Below the pieces are notes generated by a model, which saw only the letters and a list, made by a program, of their open reading frames with translations, ran no database searches and was not told the DNA's origin. Positions 1 through 64,000 of a DNA stretch of 64,000 bases are shown here, piece by piece. Location: the NCBI GenBank assembly GCA_012839565.1, contig DUMZ01000007.1, positions 174,939-238,938 of the forward strand, in the 5' to 3' direction. The number at the start of each line of letters is the position of its first letter. Within the stretch, counting starts at the first letter, position 1. The position numbers and the translations under genes were made by a program. This DNA comes from Anaerolineaceae bacterium. GTDB lineage: Bacteria; Chloroflexota; Anaerolineae; Anaerolineales; Anaerolineaceae.

Positions 1-883
1 TAGAAATGAAACCAGCACCAGCCCAGGTGAGAATATAGGCTTCAGCCTCAGAAGCAGCGATTTGCTCCATATAGGGGGTGAAGTCAGTAGTGGTTACAGG
101 CGCGTAGATGTCATCAGCGATAAAGTTACCACCCAGTTGACTACAGGCATCGCGGAAAGCAGCGGCTGAGCCATGTCCAAAAGCATTATCAACAGCCAGT
201 TGGATGAAATTGTCGTATTGCTGAGTGAGCGCGACACATTCGTTCATCGCGTCCTGGTAGTTGTTGCGGCTAACGCGGAAGGTATAGGGGTTAAAGCTTA
301 CACCAGTGATGTCATTAGCAGCAGCGGGAGCAACAATCAACGGCACCTTGGCTGCATCAGCTAAACCTTGCAAAACAGCAGCCGCACCGGAAGACACGGT
401 ACCCACCAGGAAGTCAACTTTTTGAACGTCAATCAGTTCGTTGGCAACAGTGGTGGTCAGTTCGGGATTGCTGGCATCATCGCGCACGTAGACAATGATT
501 TCGCAATCGTCGATTTTGAAAACATTTTCCTGGGCATCAGCGAAGACGAATTTTTCGCCTGCACTGCCGGGAGCGCCAGTGGCATATTCCATACCGAGCA
601 TGAAGGAGCGAACCATCCAGTCACCATAGCTCTGCAACAAGCCGGTGATGTCAGAAATCAAGCCGATTTTGATCGGTTCTTCGCATACCAGACGCGCGGG
701 CTCTTCTTCGACAGGTTCTTCAACAGCTTCTTCAACGGGTTCTTCAACCACAGGTTCTTCGACCACGGGTTCTTCGACCACAGGTTCTTCTGTGGGGGGA
801 ACTTCTGGTTTGGGCTGACAAGCACCCAAAACCATAGCTACTACAAGTAGCATGGAAACGATAAAGGTTAACGACTTTTTCAT
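1..883 (-). CDS. ABC transporter substrate-binding lipoprotein (branched-chain amino acid/Leu-binding type), partial, runs off left edge
   Basis: Reverse-strand translation from ATG at 883: MKKSLTFIVSMLLVVAMVLGACQPKPEVPPTEEPVVEEP..., with lipobox LGAC, then EPIKIGLISDITG...FVFADAQENVFKIDDCEIIVYVRDDASNPELTTTVANELIDVQKVDFLVGTVSSGAAAVLQGLADAAKVPLIVAPAAAND. Periplasmic binding protein type 1 style. Confidence 0.85.
   Translation of the reverse strand, partial: MKKSLTFIVSMLLVVAMVLGACQPKPEVPPTEEPVVEEPVVEEPVVEEPVEEAVEEPVEEEPARLVCEEPIKIGLISDITGLLQSYGDWMVRSFMLGMEYATGAPGSAGEKFVFADAQENVFKIDDCEIIVYVRDDASNPELTTTVANELIDVQKVDFLVGTVSSGAAAVLQGLADAAKVPLIVAPAAANDITGVSFNPYTFRVSRNNYQDAMNECVALTQQYDNFIQLAVDNAFGHGSAAAFRDACSQLGGNFIADDIYAPVTTTDFTPYMEQIAASEAEAYILTWAGAGFIS
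698..790 (-). repeat. In-frame 15-bp-unit degenerate tandem repeat encoding an acidic (EEPVV)n linker
   Basis: Plus-strand repeats of ggttcttcgaccac/ggttcttcaaccac; encode EEPVVEEPVVEEPVVEEPVEEAVEEPVEEE after the lipoprotein Cys. Confidence 0.75.
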
Positions 884-941
884 TTTTTCTCCATTTAATT
901 TTTTAATCGTTTTATTTTAATTTCTCCGGTCAATCTACCGG

Positions 942-1754
942 TTAATTAATATTTTCAGCTTGGCTATGCTTTAACACAAAGCCAATCAACATCGTGTTAA
1001 GTGGTGCTGGTGAATCGATACATATAGCATGAGCACCACCTGGGATGATAATATATTCCGCATGGGGAATGCCCTTGAGCATTCTCTCGGAATGTGATCT
1101 GCCTTTAATTAAGTCATCTTCACCAACGACAATCAATGTCGGGCACTTAATTTCAGACAAACGCTCAGTCATGTTGAATGCTTCGAAAGATTTCATCAAC
1201 TTTACAAAAGATTCAAAGTTAATATGACCATAAGTCTTCGGCATTAGTTCAATCACAGCCTGATTCCTCACGATCCAATCTTCCGAAAAATTAAGGAAAA
1301 TAGATGTTGCAAATAAGAGTTCAGCATCTTTTCGTTCCGCTGCTATCAACCAGGGATGAGCCTGGGCACGCAAAAGAGGCGTCAGCTCTGAAACACCATC
1401 CATCATGATTAGGGACTGGGTCATCTCCGGATAGTTGAGTGCAAAGGTTAAGCTTACTTCGGACCCATAGGAGATGCCGGCAATATGAGCCTTGGCAATG
1501 CCCAGCGCTTTGAGCAGCGCTGCCAGGTCATCCGCGTGCAATTCCATAGTATAGTCGCCTTCAGGATGATCCGACTGCCACATACCGCGGCAATCATAGA
1601 CCAAAACGCGCATATGTTTTGCCAAATCGCGAACCTGGAAACCCCAGCTCGCCGTGCTCATCATGATGCCATTGTTCAAAACGATTACTTCCCCATCTTC
1701 TGGGCCGTGCAACTCGTAATACAGGGAAATACCGTTGGCTTCAATCTTTGGCAT
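942..1754 (-). CDS. alpha/beta hydrolase
   Basis: 270 aa; MPKIEANGISLYYELHGPEDGEVIVLNNG, nucleophile elbow GISYGSE, late GGAHAICIDSP. Confidence 0.85.
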   Translation of the reverse strand: MPKIEANGISLYYELHGPEDGEVIVLNNGIMMSTASWGFQVRDLAKHMRVLVYDCRGMWQSDHPEGDYTMELHADDLAALLKALGIAKAHIAGISYGSEVSLTFALNYPEMTQSLIMMDGVSELTPLLRAQAHPWLIAAERKDAELLFATSIFLNFSEDWIVRNQAVIELMPKTYGHINFESFVKLMKSFEAFNMTERLSEIKCPTLIVVGEDDLIKGRSHSERMLKGIPHAEYIIIPGGAHAICIDSPAPLNTMLIGFVLKHSQAENIN

Positions 1755-1765
1755 ATTTGTCCTGC

Positions 1766-2074
1766 CTAAATTTTAGTGTAAAGCAGAGGGGCACCAAAGG
1801 TTTCAGGACGGCCGACTTCTTCAGAAACCATCTCTAATTTCAGTTGGTCGCCTTCAATTTCAAAGATACCAATCGTCTTACCAATAAACCCGAAGGTATG
1901 GTATGTCTGATCCATATCAATCTTGTTTCCTTCCGCAGTCCAGGTTCCACCAGACTCAATGCCCATTGCTTCATAACCAGCTTTAAAGCTGCCATCTTCT
2001 TTGAAATCAAACCACAAACCAGGATAGTCCTGACCTTCGTTTTGACTCCACTTACCAATTAATGCGTCTTTCAT
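1766..2074 (-). CDS. small conserved protein, possible lipocalin-like fold
   Basis: ORF trimmed to MKDALIGKW; beta-rich, Gly/aromatic pattern FKEDGSFKAGYEAMGIESGGTWTAEGNKIDM. Sits between co-oriented genes. Confidence 0.6.
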   Translation of the reverse strand: MKDALIGKWSQNEGQDYPGLWFDFKEDGSFKAGYEAMGIESGGTWTAEGNKIDMDQTYHTFGFIGKTIGIFEIEGDQLKLEMVSEEVGRPETFGAPLLYTKI

Positions 2075-2081
2075 CTTTACC

Positions 2082-3401
2082 TCAAAAAAATCTCTTGTCT
2101 GGCACAATACCCAAACGATGTGCGTCTTCCCGTATAGAGTCTCTGAATGCGGGATGGGCGATCTTAATTAACGCTTCCATACGGTCGCGAACGCACAAGC
2201 CTCGCAGTTCAGCACTGCCATATTCGGTAACAATCGTATCCACATCCTGACTGGGTACAGTTACACCCGAACCGGGTGCCAGTGTGGGAACGATGGTTGA
2301 AATCGTCCCTTTCTTGGCGGTTGAGCGCAGGGCAATAATGCCCCGTCCGCCCTTGGACATGACCGCACCACGATGCGTATCCAGTTGACCACCCGTGCCA
2401 CTAAAATGGCGGGTGCCAATGCTTTGGGAACAAACCTGCCCCATTACATCGACTTGAATAGCACTGTTGATGCTAATCATTTTATCATTTTTTGCAATAA
2501 CATAGGGGTCATTCACGTAAGAACCACGCATGATGCGCACATCTTTCGACTCGCCCATGAAATCATACAATTCCTGACTTCCAATGGCAAAAATCGCCAC
2601 ATACTTACCAGGATGCAAAGTCTTGCGACTGTTATCAATCGCGCCGGATTTAATCAATGGCAAATAGCCATCCACCAAAAGTTCGGTATGCACACCCAAA
2701 TGGCGCCGGTCGGCTATCTGTTCAGCAATCGCTGTCGGCACGCCACCGATGCCAAGTTGAATAGTGCAACCATCATCAATATAGCGGGCAATATGTTGCC
2801 CAATTTGCACCTCGACTTCGCTGGGCACGACTGGAGGTGTTGTGATGAGTGGGGCTGGGTTTTCCACGAAATAATCAACCTTACTCATCGGAATGACCGT
2901 ATCGCCTTCGGTCCATGGCATAAGAGGATTAACTTCCAAAATCACCATGTCCGCGGCGTCGATCATTTCGCGTTCGACCACAACGCCCATTGAAAGCGAT
3001 ATTAAACCCTCATTGTTAGGCGGGGTACAGGTACCCATCATGATATCCAGTTGACCACCATTACCAGCGAGTTTATCAATCGCCGCGCCATGCAGGTTGT
3101 TGGGGGTGTACGAAACCCGGCCTTCCGGATGCACCTGTCGGTCAGGCACGCCGTAGAACCAGTTCTCGTTGAAAAAGTGCCCTTCCATTTCCGGTTTCAT
3201 GAAAATATCATACGAGCGCATCGGAAGGCAGGTCCAGAGAGTAACATTCTCAAGGCGGTCTTTTTGCCGGGCGAGTTCTTCCAGCAAGCCAACCGGTTCC
3301 GAGGCAGCAATACCAATCTGAATGGTCATCCCCGATTTAACTTTTCCGACCGCTTCTTCAAGCGTTATTAGCTTATTTTTATATTCTTGCTGCCAACTCA
3401 T
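2082..3401 (-). CDS. acetyl-CoA hydrolase/transferase family protein (4-hydroxybutyrate CoA-transferase-like)
   Basis: 439 aa; GNGGQLDIMMGTCTPPNNEG, GIGGVPTAIAEQIADRRHLGVHTELLVDG, SIGTRHFSGTGGQLD, VTEYGSAELRG are typical of this family. Confidence 0.88.
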   Translation of the reverse strand: MSWQQEYKNKLITLEEAVGKVKSGMTIQIGIAASEPVGLLEELARQKDRLENVTLWTCLPMRSYDIFMKPEMEGHFFNENWFYGVPDRQVHPEGRVSYTPNNLHGAAIDKLAGNGGQLDIMMGTCTPPNNEGLISLSMGVVVEREMIDAADMVILEVNPLMPWTEGDTVIPMSKVDYFVENPAPLITTPPVVPSEVEVQIGQHIARYIDDGCTIQLGIGGVPTAIAEQIADRRHLGVHTELLVDGYLPLIKSGAIDNSRKTLHPGKYVAIFAIGSQELYDFMGESKDVRIMRGSYVNDPYVIAKNDKMISINSAIQVDVMGQVCSQSIGTRHFSGTGGQLDTHRGAVMSKGGRGIIALRSTAKKGTISTIVPTLAPGSGVTVPSQDVDTIVTEYGSAELRGLCVRDRMEALIKIAHPAFRDSIREDAHRLGIVPDKRFF

Positions 3402-3410
3402 AACATCACC

Positions 3411-4418
3411 TTAAGGCATGATAAAGGCTGTAGCTGCCTGGTTGTAACCCACACCAGAGCCACAGAATACGACGCGCATACCGGATTTGATTTTGCCAAG
3501 CTTAATCGCATCATCAAAAGCAACAGGTAAACACGCTGAACCCATATAACCCCATTTATCCATCACATAATGGGCTTTTTCAACAGGCAGGCCCAGATCT
3601 TCCATAACGATTCCAATACTCTTGACATTGACCTGGGTAAAGATGATGTGGTCAATATCCTGAATATCAAAGCCACCATTCGCGGCGCATTCGCGCACAC
3701 GAGCCGGCCAGCCTTCGTGGTTAACCGTTGGCGGGAAAGGCGTTACCAGCTTGACCTTGGTTCGGCCAGCTTCAACGCTCTCAACCGTGGCAGGTTCATA
3801 GGTACCACCGGAGTAAATGCCCCAGTGTTTGTGGTAGGAACCATCAGCTTTGATTGATGTTGAAATATAGCCAGGCTTGTCAGAAACACCCAAGACAGCC
3901 GCGCCGGCACCATCGCCATAGAAAAAGGCGGTGACGTCATTTTTGACATCTGCCAGTTTGTGCATCATGTAAGCGCCAATCACTAAGACATACTTCAAAT
4001 TAGCATTCACTGCCATCATGCCCGCGGCTTGAGCCAAAGCGGTTGGGAAGGACGCGCAAGCGCAGCCTACATCCCAGGTTCCGGCATTAATCGCGCCAAT
4101 TTTGTGTTGCACCACAACGGATGTGGCAGGTGTGATGTAATCCGGGCTGTCTGTACCGACAATAACTAAGTCGATTTCTTCGGGTTTAACGCCAGCGTCA
4201 GCCATTGCATCTTTGGCAGCCTCTGCAGCCAAATCTGAAGTTGCCCAGTCATCTGGAGCATAGAAGCGGGTTCTGATACCACTGCTGTTTTCAAATTTAC
4301 CAACAACTTCCGCTAATTTCTGTGAATGTTCGCCCATCCACTCCGCGAAAATCGCGTTGGTGATCTCATTTTCAGGAATATAACGTCCTGTGCCAATTAT
4401 TGTTGCGTATCTTGTCAT
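3411..4418 (-). CDS. ketoacyl-ACP synthase III (FabH)-like thiolase-fold protein with atypical active site
   Basis: 335 aa; IIGTGRYIPENEITN, SSGIRTRFYA, DVGCACASFPTALAQAAGMM (nucleophile Cys region), FYGDGAGAAVLGVS. Confidence 0.82.
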   Translation of the reverse strand: MTRYATIIGTGRYIPENEITNAIFAEWMGEHSQKLAEVVGKFENSSGIRTRFYAPDDWATSDLAAEAAKDAMADAGVKPEEIDLVIVGTDSPDYITPATSVVVQHKIGAINAGTWDVGCACASFPTALAQAAGMMAVNANLKYVLVIGAYMMHKLADVKNDVTAFFYGDGAGAAVLGVSDKPGYISTSIKADGSYHKHWGIYSGGTYEPATVESVEAGRTKVKLVTPFPPTVNHEGWPARVRECAANGGFDIQDIDHIIFTQVNVKSIGIVMEDLGLPVEKAHYVMDKWGYMGSACLPVAFDDAIKLGKIKSGMRVVFCGSGVGYNQAATAFIMP

Positions 4419-4461
4419 TTCATCTCACTTTCGTGCTTGTTCAAATATTTTTAGATATAAA

Positions 4462-5226
4462 TTACGTGCCTAAAACGATGCCGCCATCAGCGCTAATCAC
4501 CGCGCCGTGGATGTAGGAGGCTTCGTCACTGGAAAGCCAGCAATAAACGTTGGCGATTTCTTCAGGTTTGCCCAGACGTTTCAATGGTGCGTTGGCAGCC
4601 ATGTTTGCCAGGACATGCTCTGGCATCTTCAGCACCATTTCGGTCAAAATGAAACCAGGTGCAACCGCATTGACACGGATTTGGTATTTGCCCAGTTCGC
4701 GAGCCCAGGTTTTGGTCATGCCAATCACGCCGAATTTGGTCGCGGCGTAGTTGGTTTGGCCAAAGTTGCCATAAAGACCAACCACAGATGATGCACTGGT
4801 AATAGCGCCACCACCCTGCTTGATCATATATGGTACAACAGCCTGTGTACAGTTAAAGACGCCCTTCAGGTTGACAGCGACAACAGCGTCAAAAGCTTCT
4901 TCACTCATTTGGCCAACCATTTCGCCTTCTTTGAACTTTACAAACTGACCATCTTTGGTAATACCAGCATTGTTGATAAGCACATCAACTCTGCCAAAGT
5001 CTTCAACCACCTGGTCAACAAAGGCTTGTACTGCCTGTCGATCGGTGACGTTAACTTGATAATATTTCGCGTTCTCACCCAGTTGCGCGACAAGGGCATC
5101 CCCTGCGGCCTGATTGAGATCACAAATAACAACTTTTGCGCCTTCGGCGTAAAACTTTTCAGCGGTCGCTTTGCCAATTCCGGCAGCTCCGCCAGTGATG
5201 ATACAAACTTTATCTTTTAATCGCAT
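4462..5226 (-). CDS. SDR family 3-oxoacyl-[ACP] reductase-like
   Basis: 254 aa; TGGAAGIGKATAE Rossmann motif, NNAG, YAATK catalytic motif, VAPGFILTEM. Confidence 0.88.
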   Translation of the reverse strand: MRLKDKVCIITGGAAGIGKATAEKFYAEGAKVVICDLNQAAGDALVAQLGENAKYYQVNVTDRQAVQAFVDQVVEDFGRVDVLINNAGITKDGQFVKFKEGEMVGQMSEEAFDAVVAVNLKGVFNCTQAVVPYMIKQGGGAITSASSVVGLYGNFGQTNYAATKFGVIGMTKTWARELGKYQIRVNAVAPGFILTEMVLKMPEHVLANMAANAPLKRLGKPEEIANVYCWLSSDEASYIHGAVISADGGIVLGT

Positions 5227-5334
5227 GAATCTCTCCGTTCTGATTTTAAATAGCCAGCAAAATAAACCAGCTTTGGAAACTTATGAAAATTTTACAATTT
5301 AGAGGTTACAAAACGGTTACAAATTCAGGAAAAC

Positions 5335-8300
5335 CTAGCTTAGATTTCGCAGTAAGAAAGCTTTCAGTTGATCAGCATGATAAGCATCCCCCAGTTGCGC
5401 GCTTAGGAACTCGGTAGCATCCGCGTAGACCTTGCGAACCATAGTGGTATTGCCCAGGGCGTGATAAGCTTTCATTTGATAGAGATAGGCACGCTCATAT
5501 AAGGGGTCCTTTTGGATAATCTGGTTCGCAATCAAGATGGTGCGATGAAAATCGCCATTGCTAAACAAGTCTTCCAAAACCCTTTCGGCACAATCCAGAA
5601 ACAGACGATGATAGTACTGCATTTCAATGACTAACGCATCCTGACTGGCTTCACCTTCCAGCAATCTGCCTCTATAAAGCGTGAGTGCGGTATTCAGGTC
5701 GTCAATCTCATCACTGCTTGCCAGGTTTTCAAACTGCACATGGTCCAGGATATTCCCCGCCAAAGGATTAAGCGCGTACTGGTTGCCGTCCCTAAGCACA
5801 AAGAATGCTTGCGCGCCACTGGGGCGGTTCGGCTCAAGCGCGTTGTTAAGCGCGCTCATCACCACCTTTAGCGCGTTACTGGCAGTAGTACTGTCTGAAT
5901 CCGGCCAAAGTATTGACAGAATTTGTCCCTTGGTCATCGGTTTGGGATAACTTACCGCCAAAATTTGAAGCAGATGGCGGGCCTTCTCGCGTTTCCATGT
6001 CTCACTGCTGACCCTTTGCTCCCCTAAAAAGCATTCAAATGGCCCCAACAAGGAAAGCCGCAAGCGATAGCCTGGATGATAATTTATTTTTTCAAAACCT
6101 TGTTCTCTTAGTAATCTCTCCACCAGTGACGGTTCAATACCCGCTTTTCGTGCTTCAATCAGCAAGGGCACAAAGCAAGCTGTGTCATTCGGCCCAAGCA
6201 AACTGGGCTTGATGAGAAAGAATTCATAACTCTTATCACTAATCACTGCCAGAGCTTGTTCCAAAAACAAACGGCAGGAATTTTTATAACCCTGCAACGG
6301 TGCCAGATAGGCTTGCCAAATCCAGCAAGCCATTAAGGCAAACTCATCGCCAACCTGTAAGGCCATCATTTCGGCAAGTGCCAGCTCGTTGGAAGCTGAT
6401 TCAAATTCCCCGGCTTGTGCCAGGCTCGCGCCCAAAGAAATGCGCACCATCATCCCAATCCACACATCGCCGGATTGCGTTGCCAGAGCAATCGCGGCCT
6501 GGGCAACGCGCATCGCTTCGCCCAACTCACCCGCATAACCTAGCAACCTGCACATTCCCCAAAGCGGTTCAACATTGATGCGCGCCACAGCCATATCGCG
6601 CATCGCGTCTTCATAAAGCTGCTTTATCTCTTCTACATGATCAGGCTGCAAAGTTCTGTCAATATCCAGTTGTTTAGCGTGTGCCAGACGCATTTTGCCA
6701 ATGCGAATGCCCAACGATGCATGGCTTTTTTCGGCCGCGTTTAGTCCTTTTTGTGCTGCCGCTAGGGCTTTTTCCTGATTACCGAGAATGACATGGAATA
6801 AAGATGTCAATAAGGATGTATCGCGGTGGAAACGCTGGGGTTTTGGCAAAGCTAAAGCCACGTTGTTTTGTTCCAGGCGATTAAGCAAAGCCAGCCCATC
6901 TTGAAGCCTGCCAGTCCTAAGCATCGTACGCGCTTCAATATAATCTTGTTCTTCCTGATAATCAAAACTTAAATCGCGGGCTTTCGCCAGACTTTCAGCA
7001 GCCTTCAGTGGCTCGCCCTGGTTCAATTGATTTTCAGCGATTTGCGTCAGCAAACCAGCCACCTCATGGGGACTTTCCTGGGCATCCATCAACTTCAACG
7101 CCCGGTTAAGCAACTGACTGGCGTTACTGGGACGCAAGGTGTCTAAATAAACCTGAGCCTGACCACGCAATGCCAGTGCCATGCCATAACTGTTGTCCTG
7201 TTTTTGGTAAATTCTTTGCGCCGCCCGATAAGATTCCAATGCCTGTTCAAACAGGGCATCGTTGCGCTGAACTTCACCCAAAAGATAATTGCCGTATGCG
7301 TAATCATTTAACAAATACTCAGGCAGTTGACCCACAAAATAACCCACACTCTGATGCAAACCCCGGCTCAACAGAGAGTTGCCAACGTCATCCAAAAGTT
7401 GCATCACCCGCGGATAATCTTCAGCCAACAGCAAGTGTGAAATCGCTTCCTGCCAGTCTTCATGGGCGATATAGTAGCTGGCAATTTTTCGATGCAGATC
7501 TTTAGCCAATCCGGGTTTTCTATGTAACTGTTCACGTAAAAAGTTTTTAAAGATATGATGAAAACGATACACCCCGGGTTGAAGTTGTTCCAGGAACAAG
7601 CCTTCACTAAAAAGCTCGTGGAGTTCGTCCTGGGTATCGGTCCTGTCCAGCAGGAAATCGCAGGTATCGCTTTCCAAAAACTTCAGGATTGAACAATAAG
7701 CCAGAAAAACTTGTCGTTGCGGTTCTTGTTTATCAAAAACTTCTTCAGCCAGGTAATCAAAAAGATAGCTCGCGGAAATGGGTTTTTCATCTTCCAACAA
7801 TGAACTCAGTTGCCCTTCAGGATACGAACGCAGATTATGCCAAACAGCTTGCAAGGCAACCGCCCAGCCTTCGGTTCGGTTATGTAATTTGCGCACATCC
7901 TGTGGCTCCAGCTTGACTTGGTAGACTTTGTGGAACAAGTCCTCGACCTCACCCACAGAAAAACTTAAAGTATCCCGCCCGATCTCAAACAAACTTCCCT
8001 GAGCTTGCCAGCGGCTCATCGATGGGAAACTCAGCGGTATACGACTGGCAATCAAAACATGCAAATTAGCTGGCAAATGATTGATGAACCAGTCAATCAG
8101 CTTCATGATTTCATCGGACTCTTCCACACTCTGAAAATCGTCCAGCACCAGCAAAGCCTTTGACACCAGCCCTTCGCTCAAAGCATTTACCAAGGCGATG
8201 ATGGCTTCCCGCCCTTCAGCATCTGAATCCAACAAAAGACGCAGGGCGGTCTGGCCAAATTTGTACTCACCGCGATTAAAAGCGGTAAAGAAATTCGCCA

Positions 8301-8541
8301 GGAAAAGCTTGGGGTCGCGCTCGGCGGGCGAGATGGAATACCAAAACACCGGTATATCCAGCTTTGAGACAAAACCCAGGATGGATGTCGTTTTGCCATA
8401 GCCCGTCCCCGCGCACACAATGCTAAGCGGATAATGCAACGCCTGCTTTAGCGCGTCGTCCAGTCGCTCACGCGCTAAAACATTGCCCCTTTGGGCAGGT
8501 GGTGTAAGCTGACTAAGAACGACCCGAGTTAATGAACTCAT
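5335..8541 (-). CDS. MalT-like ATPase/TPR transcriptional regulator with C-terminal winged-HTH plus BTAD (SARP-type) module
   Basis: 1068 aa; Walker A AGTGYGKTT, LLVLDDF, central TPR-like repeats, C-terminal LSLLGPFECFLGEQRV...REKARHLLQILAVSYPKPMTKGQILSILWPDSDSTTASNALKVVMSALNNALEP typical of BTAD-associated wHTH. Confidence 0.85.
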   Translation of the reverse strand: MSSLTRVVLSQLTPPAQRGNVLARERLDDALKQALHYPLSIVCAGTGYGKTTSILGFVSKLDIPVFWYSISPAERDPKLFLANFFTAFNRGEYKFGQTALRLLLDSDAEGREAIIALVNALSEGLVSKALLVLDDFQSVEESDEIMKLIDWFINHLPANLHVLIASRIPLSFPSMSRWQAQGSLFEIGRDTLSFSVGEVEDLFHKVYQVKLEPQDVRKLHNRTEGWAVALQAVWHNLRSYPEGQLSSLLEDEKPISASYLFDYLAEEVFDKQEPQRQVFLAYCSILKFLESDTCDFLLDRTDTQDELHELFSEGLFLEQLQPGVYRFHHIFKNFLREQLHRKPGLAKDLHRKIASYYIAHEDWQEAISHLLLAEDYPRVMQLLDDVGNSLLSRGLHQSVGYFVGQLPEYLLNDYAYGNYLLGEVQRNDALFEQALESYRAAQRIYQKQDNSYGMALALRGQAQVYLDTLRPSNASQLLNRALKLMDAQESPHEVAGLLTQIAENQLNQGEPLKAAESLAKARDLSFDYQEEQDYIEARTMLRTGRLQDGLALLNRLEQNNVALALPKPQRFHRDTSLLTSLFHVILGNQEKALAAAQKGLNAAEKSHASLGIRIGKMRLAHAKQLDIDRTLQPDHVEEIKQLYEDAMRDMAVARINVEPLWGMCRLLGYAGELGEAMRVAQAAIALATQSGDVWIGMMVRISLGASLAQAGEFESASNELALAEMMALQVGDEFALMACWIWQAYLAPLQGYKNSCRLFLEQALAVISDKSYEFFLIKPSLLGPNDTACFVPLLIEARKAGIEPSLVERLLREQGFEKINYHPGYRLRLSLLGPFECFLGEQRVSSETWKREKARHLLQILAVSYPKPMTKGQILSILWPDSDSTTASNALKVVMSALNNALEPNRPSGAQAFFVLRDGNQYALNPLAGNILDHVQFENLASSDEIDDLNTALTLYRGRLLEGEASQDALVIEMQYYHRLFLDCAERVLEDLFSNGDFHRTILIANQIIQKDPLYERAYLYQMKAYHALGNTTMVRKVYADATEFLSAQLGDAYHADQLKAFLLRNLS

Positions 8542-8639
8542 GCTCTAATTTTATCATCAGTTTGTGCTTAAATATTTTACTAAATTATATTTTAGGTAAC
8601 TTTTTCGACCTAAAAGTCTTTGGCGTGTATAATTCCCTT

Positions 8640-9707
8640 ATGCAAGAACTCATCGCTGGCATTCACGCCCACACGACCTTTTCAGACGGCGCGGGGACAC
8701 ACGCCGAGTTAGCCCAGGCCGCAATGAAAGCCGGCCTGGACGTGCTCATCACCACCGACCACAACGTGCTGGTGCAAGGCATGGATGGCTATTTGCAAAA
8801 AGGACGGCGTAAAATGCTCCTGCTTGCCGCTGAAGAAATCCACGACCCCACCCGTCAGCCTGGTGGCAACCATATGCTCATGCTTGGTGCCAACCGTGAG
8901 CTCGCCAAATTCGCCAGCGACCCTCAGGAACTTATCAAACAGGCCAAAAGCGCCAACGGGCTCAGTTTTATCGCCCACCCCAACGATATCGCACTACCCC
9001 ATGCCAATGAAAAAGCCTTCCCCTGGACTGACTGGCAAATCAGCGGTTTTAGCGGCATTGAATTATGGAACCAACTCAGCGAGTTCAAAGACCGCTCGTC
9101 CAGTCGCCTGAAAGCGCTCTTTCACGTTCTTTTTCCTAACTTTTATACCCTTGGGCCTACCCCCGCCACGCTCGCGCTTTGGGACCAGCTTTTGCTCAGC
9201 AAACCCCACCCGGTTGTTGCTATCGCCGGTGTGGACGCGCATGCCACAAAACACCACCTGGGACCTTTTTCGCGTAAGGTTTTCCCCTACGAGTGGCACT
9301 TCAAGAGTCTGCGCACCCACCTTATGACACCCAAAAAACTCACCGGCGACCTCAATGCTGACCGGGAAATGATTTGGGATGCTTTGCGAAAAGGGCATGC
9401 CTTTTGCGCCTACGACCTGCCCCACCCGAGCAACGGTTTCCGCTTTACCTGTAACACGGAAGATGGCTTGTTTTGGATGGGCGACACCGTTTCTGCGCGC
9501 TCGGGTCTAACCTTCCAGGCTCGTTTGCCTATACGCACCCATCTGCGCCTTATCAAGGATGGCAAAATCATCAAGGAACATCACGACCGCGAAGTGCTCA
9601 CCCATATCAGCAAAGAACCGGGCATCTACCGCGTTGAAGCCTACATCGACTACCATAACCGCCATCGTGGCTGGATTTTTAGCAATCCAATTTACGCCAC
9701 GCCTTAG
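8640..9707 (+). CDS. PHP domain-containing metal-dependent phosphoesterase
   Basis: ORF 8532..9707 trimmed to ATG 8640: MQELIAGIHAHTTFSDGAGTHAELAQAAMKAGLDVLITTDHN; HxH and TDHN PHP motifs, later VDAHAT. Confidence 0.85.
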   Translation: MQELIAGIHAHTTFSDGAGTHAELAQAAMKAGLDVLITTDHNVLVQGMDGYLQKGRRKMLLLAAEEIHDPTRQPGGNHMLMLGANRELAKFASDPQELIKQAKSANGLSFIAHPNDIALPHANEKAFPWTDWQISGFSGIELWNQLSEFKDRSSSRLKALFHVLFPNFYTLGPTPATLALWDQLLLSKPHPVVAIAGVDAHATKHHLGPFSRKVFPYEWHFKSLRTHLMTPKKLTGDLNADREMIWDALRKGHAFCAYDLPHPSNGFRFTCNTEDGLFWMGDTVSARSGLTFQARLPIRTHLRLIKDGKIIKEHHDREVLTHISKEPGIYRVEAYIDYHNRHRGWIFSNPIYATP

Positions 9708-9738
9708 TTTGTAATCAAATTTCAGAATATGATATTGA

Positions 9739-9784
9739 ACGTGGTCAGAAGACCGCGTGTTAGTCATGGGCGGGAGACCATGAC
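9739..9784. repeat. Two consecutive intergenic hairpins
   Basis: ACGTGGTC-AGAA-GACCGCGT (9739-9758, one G.T pair) and GTCATGG-GCGGGAGA-CCATGAC (9763-9784). Confidence 0.55.
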
Positions 9785-9804
9785 AGAACAAGAAGATTCT
9801 GCTC

Positions 9805-9823
9805 GGCGAGACGCCGGCAGGAG
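9805..9823 (-). repeat. REP-like unit (ggcgagacgccggcaggag)
   Basis: Exact reverse complement of 47842-47860 (ctcctgccggcgtctcgcc). Confidence 0.6.
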
Positions 9824-9869
9824 TAGTGTTGATTTCTCGCCCCGGCGTCTTATGACCACTTGCCCCAGC

Positions 9870-9915
9870 GTCCCGCCGCGGGCTAAAGTGCATGGCACGG
9901 ATGCCATGCACCAGC
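9870..9915 (+). repeat. Intergenic palindromic repeat, copy 1 (gccgcgggctaaaGTGCATGGCA-CGGA-TGCCATGCACcag)
   Basis: 10-bp stem 9888-9897 / 9902-9911 with 4-nt loop; homologous element in opposite orientation near 24757-24796. Confidence 0.65.
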
Positions 9916-9987
9916 TGGACATGCTCGTAAGAATCAAGACGACTGGCACATAGTGTTCGTTTTTATCCGATTGTGTACTCTTTTCGC

Positions 9988-10012
9988 GTTCGCAGAGGCG
10001 TCCTGCCAACGC
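9988..10012 (+). repeat. REP-like unit GTTCGCAGAGGCGTCCTGCCAACGC
   Basis: 22/25 identical to 24908-24932 and similar to 43402-43427. Confidence 0.65.
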
Positions 10013-10136
10013 TATAAACCCAACTGGTGCGTGGCGTCCCGCCGAAGCAATAAGAACAAACGAAAACATATTCAGCCCCACACAAAAACAAAGCATTCAA
10101 TATCACTTTCGTTGGTATAATTGAAACGGAGTTCTG

Positions 10137-10910
10137 ATGATCAACTTTTTAGCCAAGATTGAAGAAAAAATCCAGGCCTTGCTTGAAGACGGGCTTGACC
10201 GTCTTTTGCATCCCGGCGCGTCATACTCCCTTAGCGCGGAACTGCTAAATCTGATTAAAGAAAATATCCGCCAGGAAAAACCCAAAAGCAGTGGCGAAAG
10301 CCATCAAAAATTCGCGCCTGACCACATCAAACTTTACGTGCCCTTTGAACGCTATGACGCCTGGCAAAACTTGCGTCCCGTCCTGAACGAAGTTGCCGCG
10401 GAAATTGAACAAAGCTTCACCACCGAAGGTTACAAGTTTGAACGCAAACCGCGTATCCAAATCATCGCGTCCGAAGACCTCCCCCTGGACCAAATCGACA
10501 TCACCACCAGCTACTACCACGAAATTGAACAGACCGGAAAAACTTCCCTAATTCAACTGGATAATACCCCCAGAAATATCCCGTTGCCAAGTGGAGCTTG
10601 TTTTATCGTCAATGGCAAAGACAATATCCCACTGCAAAAGCCGATTGTTCACATCGGACGTCACAGCAACAATGATATTGTCATTCAAGACCCCATGGTC
10701 TCGCGTGAGCATTTGCAACTTCGCGCGCAACGGGGCTATTACCTGCTTTTTGATCTCAGCAGTACCGGTGGCACAACCATCAACGGGCAAAGCGTGCACA
10801 CCGCCACCTTGAAACCTGGTGACGTGGTACGCATCGGACAAACCGTGCTCATCTACAACCAGGACTTGCCCGAAACAACAACCAAAACGATTGTGAGTGT
10901 ACCTGAATAA
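10137..10910 (+). CDS. FhaA-like protein (DUF3662-type N-terminal domain plus FHA domain)
   Basis: 257 aa; N-term FLAKIEEKIQALLEDGLDRL..., C-term FHA: IHIGRHSNNDIVIQDPMVSREHLQLRAQRGYYLLFDLSSTGGTTINGQSV. Confidence 0.85.
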   Translation: MINFLAKIEEKIQALLEDGLDRLLHPGASYSLSAELLNLIKENIRQEKPKSSGESHQKFAPDHIKLYVPFERYDAWQNLRPVLNEVAAEIEQSFTTEGYKFERKPRIQIIASEDLPLDQIDITTSYYHEIEQTGKTSLIQLDNTPRNIPLPSGACFIVNGKDNIPLQKPIVHIGRHSNNDIVIQDPMVSREHLQLRAQRGYYLLFDLSSTGGTTINGQSVHTATLKPGDVVRIGQTVLIYNQDLPETTTKTIVSVPE

Positions 10911-11356
10911 TGACCCCACTCGTCGGACTTATCTTACGTATTTTATCCATAGTCATGTTGTATGTCTTTTTAGGCATCACCATTTGGCTTTTATGGCGCG
11001 CGGTATCCGCCAAAGAAGCCACCGCCGGTCGGCTTGCCATCCCCACCATTTCACTGGTCAGCGACGAAGATGGCGTTCGTGAAGAACTAACCTTCAACAG
11101 TCAGGAAGTCACCATCGGGCGCAGTCCCGAATGTGATTTTACACTCAATAACCACACCGTTTCAGCCCGGCATGGGCGTCTTAATTTCCATCTCAATCAA
11201 TGGTGGTATGAAGACCTGAAATCAACCAACGGCTCGTTCTTGCAAGGCATGCGCATTGAAGAACCGATTGTCATCAAAGATGGTGACGAAATCGCTTTTG
11301 GTGACGTTTACGTGAGTGTGTTTATTAAAGCAGTCGATAATATCAAGCAGAGGTAA
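10910..11356 (+). CDS. FhaB-like membrane-anchored FHA domain protein
   Basis: 148 aa; one N-terminal TM segment then VTIGRSPECDFTLNNHTVSARHGRLNFHLNQWWYEDLKSTNGSFLQG. Start overlaps fhaA-like stop. Confidence 0.85.
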   Translation: MTPLVGLILRILSIVMLYVFLGITIWLLWRAVSAKEATAGRLAIPTISLVSDEDGVREELTFNSQEVTIGRSPECDFTLNNHTVSARHGRLNFHLNQWWYEDLKSTNGSFLQGMRIEEPIVIKDGDEIAFGDVYVSVFIKAVDNIKQR

Positions 11357-12243
11357 TGATGACAGAAGAAATTTTATTAGGCGTAATAGGTGGCTCAGGG
11401 CTTTACAGCTTTGAAGAACTCGAAAATCAGGAAAGTATTGAAATCGACACTCCTTTTGGCAAACCCTCATCGCCGATTGTCATCGGCAAGATAAAGGGTC
11501 AGAAAATCGCCTTTCTCGCGCGCCATAGTATCGGGCATATTTATTCGCCCACGGATGTCAACTACCGCGCCAACATCTACGCTTTCAAATCCCTGGGCAT
11601 TCGCGCTATCGTCAGCGTCAGCGCGGTTGGCTCTTTGCGCGAAGATTACGCGCCCGGACACATCATCGTCCCCGACCAGATTTACGACAACACCAAAGAC
11701 CGCAAACGCAGCTTTTTTGGCGAGGGTATGGTCGTGCATATCAGTTCGGCAGACCCCTTCTGCCCTGCTTTAAGTCAACTGCTGCTTAAAGCCTTGCGCG
11801 AACAGGACGCCATTGTGCACGAAGGGGGCACGCTGATTACCATTGAAGGCCCGCGCTTTAGCACACGTGGCGAATCCGAAACTTTCCGCAAATGGGGCAT
11901 GTCCCTGGTGGGCATGACTGCCGCGCCGGAAGCCTTTCTGGCACGCGAAGCCGAGATGTGCTACGCCACGATGGCGCACGTTACCGATTTTGACTGCTGG
12001 CATGTCAGCGAAGAAGCTGTCACTGTGGAAATGGTGGTAAACACGCTGCAGAAAAACACCCGAACCGCGCAAAAAAGCATCGTGCGACTAGTGGAGTTGC
12101 TCGCCGAAGCGCAAAGCGCAGGCAAAGTCAGCCACTGCGAATGTGAACACGCGCTCAAAGACGCCATCATGACCAACCCTAACGCCATTTGCGAAGATAA
12201 AAAGCAAACGCTTGAACTGCTGACGGGAAAATACTTTAAGTAG
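11356..12243 (+). CDS. mtnP: S-methyl-5'-thioadenosine phosphorylase
   Basis: 295 aa; GVIGGSGLYSFEELE, FLARHSIGHIYSPTDVNYRANIYA, TIEGPRFSTRGESETFRKWGMSLVGMTAAPEAFLAREAEMCYATMAHVTDFDCW. Confidence 0.92.
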   Translation: MMTEEILLGVIGGSGLYSFEELENQESIEIDTPFGKPSSPIVIGKIKGQKIAFLARHSIGHIYSPTDVNYRANIYAFKSLGIRAIVSVSAVGSLREDYAPGHIIVPDQIYDNTKDRKRSFFGEGMVVHISSADPFCPALSQLLLKALREQDAIVHEGGTLITIEGPRFSTRGESETFRKWGMSLVGMTAAPEAFLAREAEMCYATMAHVTDFDCWHVSEEAVTVEMVVNTLQKNTRTAQKSIVRLVELLAEAQSAGKVSHCECEHALKDAIMTNPNAICEDKKQTLELLTGKYFK

Positions 12244-12249
12244 ACTTCT

Positions 12250-14850
12250 ATGAACAACGACCTTAAAGCACCGCGACAACCCAGGTTGATTCTCTTTGGG
12301 ATTTTGTTTGTGTTTTTTTACACAGCGGCGCTTTCGCTGGCGAGTGCGATTCGAACACACGCGCCAGGTTTTCAGGTTGACTGGTATTACTTTATCCCCT
12401 TTGCAGCCTGGCTCATAGGCGCGCTGGGCTTAGATTACGCGGTTAAGCGCTTTTTGCCCAACCGCGACCCCTGGATATTCCCCGTTGTTATGCTCTTGTG
12501 TGGCTGGGGACTGTTGACCATTTGGCGTCTTTCCCCTACCCTGGGACAAAGGCAGATTATCTGGTTTCTCTTGGCATGTCTCCTTTTTTACTTCGGCATT
12601 CGCCAAAAAGAACTGGTCAGCAAACTAAAAGGCCTAAAATACTTATGGCTTCTGTTTGGATTGCTCCTTATCGGGCTCACTTTTTGGATTGGTGTCAACC
12701 CCAGTGGCAGTGGCCCTACCAGATGGCTTAGTGCCTTTGGTATTTTCTTTCAACCATCAGAACCATTAAAACTCTTCCTGCTGGTTTACATCGCGGCTTA
12801 TTTCGCCGATCAGGTAAAACCCAACACATCACTCATCGCCAGCATCTTACCCACGCTTATCATCATCGCTGTCATTGGCGTGATGCTCATCAGCCAGCGT
12901 GATCTGGGCACCGCTGCCTTATTCCTGGGCTTTTACGTGCTCATGCTTACGGTTAGCAGCAACAGTCGCAAATACCTGTGGATTGTGCCTGTGTTGGCCA
13001 TCATAGCTATTGTTGTTGGTTATTTTACGCTTGATATCGTCAAAACCCGCGTGGATATTTGGCTCAATCCCTGGCTGAATACATCGGGCAGTTCCTACCA
13101 AATCGCGCAGGCGCAAATTGCCGTGGCGTCCGGTGGGCTATATGGAACCGGACCGGGCTTAGGCAGTCCGGGTTTTGTACCGGTGGCGGTATCGGACTTT
13201 ATTTTCACAGCCATCGCCGAAGAAACCGGGCTTATCGGCACATCAGCCTTGCTCATTCTCTTCGCGATTGTCATTATCCGGGGCATTAATATCGCGCTGG
13301 CTTCCAAAACAACCTACGGCCGTTATCTCGCCTTTGGCATCTCCATGTTCCTGACCTTGCAATGTCTTTGGATTATTTGCGGTAATTTGGGCTTGCTCCC
13401 GCTCACTGGCGTAACCTTGCCATTTATGTCCTATGGAGGCTCATCGCTGGTCACCAGCATCTTAGCTATCTTGTTATTACTAAAAATCAGTGCCGATTCA
13501 AGTACCATTCCCTTGCCTGATAAAGCGCGCAAACCCTATCATCGCATCGCCGCGATAGTGCTTGGCATCTTTGTGCTTATCATCGGCTGGAACAGCTACC
13601 TGGCGATATTCAACCAGGACGCCATCGTTAACAAAGCGGAAAACATGCGCTGGGCGATTGATGACCGCTATTCGCCATTAGGCAATATCAGCGACCAAAG
13701 TGGTAATCCCATCGTGCGCACGATCGGCACGCCAGGCGACTATGAACGTGAATTGCTCGTGCCTGGACTAAGTATAACCATCGGCTACACAAACCCCGTC
13801 TTGGGGAAATCAGGGCTTGAACGTAGCCTGTACCCCTATTTGCGTGGCACAGAGACGCGCGACGAAACCTTAAGCAGTCAATACCAGTTGCTTTATAATC
13901 AGCCCCCGCCAGGCAGTGATGTTTCTGTGAACATTATTCTCGACCTGCAAGCCAAAGCGGATAAATTGCTTGACGATAAGCATGGCGCCATTATCTTGAT
14001 GAACGCCATAAACGGCGAAATTTACGCCATGGTCTCCCACCCTTACTTTGACTATACAACTATCGCTGAAGACTGGGAAAGCTGGCGCCAACGCGAAGAC
14101 GCGCCCCTTCTCAACCGCGTTACCCAAGGTGTCTACCCGCTTGGCACGCTGGCAAACGGTTTCGCCTTAAGCAGCTACTGGGTACAGGAAGGCACCAACA
14201 CGCTCAGTATTCCACTCCACAATGACGCAATCGACTCATTATGTGGAAAAATGCTTACTGTCACCGATCAGGTGAATCCCATCCAGCACGGTTGCCTGGA
14301 AGCAACACGCGATTTAATCAACGCTAATGACCCACTGGCTCTAACCGAACAACTCGACAAGTTTGGTTTCTACAGCATACCCAGTTTCTCCCTGGAACTT
14401 GCTCAGCCCACAATCCGACCGGGTAAAAACTACTTTAATAATATCCAAACGCTTATACCTGCCACCCAGCTCAGCCCCCTGCAAATGGCACTCATCGCCG
14501 CCAGCATCACCAACGATGGCAACAAAATCACCCCGCGTCTGGTCAACGCCTATCAAACTGAAAATGGCAGCTGGAAAAGCTACACAGAACCATCGCAGGC
14601 TATGCGCGTTTTGCCCCAGACCGTTGCCAAAACCACCCGCGATTATTTCAGCCAGCATAACAAAGCCTACTGGTATATGATGGGTCACAGCGCGATGGAA
14701 GAAGAACAGACGATTGTTTGGTACGTTGGGGGAACAAACGACGCCTGGACCGGCACGCCAATGGTGATCGTCATCGCGCTTGAAGACAGTCAGCCCGACC
14801 TGGCTTATCGCATAGCTGACCAGCTCTTCGTGCCACAATCTGAAGATTAG
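12250..14850 (+). CDS. SEDS (RodA/FtsW-like) peptidoglycan polymerase fused to a C-terminal PBP transpeptidase-like domain lacking catalytic motifs
   Basis: 866 aa; N-terminal polytopic SEDS with SGGLYGTGPGLGSPGFVPVAVSDFIFTAIAEETGLIG and PLTGVTLPFMSYGGSSL; C-terminal part resembles PbpA (GAIILMNAINGEIYAMVSHPYFD...LLNRVTQGVYPLGT). Confidence 0.88.
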   Translation: MNNDLKAPRQPRLILFGILFVFFYTAALSLASAIRTHAPGFQVDWYYFIPFAAWLIGALGLDYAVKRFLPNRDPWIFPVVMLLCGWGLLTIWRLSPTLGQRQIIWFLLACLLFYFGIRQKELVSKLKGLKYLWLLFGLLLIGLTFWIGVNPSGSGPTRWLSAFGIFFQPSEPLKLFLLVYIAAYFADQVKPNTSLIASILPTLIIIAVIGVMLISQRDLGTAALFLGFYVLMLTVSSNSRKYLWIVPVLAIIAIVVGYFTLDIVKTRVDIWLNPWLNTSGSSYQIAQAQIAVASGGLYGTGPGLGSPGFVPVAVSDFIFTAIAEETGLIGTSALLILFAIVIIRGINIALASKTTYGRYLAFGISMFLTLQCLWIICGNLGLLPLTGVTLPFMSYGGSSLVTSILAILLLLKISADSSTIPLPDKARKPYHRIAAIVLGIFVLIIGWNSYLAIFNQDAIVNKAENMRWAIDDRYSPLGNISDQSGNPIVRTIGTPGDYERELLVPGLSITIGYTNPVLGKSGLERSLYPYLRGTETRDETLSSQYQLLYNQPPPGSDVSVNIILDLQAKADKLLDDKHGAIILMNAINGEIYAMVSHPYFDYTTIAEDWESWRQREDAPLLNRVTQGVYPLGTLANGFALSSYWVQEGTNTLSIPLHNDAIDSLCGKMLTVTDQVNPIQHGCLEATRDLINANDPLALTEQLDKFGFYSIPSFSLELAQPTIRPGKNYFNNIQTLIPATQLSPLQMALIAASITNDGNKITPRLVNAYQTENGSWKSYTEPSQAMRVLPQTVAKTTRDYFSQHNKAYWYMMGHSAMEEEQTIVWYVGGTNDAWTGTPMVIVIALEDSQPDLAYRIADQLFVPQSED

Positions 14851-14895
14851 TTAATCGAAGCACCGTTCCATATCCACAATTAAACAGGAAAAGAA

Positions 14896-14922
14896 AAGGC
14901 TACAGCACAAAGCCATAGCCTT
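14896..14922. terminator. Hairpin terminator between convergent genes
   Basis: AAGGCTA...TAGCCTT followed by cattttt; lies between 14850(+) and 14949(-). Confidence 0.65.
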
Positions 14923-14948
14923 CATTTTTGAACCAAAAACAGTTATTC

Positions 14949-16166
14949 TTAGATAAGAATCCGCACGAACTTGCGTTTGCCAACCTGCAAAACACCACCC
15001 GTGTCAAGCACCGCGGTTGGGTCACCCACAGTGACACCGTCCAGTTTCACACCCTGCTGGGAGATGACACGACGTCCTTCACTGCGGCTGGACACCAGGC
15101 CCTGATCAACCAAAACATCCAAAACCGTATGTTTGCCAGCTTCCAAATGAACTTCAGGCATTTCATCAGGAATGTCACCCTTTTGGAAAGTCGTTACAAA
15201 GCGGTTTTCTGCTTCATCTGCCAGCGAATCGCCATAAAAAGCGGAAGTGATCGCATAAGCCAGCTGCATTTTCGCATCGCGCGGATGGATTGAATTCGTC
15301 TCAAGCGCGCCCAGGAAAGTGTAAAGCTCCTGCGACGACCATTTGGTGACCAGCTTGGCATATTGCGCCATGACATCATCAGGAATGCTCATCACTTTGC
15401 CGTACATATCTTCCGCGGTGGTGTTGATGGGAATGTAGTTGCCCAGAGATTTGCTCATCTTTTGCACGCCATCTGTGCCGGGCAATAAAGGCATTAAAAT
15501 ACCAATATTCGGACGCTGCCCATAACTCTGCATCACTTTACGCGAAGCGGTGATGACGTTGTAAAGCTGATCCGTTCCACCCACCTGCACATCGGCTTCC
15601 AAATGATGCGCGTCAAGCCCCTGGGTGATGGGGTAAAGCATTTCGTGCAGGTAGATTGGCTCGTTGGATTCCCAGCGTTTTTGTAAGCCTTCGCGGCTAA
15701 GCATTTGCTGAATGGTGAAGTTTGTCAAAACGTTGAAAATCTCATGGTAGGGAATATTATTCAACCAGTCGCCATTGTAAACAATGCGCGTCTTTTCAGG
15801 GTCAAGCACTCTAAAAGCCTGTTCCTGATAGGTTTTTGCATTCTCAAGAATGGTTTCCAATCCAACCAAAGGACGCGATTTATCCCGTGCTGAAGGATCG
15901 CCAATCAAAGCCGTAAAGGTACCAATGACAAACGTAACGTCATGCCCCAGCTCCTGGAACTGTGCCAATTTGCGCAAAGGCACCGTATGACCCAAATGCA
16001 GGTCAGATGATGTCGGGTCAAAGCCACAATAAACTTTGAGTGGCACACCAGTTTTTTCTGATTCGATTAAACGTTCGCGAAGTTCATCGGCCATCGCGTC
16101 GAAAACTTGTTGGTCGCCATATTCAGCACCACGCATCAGATAATTAACTTGTTCATCAATGTTCAT
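14949..16166 (-). CDS. tyrS: tyrosyl-tRNA synthetase
   Basis: Start trimmed to MNIDEQ (GGAGG upstream); YCGFDPTSSDLHLGHTVPLRKLAQFQ (HIGH-like), KMSKSLGNYI (KMSKS), C-terminal S4-like. Confidence 0.95.
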   Translation of the reverse strand: MNIDEQVNYLMRGAEYGDQQVFDAMADELRERLIESEKTGVPLKVYCGFDPTSSDLHLGHTVPLRKLAQFQELGHDVTFVIGTFTALIGDPSARDKSRPLVGLETILENAKTYQEQAFRVLDPEKTRIVYNGDWLNNIPYHEIFNVLTNFTIQQMLSREGLQKRWESNEPIYLHEMLYPITQGLDAHHLEADVQVGGTDQLYNVITASRKVMQSYGQRPNIGILMPLLPGTDGVQKMSKSLGNYIPINTTAEDMYGKVMSIPDDVMAQYAKLVTKWSSQELYTFLGALETNSIHPRDAKMQLAYAITSAFYGDSLADEAENRFVTTFQKGDIPDEMPEVHLEAGKHTVLDVLVDQGLVSSRSEGRRVISQQGVKLDGVTVGDPTAVLDTGGVLQVGKRKFVRILI

Positions 16167-16257
16167 TCTTGCCTCCATCATACTGACTCTTTTAATCGGC
16201 GTTGAGTCATAACTTATTCTTCCTGAAATTTTACCACTAACCAGGTAAATTAAATAA

Positions 16258-16296
16258 AACCACCCCGAGAAATCAACAATTTTTCCTGGGGTGGTT
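16258..16296. terminator. Hairpin terminator downstream of lgt operon / upstream of tyrS
   Basis: AACCACCCC...GGGGTGGTT stem. Confidence 0.7.
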
Positions 16297-16317
16297 AGAT
16301 TTTATGTGAACAAAAGG

Positions 16318-17349
16318 CTAATTTTCTTCGTCTTCGCCTTCAGGCTCGGGCTCATTTTCCGTTTCATCAGGGAGTTCTTGAGTTTCAGCCTCACCGGTTT
16401 CTTCCGCATCAGGTTCTTCAGTTTCTTCAGTTCCTTCAGGAATTTCGCTCAGGTCTGCGTCCAGACTGTCAAGTTCTTCCAAATCTTCCGCTTGTTCTTC
16501 TTCAACGGTTTCATCCAAATAAACTTCTTCTTCGGCGAGTTCTTCACTTTGTTTTGGTTTGAAGAAAGTATGGCGCAGAACAAATACGACAATCGCCAAA
16601 ATCATGACAATTAACATCACTGTTTGGTTGATATTAACGCCACTCTTACTCAATGATGGCACCAGGCGCACGAACTCCAGTCCAAAGCGAATGGCGGGAT
16701 AAGCAACCAGATACAAGAGGAAAATATCACCCTTATAGAGTTTCTTTTTGAAATTACGGTCAATTAGCAGCAAAATAACAGCTGCCAGGATATTCAAAAC
16801 AAACTCATAGAAGAACAGGGGATGATAATGTGAAATGTTCTCAAACCCAGGATAGCGGTATTCGGGTGAAATCTCAATCGCCCAGGGCAAATTACTCGGT
16901 TTGCCATAAAGTTCCTGATTGATATAGTTACCCCAGCGACCGATACCTTGCGCTACCAACAATCCAGGCGCGATATAGTCCGCCCATTCCAAAAAGCTTT
17001 CTTTTTTAACTTTGGTGTAGATGAACAGTGCCAGCACGCCACCAATCACACCACCGGGGATACCCAAGCCACCCTTCCAAATTTGCAGGATAAGCAAGGG
17101 GTTCTTCAAATAATCCATCGTTGTGATGCCATCAAAATAACCGGGCGTAAAAACATGCCACAAACGCGCGCCAATGATGCCGCCAATCAAAACCCATGGC
17201 ATGATATCAATGATGATTTCGGGATCTCTGCCATTTTTCTTGGCACGCCAGGCAGCAATCGCGCCAGCGACCAGGGCACCCAAAATGATTATTAAAGCAT
17301 AGTAGCGAATTTCAAATTTCCAAATCGTAAAACCTAAACGTGGATCCAT
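16318..17349 (-). CDS. lgt: prolipoprotein diacylglyceryl transferase with long acidic C-terminal tail
   Basis: MDPRLGFTIWKFEIRYYALIIILGALVAG; IMPWVLIGGIIGARLWHV; AQGIGRWGNYINQELYGKPSNLPW (Lgt signature); tail EEEVYLDETVEEEQAEDLEELDSLDADLSE.... Confidence 0.93.
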   Translation of the reverse strand: MDPRLGFTIWKFEIRYYALIIILGALVAGAIAAWRAKKNGRDPEIIIDIMPWVLIGGIIGARLWHVFTPGYFDGITTMDYLKNPLLILQIWKGGLGIPGGVIGGVLALFIYTKVKKESFLEWADYIAPGLLVAQGIGRWGNYINQELYGKPSNLPWAIEISPEYRYPGFENISHYHPLFFYEFVLNILAAVILLLIDRNFKKKLYKGDIFLLYLVAYPAIRFGLEFVRLVPSLSKSGVNINQTVMLIVMILAIVVFVLRHTFFKPKQSEELAEEEVYLDETVEEEQAEDLEELDSLDADLSEIPEGTEETEEPDAEETGEAETQELPDETENEPEPEGEDEEN

Positions 17350-17362
17350 AAATTTGTCCTTT

Positions 17363-17986
17363 CTAATTAGGCTCGGGGTCACGGGATTTTGCTTGTTTCC
17401 AAACGGTGACCATCCGCATCATAGCCGTCAAATGTGCCAGCACGGCAATTATAACAAGACTAATCACAATAATACCAAATAAAAGCCCTACAATCATCAC
17501 AATTGAACGTTCCACACGTGTCATCACGCCAACCTTTGCGTCAAAGCCCAAAGCTTCCGCGCGGGCACGCGTATAAGAAACCAACACCGCGCCACTCGCT
17601 GCCGCAAAACAAACCATCACGCCCAAAAAGTTCCCTTGTTCAAAGAACATATACAAAATAGCCGCATAAATGAACAATTCACTGTAACGGTCAATCACCG
17701 AATCTAAAAACGCGCCAAACTTTGAACTTTTTCCTGACAGACGCGCCATCGCGCCATCAACCGCGTCCAGCGGTGCCATCAGCAACAAAATAATGCCACC
17801 CCACAGTGGCATTCCCAGGGCAATCAAGACCGCGGCTCCAATAGAACCTGCCAATCCCAGCAAGGTTACCGCGTTAGGCGTAAAGCCAATCTTTAAGAAA
17901 AAGCTTGCGACACCGTCCAGCAAACCTTTAAAGGTCTTGCGCAAGACCTTCTCAAGACTAAAACCTTCATTTTTCTGTTTCGTCAT
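17363..17986 (-). CDS. CDP-alcohol phosphatidyltransferase family protein
   Basis: 207 aa; APLDAVDGAMARLSGKSSKFGAFLDSVIDRYSE matches the DGxxAR...G...D...D signature. Confidence 0.88.
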   Translation of the reverse strand: MTKQKNEGFSLEKVLRKTFKGLLDGVASFFLKIGFTPNAVTLLGLAGSIGAAVLIALGMPLWGGIILLLMAPLDAVDGAMARLSGKSSKFGAFLDSVIDRYSELFIYAAILYMFFEQGNFLGVMVCFAAASGAVLVSYTRARAEALGFDAKVGVMTRVERSIVMIVGLLFGIIVISLVIIAVLAHLTAMMRMVTVWKQAKSRDPEPN

Positions 17987-17989
17987 GCC

Positions 17990-20413
17990 TTATTCTTTTT
18001 CCTCATCTTCTTCAGGCAAAATTTCGCGTTCCCGGCCACCGCCCTGCGCTTCACCAATCACCCCGCGGGCCTCAAGCTGGTCAATAAGCCAGGCCGCCTT
18101 TGGATAACCTATGCGCAGTTGACGTTGCAGGAAAGACGCGCTGGCACGCTGTTGTTTGCGAACCAAAGCGATCGCCTCCTGGATAATGGCTTCATCGCTG
18201 TCTTTTTCGCTTTCTTCCTGCACGATTGCTTCCCAGGGGGCTTCTTCAGTTTCGCTTTCTTCCGCGCTTTTCTCAGGGCTCTTTTGCGAAACATCAGAGC
18301 TGGCAATATCAAACAAGCTGCTTTGACTTGTTGAACCAACATTTTGCGCCCACCAGTCCATTACATTTTGAATTTCTTTGTCGCTCACCATCGCGCCTTG
18401 GGCACGTTGCGGAACGCCTTTGGATGGGTGCAAAAACAGCATATCACCTCTTCCAAGCAGGTCTTCCGCGCCGTTCTCATCCAAAATCACGCGTGAGTTC
18501 ACCCCACTGGCAACACTAAACGCAATACGTGTTGGGAAGTTGGCCTTAATCAAACCCGTAACCACTTCTATGCTTGGTCGTTGCGTTGCCACAATCAAAT
18601 GCATCCCCACCGCGCGCGCTTTTTGTGCCAAACGCACCAAAGCGTTTTCGATTTCTGCTTCAGCGCTCATCATCAAGTCGGCCAGTTCATCAATCATAAT
18701 CACGATGCGCGGCAGGGTCTCTTTTCCGCTTTTGCGCATGCGGTTATTGTAGGTATCCAAATTGCGCGCCTGGACTTTTTCGAGTTTTTCATAGCGCGCG
18801 TCCATTTCGGTCGTTGCCCAGCGCATCACCGCCATAATGCGCTCTGGATTTGTCTCCACCTGTCCAATCAAATGGGCCAATCCATTAAAGCGGTTAAGCT
18901 CAACCCGTTTTGGGTCAATCATCACCAATCGCAGGTCATCAGGATGGTTATTCATAATCAGGTTAAGCGTGATGGCTTGAATACACACCGATTTACCGGA
19001 GTTCGTCGCGCCAGCAATCAAAAGATGGGGCATACTGGAAAGATCCGATACAACCGGCGCGCCCGATACATCCCTGCCCAGGGCCAAAGCCAGAGGCGAT
19101 TTCATGCGCAAAAATTCGGGGGATTCAAGCAAAGCGCGCAAACGCACCGTGCTTACCTGCGTATTTGGCACTTCCACACCCACGTAAGACTCACCCGGCA
19201 CAGGCGCTTCAATGCGCAAGCGTTCCGCTTTCAGGGCAAGCGCCAGGTCGCGCGATAGCGAAGATATCTGCGAAATACGCACTTTTTGTTTCTCATCGCC
19301 CGCCTTATCCAAATAACCTGGCTCCACGGCATATTGCGTGATGGTAGGCCCGACCCGATAGCCGACCACTTTGGCAGGCACGCCAAATTCCGCAAGCGTT
19401 TGCTCAATCAAGCCCGCGTTCATATTGATTGTGGCTTGGTTCTCAGTATAGATTTTGTCAGCGGCTAATAAACTTAGCGGGGGCAAATTAGCATGTCTTT
19501 CAGCCGCTTGCTGTTTGCTTTTCTGCTCTTGCGCTCGGCGCGATGAGGCCCTAATCCGCGTAACGACTTCTTCCGAAACGTTTTCTTGTGGCTTCTCCAC
19601 CACCGGACGCGGACGACGAATCACCGTCTCCTCCACGACCTCCCCAGGTGTTTCATCAACAGGTTCTGGTAAAGCCATTAAGTCCGCTGGTTCTTGCAAA
19701 GCAGCCATACTCTGGGCCTGTCCCGATGGCAACTGTTTCAACCCCGCCTTTCGCGCCGCCCAGCGTTCCAAATTTGCCAGCTGGCTTGACCCAAACAAAA
19801 ACAAAACAACGCTTAAAACCAGCAGAATCAATCCCGCTGGAATGCGTCCAATAAGATTAACCAGTAAAATGGATATCCCAAAACCAACAATTCCCCCCAG
19901 GCTCTCGCCAGCGCGAACTTTATTGACGGATAGCGCCAGGGACTCCGACATATCCACAAAACATGAAAGAACACCCAAAAACAAAAAGAATGCCAGCTCA
20001 AGCATGATGACTTTGCCAATCTTCACATCCCGGGCCTGGCTTTTGCGCCACAGCAAAAGGGATGCGCCCGCGACAAAGACCGAAATTGCCACAAAAAAGC
20101 GACCGATGCCAAAACTTTGCTTGAGAATCAAGACCAATGGCGAAATAAAACCGCCTTTGGTAAGTCCCAAAACACCCAGCAAAAGCACCGCGCCAAAAGC
20201 AAGCAAAAAGATGCCCAACAGGTCTTGCGCGAATTTCAGTGCTTTTTCACCTTCGCTTGCTGGACTGGTCTTTGGTTTTTCTTGTCGGTCAAAGAACTTA
20301 AATCCGTCACTTTGCACACGAACATCATCTCGATTGTTTCGACTTGGTTCAACTTGAGTCACAATAACGCTCCATTTTTCAATAGGCTTCGGTTTAAAAG
20401 ATGCACTATTCAT
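17990..20413 (-). CDS. ftsK: DNA translocase FtsK/SpoIIIE family
   Basis: 807 aa; N-terminal TM helices; LIAGATNSGKSVCIQAITLNLIMNNHPDDLRLVMIDPKRVELNRFNGLAHLI; C-terminal gamma-like winged helix (ASASFLQRQLRIGYPKAAWLIDQLEARGVIG). Confidence 0.94.
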   Translation of the reverse strand: MNSASFKPKPIEKWSVIVTQVEPSRNNRDDVRVQSDGFKFFDRQEKPKTSPASEGEKALKFAQDLLGIFLLAFGAVLLLGVLGLTKGGFISPLVLILKQSFGIGRFFVAISVFVAGASLLLWRKSQARDVKIGKVIMLELAFFLFLGVLSCFVDMSESLALSVNKVRAGESLGGIVGFGISILLVNLIGRIPAGLILLVLSVVLFLFGSSQLANLERWAARKAGLKQLPSGQAQSMAALQEPADLMALPEPVDETPGEVVEETVIRRPRPVVEKPQENVSEEVVTRIRASSRRAQEQKSKQQAAERHANLPPLSLLAADKIYTENQATINMNAGLIEQTLAEFGVPAKVVGYRVGPTITQYAVEPGYLDKAGDEKQKVRISQISSLSRDLALALKAERLRIEAPVPGESYVGVEVPNTQVSTVRLRALLESPEFLRMKSPLALALGRDVSGAPVVSDLSSMPHLLIAGATNSGKSVCIQAITLNLIMNNHPDDLRLVMIDPKRVELNRFNGLAHLIGQVETNPERIMAVMRWATTEMDARYEKLEKVQARNLDTYNNRMRKSGKETLPRIVIMIDELADLMMSAEAEIENALVRLAQKARAVGMHLIVATQRPSIEVVTGLIKANFPTRIAFSVASGVNSRVILDENGAEDLLGRGDMLFLHPSKGVPQRAQGAMVSDKEIQNVMDWWAQNVGSTSQSSLFDIASSDVSQKSPEKSAEESETEEAPWEAIVQEESEKDSDEAIIQEAIALVRKQQRASASFLQRQLRIGYPKAAWLIDQLEARGVIGEAQGGGREREILPEEDEEKE

Positions 20414-20453
20414 GCCAGGAAACGTATTTTGTCTTTAAGCTTTTTTCTTTAGT

Positions 20454-22364
20454 TTAGGATAGGGCAGCGTGTTCAGTTTCCATCTCGATGATGATTTGCG
20501 CGACGTTTTCCAGCGCGACCCGCTGTTTTCGATACAAATCCGCTTCCGAAATAGACAATCTGCGCGCCACTTCGCGTACCTTTTCGCCCTGAATGAACTT
20601 CAAATCCAGAATGTTATACAGAATCCAGTCGCTGGTATATTTTCGCTCACCTTCAGGACGCAATCGCTCGATGGCAGTTTTTAGTGCCGCCCGCAGCGCG
20701 TTATTGCGGTTGCCTTCAAATTCGTCCAGATTAGCGTCCACAAATTTGAACTGTAACAAAGGGTTGTTGGTCAGCTTTGGACCGCCCCAATAATGCGTCA
20801 TGGCATCACGTACCCAGGCGAAAATTTCCGGATTTACTTCGCGCACACCCGACTCCAGCAATCCACGCCGGTCATAAGACGTGCTTGCACGCAGATTTTG
20901 AATATAGTCCACTTCTGATTGCAAGGTTGCAATAGAATCAATGACATGTTTCTGCAAATGGCGGTCATGCAATGCCAGGTTAGCCCGTTCGGTCATCAAG
21001 CGCACATCGTACTCCGCTTCTTCGTCCATCGTCCCTTTTGGGCGCATAAAGCCACACAAACCCAGAATTTGCTGGTCGTCATTATCCACATCATCCAACA
21101 AAGGCACCAGGTAAATATCTCCCCATTCCAAAAAGGCCCTTTCCGGCGTAATTGCTTGTTTGATTTCTTCCAGTTTGCTCGCTTCCATCGGTACATGGCT
21201 TAGCACGCGTTTGTTTCCAGCAGAAACGATTAACTCCACCTCACCAGCGTCATAAGCCACCACAAAACACCCCGGACTTTGCACCCGATCGCAAATACTG
21301 GCAACAATCGTCTCCAGAAACTGATTCAAATCCTTTTTGGTCAACATGCGGTCCTGAAGACCCTGGATAATTTCGAAATCGCCTTTTTCATCGCCCCAAA
21401 AGAGTTTTTGCTCCAGCTTTGGCGACAGCACGGTAATCAAATACTGTAAAACAAGTGTTGAAGATACCATCACCACCGGAATATATTGATTATAGGGGTC
21501 GCCCTGGCTCAAACCATAGCGACGCACCAGCGTGGTAAGCCCTAAGACAAGCGCTACAACAAATGGGCCCCGCAACAGCCAGCGCAAAAGGCGGCTTTTG
21601 ATGGCGCGGTCAGTCCATGTCAGACCAAAAAACGAGACCACATAAGCCATCATCACCAGCGTAGGAATAGTCAGTGCCGCGAAGAAAATGGACATCATCC
21701 AAAACAAATTCGGATGCGCCGCGAGAAAAGTGTTGCCATGGAACAGGAAGAGAATACTCGTCAAAACAGGAATAGCCGCGCCTGTAAGCAAATAAATTAG
21801 CCGTCGCCGACTGGTACTGGTGATACTGCGCCGTGTCGCGCGGATGAGGTTGGTACTCGCCAAAAACATCACCAACAGATAAAACCAGCCAAACCAGTAG
21901 GTCACCTGATTGCGCTCAAGGTAGAACATCGGCGCTTTTTTCGTCGCCAAACCGCCCACCGTGATGCTAAACCACACCAAAATCGTCATGATGATGCTGA
22001 TGATATACACCGCGTAGACCACTTTGCGTCGCCGTCCGCGGCTGGGTCTGCCCGTCAAGGTCAGCACCACGTCCGAGAAATGCAAATAAACAGCCGGCAA
22101 CATCACCAGCCCCGTCCACTTGATGCGCAGCCAAAACTGAATGATATGGTCTTGTTCAGAAATCGCCGCGATCGTCTCGCTGGAATAAATCAACGCCACC
22201 GATAAAAGGATGAGTCCAAAAGTCTGCGCGATACGGTCGCGCCAGTTGAAGCCCAGAGCATACATAAACAAGGCCACGGTGGTGATCGTTACCCCGGCGG
22301 TCAGAATCTGATTAAGCGTTTCCAGCACCGCGGTGATATTAACAGTTACAGTTGTAGGATACAA
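20454..22364 (-). CDS. membrane sensor/regulator: N-terminal multi-TM region, GAF-like middle, C-terminal HTH-like segment
   Basis: 636 aa; hydrophobic N-terminal ~300 aa resembling the 7TM N-terminal region of some histidine kinases; no kinase HATPase motifs seen; C-term EKVREVARRLSISEADLYRKQRVALENVAQII resembles an HTH. Confidence 0.6.
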   Translation of the reverse strand: MYPTTVTVNITAVLETLNQILTAGVTITTVALFMYALGFNWRDRIAQTFGLILLSVALIYSSETIAAISEQDHIIQFWLRIKWTGLVMLPAVYLHFSDVVLTLTGRPSRGRRRKVVYAVYIISIIMTILVWFSITVGGLATKKAPMFYLERNQVTYWFGWFYLLVMFLASTNLIRATRRSITSTSRRRLIYLLTGAAIPVLTSILFLFHGNTFLAAHPNLFWMMSIFFAALTIPTLVMMAYVVSFFGLTWTDRAIKSRLLRWLLRGPFVVALVLGLTTLVRRYGLSQGDPYNQYIPVVMVSSTLVLQYLITVLSPKLEQKLFWGDEKGDFEIIQGLQDRMLTKKDLNQFLETIVASICDRVQSPGCFVVAYDAGEVELIVSAGNKRVLSHVPMEASKLEEIKQAITPERAFLEWGDIYLVPLLDDVDNDDQQILGLCGFMRPKGTMDEEAEYDVRLMTERANLALHDRHLQKHVIDSIATLQSEVDYIQNLRASTSYDRRGLLESGVREVNPEIFAWVRDAMTHYWGGPKLTNNPLLQFKFVDANLDEFEGNRNNALRAALKTAIERLRPEGERKYTSDWILYNILDLKFIQGEKVREVARRLSISEADLYRKQRVALENVAQIIIEMETEHAALS

Positions 22365-22367
22365 AGC

Positions 22368-22907
22368 TTATCCAATCCTTTTCTCAAAAAAGACCGCTGG
22401 GTCATGGTTTGGGAAATACTGGTCCATAAAACCGTTCATCGCGTAACCCAGTTTTTGCGCCAAACGCACCATCGGGTCGTTGCGCAAGGGGATTTCCAAA
22501 ACCACACGGTTGTACTTGTTCGTCTGCGCCCAGGTTTCGCACACCGACACCATCGCGCTGGCAATCCCGCAGCGCCGCGCGTCCTGGTTCACCACCAAAT
22601 CGGTTACCCGCACGGTCTTTGGCAGATAGCGCACATCAAGCACCACATAACCCATCAGATGTTCTTCCACCGTTGCCACAAAGACCAAGTCAGCTTGTTT
22701 CCAGTGTGGGATAAGCTCGGCTTCGGCACGCGAATAAGCCAAATTGACTTCACGTGGCAGACGTATGCGCTGAAAGCTGAAATGCGAACTGTTTTCTTCG
22801 TTACGGATTTCCAGCTTGTAGGCATGGCGACTGGGCACAAAATGTTCCAGTGCCAGCATCTCGTCATAGTAAGAGTCGTTTGCAGTAAAAATGTTTAGTT
22901 TTGCCAT
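22368..22907 (-). CDS. GNAT family N-acetyltransferase
   Basis: 179 aa; YVVLDVRYLPKTVRVTDLVVNQDARRCGIASAMVSVCETWAQTNKYNRVVLEIPLRNDPMVRLAQKLGYAMNGF. Confidence 0.82.
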   Translation of the reverse strand: MAKLNIFTANDSYYDEMLALEHFVPSRHAYKLEIRNEENSSHFSFQRIRLPREVNLAYSRAEAELIPHWKQADLVFVATVEEHLMGYVVLDVRYLPKTVRVTDLVVNQDARRCGIASAMVSVCETWAQTNKYNRVVLEIPLRNDPMVRLAQKLGYAMNGFMDQYFPNHDPAVFFEKRIG

Positions 22908-22953
22908 AATTGTCTTTTCAGGTGCTTAAATTTCTGTCGCGGTTCAAAGTCGC

Positions 22954-23655
22954 CTAGTCGTTCGCGTCAACGTAAATAACGATAATACACACATCCGATT
23001 GTACCCCTTTATTGTCCAGTGCGGTTAAGCGCACGAGATACGGTCCGGGCAAGAGTTCGCTGGTGTACCAGTTACCGATGCTTTCTTCAATTTTAACGCC
23101 GTTGCCCGCCGAAATTGTTTGCCAGTTCGGTTCGCCCATCGTGGAATAGTCAAACTGATACGACCCCAAACTTTCCGTATTCACCGTGCCTTCAAAGCGT
23201 ACCACCCCTTTGGTATGGTCGTTGTGCTGTGGGCTGGTAATCTCCAAAACGCCCGCCACGCAGTTGGTGTCAAGCCCTTCGACTTCAGCCTGCGGATAAC
23301 GCGTTGGTGTTGGCGTGGCATCTTCCGGCACTTCAATCAGAGCGGGGTCAAGCGTTACTGTTGGCGTTTTCAGCTTATCAATCGTCGCGGTAGCGTATGT
23401 CGGCGCCTGGTCAAGTTCTCCGGCTAAAAAAGTCGCCACCACGAACTCACCCGCGGTCAAAAGTCCGACCAGGATAAGTACTGTGGCAGCCTGAACGATA
23501 TTGCGTTGCGCGGCTTCGCGTTCCAGCCCAAAAACAGCTTTCTTCTTTTCTTCGAACGCCAAAACAATCCGGCGCAAAAAAACGACCGCGACAATACCCA
23601 AAATAATGTAAATGGGTACTTCAAATTCAGCCAGAAAGCGAATGACTGAGTCCAT
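22954..23655 (-). CDS. membrane-anchored protein of unknown function
   Basis: 233 aa; N-terminal TM IYIILGIVAVVFLRRIV, second TM, extracytoplasmic beta-rich C-terminal domain. Confidence 0.65.
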   Translation of the reverse strand: MDSVIRFLAEFEVPIYIILGIVAVVFLRRIVLAFEEKKKAVFGLEREAAQRNIVQAATVLILVGLLTAGEFVVATFLAGELDQAPTYATATIDKLKTPTVTLDPALIEVPEDATPTPTRYPQAEVEGLDTNCVAGVLEITSPQHNDHTKGVVRFEGTVNTESLGSYQFDYSTMGEPNWQTISAGNGVKIEESIGNWYTSELLPGPYLVRLTALDNKGVQSDVCIIVIYVDAND

Positions 23656-23676
23656 TTTCCTCGCGCGAAGGGCAAA

Positions 23677-24513
23677 TTACATTCGCCCAACCACCGTCCG
23701 GACGATTTTCATCAGCTTTGGCGCGATAATATCGCCCGCTTCAAGCACTTCTTCGTGGGTGGCTTTGTTGGTACCATCCGGGTCAATTTTATTCGTGATG
23801 GTAGAAATGCCCAAAATGCGCATACCACCATGTTTGGCAACAATCGCTTCCGGCACAGTTGACATACCCACCGCGTCAACACCAACCAGCTTCAGGAAAC
23901 GACAATCAGCCGGGGTCTCAAACGTCGGGCCCGAAAGACAGGCGTAAACGCCTTCCTGCATCGGGATACCTTGTTCCTGGCCTACTTCGCGGGCAAGCTG
24001 GATATATTCCGGGTCATAGACCGCGCTCATATCCGGAAAACGCGTGCCGAACTCATCCAGATTTGGCCCACGCAAAGGGTTCACGCCACACATCGGCAAA
24101 AGGGCCAGATGGTCGGTGATGATCATCAAATCGGTGGTTACGAAGCTTTCGCGCAAGCCACCCGCCGCGTTGGTAATGATAAGTTTTTCAATGCCCAGGC
24201 GCTGCATCACGCGGATGGGCAATCCTATTTGCGAGATTTCATGCCCCTCGTAATAATGCGTGCGACCCTGCAAAACCAAAACTTTCTTTCCTTCAAGCGT
24301 ACCGATGACCAGACGTCCCTTGTGTCCCGGCACGGTTGAGACCGGCCAGTGGGGAATTTCACGTGTGGGGATAATGGTCGGATTTTCGATAGAATCGGCC
24401 AGTTCGCCAAGCCCGGAGCCCAGAATCATGGCGATTTCAGGTTTGATGTCCGTTCGCGCGCGGATAGCATCTGTCGCCGCGTCAATTTGTTCGATGGTGA
24501 TGAATTTTGACAT
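23677..24513 (-). CDS. purine nucleoside phosphorylase (trimeric class)
   Basis: 278 aa; MILGSGLGELADSIENPTIIPTREIPHWPVSTVPGHKGRLVIGTLEGKKVLVLQGRTHYYEGHE, ITNAAGGLRESF, GPTFETPADCRFLKLVGVDAVGMSTVPEAIVAKH. Confidence 0.93.
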   Translation of the reverse strand: MSKFITIEQIDAATDAIRARTDIKPEIAMILGSGLGELADSIENPTIIPTREIPHWPVSTVPGHKGRLVIGTLEGKKVLVLQGRTHYYEGHEISQIGLPIRVMQRLGIEKLIITNAAGGLRESFVTTDLMIITDHLALLPMCGVNPLRGPNLDEFGTRFPDMSAVYDPEYIQLAREVGQEQGIPMQEGVYACLSGPTFETPADCRFLKLVGVDAVGMSTVPEAIVAKHGGMRILGISTITNKIDPDGTNKATHEEVLEAGDIIAPKLMKIVRTVVGRM

Positions 24514-24653
24514 TTTCTACTCCTGTCAGGTGATAAGTCGATTATATCATTGATGCAAGAACCTTATCCCCTTACCGGGCTAAACCCAAAGCAAGTTCAT
24601 TTAATTGCTCTCGCAAAGTTTTCTCATGCAATCCACCTTGTCTTTGTGGCTTC

Positions 24654-24666
24654 GGCGAGACGCCTC
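24654..24666 (-). repeat. REP-like unit core GGCGAGACGCCTC
   Basis: Identical 13-mer at 43515-43527. Confidence 0.55.
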
Positions 24667-24756
24667 AGCAATCATAATTAGGTTTGCGCGAGGCGGATCG
24701 GTCAATCGATTAGATCTCGTAGCATTCAGCACGCCACGCCTAAGTTAAATTGACTC

Positions 24757-24796
24757 CTGATGCATGGCGCAGACGCCATGCATTTTGCCCGCGGCG
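24757..24796 (-). repeat. Intergenic palindromic repeat, copy 2 (ATGCATGGCG-CAGA-CGCCATGCAT then tttGCCCGCGGCGAG)
   Basis: 10-bp perfect stem 24760-24769 / 24774-24783; reverse complement aligns with 9870-9915 including the flanking CGCCGCGGGC. Confidence 0.65.
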
Positions 24797-24907
24797 AGAA
24801 AGGATTCAAGTGTGTTATCTCAATCAGACTCAATGTTTCATGAAACATAAAAGTTTACCCGCCTGCCAGTGTCTCACCGTGAAGATTAATACGCATGAAT
24901 TAAATAA

Positions 24908-24932
24908 GTTCGCGGAGGCGTCCCGCCGACGC
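24908..24932 (+). repeat. REP-like unit GTTCGCGGAGGCGTCCCGCCGACGC
   Basis: 22/25 identical to 9988-10012; similar to 43402-43427. Confidence 0.65.
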
Positions 24933-25000
24933 TTTGGAATGGATATTAAAAGAAAAATCTCCTTGTGCTAAGGAGATTAATCTGCCTGTTATTTTCTAAA

Positions 25001-25072
25001 TGGCGAGACTGGGATTTGAACCCAGAACCAATGGCTTATGAGTCCACTGCTCCACCGTTGAGCTATCTCGCC
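25001..25072 (-). tRNA. tRNA with CAT anticodon (elongator Met or Ile2)
   Basis: Reverse complement GGCGAGA TA GCTC AACGGTG GAGC A GTGGA CTCATAA GCCAT TGGTT CTGGG TTCAAAT CCCAG TCTCGCC A; anticodon at 25038-25040; CCA not encoded. Confidence 0.9.
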
Positions 25073-25178
25073 CAGTGCCCAAAAATATTACCCGAAATTT
25101 ACGTAAAAGTCAAACATTTTGACGTGTTTGCCTTAGTAATCATATATTTAAAGCTAAATTCAATGATTATCAGCGAAT

Positions 25179-25352
25179 ATTCCCCCCCTCCTCGGGAGGG
25201 GGACTCAAGGGGGTAGGTGTTTTTTACGAATGAGTGCAATACTTTTCAGCGCTTTGTATTATCAGTAAAATAGCTATACTGCTTTAAACACCCCTATGCC
25301 CTCAGCCAAGAAAAGAACTCGGCACGCAAGCAGTCCCAGGAGAGGGGGAAGT
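25179..25352. repeat. MITE-like GC-rich imperfect inverted-repeat element
   Basis: Left end ttCCCCCCCTCCTCGGGAGGGGGACTcaagggggtaggtgt and right end acacccctatgccctcagcc...AGTCCCAGGAGAGGGGGAAG are approximately inverted copies; internal hairpin CCCCCTCC-TCG-GGAGGGGG at 25184-25202. Confidence 0.45.
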
Positions 25353-25359
25353 GACGCTT

Positions 25360-26016
25360 TTAGCCAAAACCCGCAACCGGGAAAGGCGTATTTGGGTTTT
25401 CTTCAATCACAATCGCGTCAACCTGGCCGGATGTCAGGTTCGTTAAGCGCGCCTTGAATTCTTCCAGCGTCGAGTCCTGAAACTGCACGGTCAAAGTCAC
25501 ATCAACCGCAAACTCATCCTGCAGGACGATACCGTTACAAGCTTCCACCGCGCGCAGGCCAAGTTCGTAAAGCGAATAGGGCAAGCTAAACATAATCGTT
25601 GTGGTCGGCACCAGGTCAGCCAGCTGAACATGCTCCAAAACTGCCTTGACCGACTCCCCATAAGCTTTCACCAGGCCACCCGTGCCCAGCTTGGTGCCCC
25701 CGAAATAACGCGTTACCACCACCACCACATTGCCCAACCCGCTGCCCTGCAAAACGGCTAAAGCCGGTCTGCCAGCCGTGCCCGATGGCTCGCCATCATC
25801 CGTGCAATGCGTGATGATGCTCTGCCCATGCCCGATGACAAAAGCCGGCACATGATGCGTGGCATCCGGAAAGCGCTTTTTGGTCTCTGCCACAAACTCC
25901 CGCGCTTCTTCAACACTGTTAGCCGGCGATAAACTGGCAATAAAGCGCGAATTCACCACGCGTATTTCGGTTTCCACTGGTGCCAAAGGCACCAGGCGTT
26001 TTACTCGTTCGTCCAT
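25360..26016 (-). CDS. YigZ/IMPACT family protein (UPF0029)
   Basis: 218 aa; HHVPAFVIGHGQSIITHCTDDGEPSGTAGRPALAVLQGSGLGNVVVVVTRYFGGTKLGTGGLVKAYGESVK. Confidence 0.92.
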   Translation of the reverse strand: MDERVKRLVPLAPVETEIRVVNSRFIASLSPANSVEEAREFVAETKKRFPDATHHVPAFVIGHGQSIITHCTDDGEPSGTAGRPALAVLQGSGLGNVVVVVTRYFGGTKLGTGGLVKAYGESVKAVLEHVQLADLVPTTTIMFSLPYSLYELGLRAVEACNGIVLQDEFAVDVTLTVQFQDSTLEEFKARLTNLTSGQVDAIVIEENPNTPFPVAGFG

Positions 26017-26219
26017 ACCTTAATCATACCTTAATATAAAAACAGTGTCGGATAAAAAATATCAAGAAGAAACAAATATCGTTTTTTACCGTTAAGTCTG
26101 AAAAGGGTTTGTTTAGGAATTAATATGCTTGAACAAAATTAGTATGGCTTAAATTCAAGCAATATTAGGAATTTTACGCTTTTTAAGCTATACTTCTTTT
26201 CAAACTTTAAGGTGCAGAT

Positions 26220-28076
26220 ATGGTCACGATTGCAAATGTCAGCGAACTCCGTCCGCGGATGGATAATGAACTGGACGCGTGCAATTTTGTGCCCCGCACA
26301 CCCAACATCCAAAAGGCCTGGGACTGGGGCAAAAACGCGCACGCTGGCCAGCTGCGCCTGTCTGGCGAACCTTATTTTGAGACCCACTGCGCGTGGGTCG
26401 CTTCGTTTATTGACAAGCTGGTGGGCATCGAAAGCTGGACCATCGCCGCGCTGCTTCACGACGCTGTTGAAGACACCGGCGAAAGTTTTGAAGAAATCAA
26501 GGCGCTCTTCCCCGGCGAACTTGGTGAAAAAGTAAGCCACATCATCGACGGACTGACCAAAATGAGTAGCCCGCGCGACGGGTCTTCGCGCGAAATTGCC
26601 ACCTTGCGCAAAATCGCCATGTTCCGCGACCCTGCCGTCTTTCTGGTAAAACTTGCCGATAAAAGCCACAACCTGATGACCCTGCAGTACCAGTCACCCA
26701 GCAAGCAATGGCAGAAGGCGACCGAAGCCATCCGCGCTTATGGCAAACTGGCGGGCATTTTGAACTGCTACAGCTGGCGACGCTGGATTGAAGACATGTC
26801 GTTTCCTTTCGCGGAACCAGACTCCTACCAGCGCGTAAAAGACAGAATTGACGCCGACCCGCGCCTGAACACCAACTTTATCCGTTACTACCTTTCAGAA
26901 CTTGCCAACCTGATGACCGCCGAAGGGCTTGAAGGTGAAGTGCGCTTTACGGTGAACGGTTACTGGCAAAGCTGGGATAAACTCCAGCGCATGGCGCGCG
27001 CCCGCAAAACATCCTTGCAGGATTTTTCCGCGCTAAACGACCTGATTAGCTTCCGCATGATTCTAAAAGAACCCAGCGAAGCCGCTTGTTATCAGCTGCT
27101 GGGACGGGTGAACAAATACTTTAGCAAACTGCTCGACCAGGACCGCTTTGATGACTACATCGCCGCCCCGCAGAACGGCTATCGCGCCCTGCAGGTAACC
27201 AGCTATCTGCCCGGCTCCGGCGCCATTGAAGTCGCCATCGCCACCGAAGAAATGGAAGGCGAAAACACCTGGGGCGTGGTTTATTGCATCAACAACAACA
27301 AAGACATCAGCAAATATAGCCCGGTGCAAATCCTGACGCCTTTCGGGGGTACGCGCTTCCTGCAGGAACCTGCCACCGTGCTGGATGGTGTTGCCGCCAT
27401 TCAGGAGTTTTATCTGGATAAAATCAAAAAAGTGGTTGTGAACGGCGAAGAACGCCACATTTATGACCGGCTCAACCCCGGCGATGTGGTGGAAGTGATT
27501 ACCGGCGCGACTGCCAAAGTGCCCGAACCGGAATGGCTGAACCATTGCAGCGCCAGCACCGCCCGCAGACTGCGCGTGGTTTTGGCGCGCGTAACCCTGA
27601 AAGAAGCCAGCAAAAAAGGCAAGGCGATGAGTCATGCCGTGCTCGCTGAAAGGGGCATCCTGGACCTGGAAGATATCACCGCCCTGGAACCCGGTCGAAT
27701 CACGACCCTTTTGGGCATGCTGGCTTGCGCGAATGTAGATGACCTTTACGCTGCCATCGGCGAAGGCTCAATTCTCCTGCGCGAATTCGAAGACACGCTC
27801 GATTTGGTAGGCATCGGCAGCACCAGCCCCCGCTGGACATCTTTGCTTGTTACCGGCTCGGGGAAGATTAACCGACCGGGAATCCTGGCTGACATCGCCA
27901 AACTGATATCTGAATCTCAGGTGAACATTTTGCGCACCGTTAATCACACCTTTAGTGATGGCACCTTCCAGCTACGCATGGTCATGCCCGGTTTGTCACA
28001 AGAACAAATCGCCGGACTTTACCAACTGCTCGACGAAAACAAAACCTTCCCACTGGAGAAAGTGGAAATCGCCTAA
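26220..28076 (+). CDS. RelA/SpoT homologue (HD hydrolase, degenerate synthetase-like region, TGS-like, ACT-like)
   Basis: 618 aa; YFETHCAWVASFID, ALLHDAVEDT, KLADKSHNLMTL (HD domain); FDDYIAAPQNGYRALQVTS and EVAIATEEM (synthetase-like); TGS-like and C-terminal ACT GSGKINRPGILADIAKLISESQVNILRT. Confidence 0.85.
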   Translation: MVTIANVSELRPRMDNELDACNFVPRTPNIQKAWDWGKNAHAGQLRLSGEPYFETHCAWVASFIDKLVGIESWTIAALLHDAVEDTGESFEEIKALFPGELGEKVSHIIDGLTKMSSPRDGSSREIATLRKIAMFRDPAVFLVKLADKSHNLMTLQYQSPSKQWQKATEAIRAYGKLAGILNCYSWRRWIEDMSFPFAEPDSYQRVKDRIDADPRLNTNFIRYYLSELANLMTAEGLEGEVRFTVNGYWQSWDKLQRMARARKTSLQDFSALNDLISFRMILKEPSEAACYQLLGRVNKYFSKLLDQDRFDDYIAAPQNGYRALQVTSYLPGSGAIEVAIATEEMEGENTWGVVYCINNNKDISKYSPVQILTPFGGTRFLQEPATVLDGVAAIQEFYLDKIKKVVVNGEERHIYDRLNPGDVVEVITGATAKVPEPEWLNHCSASTARRLRVVLARVTLKEASKKGKAMSHAVLAERGILDLEDITALEPGRITTLLGMLACANVDDLYAAIGEGSILLREFEDTLDLVGIGSTSPRWTSLLVTGSGKINRPGILADIAKLISESQVNILRTVNHTFSDGTFQLRMVMPGLSQEQIAGLYQLLDENKTFPLEKVEIA

Positions 28077-28213
28077 ACTTTCACCCTACTGATACAGCAA
28101 ATTATTAATCATATGTCCCCAGCGCAATTAGCTGGTTTTTATTTGCCGTTTATAAAAGCGTGTTAGAATAATCGTTTGGAAGATATCACATAAACACACC
28201 ATAGGATTTTCTT

Positions 28214-29854
28214 ATGCGAGATTTTAAAAACCGTGCTTTTACTTATTCCTTGTTGATTGCTTTAATCGCTTTCTTTGTGACGCTCACGCCCCAGCTTGCC
28301 CAGGCTCACCTGCCCCAGCAAGACGTCGGACCGGGCATCGCGCCCACACCCGACCGCAGCGATGCTCTAGCCAAAGGCTGGTTCTTCTACCGCGATGAAT
28401 GTGGCAACTGCAAGCATGTGCTTGAAACCATCATCTACCCCATGCTGGAAGAATATCCCTGGCAGATTGACTGGCAATTTTACAATATTGATGACAACTT
28501 TTCGGCCTGGAAACAAATCGAAAAACATTTCACTTTTGATCACAGCCAGGGCTTGCCCGTCAGCATTTTGGGCGACACCATTTTGGTAGGCGTTAATCAA
28601 CACGAAACCCAACTAAAAACTTTAATTCAGGGCGCGATTACTGGCACTCATCTTGATTTTCCGGTCATTCCAGGTTTAGACCCAACAGAATTAATTAGCT
28701 CTGACCCACGCCAAAGCGAATCAGACAATCCGGAATTATGCTCCGAGGAGAATATCGGCGCTTGCGCTTTTGATCCACCCATTTACATGGCCTACTTTTT
28801 CACCGCTGGCTGCGATAACTGTGGTTTTGCTGAAATTGAAATTGCTCAACTCAGTAAAAAGTTCAATCTCGAAATAGAAAAATTTAATCACGCCGAAACT
28901 GCCGCGCTGGCACTGTGGATGGCAGAACATGCCAACATTGACCCCAACTTTGGCGCGCCGGCTGTATTCATCGGTGACCATGCCTGGATAGGCAACGCTG
29001 AAATCAAACTGGAAACGATGGAACCCGCTCTTGAAGCCATGCGCCACGAAGGTTCGCCACGGTTCTGGAACGATTATAACCCTTCTGAAGGGCAAAGTAA
29101 ACTGATTGAAAAATTCAAGGGCCTTGGCAAACTGGGACTGCTTTTGGCCGGGCTCATTGATGGTTTAAATCCCTGCGCGTTCGCCACGATTATTTTCTTT
29201 GTTTCATATCTCACCATCAGTAACCGTAAAGGCAGGGAGATATTAATCACCGGTGGCATGTTTACCCTGGGTGTATTTCTGGCTTATTTTTTCGTTGGCA
29301 TCGGTTTCTACAAAGTGCTCGAAAAACTCACCGCTGTCGTCAAGCCCATCGGACTGATTATCAACATCATCACCGCTGTTTTGTGTCTCGCGTTTGCGTA
29401 TCTTAGCATTAAGGACTTTTTCAAAGCCCGCGCCGGCGATACCGCTGACATGGCGCTCAACCTGCCCGAAGGCATCCGCAAGCGCATCAACAAAACCATC
29501 CGCGAAGGTTCAAGGGTAACAAGATATTACTGGGGGGCTTTCGTAACCGGTTTGTTAATTTCCCTGCTCGAATTTGCCTGCACCGGTCAAATGTACCTGC
29601 CCATGATTACCTCAATGATTAGCATGGATAGTATGCGTGGTCAGGGTATTTTGTGGCTTGGACTATATAACCTGATGTTCATCATCCCCTTGGTGGTCGT
29701 GTTCGTGCTGGCTTACTTTGGCACAACCTCCAAACAACTCACGGCCTTTTTCAAAAAGCACGCCGCCGCGGTCAAACTTGGCTTGGCACTCATTTACATC
29801 GCGCTGGCTATTTTCCTGATTGTTGACATCTTGCAACGTTTTGGCATAGCATAA
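28214..29854 (+). CDS. exported/membrane redox protein: two thioredoxin-like domains plus CcdA/DsbD-like transmembrane domain
   Basis: 546 aa; signal-like N-term; YRDECGNCKHVLE and FFTAGCDNCGFAE CxxC motifs; TM domain with GLNPCAFATIIFF and LLEFACTGQMYLP (DsbD-like Cys pair). Confidence 0.82.
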   Translation: MRDFKNRAFTYSLLIALIAFFVTLTPQLAQAHLPQQDVGPGIAPTPDRSDALAKGWFFYRDECGNCKHVLETIIYPMLEEYPWQIDWQFYNIDDNFSAWKQIEKHFTFDHSQGLPVSILGDTILVGVNQHETQLKTLIQGAITGTHLDFPVIPGLDPTELISSDPRQSESDNPELCSEENIGACAFDPPIYMAYFFTAGCDNCGFAEIEIAQLSKKFNLEIEKFNHAETAALALWMAEHANIDPNFGAPAVFIGDHAWIGNAEIKLETMEPALEAMRHEGSPRFWNDYNPSEGQSKLIEKFKGLGKLGLLLAGLIDGLNPCAFATIIFFVSYLTISNRKGREILITGGMFTLGVFLAYFFVGIGFYKVLEKLTAVVKPIGLIINIITAVLCLAFAYLSIKDFFKARAGDTADMALNLPEGIRKRINKTIREGSRVTRYYWGAFVTGLLISLLEFACTGQMYLPMITSMISMDSMRGQGILWLGLYNLMFIIPLVVVFVLAYFGTTSKQLTAFFKKHAAAVKLGLALIYIALAIFLIVDILQRFGIA

Positions 29855-29878
29855 TTGACTGAAATGATTAACTCAAAA

Positions 29879-29908
29879 CGCCATCAAAATGATGGCGCTT
29901 TTGTTTTA
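29879..29908 (+). terminator. Rho-independent terminator
   Basis: CGCCATC-AAAAT-GATGGCG followed by cttttgtttt. Confidence 0.75.
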
Positions 29909-29922
29909 ATGAGTGTTCGGGA

Positions 29923-30591
29923 TTAAAACAGTTTCTTGGCAAATTTCGCGTACGTTGACAGAACCCGCACCCAGGCTCCCGAAAGTTCGCCGGAGAACTC
30001 TGCTTGTTTCAAAGATTCCCGCAGTTCTTCCGGGCTGTTAAAGTCGGGCATGGTCAAGGTCGCTTTGCCGAGTTCATGCAAACTGTGCGCGTCTGATCCT
30101 ACCAAAGCCTGTAAGTCATATGCTTTTGCAAAAGCATAAGCTTTGTCATTAAAGCTTTGCCTGATACAACGCGCGTTGAACACTTCCACACCATCCACCA
30201 AAGGAGCGATAGCCTCAAGCGTTTCATCTTCCCAGTGGCTGCCACGATAGGGGTCATAAGGATGCGCGATGCTGATATACGCGCCTTGCGCCTTTAAGCG
30301 TTCAATGACCTCCATCACCGGCAAATACTGTGGGATGGGCTCAGTCATAAAATAAGCCAGCAATTCGCCTTCCGTGGTTTGAATTTCTTCTGCCAGGACG
30401 ATTCGCTCAGGCGCCAAAGCTTTCGCTTCAAACGCGCCGCCCATCGCGCCATGGTCTGTAATCGCCAACTTCGTGACGCCTTTCACAGCACAAGCGTCGA
30501 GAAGGTCTCTTACCTTCACCAAGCTATCCGGCGAATAGACGGTGTGGCAATGAAATTCAGCGCGTACATAATTGTTTCTAGACTCTTCCAT
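29923..30591 (-). CDS. PHP domain-containing protein
   Basis: MEESRNNYVRAEFHCHTVYSPDSLVKVRDLLDACAVKGVTKLAITDHGAM; LVGSDAHSLHELGK. Confidence 0.87.
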   Translation of the reverse strand: MEESRNNYVRAEFHCHTVYSPDSLVKVRDLLDACAVKGVTKLAITDHGAMGGAFEAKALAPERIVLAEEIQTTEGELLAYFMTEPIPQYLPVMEVIERLKAQGAYISIAHPYDPYRGSHWEDETLEAIAPLVDGVEVFNARCIRQSFNDKAYAFAKAYDLQALVGSDAHSLHELGKATLTMPDFNSPEELRESLKQAEFSGELSGAWVRVLSTYAKFAKKLF

Positions 30592-30678
30592 AACGCGCAA
30601 ATTATACCTTGTTCTAAAGTTGATGCGCAAAGCTCAGTCAACTTTCACCATTTCCCGTTTACTGCCAAATTAAGATAG

Positions 30679-32637
<1,959 letters not shown>

Positions 32638-32663
<26 letters not shown>

Positions 32664-33471
32664 ACAATCCGGTATCTTTCCCGATAAAGATTCCACCATC
32701 AGCTTGAATCCTGGCCTCGAAGAACTGACGCAGGCTTTCTTTTTGTTCAGGTCTGAAAAGCAACTGCACCTTTGGCGTCGACCAGGCATAGTCGCATAGC
32801 AAGCCAGCGTCCGTCACCCACAAGTCACTTTGGTAAGGGTGCAACGCCACTTCGTCGAAAAACTCAAAAAGCTGATTTTCTCCGTTTTGCAAAGTAAACC
32901 GGCTGGACATAGCGTGCTCGCCCTGATATACCGGGTTAAAAGATTCCAAAAGCTGGTCGAGTTCGGTCATGTGATGCTCACCATTGGTAGCTGCCATAAA
33001 ACTGCCATCCGCTTTTAGCACGCGCCGGACTTCAGACAGTGCCAGCGCGATATCCGGCACATGATAAAGCATGTGATTTGCACTGACAAAATCAAAACTA
33101 TTTGACGCAAAACTGATGTGCTGGGCATCCATCGTGCAAAGTTGGAATCGCTCATCTTCCGCGAAGGCAAATCTGGGCTCCTGCAACATGCCATAGGAAA
33201 ACTCACTCAAAACCATGCGCGTATCTCGCGGAAAACGGGATTGATTTTCACGCCATTGCGTTGCGTTGCCACAACCCAGTGCCAGCCCTTTAAAGTTGGC
33301 TTGCGTAAAGGGGATATGTTCAAAAATGAAATCGTTCCATTCCTTTTTAGCAGTGCTAAAACGCCTGTGAATCTCAATTCGCGCGTTTAGATTATCCGCA
33401 CTTTGGTATTGCTCTTCGCGAAGGTATGTGGAATTGTTATAACTTTCTTCAACAGCAGAAGTGGAATTCAT
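32638..33471 (-). CDS. class I SAM-dependent methyltransferase
   Basis: LGCGNATQWRENQSRFPRDTRMVLSEFSYGML, FDFVSANHMLYHVPDIALALSEVRRVLKADGSFMAATNG. Start set at MNSTSA; could be two codons upstream. Confidence 0.85.
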
Positions 33472-33583
33472 TTTCATGCCCTTATTATACCTTTCAGGCA
33501 ATATGAAATCTGCTTTATGAAGCACCAAATACCTGTTCAAGAGCAAACTCAATAATTAATTTTCTCATGTTATCAATGATAGT

Positions 33584-33591
33584 GCTATAAT
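33584..33591 (+). promoter_or_regulatory. Putative extended -10 promoter (TGCTATAAT region)
   Basis: tgcTATAAT with -10 hexamer at 33586-33591, ~50 nt upstream of ATG 33642; aaggagga RBS follows; no good -35. Confidence 0.5.
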
Positions 33592-33641
33592 AGTTCTTTG
33601 ATAGCAATAATTTTTTTAATCTCTAAGGAGGAAAAGTCACA

Positions 33642-34754
33642 ATGAAGAAAACTAAGTTTTGGATTGTTTTTGCAGTATTTGTACTCTTGCAAGTCTTAAC
33701 AGGCGCGGCTCTGGCAGCACCATCAGCCCAAAAGATCACCAGCGAGACCGGTATCGCGTCTGGAACAGCTGTGATTGGCGAAGCTTCCGGGGGTATTAAG
33801 CCTGCCGATATTGGTGGTGCCTGGGAAACCATGGCACCAATGCCCGAAGGACGTGTGTTTAATGCCGTCATCGCCAATGGAAACTATGTTTATGTAATTG
33901 GCGGTACCAGTGATGCGATAGGAAATACACCAACCTCAACTAATTTCCGTTACAATACCGTAAATAACACCTGGCAAACCATGTCTCCAATGCCTGTAGC
34001 ACTCGATTCCATTGATGGGGCTGTCATTAACGACAAAATCTACATTCCCGGTGGCGGAGATGACAGTAACACTTATGTTTATGATATTGCTGCTGATTCC
34101 TGGACAACTATTCCAGCCAATGGTGGTTATATAGCTAGACAACAGTATCAGGTAGTCGCAATCGGTACAGACCTGTATGTGTTAGGTGGGCTTGAGGGTA
34201 ACGCAAGTACAAACCGAGTCTGGAAATTAGATACCATCACACAAACCTGGTCAGAAAGCATTCCTATGCTAAAATCTCGCACGAGCTTCTCAGCTGCAGC
34301 CATTAATGGCACGATTTACGTGGCTGGTGGTGTTTCGTACCCTGGGTTTACCCCCGACATGACTGCAGAAAAGTTTGATGGTACCGCGTGGAGTTTTATT
34401 GCACCATTGCCGGACGGTGACGGTGCATACACCCGTTGGTCATACATGGCTGATGGCAGTAATGCAAACACTATGTGGCTGGCAGCAGGAAGACGCGATG
34501 CCGAGTGGGGCGCCCTAAACCATGCTGCTTATTATGATCCTATATCGGATACCTGGACAGATTCACCAACCATCCCCTTTTTAAACCAAGCACGCGTTTA
34601 CATGGAAGGTGACATAGCCAGCGATGGATACTTCTATGTTATTGGCGGACGTGCAAGTGATGCCTCGGCCGTGTATGATACCAATGAGCGTTTAAAGGTT
34701 GGTACCGACGCTGTCACCGTCGATTATCTCTATCTGCCACTAATCCTGAATTAA
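33642..34754 (+). CDS. secreted Kelch-repeat beta-propeller protein
   Basis: 370 aa; signal peptide; repeated ...VYVIGGTSD..., WQTMSPMPVALDSIDGAVINDKIYIPGG, LYVLGGLEG..., IYVAGGVS, FYVIGGRASD; C-term VDYLYLPLILN. Confidence 0.85.
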   Translation: MKKTKFWIVFAVFVLLQVLTGAALAAPSAQKITSETGIASGTAVIGEASGGIKPADIGGAWETMAPMPEGRVFNAVIANGNYVYVIGGTSDAIGNTPTSTNFRYNTVNNTWQTMSPMPVALDSIDGAVINDKIYIPGGGDDSNTYVYDIAADSWTTIPANGGYIARQQYQVVAIGTDLYVLGGLEGNASTNRVWKLDTITQTWSESIPMLKSRTSFSAAAINGTIYVAGGVSYPGFTPDMTAEKFDGTAWSFIAPLPDGDGAYTRWSYMADGSNANTMWLAAGRRDAEWGALNHAAYYDPISDTWTDSPTIPFLNQARVYMEGDIASDGYFYVIGGRASDASAVYDTNERLKVGTDAVTVDYLYLPLILN

Positions 34755-34774
34755 AACTATTTGACTAAATCTGA

Positions 34775-34808
34775 GAAAAAGAGGCTGTCTGTTGGTAGCC
34801 TCTTTTTT
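34775..34808 (+). terminator. Rho-independent terminator
   Basis: aaaaaGAGGCT-gtctgttggt-AGCCTCtttttt. Confidence 0.85.
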
Positions 34809-35101
34809 AAACGGAAGATTCTCATAATTTTCTGCCTGATATATATTCTCTCTTACGCTTGCTTGCAATCAAATACAGCTAATCTGACAGGGTTCAGAGT
34901 TTATCCAAACGAAACTGCAAATAATTAATAAGATAGCTATAATTTTTCATACCTCCACAATATTTTGTTGTTTAGTTAAAACATTATTTACTTGATGTAT
35001 TTTGATAATCAAAGCGCACTGTAGTTCCTTTACAGCGCAAAACTTATCAGCACATACATTAATTTCACGACACGTTTTTTAAACAGCAGCCTTTTAAGTG
35101 C

Positions 35102-35130
35102 TTGACGTTTCCGCAGGTCAATGATAAATT
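35102..35130 (+). promoter_or_regulatory. Putative sigma70-type promoter of cold-shock gene
   Basis: TTGACG - 17 bp - TAAATT, ~58 nt before ATG 35188. Confidence 0.5.
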
Positions 35131-35187
35131 TATCGGACTTGCAAAAGCAAGAAAACAATCATTGAAAGAAAGTTGAGTTTATTTAGA

Positions 35188-35403
35188 ATGTCAGAACGCA
35201 GTATTGGTACGATTAAGTGGTTCAGCGCACCAAAAGGTTACGGCTTTATTGGCCGGGAAGATGGCGAAGATATTTTCGTTCATTTCTCGGCAATCCAAAT
35301 GGATGGCTACCGACGCCTCAATGAAGGCCAGAAAGTCGAATTCAGCATTGAAGAAGGCAGCAAGGGCAAGCAAGCCGCCAACGTTGTCCCCATTAATGAT
35401 TAA
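35188..35403 (+). CDS. cold shock domain protein
   Basis: [69 protein letters not shown]1/RNP2 motifs. Confidence 0.95.
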
Positions 35404-35418
35404 TCATTAGGTTCATAA

Positions 35419-35445
35419 AACGAGCCGGTTTCCCGGCTCGTTTTT
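35419..35445 (+). terminator. Rho-independent terminator
   Basis: CGAGCCGG-tttc-CCGGCTCG-ttttt. Confidence 0.9.
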
Positions 35446-35490
35446 GTTTAATCTTTTCTGTTCAAGCATAAGTTTAATTAAGTTCTTTAA

Positions 35491-36642
35491 CTAAAGACTC
35501 TCAATCGCAGCTTTCATCTTTTCAATGGCCAGCTGGATATTGGCACGCGTGGTTCCAAAGTTCAGACGCACAAAGCCCTGTCCAACTTCGCCAAACTCAG
35601 GGCCATCGTTAAAACCAACTTTCGCGCGGTCAAGGAAGAACTCCTGCATTGACCCCTCAACACCCAAATCGCGACAATCAAGCCAGGCCAGGAAAGTCGC
35701 TTCAGGCTTGGCCCACTTAATTGGCTTCAAATCGGTCTGCAAGGCTTCATCAATCAAATCCCGGTTGGCCTGCAAGTATGCCAACTGCGCCTGCAACCAG
35801 GCATCGCCATGTTCATAAGCCGCTTTGGCTGCGTACATTCCTAAAATGCACGGGGTACCAACAAGCCCAGCCTTGCTCGCGTTATAGCGCTGACGCAGTT
35901 CTTCATTCTGAATGATCGCCACCGAAGTGTGCAAACCAGCAATATTATAAGTCTTGCTGGGTGCTTGCAAAGTGATGGTTACGTCCGAGATTTCTTTGCT
36001 CAAGCCAGCAATGGGAATATGCTTCCGATCGTCATACAAGATATCACAATGGATTTCATCGGATACGATGATAACGTCATGACGCAAGCAAATCTCAGCA
36101 AACTTTTCCAGCTCATCACGGCGATACACACGGCCGGTTGGGTTGTGTGGATTGCACAGAATAAAGACCCGCACCTTGTTATCGATTATTTGACGCTCAA
36201 AAAGCTCAAAGTCAACTTCGTACTGACCACTTTCACCGAGAACCATGGCATTTTGCACACCCTGCATGCCCGCGCCACGTGGCGCGCGAATAAAGGGCGG
36301 ATAAGCAGGCACCTGATAAATAACCTCTTCACCCGGCTTACAAAAACCACGCACAGCCACGTTGAATCCGGTCACGATACCTGGCACATATTGCACCTGC
36401 TCATTACTTACTTGCCAGTTGTACAATCGTGCCAGTCGGCTGGTAACCACATCGGTCAAGCCATCGGGCGCGAAACCATAGCCCAAAATGCCATGGTCAA
36501 CCCGGGCGTGGATAGCATCCATAACTTCCTGTGGCACTTCAAAATCGGTGTCCGCCACCCACATCGCCAAAATGTCCGGGTCCCAGCGACGCCATTTCAG
36601 GCTTTCAGTCTGTCTTCGGTCAATATTTTTATCAAAATTCAT
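35491..36642 (-). CDS. MalY/PatB-type PLP-dependent aminotransferase (cystathionine beta-lyase family)
   Basis: 383 aa; MNFDKNIDRRQTESLKWRRWDPDILAMWVADTDFEVPQEV, LCNPHNPTGRVY, VSDEIHCDILYD, APSKTYNIAGL. Confidence 0.92.
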   Translation of the reverse strand: MNFDKNIDRRQTESLKWRRWDPDILAMWVADTDFEVPQEVMDAIHARVDHGILGYGFAPDGLTDVVTSRLARLYNWQVSNEQVQYVPGIVTGFNVAVRGFCKPGEEVIYQVPAYPPFIRAPRGAGMQGVQNAMVLGESGQYEVDFELFERQIIDNKVRVFILCNPHNPTGRVYRRDELEKFAEICLRHDVIIVSDEIHCDILYDDRKHIPIAGLSKEISDVTITLQAPSKTYNIAGLHTSVAIIQNEELRQRYNASKAGLVGTPCILGMYAAKAAYEHGDAWLQAQLAYLQANRDLIDEALQTDLKPIKWAKPEATFLAWLDCRDLGVEGSMQEFFLDRAKVGFNDGPEFGEVGQGFVRLNFGTTRANIQLAIEKMKAAIESL

Positions 36643-36771
36643 GCTTACTCCGTTTCTCCAAAAATTACTTCATTTATGATAACAAAATTTAGCCATGTTA
36701 GGGAAGAATTGGTATTTTTCAAATTGTTCCACCCGACTATTACGCGCATTTGGTATACTTTTTAACAAGCC

Positions 36772-37635
36772 ATGAAAAAGATTTTTCCTGCCTGCATGAA
36801 ACTATTGCGTTTAAAGACTGGCCTGGCGGTGACGCTCTTTGCCAGCCTGCTCGGTGTTGCAGCCAGCCAGGTAACACCAAATTGGAAGATGCTCTGTATA
36901 ATCCTGGCAAACATTTTTAGTTCCTGGATTTTATTTTTGTTCCGCGACTGGCAGTACGCCCCACAAGATATCAGCATACAAGCCGATGACATGCAAAACC
37001 CTATCGCGGCGGGTATTATTAAACTCAACACCGCGAAGTTATTATTGCTGGTACTTGTCGGCATCACGATTACGCTTTATGCCATACCAGGCACCAAAAC
37101 GCTTATCACTGGCTTGGCGCTCTTAGCTATCATTTTTATCCTGAACTGGCGCAAACTGGGTTTGCAGAAAATATTTCATCTGAAAACAAGCCCCTACAAC
37201 TGGCTTGTAAACGCTTTCTTCTGCCTGCTGGGCAGTCTTGGTCTTGCAGATGAACTAAATCAGTTTTCGATGCTTGCCATTGCTTTCGTTGTATTGATTA
37301 TGCTTTACATCAGCCTGATTGACCAAGCCAGGCAAGGTAAAAGTGCCCGTACCTTACGACGCCTGAATATCATCTCCGCGATTTGCCTTTCACTTGCCAG
37401 TATCATTGGTATCATGCTGTTCATTATCTTTGAATTGCTCCCTTACTGGGTTACGGGTTTGTCATTGATATTAATGGCCATTATGGTCGTTCCCCAAACA
37501 CTTGAACGTTTCCGCGCCAAAGAAAAGCCTCTTTTCGAAAATGACCTTTTGCGCGTTGCCTTCTTCCGAAGTGGCGCATTGGGCCTGATGGTCCATTTCC
37601 TCGTTCCACTAATATACAGCCTTTTTATAAAGTGA
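36772..37635 (+). CDS. polytopic membrane protein, weak resemblance to UbiA prenyltransferase superfamily
   Basis: 287 aa; ~8 TM segments; FRDWQYAPQDISIQADDMQNPIAAGII resembles a modified UbiA Asp-rich motif region. Confidence 0.5.
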   Translation: MKKIFPACMKLLRLKTGLAVTLFASLLGVAASQVTPNWKMLCIILANIFSSWILFLFRDWQYAPQDISIQADDMQNPIAAGIIKLNTAKLLLLVLVGITITLYAIPGTKTLITGLALLAIIFILNWRKLGLQKIFHLKTSPYNWLVNAFFCLLGSLGLADELNQFSMLAIAFVVLIMLYISLIDQARQGKSARTLRRLNIISAICLSLASIIGIMLFIIFELLPYWVTGLSLILMAIMVVPQTLERFRAKEKPLFENDLLRVAFFRSGALGLMVHFLVPLIYSLFIK

Positions 37636-37641
37636 GTTGCT

Positions 37642-38526
37642 ATGAAACAAAACATCCAACCACACTATTTTGAAACCGCTACTGCCTGGCATGAACATGA
37701 ACTTCTCGACTCTGGCGATGGCAAAATCCTGGAAAGATTCGGCAAAATGGTACTCGTCCGTCCCTACGCGCAGGCTTTTTGGCCAAAATCCACGCCCGAA
37801 CTTTGGCAGGAAAACCATGCCCGGTTTCAGGCTGACCTCCACAATTTCGGGGGCAAATGGCTTTACAAAGACAACGCGCAAAAATCCTGGCCCCTGCGCT
37901 GGGAAATGCTACGTTTCCAGACACAACTGGGTGCCTCACAACACATCGGCATTTTTCCGGAAGAAACTAAGCACTGGCTATGGCTCCAGGACACGATTAA
38001 AAAAGTCCAAAATCCCGTCAAAGTGCTCCATTTGTGGGCCTACACGGGCTTGATGAATCTCGTCGCCACCCATGCTGGCGCGGACGTGACCCATGTGGAC
38101 AGCTCAAAACATGGCATCGGCTGGGCGATGGCAAACCAAAAGCTTTCCAGCATGAAAGACGCCCCCATCCGATACATTCAGGAAGAGCCCCTTAAGTTCA
38201 TCAAGCGCGAAGCCCGGCGCGAAAAAAACTACAACGCGCTAATCCTGCAATTCCCACGAATGGAAAATGAAGAAGAATCGCGTTACACTGATTTTCTCAA
38301 GCAGCTACCAGACCTGATTCTCGCCATCAAAGATATTCTCGACCCGAATCCGCAGTTCATCTTAATTACCGCGCCCAGTTGCATTCACTTCACCACAACC
38401 CAGGCAATCGTGGATACTCTAAAACCAGGTCGGGGAACAATAAGCAGTGGCGTCATTTGCCTTAAAGAAAAAAGCGCAGGGCATCTTTTGCCCCACGCTT
38501 CGTTTACACGATGGTCCAGTAATTAG
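37642..38526 (+). CDS. class I SAM-dependent methyltransferase (RlmI-like)
   Basis: 294 aa; PVKVLHLWAYTGLMNLVATHAGADVTHVDSSKHGIGWAMANQKLSSMKDAPIRYIQEEPLKFIKREARREKNYNALILQFPR. Confidence 0.85.
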   Translation: MKQNIQPHYFETATAWHEHELLDSGDGKILERFGKMVLVRPYAQAFWPKSTPELWQENHARFQADLHNFGGKWLYKDNAQKSWPLRWEMLRFQTQLGASQHIGIFPEETKHWLWLQDTIKKVQNPVKVLHLWAYTGLMNLVATHAGADVTHVDSSKHGIGWAMANQKLSSMKDAPIRYIQEEPLKFIKREARREKNYNALILQFPRMENEEESRYTDFLKQLPDLILAIKDILDPNPQFILITAPSCIHFTTTQAIVDTLKPGRGTISSGVICLKEKSAGHLLPHASFTRWSSN

Positions 38527-39860
38527 GTTTCGCTTTCTTCGTTTATCGTTTCATTAATCTCGGTAGAATGATCTTTGACCAAAACCCGGTCGACTCTAAA
38601 TCCGTCCATATCTAAAACCTCAAACGAGAACTGTTCCCAAACAAAACTCTGCCCAACTTTTGGGATATGCCCAAGCTGGTTCATAATAAAGCCACTCAAT
38701 GTTTGGAAGTCGGCAGTATCTTCTTCAGGGAACTGTTCCACCTTAAGTAAGTCCTTTAGGACGTCAATCGGCAAAAGGCCATCAAACGACCACGAACCAT
38801 CAGGACGTAAAACCACTTCCTGGTTAAGGTCAAACTCATTTAGGGGAATGGCGCCCACAATCGATTCAAGTACATCATATAAGGTAACCAGGCCCAAAAC
38901 GCCACCGAATTCGTCCATAACCAAAGCCTGATGCACCGCTTTCTCTCGGAACGTTTCAAACGCCTTTATCGCCTGCATATTGCCTGGCAAAAACAGCGCC
39001 TCGCGGATATGGTTGGTAACCGAAAAATCAGGCGCGTAAATATCCACACCCACTAAATCCTTAATGTGCAACATGCCGATAGTGCGGTCCAAATCGCCCT
39101 CAGCTACCGGCATACGCGAATAAGGACTAGACTTGATATCATGAATAATTTCCGCTTGCTCATCCTCGATATTAATCCAGTCCAGTTCGGTATGGGGCGT
39201 CATCAGGGCGTCAATCCGCCGTTCTGTAAGACGAAACACGCCATCCACCATCTCTTGTTCAGCCTGGTCAAAGACGCCAGTCTGGCGACCTTCTTCAATA
39301 AAGCCTTTCACATCTTCTTCAGTAATGGATGGTTCTGGGCTGAGTTCAATGCGCAAGACACGCAGACCGATGTTAGTGGAACCACTTAACAATCGTGTTA
39401 AAGGTTTTAAGATTCGCGTTAGGGTCCTGACCATCGGGGAAAGTGCTGTGACCACATTTTCGGGCTCACTGACAGCAATTCTTTTGGGAATTAACTCTCC
39501 AAGCACAATCGAAAAATAGGTAATCAGAATGACCACAATTAAAAGCGCAAACGTTTCCGCGATAGGTGCCAGCCATGTGACTTGCTTCATAATCTCCGCC
39601 AAAGGTTGCGAGATAACAGCACCACCGATACCACCAGCCAGGGTATCAATCATGGTGATCATAATTTGAATTGCGGAAAGATATTCCTGATTAGGATCTT
39701 TGAGTAATTCCAAAGCGTAGGCTGCGCCTTTTTTACCTTCAGCAACGCGTTGCTCCAGTCTGACTTTACGTGCGGATACCATAGCGATTTCATACATCGC
39801 AAAAACGGCATTCAACCCGAAAAGGATGAAGATAAATATGATATTGAAAATTATTGGCAA
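38523..39860 (-). CDS. CNNM/CorC-type hemolysin family transporter (DUF21, CBS pair, CorC_HlyC)
   Basis: 445 aa; AMYEIAMVSARKVRLEQRVAEGKKGA, LGELIPKRIAVSEPE, MTPHTELDWI, ALVMDEFGGVLGLVTLYDVLESIVG. Confidence 0.92.
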   Translation of the reverse strand: MPIIFNIIFIFILFGLNAVFAMYEIAMVSARKVRLEQRVAEGKKGAAYALELLKDPNQEYLSAIQIMITMIDTLAGGIGGAVISQPLAEIMKQVTWLAPIAETFALLIVVILITYFSIVLGELIPKRIAVSEPENVVTALSPMVRTLTRILKPLTRLLSGSTNIGLRVLRIELSPEPSITEEDVKGFIEEGRQTGVFDQAEQEMVDGVFRLTERRIDALMTPHTELDWINIEDEQAEIIHDIKSSPYSRMPVAEGDLDRTIGMLHIKDLVGVDIYAPDFSVTNHIREALFLPGNMQAIKAFETFREKAVHQALVMDEFGGVLGLVTLYDVLESIVGAIPLNEFDLNQEVVLRPDGSWSFDGLLPIDVLKDLLKVEQFPEEDTADFQTLSGFIMNQLGHIPKVGQSFVWEQFSFEVLDMDGFRVDRVLVKDHSTEINETINEESET

Positions 39861-39933
39861 GATATTCCTCTTTTAGTCTATGCTTTCTAGGTTAACGGTG
39901 CATAGCTGTTGCTATTCTACCAAGCTTTACAGA

Positions 39934-40683
39934 TTACGTAATCAATTCGTCGGGTAAAAAGTCGGTTTTGTTATGATAGATGAACTGCGCCATCTCATCG
40001 GGCATATCAAAACGACTAATACCGCAATTATTGTACATAAACCGATACGGGTAGCGTTGGTCAGCGGCAAAGTTCATCTCACAGCGACAAAGTGCCCGAA
40101 ACAGATAGTTAAAAAAGCCACCATGCGTAATAAGCGCCACACGGTCGTCTGTTTCGCCATGGCGATGACGAATAAAGTCAATCACCCGCGTGGCTCTTTC
40201 GGCAACGAGTTCGCGGTCTTCCTTGCCACCCGGCCACCAACCCTTTTCATGGATATGATGCTCAAGGCGTAAAAAGGGATATGTCGCCTGAATATAACTC
40301 GCGTTCAGTCCATACTCCATGCTTATCACGGGCTTATCGCCCACTATTCTTTCCAGGTAAATGCCACCTACTTCATGACAGTCAGGCAGCGCGATGAGTG
40401 GTACGTCCAAATGCCGGGCAATAATACTGCCAGTCTGAATGGCGCGTTCCATCAAACTGCAATAGACATGAGTGATTCCATACCCACTTCGGTTTTGCTG
40501 GTCCAAAAAGTGAGTTTTTATACCAGGGTTGTGTTTGCTCAGTTCCTGCGCCACCAGTTGGGATTGCAAAATACCCTTGTCCGTTAATGGCGGGTCAGCC
40601 ACACGCGGGTTATCGGTAAACTCACCACTTTCCCAGCGTGCGTTATTCGTTGATTGAGCGTGTCTAATAAAATATAGTTGCAT
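39934..40683 (-). CDS. histidine phosphatase family protein
   Basis: MQLYFIRHAQSTNNARWESG, PPLTDKGILQSQLVAQEL, VALITHGGFFNYLFRAL. Confidence 0.88.
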   Translation of the reverse strand: MQLYFIRHAQSTNNARWESGEFTDNPRVADPPLTDKGILQSQLVAQELSKHNPGIKTHFLDQQNRSGYGITHVYCSLMERAIQTGSIIARHLDVPLIALPDCHEVGGIYLERIVGDKPVISMEYGLNASYIQATYPFLRLEHHIHEKGWWPGGKEDRELVAERATRVIDFIRHRHGETDDRVALITHGGFFNYLFRALCRCEMNFAADQRYPYRFMYNNCGISRFDMPDEMAQFIYHNKTDFLPDELIT

Positions 40684-40800
40684 CCTAAACTTTCTCCGAC
40701 GGCTGATTATACACGGAATGGCAAAAAATACGAAAGGTTTATAGTAATACATCTCTCCAAATGGTATAATCGGGCTGAAAATTGTAAAGGCACTAAGAAT

Positions 40801-41877
40801 ATGTTAGAAAAATTAAACGCAATACTCGACCGCTATAACGACATTGAAGCACAATTAGCACAAGTTGGCGAAGATTATCAACTGGCTGTTGAACTTTCCA
40901 AAGAGCGTGCTGACCTTGAAGATGTCGCGGTAGCTGCCCGGGATTATCTTGAAACTATAAACAAAATTGATGAGACCAAAGAACTCATTGAGATCGCCGA
41001 AGGCGAATTACTCGACCTTGCCCGCCTGGAGCTTGATGAACTCCAAGAGCACCGCGACGAAATGGAAGATAAACTCCGCGCCATGCTCGTGCCCAAAGAC
41101 CCGCGCGACAACCGCAACGTCATCGTTGAAATTCGCGCCGGCACCGGTGGAGACGAAGCCGGACTCTTCGTGGCAGATTTGTTACGTATGTATCTAAAAT
41201 ACGCTGACATCCACGGTTATAAAACTGAGATAATTTCTTCCAACGAAACTGGCATCGGCGGTTTTAAAGAAGTGACCTTCACCGTAAAAGGCAAAGGCGC
41301 TTTTTCGCGTTTAAAGTTCGAATCGGGCGTCCACCGTGTTCAACGCGTGCCCGAAACCGAATCCCAGGGGCGTATTCATACTTCCACTGTTACCGTTGCC
41401 GTGTTGGCCGAAGTCGATGACTTTGAAATTGAAATTCCTGATTCAGACATTGAAATCGATGTCTACAAATCAGCCGGCGCGGGTGGCCAAAACGTTCAGA
41501 AGAACATGACTGCCGTGCGCATCCACCACATACCCACCGGTATCGTTGTTGCCTGTCAGGACGAACGCTCACAACTGCAAAACAAAACCCGCGCGATGAG
41601 CGTGCTCAAAGCCCGGCTTTACGAACTTGAAGAGCAAAAGCGGCAATCCGAACTTGACGCTACCCGTCGCTCGCAAATTGGCACCGGCGAACGCAGCGAA
41701 AAGATTCGCACCTATAATTATCCTCAATCGCGCGTCACCGACCACCGCATCAATCAAAGTTCCTTTAACATTCAGGCCGTCATGGATGGTTACGACCTGG
41801 ACGATTTTATCGAAGAACTGCAACATGTTGAAGAAGCCGAGCGATTGGCAAGTTTTGAAACCGATGCTACAGATTAG
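40801..41877 (+). CDS. prfA: peptide chain release factor 1
   Basis: MLEKLNAILDRYNDIEAQLA; EIRAGTGGDEAGLFVADLLRMY; GVHRVQRVPETESQGRIHTSTVTVAVL; KSAGAGGQNVQKNMTAVRIHH (GGQ). Confidence 0.97.
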   Translation: MLEKLNAILDRYNDIEAQLAQVGEDYQLAVELSKERADLEDVAVAARDYLETINKIDETKELIEIAEGELLDLARLELDELQEHRDEMEDKLRAMLVPKDPRDNRNVIVEIRAGTGGDEAGLFVADLLRMYLKYADIHGYKTEIISSNETGIGGFKEVTFTVKGKGAFSRLKFESGVHRVQRVPETESQGRIHTSTVTVAVLAEVDDFEIEIPDSDIEIDVYKSAGAGGQNVQKNMTAVRIHHIPTGIVVACQDERSQLQNKTRAMSVLKARLYELEEQKRQSELDATRRSQIGTGERSEKIRTYNYPQSRVTDHRINQSSFNIQAVMDGYDLDDFIEELQHVEEAERLASFETDATD

Positions 41878-42712
41878 CATTCGTGACTGCCTGCTGGAAG
41901 CGCAAGCTGAACTCAGTCTTTTGGATAACCCCCAGCATAGTGCCATTATCCTGATGGCACATGTCTTAAATCGACCAAAAACCTGGATTATAGCCCATGG
42001 GAACGAAACGCTTGGCGAGCGCCAAAAAACAGAGTTTTTCGCCCTTACAAAGCGTTTAGCACAAGGCGAGCCCCTTCCCTACATCACCGGCAAGCAAAGT
42101 TTTTACGGGCTCGATTTTAAAGTCAGCCCGTCTGTACTCATCCCACGCCCTGAAACAGAACGCCTGGTTGATGAAGCTTCGCTATGGCTACGCGCAAACC
42201 CTTTGGCCAGCCACGCGCTTGATGTCGGCACCGGTTCCGCTTGTATCGCGATAAGCCTGGCCAAAAATCACCCTGCCCTAACCATCACCGCCCTGGACAT
42301 CTCCGAAGATGCCCTAAATCTTGCCAAAGAAAACGCGCAACTACATGGTTTGCAAGACCGCATCGCGTTTCAGCAATCTGACCTGCTGGCAAACTTTACA
42401 GGGCAAGCAGATTTAATTTGTGCTAACCTGCCATACATCCCCAGCGCGACACTCGCCGAACTTAGTGTAAGTGCCTGGGAGCCAGTTAACGCGCTTGATG
42501 GCGGGCAAGATGGTCTCGCGTTCATTCGGCGCTTGCTTGAACAATCACACGCTGTGCTCAAAACGCCTGGGCTTATTCTGCTTGAAATTGAAGCCAGCAC
42601 CGGTGAGCCAGCCATGGACCTGGCAAAAACAAGCTACCCAAAGGCAAATGTGGATTTGCTTAAGGATTTAGCTGAATATAATCGCCTGATTCGCATTGAG
42701 GTACCCAAGTGA
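41864..42712 (+). CDS. prmC: peptide chain release factor N5-glutamine methyltransferase
   Basis: MLQISIRDCLLEAQAELS; PLPYITGKQSFYGLDFKVSPSVLIPRPETERLVD; ADLICANLPYIP (NPPY-like motif, here NLPY). Confidence 0.93.
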   Translation: MLQISIRDCLLEAQAELSLLDNPQHSAIILMAHVLNRPKTWIIAHGNETLGERQKTEFFALTKRLAQGEPLPYITGKQSFYGLDFKVSPSVLIPRPETERLVDEASLWLRANPLASHALDVGTGSACIAISLAKNHPALTITALDISEDALNLAKENAQLHGLQDRIAFQQSDLLANFTGQADLICANLPYIPSATLAELSVSAWEPVNALDGGQDGLAFIRRLLEQSHAVLKTPGLILLEIEASTGEPAMDLAKTSYPKANVDLLKDLAEYNRLIRIEVPK

Positions 42713-43341
42713 ACCAGCCTGAGCGATTGTCCAGCCATGACCCTAAAGCCATTCAGCGTGCCCTTGAAGTCCTGAATGCTGAAGGGCTAATTGTTTTCCC
42801 TACCGATACACTTTACGGTTTGGCTTGTCTGCCTAATTCAAAACGCGCATTAGACAAGATTTACGCCACCAAACACCGCAGTCGCGCGAAAGCCTTGCCC
42901 GTTTTGATAGCTGACACCACCCAGCTGACTGAAATCACACACGAGATACCCCCAAATGCGCAAAAACTAATCAAGCACTTTTGGCCAGGCAAATTAACGC
43001 TTATCTTGCCCAAAAAAGAAGGTAAATTTCAGCATTTAAGCACCCTGGATGGCATCGCCCTGCGTATGCCCAACCATCCCTTCGCGCTGGAATTGCTTGG
43101 CAAGTCAGGCCCGCTCGCGGTGACCAGTGCGAATCTTTCCGAACATGCTAATCATGCCGACCCGGCTGAAATACTTGCCGAACTTGCCGGCCACCTGGAC
43201 CTTTTTATAGATGATGACATCCTCACTTCCACCACAGCCAGTACGATTGTGGATTGCACCCAAACGCCACCATTAATCCTGCGCGACGGCGCGATAAGCA
43301 AAGCTGAACTCAACACCGTTCTTGGTGATGAAATAGCCTAA
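42709..43341 (+). CDS. L-threonylcarbamoyladenylate synthase (Sua5/YrdC family)
   Basis: GTG start; GLIVFPTDTLYGLACLPNSKRALDKIYATKHRSRAKALPVLIAD; FWPGKLTLILPKK; LRMPNHPFALELL; STIVDCT. Confidence 0.94.
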   Translation: MNQPERLSSHDPKAIQRALEVLNAEGLIVFPTDTLYGLACLPNSKRALDKIYATKHRSRAKALPVLIADTTQLTEITHEIPPNAQKLIKHFWPGKLTLILPKKEGKFQHLSTLDGIALRMPNHPFALELLGKSGPLAVTSANLSEHANHADPAEILAELAGHLDLFIDDDILTSTTASTIVDCTQTPPLILRDGAISKAELNTVLGDEIA

Positions 43342-43401
43342 TTCGATTCGTAGTTATACGCGTTGTATATTTATTAGCATATTTTCAATCAAGAATATTA
43401 C

Positions 43402-43427
43402 GTTCACGGAGGCGTCTTCGCCGACGC
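43402..43427 (+). repeat. REP-like unit GTTCACGGAGGCGTCTTCGCCGACGC
   Basis: Similar to 24908-24932; imperfectly inverted relative to 43515-43534. Confidence 0.6.
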
Positions 43428-43514
43428 AAAAAACATCTTATAAGTGGATTTTTTAATGCTGTTGCTAAGCAATTGCATATCAAAATTTTAGATTCACCAG
43501 CCTATATTGACCAC

Positions 43515-43534
43515 GGCGAGACGCCTCGGTGAAC
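43515..43534 (-). repeat. REP-like unit GGCGAGACGCCTCGGTGAAC
   Basis: Imperfect reverse complement of 43402-43422 (GTTCACGGAGGCGTCTTCGCC), forming a ~130-bp inverted pair. Confidence 0.6.
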
Positions 43535-43653
43535 AGGGATGGTAATTATCTGCTTATTTTCACAAACTTTCTGCCATTATTAATTACTGCACAATGCTAA
43601 GTAATAAGCTTGCTAACTACAATCCCATTCGCCCCCAAACACTAGGCCTTAAA

Positions 43654-43687
43654 ACAGAATCGCGCCGTGAATACAGCGCGATTCTGT
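43654..43687 (-). terminator. Hairpin terminator for the minus-strand DUF4349 gene
   Basis: ACAGAATCGCGC-cgtgaataca-GCGCGATTCTGT; on the minus strand followed by TTTTAAG. Confidence 0.75.
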
Positions 43688-43703
43688 CTATATATCCTAA
43701 AGT

Positions 43704-44666
43704 TTAATCTTTCTTCTCTGGCTCAACAGGGTCTATCACAGGCGGCTTGGCATAGTAATTCGCTCGTTGTACTTGCTTTTTCGCGCGGCGTTTCTTAACC
43801 GCTTTTGTCACAAAGAAGGCGCCCAAACCCAACGGGATTAGGAAAGGCAAGCAAACAATACTAAAGCGAATGAGAACATCCGCAATGCCTTGCGCGATAT
43901 CAATCAACTTTTGCAGCGACTCACGCGCAGTAACCCCGGGCTTCCATCCACCGATTTCAATTGGTTTAATTGAAGCTTCTGCCACAAAGTTTACTGAAAT
44001 CATAGACATCGATGCTGATTCTCTCAAATACTTCATATGCCCTTTCAACACCTCGATTTCCTCACGTGTGCGGGTCAGTTCCCTGAAAACCTTCATGGTC
44101 TTATCAAGGTCAGTCGTATTTTCCATCAACACCATTAACTGCTCTTCAGCAGCTTCAAGATTGCGCACGCGAGACTCGGTATCTACATAATCCGATGTAA
44201 CATCTTCACCAGACGTCGATTCTGATAAAACACCATCTTTGCCATCAGCTGACAATTGACGAATTTTTTCCATCGCTACATCTAATTTTTGAGTAGGAAT
44301 CCGAATGGATATGCTTGCAGTTTTGTATTCGCCACTCGAATTTACTGAACTAGATGACTCCGAACTAATCACATATCCACCCAACTGAGTTGCCATTTGA
44401 CTGACAGACCACATCGCCTCTACCGGGTCAACCACTGAAACACGCATATTTGCAGTTTTAATAACCAGTCGTTCTTGAGTTGATGACCCTAACTCGTATC
44501 CCTCCAAGGCTTCGTCCATCAGAAGCGATTCTCTTGGCAATTCAGGAACTCCCGCGTATCCCGTGCTATCCTCGGTTATATACTCATATTTTTGTGCGGG
44601 GGCTTTTGCACATGCCCCTAAAAGCAACAGGGCTATCAAACTAAAAATCAATATTTTCTTCTTCAT
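43704..44666 (-). CDS. DUF4349-type lipoprotein
   Basis: 320 aa; lipobox LLLLGACAKAP; RLVIKTANMRVSVVDPVEAMWSVSQMATQLGGYVISSES; C-terminal TM. Confidence 0.82.
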   Translation of the reverse strand: MKKKILIFSLIALLLLGACAKAPAQKYEYITEDSTGYAGVPELPRESLLMDEALEGYELGSSTQERLVIKTANMRVSVVDPVEAMWSVSQMATQLGGYVISSESSSSVNSSGEYKTASISIRIPTQKLDVAMEKIRQLSADGKDGVLSESTSGEDVTSDYVDTESRVRNLEAAEEQLMVLMENTTDLDKTMKVFRELTRTREEIEVLKGHMKYLRESASMSMISVNFVAEASIKPIEIGGWKPGVTARESLQKLIDIAQGIADVLIRFSIVCLPFLIPLGLGAFFVTKAVKKRRAKKQVQRANYYAKPPVIDPVEPEKKD

Positions 44667-44734
44667 TCTCTTCTCCTTTTTAAAGCTTCCTTAGCCTTAA
44701 GCATTAAACGAAAAAACTCGAATAAAAGTTCCCG

Positions 44735-45460
44735 CTACCTGCCTAAATTCAAGCGTCTCGCTTGTATTGATGGGATGCCTCGTTCTTCGATGCGTTTTGC
44801 CACAGCTGACACATCATAAGGCACCCTTTTGAACAAAAAGCTATTCTCTTCAAGATCCCAAATCACATAAGCGGCTCTGGGGTCACGGTCGCGCGGTTGC
44901 CCCACCGCGCCGGGGTTCAATATAAAGCGTTCTTGCGGTATCCAGCGGTCGCCAGATTCCGGTTTCAGCAAACGCACCTTAAAATCTGCTGATTCGATAA
45001 AAATCGCTGGCGTGTGCGTATGCCCCACCAAAGAACCCTGACTCTCAAAATACTCAAACGCTGCCCAGGCGATGCCACCCTGGTCCACGTACTCCCAAAT
45101 GGGATCGCGTGGACTGCCATGTGCCAGAGTAATCCCATCAAGGAGCAACTTTTCAGGCAATTCGCTTAGAAAATCAAGCGAGCTTTTCGTCATCAGACTC
45201 TTTTGCAAATTCAAAGCCTTGCGCGCTTCATGGTTAAAGTGAGTTGTGCTTATGATGTCTAATACTGCCGCGTCATGATTACCCATAATGCAGGTTAAAT
45301 TAGGCAATTCACGTAACAAGCTGACACATTCTTCTGGGTCAGGCCCATAGCCAACCACATCACCAAGACAAATCACGCGGTCAAATTCACCCGCATCAGC
45401 CAAAACCGCCTCAAAGGCGCCTAGATTTGAGTGAATGTCAGAGATTACCAGAGCGCGCAT
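44735..45460 (-). CDS. metallophosphoesterase (YfcE/MJ0936-type)
   Basis: 241 aa; MRALVISDIHSNLGAFEAVLADAGEFDRVICLGDVVGYGPDPEECVSLLRELPNLTCIMGNHDAAV; GHTHTP. Confidence 0.93.
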   Translation of the reverse strand: MRALVISDIHSNLGAFEAVLADAGEFDRVICLGDVVGYGPDPEECVSLLRELPNLTCIMGNHDAAVLDIISTTHFNHEARKALNLQKSLMTKSSLDFLSELPEKLLLDGITLAHGSPRDPIWEYVDQGGIAWAAFEYFESQGSLVGHTHTPAIFIESADFKVRLLKPESGDRWIPQERFILNPGAVGQPRDRDPRAAYVIWDLEENSFLFKRVPYDVSAVAKRIEERGIPSIQARRLNLGR

Positions 45461-45465
45461 CTCGT

Positions 45466-46713
45466 TTAGGGCATTTTAAAATCGTAATGCCACAAATCTC
45501 CCGTGATGTTTTCAACAGTATTCAAGCCAGTTAACGCTATCCAGCTCTTACCCGGTTTCAAGGGGAACGGATTACCTTCCAGGTCATAGAAAGATATCGG
45601 TGACTCGTTATCGTTCGTTTTCCAAATGGCTTCGTAGGCCTGGCCATTCCTAAAGATAACCGCGCGTCTGCCTGCGGTGTTGCCCCAGACTTTGATATCA
45701 ATCAGTTGCGTTTCAATTTCCACATGCTCCACAAAAAGCATAATCACGTTTGAAAATGCCAGTTGTTCTTCTGTATTTCTGTCAACAAGCGGTATCATTT
45801 CATAGGTATAGGCATCTTCAATCCAGCGCAGATAGTTCCCACTGGCTTCGTCATATTCCCAATCGCCCTTGTTGTAGTAGTTAAAATGGAATTCCACTTT
45901 ACTGGCAGGCTTGCCACCAGCAGGTACCGCTTCACTGAATTTCATACCGTCCAGATTTGGTCTTGTGGCAGGGTCAATCCCGGCGTTCTGGAAATACTCC
46001 GTGATAGCTGCCGTATTGGCATAAAGCCGGGTTACATCACCGGAACCACGGTCGCAGATGCCCGGACAGGTTCCTTCCGGAAACAAGCGATCACCCATAA
46101 TGCGATAAATCTTAGGCATCACCTTGACCGGGTCACCACCGGAAAAAGCAATCACCGCGTTATACAGACTTGCGATTTCAGGGTCCACAATACGAATGGA
46201 GCGAATCGGCCACACATAATCGCTGTTCTCGCCATAATACAATGGCGCGAAGCGATTGGAACCACCGCCAATCCAGGTTTCGAACACGATATCCGCTGAC
46301 GATAAACCTCCGTGCGGGCGCCCATAGGCTGGGAAGTTTGGCACTTTAACCATTATCGGCAATCGTTTAAGAATGCTGGGGTCAGCTACTTTTAAACCGG
46401 TTAATGGATTGACATCTTCAGGGAAGTTCGTCGGCCCAACCGAGTAGACTGCTGGCTCAGTGGGAAGAACTTCTTGTGTGGGTGTTTCGGGCACGGGTGT
46501 TTCAGTGGCTTCTGGTGTTGGTTCTTCTGTTTTTTCTGGTTCTTCGGTTTCCTTTTGTTTGTCCAGGCTTTGTTGGGTCATCATTTCCGCAACCAGATTT
46601 GCCACTTCTGTTTGCTGGGCTTCCTCGGCGGACAGCCCGGATTGTATTCCGCATGCGCCTAATAATAACGCGCATGATAATAAGATAAGTAGAAAGTTTC
46701 GTCGCATTTTCAT
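45466..46713 (-). CDS. DUF3048-type lipoprotein (paralogue A)
   Basis: 415 aa; lipobox LLGACG; NPLTGLKVADPSILKRLPIMVKVPNFPAYGRPHGGLSSADIVFETWIGGGSNRFAPLYYGENSDYVWPIRSIRIVD. Confidence 0.85.
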   Translation of the reverse strand: MKMRRNFLLILLSCALLLGACGIQSGLSAEEAQQTEVANLVAEMMTQQSLDKQKETEEPEKTEEPTPEATETPVPETPTQEVLPTEPAVYSVGPTNFPEDVNPLTGLKVADPSILKRLPIMVKVPNFPAYGRPHGGLSSADIVFETWIGGGSNRFAPLYYGENSDYVWPIRSIRIVDPEIASLYNAVIAFSGGDPVKVMPKIYRIMGDRLFPEGTCPGICDRGSGDVTRLYANTAAITEYFQNAGIDPATRPNLDGMKFSEAVPAGGKPASKVEFHFNYYNKGDWEYDEASGNYLRWIEDAYTYEMIPLVDRNTEEQLAFSNVIMLFVEHVEIETQLIDIKVWGNTAGRRAVIFRNGQAYEAIWKTNDNESPISFYDLEGNPFPLKPGKSWIALTGLNTVENITGDLWHYDFKMP

Positions 46714-46763
46714 CGCTATACTCCTTATCTTTCTATTTTACCTTCTATTTTAAAAAGCGTGGT

Positions 46764-47732
46764 TTAGCTTAACCGTTGCAAGCCACCGAGCAGTGCCCGG
46801 ATATGCTCCGCGCGCGTGCCACAACAACCTCCGATGGCGCGAACACCAAACGCTTCCACATAGCCCAAGAGCGTTTTGGCAAATTCTTTTGGTCCAACAG
46901 GATAAACCAACGCGCCATCCACCTTTTGGGGAATGCCCGCGTTTGGGATAGCTGCTATCGGCTTAGTGCTATGCTCGCTTAAATAGGCGATGGGCGCGCG
47001 CATTTGCTCAGGACCTTCGCCACAGTTGAGTCCGATAACATCCACCGGTAAACTTTCAAAGACCGCCAAAACCGCCTGGATATCCGCACCACATACCATT
47101 TTCCCATGTGCGTCCAGACTTACCTGAGCCTGGAGCGGCACTCTTAAAGCTTCCAGGGCAAAAGCCTGCTGAATACCTGCCACCGCGGCCTTGAGTTCTT
47201 CAAGGTCAATGACTGTCTCAAGCAAAAGCAAATCAACATCGCCTTGCAACAAACCCCGCGCTTGCTGGCAATAAACGTCAGCAATGTCTTCGTAAGTTTG
47301 CTCATTCCTAACAGCATCCACACCGGCAAGGAAAACGCCACTGGGACCCATCGAACCCGCAACAAAACGCTGTTTGCCATCGTGGCTAAATTTGTCGATT
47401 TCATCACGGGCGATACGCGCGGCAATGGTATTGATTTCATCAGTTTTATGCGCCAAACCATATTTCGCCAGAGCAATTCGATTGGCTTGAAAGGTGTTTG
47501 TTTGAAGAACATCCACCCCAGCTGCCAAAAATTGCCGGTGAACTTCAGCGACAAGATTTGGCGCGCTAAGCACAAGCGACTCATACGAACTTGGCGTTTT
47601 CACCATGTCACAGTCGGATGTGGTCAATAACAGAGCCTGCAAATTTGTCGCCATCGCGCCATCAAAGACAAGCACACGCTCTTGAAGAGCGTCCAGGTAA
47701 GCGGTTTTGGTCTTTGGTACTTCAGGTCTCAT
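46764..47732 (-). CDS. homocysteine S-methyltransferase family protein
   Basis: Start trimmed to MRPEVPK; VLVFDGAMATNLQ, VDVLQTNTFQANRIAL, GSMGPSG, VIGLNCGEGPEQM, AIGGCCGTRAEHIRAL (zinc CC). Confidence 0.9.
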   Translation of the reverse strand: MRPEVPKTKTAYLDALQERVLVFDGAMATNLQALLLTTSDCDMVKTPSSYESLVLSAPNLVAEVHRQFLAAGVDVLQTNTFQANRIALAKYGLAHKTDEINTIAARIARDEIDKFSHDGKQRFVAGSMGPSGVFLAGVDAVRNEQTYEDIADVYCQQARGLLQGDVDLLLLETVIDLEELKAAVAGIQQAFALEALRVPLQAQVSLDAHGKMVCGADIQAVLAVFESLPVDVIGLNCGEGPEQMRAPIAYLSEHSTKPIAAIPNAGIPQKVDGALVYPVGPKEFAKTLLGYVEAFGVRAIGGCCGTRAEHIRALLGGLQRLS

Positions 47733-47841
47733 GGTCGATTCTACAGAAAACAGTTTTGTTATTAAAAGTCTACCAAAGGGATTATTGATGGTCAAACAAT
47801 ATTCAGTTCTGAATTATTGTATTAAAGCGCGGTTTTCATTT

Positions 47842-47860
47842 CTCCTGCCGGCGTCTCGCC
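47842..47860 (+). repeat. REP-like unit ctcctgccggcgtctcgcc
   Basis: Exact reverse complement of 9805-9823. Confidence 0.6.
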
Positions 47861-47918
47861 ATGCAAGATTGATATCCCATTGATATTCCCACGAACACCA
47901 CTAATCTGTCAAAACCCA

Positions 47919-47946
47919 TTGACATAAGCTCCCACTACCGTATAAT
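47919..47946 (+). promoter_or_regulatory. Consensus sigma70-type promoter of ArsR/metal-ATPase operon
   Basis: TTGACA (47919-47924) - 16 bp - TATAAT (47941-47946). Confidence 0.85.
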
Positions 47947-47948
47947 AT

Positions 47949-47976
47949 GAACTTATGAACACCTGCTCATAACTTC
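47949..47976 (+). promoter_or_regulatory. Putative ArsR/SmtB-family operator (imperfect 13-2-13 dyad)
   Basis: GAACTTATGAACA-CC-TGCTCATAACTTC, 11/13 paired positions, immediately downstream of the -10. Confidence 0.75.
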
Positions 47977-48009
47977 ATGCACGCACATCAACAGAAAGTG
48001 GCAAATAAT

Positions 48010-48348
48010 ATGAAAACTGAGATACCAAACAAGCCCATAAACCTTCTACCCCCTGACGATGAAAACATCAAGCGTATGGCGGAAACTTTCAAAGGCCTGG
48101 CAGACCCAACCCGCTTAAAGTTGATTGACTTGCTCCTGAAAGGCGAGCGTTGCGTAAACGATTTAGCCGAAGCGACCCAAACCAGCCAAAGTGCTGTTTC
48201 GCATCAGTTGAGACTCTTGCGCAATTTACGTTTTGTATCTTCCCGACGCGATGGTCAACAGGTTTTTTACCGCATCAACGACGAACACATCGGCGAACTT
48301 TTCAAACTTGCATTAGACCATGCCTTGCACATGCACGAAAGGATTTAA
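48010..48348 (+). CDS. ArsR/SmtB-family metalloregulator
   Basis: MKTEIPNKPINLLPPDDENIKRMAETFKGLADPTRLKLIDLLLKGERCVNDLAEATQTSQSAVSHQLRLLRNLRFVSSRRDGQQVFYRINDEHIGELFKLALDHALHMHERI. Confidence 0.94.
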   Translation: MKTEIPNKPINLLPPDDENIKRMAETFKGLADPTRLKLIDLLLKGERCVNDLAEATQTSQSAVSHQLRLLRNLRFVSSRRDGQQVFYRINDEHIGELFKLALDHALHMHERI

Positions 48349-50402
48349 TGAGCGAACACCACCATCATCAATCAAGCAGTTGTGGCTGTAGTGGCGACAC
48401 CTGTGGGCTTATGGTTACTCCCGACCCCGAAGGCGTAAAACACAACAAAATCTTGGATTTCAAAGGCTTTTGGCAACATTTTTGGCAAATGCCGGAACTA
48501 AAACTTGTCATTCATGGCATCCTGCTCCTGGCGATTAGCCTGTTTCTGCCCCGATTTGGCGTGTCACACCGCTGGACCATCATCATTCAACTGCTCATCT
48601 TGCCTGTTGCCGGCTGGTTTGTGCTTAGTCATGGCTTCAAGAGCCTGTTCATCAGGCGTAAGCTGAACATGGACGTGCTGATGTCACTGGCACTGATTGG
48701 CGCGGTCTTAATTGGCGAAGGCACTGAAGCCTTAATCCTGCTCATTCTTTTCACGCTTTCTGAAGCAATTGAAGGCTACACCAGTGCCAGCGCACGCAAA
48801 GTTCTGACCGAATTTGCCGACCTGGCACCCAAAGAAGCCTTGCGCCTGACAAACGGCGAAGAGAGCCTGGTACCGGTTGAAGAGCTAAAAATTGGCGACC
48901 GCATCATCGTTCGAGCTGGCGACCGCCTGCCCATGGATGGCATTATCATCAGCGGAGAAAGCGAACTAAACCAGGCTGCCATTACCGGCGAAAGTGCCTG
49001 GATTTCCAAACAAGCCGGCGACGAAGTGCTCTCGGGCACCATCAATGGCAGCGGGCTATTGGAAGTCGAAGTCACCCGCCTGGTTGAAGACACCACTATG
49101 CAGCGCATCATTCGCCTGGTGACCGAAGCCCAAGCCAGCAAAGCCAAACAAGAAAAATTCATCGACAAATTCGCCAGTATCTACACCCCCATCGTCATGC
49201 TTATCGCCATTCTCGTGGTGGTCATCCCAACGGTTTTCTTTAAACAAGCGTTGTGGAACACAGCCCACGCCTATGGTTGGTTGCATCGTGGGCTTTCCTT
49301 GCTGATGATCGGCTGCCCTTGCGCGTTGGTTATCAGCACACCGGTAACCATTATCTCCGGCTTAACCCGTGCGGCGCGTTCCGGCGTCATTTTCAAAGGT
49401 GGCGTTTATTTGGAAGGACTTTCCAAAGTCAAAGCCATGGCATTCGACAAAACCGGCACCTTAACCCGCGGTGAACCCAAGGTAGAGTTGGTCAAAGCCG
49501 TTGATTGCGAAAACAGCGATGAACCCTGCGAGCCCTGCGACAATCTGCTGGCACTGGCCAGCGCTTTGGAAGAACGCAGTCATCATCCCCTGAGCAGTGC
49601 CATTTTGGAACACGCTGAAGACCGTGGCGTGCGCGGTAAAATCGCGCCCGCTGAAGACCTAAAAGTGCTGGCTGGACGTGGACAGGAAGGCACGGTGAAT
49701 GGCAAAAAAGCAACGGTTGGCAGTTTACCCCTCTTTCTCGCGGAACACAGAACGCCCGCCAAACTTGTGGACGAAACACGCCAGGCTGAAGCCGACGGAC
49801 AAACAACCGTTTTGGTTTGCGACGGCGACTCGGTACGGGGCTACCTGAGCCTGAGAGACCAGTCCCGTCCCGAAGCCACCGAGGTGCTAAACGCCCTGCA
49901 AGACCTGAACGTGCATACCGTTATGCTCACCGGCGATAACGCTGGCGCGGCGCAAAATATCGCCAGCCAACTGGGAATTCATGAAGTCAAATCATCTCTT
50001 TTACCCCACGAAAAACTTGACGCGCTTGAACTTTTGCAAGAGACTTTTGGCACGGTAGCTATGGTCGGCGATGGCATCAATGACGGCCCCGCCCTGGCAC
50101 GTGCGGATATCGGTGTGGCCATGGGGGGCGCGGCGAGTGCTCAGATTCTGGAAACAGCCGACGTCGTTCTGATGAACAATGACCTGAAACGCTTGCCCTT
50201 TGCCTTGCGCCTTTCGCGTTTCACTAACAGGCTCATTCGCCAAAATATCTTAGTCAGCCTGGGTGTAAAATTCGCGGTGGCGATCCTGGCCATCTTGGGA
50301 TTAACGCCATTATGGGTAGCGGTGCTGGCCGATATCGGCATCGCCCTGGCGGTAACCTTGAACGGTTTGCGCGCGACAAGCTTTGAAAAAGAAACTATTT
50401 AG
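48348..50402 (+). CDS. heavy-metal P1B-type ATPase (Zn/Cd/Co-type)
   Basis: Start at MSEHHHHQSSSCGCSGDTC (overlaps ArsR stop TAATG); GCPCALVISTPVTI, DKTGTLTRGEP, EERSHHPLSSAI (HP motif), GDGINDGPALARADIGVAMG. Confidence 0.95.
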   Translation: MSEHHHHQSSSCGCSGDTCGLMVTPDPEGVKHNKILDFKGFWQHFWQMPELKLVIHGILLLAISLFLPRFGVSHRWTIIIQLLILPVAGWFVLSHGFKSLFIRRKLNMDVLMSLALIGAVLIGEGTEALILLILFTLSEAIEGYTSASARKVLTEFADLAPKEALRLTNGEESLVPVEELKIGDRIIVRAGDRLPMDGIIISGESELNQAAITGESAWISKQAGDEVLSGTINGSGLLEVEVTRLVEDTTMQRIIRLVTEAQASKAKQEKFIDKFASIYTPIVMLIAILVVVIPTVFFKQALWNTAHAYGWLHRGLSLLMIGCPCALVISTPVTIISGLTRAARSGVIFKGGVYLEGLSKVKAMAFDKTGTLTRGEPKVELVKAVDCENSDEPCEPCDNLLALASALEERSHHPLSSAILEHAEDRGVRGKIAPAEDLKVLAGRGQEGTVNGKKATVGSLPLFLAEHRTPAKLVDETRQAEADGQTTVLVCDGDSVRGYLSLRDQSRPEATEVLNALQDLNVHTVMLTGDNAGAAQNIASQLGIHEVKSSLLPHEKLDALELLQETFGTVAMVGDGINDGPALARADIGVAMGGAASAQILETADVVLMNNDLKRLPFALRLSRFTNRLIRQNILVSLGVKFAVAILAILGLTPLWVAVLADIGIALAVTLNGLRATSFEKETI

Positions 50403-50430
50403 CTAAAAACCATCAGGAACGATAAAAGAT

Positions 50431-50456
50431 AAAGCGCCGAGAAGCGCTTTATTTTA
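50431..50456 (+). terminator. Hairpin terminator downstream of metal ATPase
   Basis: AAAGCGC-cgagaa-GCGCTTT-attttat. Confidence 0.65.
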
Positions 50457-51669
50457 TGATGAACTGCATATCCCACGCTCCATCATCAAGTCGCTCAAGA
50501 CGACTGTCGAGAGTGGATAAGGTAATCCAGCTTTTGCCTGGTTTTAGCTGGAACGGCTCTCCGTCCAAATCGTAAAAAAGGAAGGGCTGGTCATAATCCG
50601 CGGCACTCCAGCGAATGTGATACAAATAGCCATCTCGCAACAACAAACCACGTTGCTCGGTATTGCCATCTTTAAAATTGATGTCGTAAAAAGCATCCCG
50701 GTAATTGACATAGTTTGTGAACAAAAAGATAACGTTTTCAAACGCGATGGGTTCACCCGTGCCCCGGTCTTCGCTTTTCGTCAGTGTATAGCGACCAGAT
50801 TCAAGCTTGTGGTCTTGCCAAAGCTGATAATTGCCTTGCTCTTCGTCGAAACGCCAGTCCAAAACTGAGAAATCAGCATACATATAACTGAACCTGAGTG
50901 CCTGGTCGTTTGAGTTCGGAGCTGTCTCTGAAAATGCCAGACCAAACAAGCTGGGTGTAAAATTCGAAGCTGATTCTTTTTCAAGAAACGCGCGAATGGC
51001 GCTGGTATCAACAAAAGTATTGCCCCCCTGTGCCTGCGTTTCCGTGCAAATGCCCGGACATGGTGCGAAACCCCGCATGGTATAGCGGTGTGGAAGAAAA
51101 TCCTCCAAAACGCTCTCAGAAACGCTATCCGCGCTGGCAAGGACCAAATTCCCTTGCATATGTTCGGTAAGGCGCGCATCAACCACACGCCCCGGCCCCA
51201 AAGGTCCTACGTGCTCGTGGTCATCACCATAATAAAGTGCCACCAGATGGTTCGTTTGCGCGCCGATAAAATACTCAAAAACCATGTCAGCCTTGTTTAA
51301 GCCATCCGCAGGTCGTAAATTCCCCGGCCAGTTGGCAATTTTCACCAGTATCGGGCGTTCGCGGAGCAAAGCCGGCTTATCGACATACAAACCTGTGAGC
51401 GGGTTTACAAAACCATGCGTGCTTTGGATAAAATCAGATTTAGGCGTGCTGCTCGCCACTGGCCACGGCGTCGCCGAAGGCACTGGCGTTGGCGTGGCAT
51501 GCTCCGCCAGACGAGTTGCCATCTCTGCGGTTTTCACTACCGGTGTGTTCACACCGTTAAAAACAGGTGTCAGCATCGGCGGTGTGTTTTGACACGCGCT
51601 CAAAACGACACTCATTATTGAAATAATCAGCAGAAGCGTTTTAGCCTTGCAGAATCGGCGCTTATTCAT
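50449..51669 (-). CDS. DUF3048-type lipoprotein (paralogue B)
   Basis: 406 aa; lipobox VLSACQ; NPLTGLYVDKPALLRERPILVKIANWPGNLRPADGLNKADMVFEYFIGAQTNHLVALYYGDDHEHVGPLGPGRVVD, parallel to 45466..46713. Confidence 0.84.
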   Translation of the reverse strand: MNKRRFCKAKTLLLIISIMSVVLSACQNTPPMLTPVFNGVNTPVVKTAEMATRLAEHATPTPVPSATPWPVASSTPKSDFIQSTHGFVNPLTGLYVDKPALLRERPILVKIANWPGNLRPADGLNKADMVFEYFIGAQTNHLVALYYGDDHEHVGPLGPGRVVDARLTEHMQGNLVLASADSVSESVLEDFLPHRYTMRGFAPCPGICTETQAQGGNTFVDTSAIRAFLEKESASNFTPSLFGLAFSETAPNSNDQALRFSYMYADFSVLDWRFDEEQGNYQLWQDHKLESGRYTLTKSEDRGTGEPIAFENVIFLFTNYVNYRDAFYDINFKDGNTEQRGLLLRDGYLYHIRWSAADYDQPFLFYDLDGEPFQLKPGKSWITLSTLDSRLERLDDGAWDMQFIIK

Positions 51670-52495
51670 GCTCTGATTCTATCACGAGCCCGGCCCAATC
51701 ATGACTGGCGCGCCATAGATTCTTTTGCAGCCTTTTGTTCAACGCCATCGGAGCGGCCTTGGCCAATTTATAGCGTTCAAAATACTGCCCGGTTGTCGTG
51801 GCATATGCGGGATTTGTGGCTAAATTAAAAATCGTCTTCGCACCAGATGGCACTGAAGAGCCCCAGGAAACGGGCAAAATACGAATGACCTTGGTGCGAA
51901 TTACGCCAGGATGCACACTGTTCACCGTGATTTTTTTGCTCTCCAGATGGCGTGCCAGTTCAATCGTCCATGCCACGACAAGCAATTTCGAGCGGCAATA
52001 ACTCACCCAGCGCCAAAAGAAAGGGCTAAACTTCGGGTTTTTGATACTGTTCCAAACCAGCTTATGCCCAATGGAACTCACGTTGACAATACGCGCTTCG
52101 GGACTGGCTTCCAGCAAAGGCATCAACGCATGTGTCAGCAAAAAAGAAGATAGATAGTTCACCTGCAAAGTCAGTTCAAAACCATCTTGCGTAATAACCC
52201 TTTTGTCAGGATATAGCCCCGCATTGTTGATGAGAATATCAATTTGCTGATGCTCTTTTTTGATGGCTTCAGCCATCGCGCGCACATCGGCCAGCGACGC
52301 ATAATCAGCCTGATAGCTGTAATACTGCCCCTTGGGGTTTGCTTCCCGCAGTGCTGCAAGCGTATCCGCCAGTTTCTTTGGATTGCGCCCATGGATGAGC
52401 ACCGTCGCGCCAACTTTGGCAAACATCAGCGCGGTTTCTTTGCCCATGCCATCCGTCGCGCCAGTAATCAATACTGTTTTTTCGTAAAGTTCCAT
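51662..52495 (-). CDS. SDR family oxidoreductase (retinol dehydrogenase-like)
   Basis: 277 aa; LITGATDGMGKETALMFAKVGATVLIHGRNPKK, NNAGLY, VNVSS, YCRSK catalytic motif, VHPGVIRT. Confidence 0.9.
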   Translation of the reverse strand: MELYEKTVLITGATDGMGKETALMFAKVGATVLIHGRNPKKLADTLAALREANPKGQYYSYQADYASLADVRAMAEAIKKEHQQIDILINNAGLYPDKRVITQDGFELTLQVNYLSSFLLTHALMPLLEASPEARIVNVSSIGHKLVWNSIKNPKFSPFFWRWVSYCRSKLLVVAWTIELARHLESKKITVNSVHPGVIRTKVIRILPVSWGSSVPSGAKTIFNLATNPAYATTTGQYFERYKLAKAAPMALNKRLQKNLWRASHDWAGLVIESEHE

Positions 52496-52640
52496 TTTTT
52501 CTCGCTTAGAGTCCTTCTCTTTTCATTCCTTCAAAAATTATAGACACATCATCCAAACACGTCAAATACAATAAAATTTTTTACCTAAAAAATAAACATG
52601 ATACCAAAACTTTGATAAAATTTAATCGGAAGGAAAACTT

Positions 52641-53996
52641 ATGGAAATTGTTATCGTCGGTGGAGGAAAATTAGGCAGCGCGCTTTGTCAGGATTTGGCG
52701 AACGAAGGTCACGAGATTGTCGTGATTGACCAAAACCAAGACAAAATCGATTCGCTGATTGAGAACATTGATATCCGTGGCGTGCAAGGTAACGGCTCCA
52801 CGATCGAAATCCAAAAGGAAGCTGATGTCCCTCGCGCGGACGTTTTCATCGCGGTTACTCCAAATGACGAAACCAATCTCATTGCCGCCACAACCGCCAA
52901 TCGCCTGGGTGCTAAGTTCACCATCGCGCGGGTGCGCAACCCTGAATACGCGCGTGATTTAAGCTTTTACCAAAAAGAACTTGGCATTGGCATGCTCATC
53001 AATCCCGACGCGGAAGCTGCCGCAGACATCACCCGCGCCTTTGACTACCCCGCCGCCCTAACCATTGAGCCTTTTGCAGGGGGTATGGTGGACATCGTGC
53101 AGATTAGGGTCAACCCCGGCTCTGCTATTAATGGACGCAACCTGGCAGAAATTCGTGCGGAAATTCCTGAGCTTTTGCTTTGTGCCATCGACCGTGATTT
53201 TGAAACGATTATCCCAAAAGGAAATACGACCCTGGAAGAACACGATACCATCCAAATGGTTGGCCGGCCTAAAGCTATTCATCAGTTTAGCCGCCTTTGT
53301 GGACACAAAAACGAACGCTGGCGTACGGCTTTGATTGTCGGTGGAAGTCGCATCGCCTATTATCTCATTCCCGATTTGCTAAAGCGTGGTGTCCGCGTTA
53401 AATTGATTGAATATGACGCTACCGTCGCTGAGCATTTCGCTATCAATTTTCCAGATGCAGAAATTATTATCGGCGACGGGACTGACCAAAAATTCCTGCG
53501 CCAAATGCACATTGCTAATCACGATGTTGCCATTGCCCTGCTAAACATTGATGAAGAAAACTTAATGCTCTCCCTTTACGCGCGTCAGCAAAATGTTCCA
53601 AAGACAATTACCAAGGTCAATCGGCGTGAACTGCTAAAACTCATCGACAAGGACCTTTTGGACACAATCGTCACTTCTCACATATCCAGCAATGACCGCA
53701 TCATCCATTACATTCGCTCACGCGAGAAAACTGTTTCAAGCAACCTTGAAACTTACGCCCGTTTGAACTCCGAGAACACTGAAGCACTTGAATTTATCGC
53801 CCACAAAAACGCCAAAATTTGTCGTGCGACAATCGCCGAACTTAAATTCAAGCCAAACATTCTTGTCGCACATATCATGCGCGGTATCCGTCGCATTATC
53901 CCTAGTGGTGCTGATCAAATTCGGGAAGGCGACCGTGTTTTAGTGGTTACGCTGGGGCATCGCATCGCGGAACTTGACGATATTTTGGAAGACTAA
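52641..53996 (+). CDS. trkA: Trk system potassium transporter NAD-binding subunit
   Basis: 451 aa; MEIVIVGGGKLGSALCQDLANEGHEIVVIDQNQDKID; second TrkA_N plus TrkA_C; GGSRIAYYLIPDLLKRGVRVKLIE. Confidence 0.94.
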   Translation: MEIVIVGGGKLGSALCQDLANEGHEIVVIDQNQDKIDSLIENIDIRGVQGNGSTIEIQKEADVPRADVFIAVTPNDETNLIAATTANRLGAKFTIARVRNPEYARDLSFYQKELGIGMLINPDAEAAADITRAFDYPAALTIEPFAGGMVDIVQIRVNPGSAINGRNLAEIRAEIPELLLCAIDRDFETIIPKGNTTLEEHDTIQMVGRPKAIHQFSRLCGHKNERWRTALIVGGSRIAYYLIPDLLKRGVRVKLIEYDATVAEHFAINFPDAEIIIGDGTDQKFLRQMHIANHDVAIALLNIDEENLMLSLYARQQNVPKTITKVNRRELLKLIDKDLLDTIVTSHISSNDRIIHYIRSREKTVSSNLETYARLNSENTEALEFIAHKNAKICRATIAELKFKPNILVAHIMRGIRRIIPSGADQIREGDRVLVVTLGHRIAELDDILED

Positions 53997-53999
53997 ACG

Positions 54000-55451
54000 A
54001 TGAACTTCGGCATCATCCGTTACCTTTTAGGCAGAATACTTATGATTTTGAGTGGCCTAATGGTGCCATCCGTCGTGGTGGGCATAATTTATCGCGAACC
54101 CTTCCAGGTGCTAAAAGGCTTTTTAATCACCATGGCGCTGTGTCTCGCCTTGGGATTCTTGCTTAGCCGCAATAAACCAAACAAAGATGATTTCTACGCG
54201 CGCGAAGGTTTGATGCTTGTCGTCTTGGCCTGGCTGATGATATCTCTCATCGGGTCACTTCCGTATATTTTTAGCGGCAAAGTAAGCTCTTTTATTGACG
54301 CGTTGTTCGAATCGACCAGTGGTTTTACCACCACGGGAGCCACTGTTTTAGCCATTGAAGAAAACGTTTTGCCCCATTCCTTGCTGTTTTGGCGCAGTTT
54401 TTCGCTGGTAATCGGAGGTATGGGCTTTTTGTTTTTTATCATCAGCTTGCAGCCCGCTATAGGCCCACGGGGCATTTTTATTATGCGCGCTGAGCTGCCT
54501 GGCCCAAGCTTTGGTAAACTGGAATCGCGCATTAGCAAGTCGATTCATATTCTGTATGCTATTTACATTGGCTTAATTTTTGCCGTTATCATTCTCTTGC
54601 GCATTGGAAAGGTTGACTGGTTCGAGGCAATCCTGTTGGCGTTTGGTACCGCAAGCACTGGAGGCTTTGACATTGTGCCCCAGTCGATTGCCGCCTATGA
54701 TAGTCAATTCGTGCATATGGTCATCGCGGTTGCCATGATGATTTTCGGTATGAGTTTCAATCTCATCTATCTTTTGGTCATTGGCAAGTTCAAACAATTT
54801 TTTAAATCTGAAGAATTACGCTGGTATTTGGGCATTATTATCAGTGCTGTACTGCTGATTTCCGCGAGTGTTTTCCCACTCTATACGAACATCAAAACGA
54901 TGTTTCAGGATGTTTTCTTTACCACAACGTCAATTATCACCTCAACAGCATACACGACCGTTGACATCCAAAAATGGCCCATCTTCGCCCACATCGTCCT
55001 GTTGTTTTTAATGTTCTGTGGCGGTATGTCGGGATCGACATCATCAGGCTTGAAAGTCGCCCGTATCATGATGTTTGGCAAATCCATCAAACAGGAACTC
55101 AGACGCATGATATCCCCCGAACGCGCGGTACCCATCGTCATTGAAGGTAAACCTGTTGATGCCATCAACCAACGTAGCACGACCTTTTATATCATCACCT
55201 ATCTGGCTGTTTTTCTGGTCTTGCTGGCCTTGATAAGCATCGACACCCAGGACTTCACCAGTTCGTTCAACGCGGTCATTGCCACGCTCAATAATGTTGG
55301 ACATGGTTCCGATTTGCTCGGACCATCGCTGCCATATAGCCAGCTAAGCGTTCCCACAAAATTAATTTTATGTTTGGCGATGATTATGGGCAGGCTGGAA
55401 ATTTACCCGGTGCTTTTACTTTTCTTCCCTGCCACCTGGCGAAAAACCTAA
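54000..55451 (+). CDS. trkH: Trk-type potassium transporter membrane subunit
   Basis: 483 aa; SLPYIFSGKVSSFIDALFESTSGFTTTGATVL, FGTASTGGFD, GGMSGSTSSGLKVARIM, LNNVGHGSD. Confidence 0.94.
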   Translation: MNFGIIRYLLGRILMILSGLMVPSVVVGIIYREPFQVLKGFLITMALCLALGFLLSRNKPNKDDFYAREGLMLVVLAWLMISLIGSLPYIFSGKVSSFIDALFESTSGFTTTGATVLAIEENVLPHSLLFWRSFSLVIGGMGFLFFIISLQPAIGPRGIFIMRAELPGPSFGKLESRISKSIHILYAIYIGLIFAVIILLRIGKVDWFEAILLAFGTASTGGFDIVPQSIAAYDSQFVHMVIAVAMMIFGMSFNLIYLLVIGKFKQFFKSEELRWYLGIIISAVLLISASVFPLYTNIKTMFQDVFFTTTSIITSTAYTTVDIQKWPIFAHIVLLFLMFCGGMSGSTSSGLKVARIMMFGKSIKQELRRMISPERAVPIVIEGKPVDAINQRSTTFYIITYLAVFLVLLALISIDTQDFTSSFNAVIATLNNVGHGSDLLGPSLPYSQLSVPTKLILCLAMIMGRLEIYPVLLLFFPATWRKT

Positions 55452-55537
55452 ACAGTCATAAAAAAACATAATTAAAGTTCTGCAATCTTTATTATTTCAT
55501 TTCGTGTAAAATTCTCTTACATATAGGATACGAAAGC

Positions 55538-56095
55538 ATGAAAAAGAAACCAAGCCAAAACAAAAGCAAAGCAAACCTTAAAAAAGTCGTTGCCAAATCT
55601 TCTAAAGATAAAAGCAAGCACTCAATTACCAGGAAGAACAAGCGCAAAAAGCTTAGTCCGTGGCTCTTTTTCTTACTGCTCATTCCCATAGCTTTAGCAT
55701 TTTTTCTCATCAATTCTCACATCAATAAAAATGCCCCCGACGTACCAAACGAAATAACTGCCATACAAAACTCAGATGCATTGCCCACTGAACTCAGCGT
55801 CAGCGAAGCCCACGCGCTTTACACCGACGGCGCTTTCATTCTTGACGTTCGCGAAGCGGACGAATGGCACCAAGGACACATCCCAGGAGCCACTTTAATC
55901 CCCCTGGAAAACTTGATATATGCTTATCAGTCATTACCCGTTTCCGAGCCAATCATTGTCGTCTGTCGCTCAGGCAACCGCAGTGCCCTGGCCCGTGATT
56001 TTCTGATAAAAGTTGGCTTTCCGCAAGTTGCCAACATGGCGGGTGGTATGAATAGTTGGATAGCTGCTGGGTATGATCTAACAACAGGCGACTAA
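55538..56095 (+). CDS. membrane-anchored rhodanese-like domain protein
   Basis: 185 aa; Lys-rich N-term, one TM, LSVSEAHALYTDGAFILDVREADEWHQGHIPGATLIPLENL, IIVVCRSGNRSALARDFL (active-site Cys). Confidence 0.9.
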   Translation: MKKKPSQNKSKANLKKVVAKSSKDKSKHSITRKNKRKKLSPWLFFLLLIPIALAFFLINSHINKNAPDVPNEITAIQNSDALPTELSVSEAHALYTDGAFILDVREADEWHQGHIPGATLIPLENLIYAYQSLPVSEPIIVVCRSGNRSALARDFLIKVGFPQVANMAGGMNSWIAAGYDLTTGD

Positions 56096-56210
56096 CAGCT
56101 TTATAAGACTTTTTCCCCCCTGATTTCCGCTTAGTTCCCGCAACTCCCCATCAAAATCCGCCTAAAACAGTATTTTAAGGGTATCATTAATCTATTAAGG
56201 AGTAGATATC

Positions 56211-57770
56211 ATGGAACCCCAACTTTTGGCAATTGACCTGGGCACGCAGTCGTGTCGCGCGCTTGTTTTTGATCCAAAAGGCAATCTCATTGCCAAATCG
56301 CAAATCCCAATTGACACCTTCTCAACCCCTGAACCGGGTTGGGTAGAGCAAGACCCGGAATTATTCTGGCAAATTGTCTGTCAGGCATGCCAGGCGGTGT
56401 GGGAGATGCCCAGCGTGCGCAAAGACGCCCTTTTGGGTGTTTCAATCACCACCCAGCGTTCCACGATAATCAACCTTGGCGCGGATGGCAAACCATTGCG
56501 TCCTGCCATTCACTGGTCTGACCAGCGCCGCACCCCTGGACTAAAGCCGATAGGTGGCTTTTGGGGACTTGCCTTCGCGATAACCGGCATGACTCCGACC
56601 GTTTCCTACTTGATGGCGGAAGCTGAAATTAACTGGATTCAGAAATATCAACCAGAAATCTGGGAGAAAACACATAAATACATGTTGCTTTCAGGCTATA
56701 TGCACTATCGGCTGACGGGCGAACTGGTCGAGTCAACCGGCAATATGGCCACCTATATGCCGTTTGATTACAAAAAACAAAGCTGGTCGGGTAAGCACGA
56801 CTGGAAGTGGAAAGCCGTACCCATCGAAAAAGAAAAGCTAATGCCGCTTGTACCACCCACCACTTTGATCGGGCAAATTACAAAAGAAGCCGCCCAGGCA
56901 ACCGGCATTCCAGAAGGTTTGCCTTTGTACGCCGCAGCATCCGATAAAGCCTGCGAAGTAATCGGCGCGGGCTGTGTTGAGCCAAATGTCGCTTGCTTGA
57001 GTTTTGGTACCACAGCAACCATCAACACCACGCATTACAAATATGTCGAGGCTGTGCCTCTGCTTCCGCCCTACCCGGCAGCAATCCCCAATGCTTACTC
57101 GCTTGAAATTCAGCTTTACCGTGGCTTTTGGCTGGTCTCGTGGTTTAAGCGTGAGTTTGGGCACAACGAACAGCGCCTTGCACAAAAACGGGGTGTACCA
57201 ACAGAAGCTCTCTTTGATGACCTAATCAATTCTGTGCCAGCCGGTTCGCTTGGTCTGATGACCCAGCCTTACTGGGCACCTGGCTTAAAACTACCTGGTC
57301 CCGAAGCCAAAGGCGCGGTTATCGGTTTTGGCGATATTCACACACGCGCGCATGTTTACCGTTCGATGATTGAAGGCATCGGATACGCCCTGCGCGAAGG
57401 CGCGGAACGCACCAGCAAGCGCAGTCGCATCCCGATTGAATCCATCCGCATAGCGGGTGGTGGTTCGCAAAGCCCTGCCGCGATGCAAATCGCCGCCGAT
57501 ATTTTTGGTCTGCCCGCCAGTCGCCCACACGTTTACGAAGCCAGCGGTCTGGGCGCGGCAATGGACCTGGCAGTTGGACTGGGTCTTTACCCGGATTTCA
57601 AAACGGCGGTTAGCGCGATGACTCGGATACATGATACCTTTGAGCCAAACCCAAAGAATCAGGCAATTTACGACGAACTCTACAACCGTGTTTACCTGGA
57701 AATGTATCGCCGGCTGAAACCACTTTACCATGAAATAAGCGATATTACGGGCTATCCACCTTCAGATTAA
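56211..57770 (+). CDS. FGGY-family carbohydrate kinase
   Basis: 519 aa; LLAIDLGTQSCRALVFDPKGNLIAKSQ, GWVEQDPELFWQIV, AIHWSDQRR, RIAGGGSQSPAAMQIAADIFGLPASRP. Confidence 0.9.
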   Translation: MEPQLLAIDLGTQSCRALVFDPKGNLIAKSQIPIDTFSTPEPGWVEQDPELFWQIVCQACQAVWEMPSVRKDALLGVSITTQRSTIINLGADGKPLRPAIHWSDQRRTPGLKPIGGFWGLAFAITGMTPTVSYLMAEAEINWIQKYQPEIWEKTHKYMLLSGYMHYRLTGELVESTGNMATYMPFDYKKQSWSGKHDWKWKAVPIEKEKLMPLVPPTTLIGQITKEAAQATGIPEGLPLYAAASDKACEVIGAGCVEPNVACLSFGTTATINTTHYKYVEAVPLLPPYPAAIPNAYSLEIQLYRGFWLVSWFKREFGHNEQRLAQKRGVPTEALFDDLINSVPAGSLGLMTQPYWAPGLKLPGPEAKGAVIGFGDIHTRAHVYRSMIEGIGYALREGAERTSKRSRIPIESIRIAGGGSQSPAAMQIAADIFGLPASRPHVYEASGLGAAMDLAVGLGLYPDFKTAVSAMTRIHDTFEPNPKNQAIYDELYNRVYLEMYRRLKPLYHEISDITGYPPSD

Positions 57771-57803
57771 ATAATCGTTTTGAAAAACTACATATAAAAG
57801 AAA

Positions 57804-57826
57804 AAGAGCTCGGGATTAGAGCTCTT
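57804..57826. terminator. Bidirectional hairpin overlapping the NYN-gene stop codon
   Basis: AAGAGCTC-gggatta-GAGCTCTT. Confidence 0.65.
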
Positions 57827-58577
57827 CTTTTGATCTGATAATCATCACCGATTTACCCGGCACCTTTTTAAGGTCAAAGAAAGTCTTATGCTGTCTCACC
57901 AGGCTGGCCAGTTGCTTGGCGCCATAGCTGCGGGGGTCAAAACCAGGGTCAATCCTGCGCAATGAGGTGCCCACTTCCGAAAGGCTGGCCCAGTTATCAT
58001 CATCGGTACCAACCATCTCAATAGCGCGGTTAATGTTTTCAATAAGTTCAATTTCCTCCGTGCTTAGCTTGGCAGCGATCTTTTGGCGCGCGGCAGCTTT
58101 TTTCTTTTGGCGGGCGCGTTCTTCAAGGTTTTCAGTATAAATAAACACTTCGCAAGCTGAAACAAAGGCACGGGGTGTGCTCTGCTTGCCGATGCCAATC
58201 ACCAGTTTGCCACTTTCGCGAATGCGCGTTGCCAGGCGCGTGTAATCGCTGTCACTGGAAACAAGGCAAAAGCCATCCACCAAATCCGTATGGAGAATGT
58301 CCATAGCGTCAATAATCATCGCTGAGTCGGTAGAATTTTTCCCTGTGGTGTAACTAAATTGCTGAAAAGGCTGAAAAGCATAAGAATTAAGCGTCTCTTT
58401 CCAGGATTTCATGTGCGTTGTCGTCCAGTCGCCATAAATACGCCGAATGGTCGTGTTGCCAAATCGGCTGGCTTCAACAACGATTTGCTCCATCAAAGAT
58501 GCCTGCGCGTTATCGCCATCGATGAGTATCGCGATGCGTTTTTCAATATTTCCGTTAGGTAGCGTTGTATCTGTCAT
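57816..58577 (-). CDS. NYN domain (LabA-like/DUF88) protein with C-terminal OST-HTH/LOTUS-like domain
   Basis: MTDTTLPNGNIEKRIAILIDGDNAQASLMEQIVVEASRFG, YGDWTT, SDSDYTRLATRIRESGKLVIGIG; C-term WASLSEVGTSLRRIDPGFDPRSYGAKQLASLVRQHKTFFDLKKVPGKSVMI. Confidence 0.88.
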   Translation of the reverse strand: MTDTTLPNGNIEKRIAILIDGDNAQASLMEQIVVEASRFGNTTIRRIYGDWTTTHMKSWKETLNSYAFQPFQQFSYTTGKNSTDSAMIIDAMDILHTDLVDGFCLVSSDSDYTRLATRIRESGKLVIGIGKQSTPRAFVSACEVFIYTENLEERARQKKKAAARQKIAAKLSTEEIELIENINRAIEMVGTDDDNWASLSEVGTSLRRIDPGFDPRSYGAKQLASLVRQHKTFFDLKKVPGKSVMIIRSKEEL

Positions 58578-58606
58578 GACCCCATTATAACGTGAAACCG
58601 CAAAGG

Positions 58607-59080
58607 CTAACGACAATAGCAGTCATCATCAGAGATTACATTATGCTTGGCATAATAATCCTGATGATAATCTTCCGCGGGCCAAACGTTGCCAACAGGT
58701 CGCAAAGCAACATCTATGTCTTTTGGATAGATTCCGGAAGATTTTACAGCCTTGATTACTTTTTGTGCAATTTTGTTTTGTTCTTCGTTCGCATAAAAAA
58801 CCGTGGTGCGATATTGTTCACCAAATCTTTCAGCAAGAACTGGATCATGAGATTGAAAGAAAATCTCCAAAAGCTTTTCAAAACTAATCTGCTCAGTGTC
58901 AAATTTCAGTTGCACAGCTTCAACATGCCCCGTTTCTTGCCGGCAAACCTGGGCATAACTGGGATTCTCGGTAGTCCCGCCAGTGTAAACAGCCAGCGTA
59001 TCCGACACGCCCGGAACAGCTTTCAATTGTGCTTGTAAACCCCAAAAACAACCACCTGCGAGTAAGGCTTGTTCTAACAT
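58607..59080 (-). CDS. msrA: peptide-methionine (S)-S-oxide reductase
   Basis: 157 aa; LAGGCFWGLQAQLKAVPGVSDTLAVYTGGTTENPSYAQVCRQETGHVEAVQLKFD; FFQSHDP; WPAEDYHQDYY. Confidence 0.95.
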   Translation of the reverse strand: MLEQALLAGGCFWGLQAQLKAVPGVSDTLAVYTGGTTENPSYAQVCRQETGHVEAVQLKFDTEQISFEKLLEIFFQSHDPVLAERFGEQYRTTVFYANEEQNKIAQKVIKAVKSSGIYPKDIDVALRPVGNVWPAEDYHQDYYAKHNVISDDDCYCR

Positions 59081-59334
59081 AGGGCAATCTCCATTTTGGA
59101 AAGTATTTTTAACATTGATGCAACTATATCACGAAGAGCACATTATTTCACGCAAAATCTATAGACAAGCCTTCCTTTTCTTATAGATTTGGACAAAAAA
59201 GTGCTTTATGTCATTTTACACAATGAGAATATTCACATTCAGCATGTAAACGAAATATTACATACATTTTTACGTATACGCATGGTTCTCTGACAATTTG
59301 TAATCTCACATTGTTTTGGAACTTAAATAAAACA

Positions 59335-59406
59335 TGGGCCCGGATGGATTCGAACCAACAACCAAGCGGTTATGAGCCGCCTGCTCCGCCATTGAGCTAC
59401 GGGCCC
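59335..59406 (-). tRNA. tRNA with CAT anticodon (elongator Met or Ile2)
   Basis: Reverse complement GGGCCCG TA GCTC AATGGCGG AGC A GGCGG CTCATAA CCGCT TGGTT GTTGG TTCGAAT CCATC CGGGCCC A; anticodon at 59372-59374; CCA not encoded. Confidence 0.9.
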
Positions 59407-59545
59407 CAGCGTGAAATCAATCTTACCATAAAAGCCAAATATTTTGAATGGTTGAATTCCGCCTTATTAATAGCAACAAGGCGGTTGGTCTTCACCGCCT
59501 TGTTAATCTTATAGTCCTTATAGTAAACACGTTCCAGATGGCAAA

Positions 59546-61225
59546 TTACTTATGCATCTTCGCCCAGCTGTCCACCAAGGACAAGGTACGAATCCAGACG
59601 GGTTTTTCAGGTGTGCTCGTAACGTGGTCAAGTGTAAAGTAACCATCGCGCACGAACTGATACACTTCCCCGACCTTGGCATCAGCCAAAGCTGGCTCGA
59701 GTTTGGCTTGTACGACCTTTAAGGAATCCTTGTTGAAGTGATCCAAAAAATCCTGGTCATCGGGAATATCTTCGGGGTCTTTTTCCAGGAACATTTGCTC
59801 GTAGAGTCTGGTTTCAGCTTCAACAGCATGTTTGGCGCATACCCAATGGATAGTGCCACGCACCTTGCGGCCATCCGGCGACTGTCCACCGCGTGATTCG
59901 GGGTCATAAGTCACATGAATCTCGACAACATTGCCGTCATCGTCTTTGACGATGTCTTTATACTGAATGTAATAAGCATTCATCAGTCGCACTTCGCGTC
60001 CGGGACTCAAGCGGAAATACTTTGAAGGCGGATTTTCCATAAAATCGTCCGCTTCAATATAAATTTCGCGCGAGAACGGCACTTTGCGGGAACCGCCCCT
60101 TTCCGGGTCATGCGGGAAGTCGGGGACCTCAAACCACTCCACCTGCCCTTCGGGGTAATTATCGATGATGACCTTCACCGGTTCAAGCACAGCCATTCGG
60201 CGGGGCGCGGTTATGTTTAGTTCATCGCGCACAACATGCTCCAGAAGCTCAACTTCAATAACGTTCTCGCTCTTGGCGACACCCACGATATCAATAAATT
60301 CCCGGATTGCTTTGGGCGGATAACCACGGCGCCGCATTGCAGCCAGCGTGGGCATACGAGGGTCAATCCAGCTGTCCACCAAGCCAGCTTCAACGATTCT
60401 GCGCAACTTACGCTTGCTCATCACCGTATGTGTCAGGTTCAGGCGGGCAAATTCAATTTGTTGGGGCGCGAAAATCTCAAGTTCCTCGATAAACCAGTCA
60501 TAAAGTGGCCGGTGGTTCTCATACTCCAGCGAACACAAGGAATGCGTAATGCCCTCAATCGAGTCGCTCTGCCCATGCGCGAAGTCGTACATCGGATATA
60601 TACACCATTCGTCACCAGTGCGATGATGGTGAGCATGCAAAATGCGATACATAACGGGGTCACGCATGTTGATATTAGGTGATGCCATATCGATCTTAGC
60701 ACGCAGGGTCAACTCGCCATCCTTAAACTCGCCAGCACGCATACGCTGGAAGAGATCCAGGCTTTCTTCAATGGGTCGGTCACGCCAGGGACTGTTTTTA
60801 CCCGGTTCAGTCAGCGTTCCACGATATTCGCGGGTTTCTTCGGGGCTAAGTTCATCAACATAGGCTTTGCCCTTTTTGATCAGTTTGATAGCCATCTCAT
60901 AGAGTTGCTCAAAGTAATCTGAAGCGTAATACTCCCTGTCGCCCCAATCAAAGCCCAGCCAGCGAATATCTTCCTTAATAGCGTCAACGTATTCAACGTC
61001 TTCTTTGACGGGATTCGTATCGTCATAGCGTAAGTTCGTGATACCGCCATAATCTTCAGCGATGCCAAAATCAAGCACTAAAGCTTTGGCATGGCCGATA
61101 TGTAAATAGCCGTTTGGTTCCGGAGGGAAACGGGTATGCACCCTGCCACCAAAGCGACCGGTGCGGTTATGTTCATCAATGATATCAGTGATAAAATTTG
61201 TTCTTCTTGGCGTTTCGTCTGTCAT
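59546..61225 (-). CDS. glnS: glutaminyl-tRNA synthetase
   Basis: 559 aa; [59 protein letters not shown] (KMSKS-like), [23 protein letters not shown]. Confidence 0.95.
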
Positions 61226-61279
61226 AATTCTCTCCTTATATGGCTTGTAGATTATACCTTATCTAAGCCTGATTACGAA

Positions 61280-61305
61280 AAAAGCCCTGAAAGTTCAGGG
61301 CTTTT
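61280..61305. terminator. Rho-independent terminator
   Basis: AAAAGCCCTGA-AAGT-TCAGGGCTTTT. Confidence 0.8.
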
Positions 61306-61326
61306 GCTTAGCTAAACATTGTGGCT

Positions 61327-62529
61327 TTAGCCCTCTTTTGATTTTCTTGCAACTTGTTGAGCGATTTGCTGGATCGTTTGGATGTCATCAGGCTTGGCAC
61401 AGCCGACAAATTCCAATGCCCCGGCAATATCCCAGTTCAATTTTTCTGCGTAGCTTTCAAATACAGGTTGCGCGCCACCCGACCAGGCATAGCTGCCAAA
61501 ATAGCCCGCCACCTTGTTTTTTACGCTCTTGATTTCAGCGATATCCAGGGCGTGAACCATGGCGGGGAACATCGCGCGTTCATAGGTCGGACAAGCAATA
61601 AGCACACCTTTTTTCGTCCACAAAGACGGCAAGATAAAGCTCGGATGAACCGTGCTCACGTTGAATACTTCTACCGGCACGCCCTCGTTCGTGATGGTTT
61701 GCAAGCAAGCTTCCATGGCGCGTTCCGTGTTGCGATACATAGTGCCAAACAGCACGGTAACGCCTGGTTCAGTCTGTTCGGTAGCGTACTTTGCCCATTG
61801 CTGATAAAGCGACACAATACGCATGGGATCTTTGCGCCAAATCAGACCATGTGATGGCGCGATAATCTTGAACGGATATACCGCAGCTTTATCAATCGCC
61901 ATCAAGGTATTGCGGCTAAACGCGGCAACGATGTTGGTGTAATACCTTAAGGCTTCCTTCTCGTAGAAAGGCAGTTGATCTTTGGCTTCATCGTCAAAAA
62001 GAACGCCATCTAAACTGCCATAGGAACCAAAGGCATCACAGCTAAACATAATTTCTTCTTCTTCCAGGTAGGTAATCATGGTTTCGGGCCAGTGTACCAT
62101 CGGCGTAAAAAGGAAACGCAAGGTGAATTTGCCCAGGCTAAGGGTGTCTTCGTGTTTGACAACCATCACATTGTCATCAACACCATAGAAATCCTTCATC
62201 ATCGAGATAGCCTTGCCCATACCCACAAATCTTGCGTTAGGAGCAAGCTGGCGAATGCGCAAAAGCGCGCCACTGTGGTCGGGTTCCATATGGTTGACGA
62301 TGATGTAATCTAATTTGCTGATATCAATGAGCTTTGATACCTGTTCAACAAAGTCGTCAGTAAAGCTTTCTTTCGAAAGGTCAATCAGCGCGGTTTTTTC
62401 ATCTTTAATTAGATAGCTGTTATACGACACACCCTGATCCGAAACCGGCCAAAGCCCTTCAAAAAGGTCTGTGGTACGGTCGTTAACGCCTACCCAGTAA
62501 ATGTCTGGTCGAATTTCAACAGGTCGCAT
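61327..62529 (-). CDS. flavo-diiron protein (FprA/A-type flavoprotein)
   Basis: 400 aa; NSYLIKDEKTALID, IVNHMEPDHSGAL, WPETMITYLEEEEIMFSCDAFGSYG, IIAPSHGLIWRKDP, flavodoxin VLFGTMYRNTERAME. Confidence 0.94.
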   Translation of the reverse strand: MRPVEIRPDIYWVGVNDRTTDLFEGLWPVSDQGVSYNSYLIKDEKTALIDLSKESFTDDFVEQVSKLIDISKLDYIIVNHMEPDHSGALLRIRQLAPNARFVGMGKAISMMKDFYGVDDNVMVVKHEDTLSLGKFTLRFLFTPMVHWPETMITYLEEEEIMFSCDAFGSYGSLDGVLFDDEAKDQLPFYEKEALRYYTNIVAAFSRNTLMAIDKAAVYPFKIIAPSHGLIWRKDPMRIVSLYQQWAKYATEQTEPGVTVLFGTMYRNTERAMEACLQTITNEGVPVEVFNVSTVHPSFILPSLWTKKGVLIACPTYERAMFPAMVHALDIAEIKSVKNKVAGYFGSYAWSGGAQPVFESYAEKLNWDIAGALEFVGCAKPDDIQTIQQIAQQVARKSKEG

Positions 62530-63480
62530 TTATGCTCCGATAAATTTGCGAACTTCTTCTAACTTGCCTGCGCTGCCCAAAAGTTCGTTTTTGGCTGCGA
62601 TAAAGTTAGCGTATTCAGACATGAAGATCTTACCGGGGTCGCGCAAGTCAAACTTTTCGGGTTTGTCGCGGAAGAACTCACGGTGCACGCGTGTCCACAC
62701 CAGGCGTCCATCGGTATCGATGTTGATTTTCACTACGCCAAGTTCTGATGCGGCTTTAAACTGCGTGGCATCCACGCCTTTGGCACCAGCGATATGACCG
62801 CCGGCAGCATTGATGCGCGCCACTTCTTCTTCAGGCACAGAGCTTGAACCGTGCATCACCAGCGGGAAACCGGGCAGGTTCTTTTGGATATCCGCCAAGA
62901 CATTGAAATGCAAACTTTGTGAACCAGTGAACTTAAACGCGCCATGGCTCGTGCCAATCGCGACAGCCAGCGAGTCGCAGCCTGTACGTTCAACAAAATC
63001 CTTGGCTTGGTCAGGGTCTGTCAATTTGGCGTCAGCTTCATCAACTTTGACATGTTCCTCAACGCCACCCAACATACCCAGTTCAGCCTCAACCACAATA
63101 CCTTTGGCATGCGCGGCTTCGACCACACGGCGGGTTACGGCAACGTTTTCTTCGTAGGGTAAGGAAGAACCGTCAATCATCACCGAGCTGTAAAAGCCCG
63201 AATCAATACAGTCATAGCAAGTTTGCTCGTCGCCATGGTCAAGATGGACAGCAAAAATGGCTTCAGGGTAAATTTCATCAGCTGCGCGGATAAGTCCTTC
63301 CAGGAATGTTTTGTTGGTGTAAGAGCGCGCGCCCTTGCTGATTTGAATGATAAAAGGTGCCTGCGATTGCAGATTACCCCTGAACAAACCTTCAATTTGT
63401 TCAAGGTTATTGATGTTATATGCACCTATGGCATATTTTCCATAGGCATGTTCGAATAGTTTTTTGGTGGTAACAATCAT
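62530..63480 (-). CDS. class II fructose-bisphosphate aldolase family protein
   Basis: 316 aa; AIGAYNINNLEQIEGLFRG, FAVHLDHGDEQTCYDCIDSGFYSSVMIDGSSLPYEENVAVTRRVVEAAHAKGIVVEAELGMLGGVEEH, LVMHGSSSVPEEEVARINAAGGHI. Confidence 0.93.
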   Translation of the reverse strand: MIVTTKKLFEHAYGKYAIGAYNINNLEQIEGLFRGNLQSQAPFIIQISKGARSYTNKTFLEGLIRAADEIYPEAIFAVHLDHGDEQTCYDCIDSGFYSSVMIDGSSLPYEENVAVTRRVVEAAHAKGIVVEAELGMLGGVEEHVKVDEADAKLTDPDQAKDFVERTGCDSLAVAIGTSHGAFKFTGSQSLHFNVLADIQKNLPGFPLVMHGSSSVPEEEVARINAAGGHIAGAKGVDATQFKAASELGVVKINIDTDGRLVWTRVHREFFRDKPEKFDLRDPGKIFMSEYANFIAAKNELLGSAGKLEEVRKFIGA

Positions 63481-63609
63481 TTTGTCTCCTTGAATGCAAT
63501 TTCGATACTTTGATTATACCTAATAAAGCTGCTGATTTCATCCTTAAGTCAGGCATTTTCCGATATTACATTAATTTGCGACTTGTCGCGCAACTGAAGA
63601 AGATAAGCC

Positions 63610-64000
63610 TTACGCTACAGCTTTTTCGTAAATTTCCCGCAAGGCTTCCCCATAGCGAACGGGGTCATGTTGCGCCTTGATTTTTTCAAGCGCGGCTTGC
63701 CCCTTTTTGGCGATGATGTTTGGCTCCTGCGCGATACCCCGAATGATATGTTCAAGCCCCGATTGAATGCGTTCGCTTAGAACCTGACGGTCTTCCGGTG
63801 TTTGATAATACGCTTCGCCCAGTTCATTTTTCGGCACATTAATCAACCAGCCAACTTCTGTATTGTTGATCTCGGGCAAAGCGCGCACGTCTGTACTGAT
63901 GACCGGACAAGCCGCGGACTGCGCTTCAAGCGCTGAAAAGCCATAAGTGTCAGCATAGGTCGGCAACAGACCAACATCACAGGTCTTTAACAGTTCCAGC
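63610..64000 (-). CDS. glycosyltransferase (GT4-like), partial, runs off right edge
   Basis: Reverse translation LELLKTCDVGLLPTYADTYGFSALEAQSAACPVISTDVRALPEINNTEVGWLINVPKN...; E(x7)E-like GT-B motif region. Confidence 0.85.
   Translation of the reverse strand, partial: LELLKTCDVGLLPTYADTYGFSALEAQSAACPVISTDVRALPEINNTEVGWLINVPKNELGEAYYQTPEDRQVLSERIQSGLEHIIRGIAQEPNIIAKKGQAALEKIKAQHDPVRYGEALREIYEKAVA

Follow-up and report, generated by a model that had tools for sequence, protein, structure and literature searches.

A SEDS protein fused to a transpeptidase-dead class B PBP in Anaerolineae, and the stepwise reduction of that PBP among its relatives

The window, by which we mean the whole 64,000-nucleotide stretch of Anaerolineaceae DNA analysed here, carries a gene for a SEDS protein fused to a class B PBP-like domain, preceded by two genes for FHA-domain proteins and one for a phosphorylase. 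The features of the locus are:

10137..10910, + strand: FhaA-like protein (FhaA_N plus FHA), from gene order and an FHA match of 65.7 bits; FhaA_N scores 21.6 bits, under the cut-off of 25
10910..11356, + strand: FhaB-like protein (membrane helix plus FHA), FHA 68 bits; the best NCBIfam match, FhaB_Rv0019c, is below its cut-off
11356..12243, + strand: S-methyl-5'-thioadenosine phosphorylase (MTAP), TIGR01694 at 308 bits, over the cut-off
12250..14850, + strand: SEDS::pseudo-class-B-PBP fusion ORF, 866 aa, ATG start (ORF list, Pfam, relatives, AF2)
12274..13494, + strand: SEDS (RodA/FtsW) glycosyltransferase domain, residues about 9-415 (PF01098, AF2 helices, conserved cavity residues)
13195..13197, + strand: D316, which aligns with the catalytic Asp of E. 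coli FtsW, D297 (FtsW/RodA alignment)
13519..13611, + strand: PBP transmembrane helix, residues 424-454 (AF2 secondary structure)
13612..13929, + strand: linker and pedestal (PBP_dimer_2-like), residues 455-560 (PF21922 in members; lowest dN/dS)
13930..14829, + strand: pseudo-transpeptidase domain, residues 561-860 (AF2, Foldseek)
14146..14157, + strand: SxxK position, reading T-L-A-N (633-636; aligned to E. coli PBP2 S330-K333)
14146..14469, + strand: helical active-site part, residues 633-740, relaxed and missing from short relatives (identity, dN/dS, short forms)
14290..14298, + strand: SxN position, reading G-C-L (681-683; aligned to E. coli PBP2 S387-D389)
14677..14688, + strand: KTGT position, reading M-M-G-H (810-813; aligned to E. 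coli PBP2 K544-T547)

The ORF couples a RodA/FtsW-type SEDS domain to a PbpA-like C-terminal domain, as a preliminary description made from the letters alone had proposed, and the reading frame, Pfam and Foldseek agree on this architecture. PF01098 matches residues 98-417 of the fusion with 239 bits (curated cut-off 26.4), and PF00905 reaches 39 bits against a cut-off of 22.1, covering profile positions 119-218 alone; PF21922 is found in 23 of 25 members and scores 17 bits in the window protein, under its 27-bit cut-off. The AlphaFold2 model of the full-length fusion (pLDDT 88.9, pTM 0.85) has about twelve SEDS helices followed, after ~8 residues, by the PBP membrane helix 424-454. Modelled over residues 431-866 (pLDDT 88.4), the dead domain keeps the PBP/transpeptidase fold, and its best structural matches in Foldseek are the transpeptidase (TP) domains of Eggerthella lenta and Atopobium and M. 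tuberculosis PbpA, with TM-scores of 0.71-0.76. A pattern search for a ribosome-binding site returned none at 12250, and the pattern does not rise above chance within the window.

The SEDS active site is intact, and lipid II polymerisation is predicted from its conserved residues, which we mapped from the E. coli FtsW mutational map of residues whose change kills the protein (PMC8765783). The Asp within FVPVAVSDFIF, the region that the preliminary description had called conserved, is D316; it aligns with FtsW D297, and FtsW Q147, R246, G371, G380 and G381 likewise correspond to Q168, R267, G387, G396 and G397. Across the 71 SEDS rows of the lineage whose PBP motifs are lost (the lost set), W159, Q168, E171, G220, R267, D316, P384, G387, G396 and G397 are identical in every one, Y395 in 70 and L219 in 69. 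Of these positions, E171 and P384 correspond to FtsW E150 and P368, which tolerate alanine (PMC8765783). FtsW R243, P196 and a few other positions differ across the whole SEDS group, active relatives included.

The PBP part, aligned to E. coli PBP2/MrdA as the reference for motif positions, has no catalytic motif left. E. coli PBP2 S330-T-V-K333 falls on T633-L634-A635-N636, exactly the T-L-A-N to which the SxxK position had earlier been assigned. No SxN had been recognised; that motif is indeed absent, but its position can be located, with S387-A-D389 aligning on G681-C682-L683. For KTGT the earlier reading was G-H-S-A (14683-14694), which is right that the motif is dead but is two residues out of register, since K544-S-G-T aligns on M810-M811-G812-H813; K-[ST]-G is absent in either register. 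We also rejected the idea that intact motifs are hidden in another register: the head holds no conserved Ser or Lys, and a search for K[ST]G[TS] over all sequences of the main lost clade found none.

SEDS-linked PBPs were gathered from genomes of the same genus, family, order, class and phylum and from named genomes. Matches to the motif patterns in fusions L010, L011, L020 and L072 were re-examined at the aligned motif positions and relabelled, and the label of L240, which is cut by its contig end, was revised at those positions as well. SxxK, SxN and KTG are absent from all 125 scored PBP domains of the lost lineage, fused or split, while the 58 intact relatives keep the S and K of SxxK in every case and KTG in 57; the loss is clade-wide. 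The same fusion with the same motif loss occurs in 26 of 26 same-genus genomes with a contig spanning the region and in Leptolinea sp. HRD-7 (L099), whose record is titled complete genome. Anaerolineaceae bacterium UBA8523 bears the same fusion.

Fusion and motif loss are separable, since there are dead PBPs that are split off as well as fused ones that are active. A dead PBP encoded next to the SEDS gene is found in many Anaerolineae (L087-L092, L103, L117, L198, L209-L211, L216, L217, L219, L222-L226, L246 and others). Conversely, SEDS-PBP fusions with their motifs kept occur in Coriobacteriia (L105-L107, L109, L115), in a Lachnospiraceae genome (L129, 4716-7517) and in a Chloroflexota genome of another class (L253, 1198-4005; SxxK and KTG examined). 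Other Chloroflexota classes usually have a separate, intact PBP. The dead split forms and the active fused forms rule out the notion that fusion causes the loss. The earlier picture of an active polymerase with a tethered dead PBP is partly borne out: the computations support dead motifs, with a loss that proves clade-wide, an intact SEDS active site, the strongest constraint on the SEDS-contacting pedestal and linker, and separate intact class B PBPs in the genome. What has to change is the weight put on tethering, since in many relatives the dead PBP has a gene of its own beside the SEDS gene, and independent fusions elsewhere are catalytically intact.

Trees place the motif loss at essentially one event, and fusion has been gained and lost several times. 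In the SEDS tree (119 rows), the 70 lost Anaerolineae rows that were sampled fall into a single clade (SH-aLRT 97), whose sister is the pair L220, with an intact PBP, and L218, with SxxK deleted; the tree has three changes of catalytic state and nine between fused and split. The PBP tree, for which the active-site columns were left out, has two changes of catalytic state (split 90/91) and ten between fused and split. Loss before fusion is the simpler reading, since split dead forms occur throughout the clade, although both trees have many weak branches. The PBP of L218 (878-2005) lacks SxxK and SxN and keeps KTGTA, and it looks like a recent second loss because its close sister L220 is intact. 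A fused dead form also occurs in a more distant Chloroflexota genome with 8% contamination (L252, 1486-4131), which the SEDS and PBP trees place differently. One record titled 'Chloroflexus sp.' (L101) has a SEDS that groups within the Anaerolineales fusions, and its label is probably wrong.

The earlier reading overlooked a stepwise domain reduction, which in some lineages goes down to the membrane helix. In 20 short forms the helical active-site part is excised. Further along are SEDS genes that keep the PBP membrane helix alone, with ORFs that end soon after it:

L104, 4971-6440 (one genome)
L215, 2950-4569 (one genome)
L094, 3890-5290, and L098, 3875-5167 (two genomes of one family)

No pseudo-PBP was found downstream or elsewhere in the genomes of these loci, and a six-frame look at L104 revealed no displaced PBP coding. 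All four keep the SEDS catalytic Asp, with L098 deviating at a few of 13 checked cavity positions, and the helix-only rows sit inside the lost clade at three or more points; L243 and L244 resemble them. In L096 and L097 even the helix is missing and the SEDS gene stands without any PBP remnant, so activation by the PBP cannot be universal.

Where it is retained, the dead domain is under purifying selection. Rough pairwise dN/dS estimates (Nei-Gojobori, same-genus pairs with unsaturated dS) lie far below 1 in each sub-region: the linker and pedestal show about 0.02-0.09 and SEDS 0.03-0.11, the helical active-site part gives 0.11-0.24 and the C-terminal core 0.03-0.24. Between lineages, pedestal identity is 0.39 among the dead domains versus 0.40 for active Chloroflexota PBPs; the corresponding pairs are 0.20 versus 0.40 for the helical part and 0.26 versus 0.44 for the C-terminal core. 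Forty-six positions reach 80% conservation or more in the lost set, including positions in the pedestal and C-terminal core, and every one lies outside 633-742, a stretch where neither Ser, Lys, Cys nor His is conserved to that degree. Catalysis is thus lost while constraint on the partner interface is retained, as would be expected of a pseudoenzyme activator. A pair of cysteines, C665 (14242-14244) and C682 (14293-14295), occurs in 93 of 105 long dead domains, in 17 of 58 intact PBPs and in none of the 20 short forms. It is probably a structural disulfide, which fits its absence from the short forms and its presence in some active relatives.

The host genome, a 1.97-Mb draft that is 95.6% complete, encodes three SEDS proteins, and separate intact class B PBPs are there as well. 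One SEDS protein belongs to an mreB-mreC-mreD-mrdA-rodA cluster with an intact MrdA, a second to the dcw cluster, where FtsI and FtsW are intact, and the fusion makes the third. The genome also carries an orphan class B PBP with a MecA_N domain, intact motifs and a lipoprotein-like N terminus (contig C19; L270, 7126-9312), and a long transpeptidase ORF on contig C17 is probably a class A PBP. Close homologues of the MecA_N PBP are found in 36 of 38 lost-clade genomes versus 10 of 25 motif-intact genomes, a difference whose Fisher p of 2e-6 overstates the case because the rows are related and the losses few. What links the two is a correlation, drawn on a tree where independent losses are very few, and most of the nearest intact relatives possess the MecA_N PBP too, a pattern that fits a permissive, pre-existing redundancy. 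This PBP would be the first candidate for crosslinking in trans.

Taken together, we think it likely that the fusion is a third SEDS polymerase whose PBP has been reduced to a non-catalytic activating subunit, with crosslinking supplied in trans. The fusion would descend from the RodA-PbpA pair of the FHA locus, its class B PBP having lost transpeptidase activity. Its membrane helix and pedestal would hold the SEDS domain in an active state, the SEDS domain would polymerise lipid II via D316, and other intact PBPs, most likely the MecA_N-type class B PBP, would crosslink the strands. Constraint on the helix and pedestal, together with an active site first released and then removed, is the pattern expected from selection for activation alone. 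The core beyond the pedestal is also under selection and may have an extra role, such as binding glycan, the FHA proteins or another PBP. More broadly, and more tentatively, the Anaerolineae may display a series from intact PBP to dead PBP, to one without the active-site lobe, to the helix alone, in which the conserved role of the PBP is activation of polymerisation and crosslinking has passed to a MecA_N-type PBP; we regard this as a real prospect, somewhat short of probable.

Other explanations have to be weighed against an activating subunit. Most of the genomes are draft assemblies, so that a sequencing, assembly or frameshift error, or a misalignment masking intact motifs, deserves mention, but the recurrence of one loss in every covered same-genus genome and across the family, Leptolinea sp. 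HRD-7 included, and the complete lack of K[ST]G[TS] in the main lost clade leave this explanation with next to no probability. The fused PBP might instead be vestigial, decaying neutrally and with nothing left to do beyond being harmless to the SEDS enzyme. The low identity and deletions of the helical part, and the loss of the whole periplasmic part in some lineages, speak for such decay; we nevertheless consider it unlikely in light of dN/dS values well below 1 in all sub-regions, a frame that is open in all same-genus genomes, the 46 well-conserved positions and a confidently predicted PBP fold (AF2).

A pseudo-transpeptidase that has acquired a new activity, whether enzymatic or in sugar or peptide binding, through new cleft residues such as C665 and C682, would account for the enrichment of the cysteine pair in long forms over intact PBPs and for the persistent selection on the C-terminal core. 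It sits poorly with a stretch at 633-742 in which no candidate catalytic side chain is well conserved, and with a pair that short forms lack and some active relatives share; we judge it improbable. A comparably small chance attaches to a SEDS product other than crosslinked wall, either uncrosslinked glycan strands or another lipid-linked polymer, for which a transpeptidase would be unneeded: a third SEDS beside complete Rod and divisome pairs, and the repeated tolerance of PBP loss, agree with this, yet the cavity residues required for lipid II polymerisation are unchanged and an ordinary PbpA persists in close relatives.

The debate over whether class B PBPs are retained for crosslinking or for switching SEDS on draws mainly on point mutants from a handful of model bacteria. 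Across the lineage described here, evolution appears to have pulled the two roles apart, providing graded natural variants that are directly assayable. If the activating-subunit reading is true, beta-lactams cannot reach this SEDS machine via its own partner PBP. Already known are natural SEDS-PBP fusions, mentioned in PMC10449877 with citation of a Rhodococcus genome, coriobacterial TP domains in the PDB, and dead class B PBPs as laboratory mutants. Our literature search, which most subscription papers lay outside, turned up no account of a natural pseudo-transpeptidase SEDS partner spanning a clade, none of such a partner shrinking to a helix, and no work on Anaerolineae SEDS proteins.

In its surroundings the fusion most resembles the RodA-PbpA/FHA locus of Actinomycetota, which in Nocardia (L153, Pfam-confirmed) runs fhaA-fhaB-pstP-rodA-pbpA-pknA-pknB. 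The two share the upstream FHA genes (10137-11356 here), the order of SEDS then PBP and a PbpA fold match. They differ in that here the PBP is fused and dead, MTAP stands in place of pstP, and pknA and pknB do not adjoin, a different gene on the opposite strand lying downstream. An MTAP gene lies upstream of most Anaerolineae homologues at the place of pstP, and the window has the common Anaerolineae order fhaA-fhaB-MTAP-SEDS(::PBP). The window locus accordingly appears to derive from the actinobacterial one, with MTAP replacing pstP and the kinases absent. A PknB-like Ser/Thr kinase ORF lies divergent from the dcw cluster of the same genome (L269, 15609-16733) and might supply phospho-signals to the FHA proteins.

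The fusions of Coriobacteriia, some with solved TP domains (4mnr, 4jbf and others), likewise join SEDS and a PbpA-type PBP in one ORF, but they, like those of L129 and L253, keep the catalytic motifs that the window fusion lacks. In B. subtilis, dead PBP2B supports division if the MecA_N protein PBP3 is active (PMC5656894), so that a dead class B PBP still serves structurally while a MecA_N PBP crosslinks; PBP2B S309A is, however, an engineered point mutant of a division PBP, whereas the Anaerolineae loss is natural, old, clade-wide and extends to all motifs. Work on E. coli RodA-PBP2 bears on the proposed mechanism: the class B PBP pedestal activates SEDS via ECL4 (PMC8078798), and RodA fused to the PBP2 membrane helix alone is stimulated (PMC10449877). 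Those fusions are laboratory constructs and native PBP2 is active, whereas in Anaerolineae the PBP is dead.
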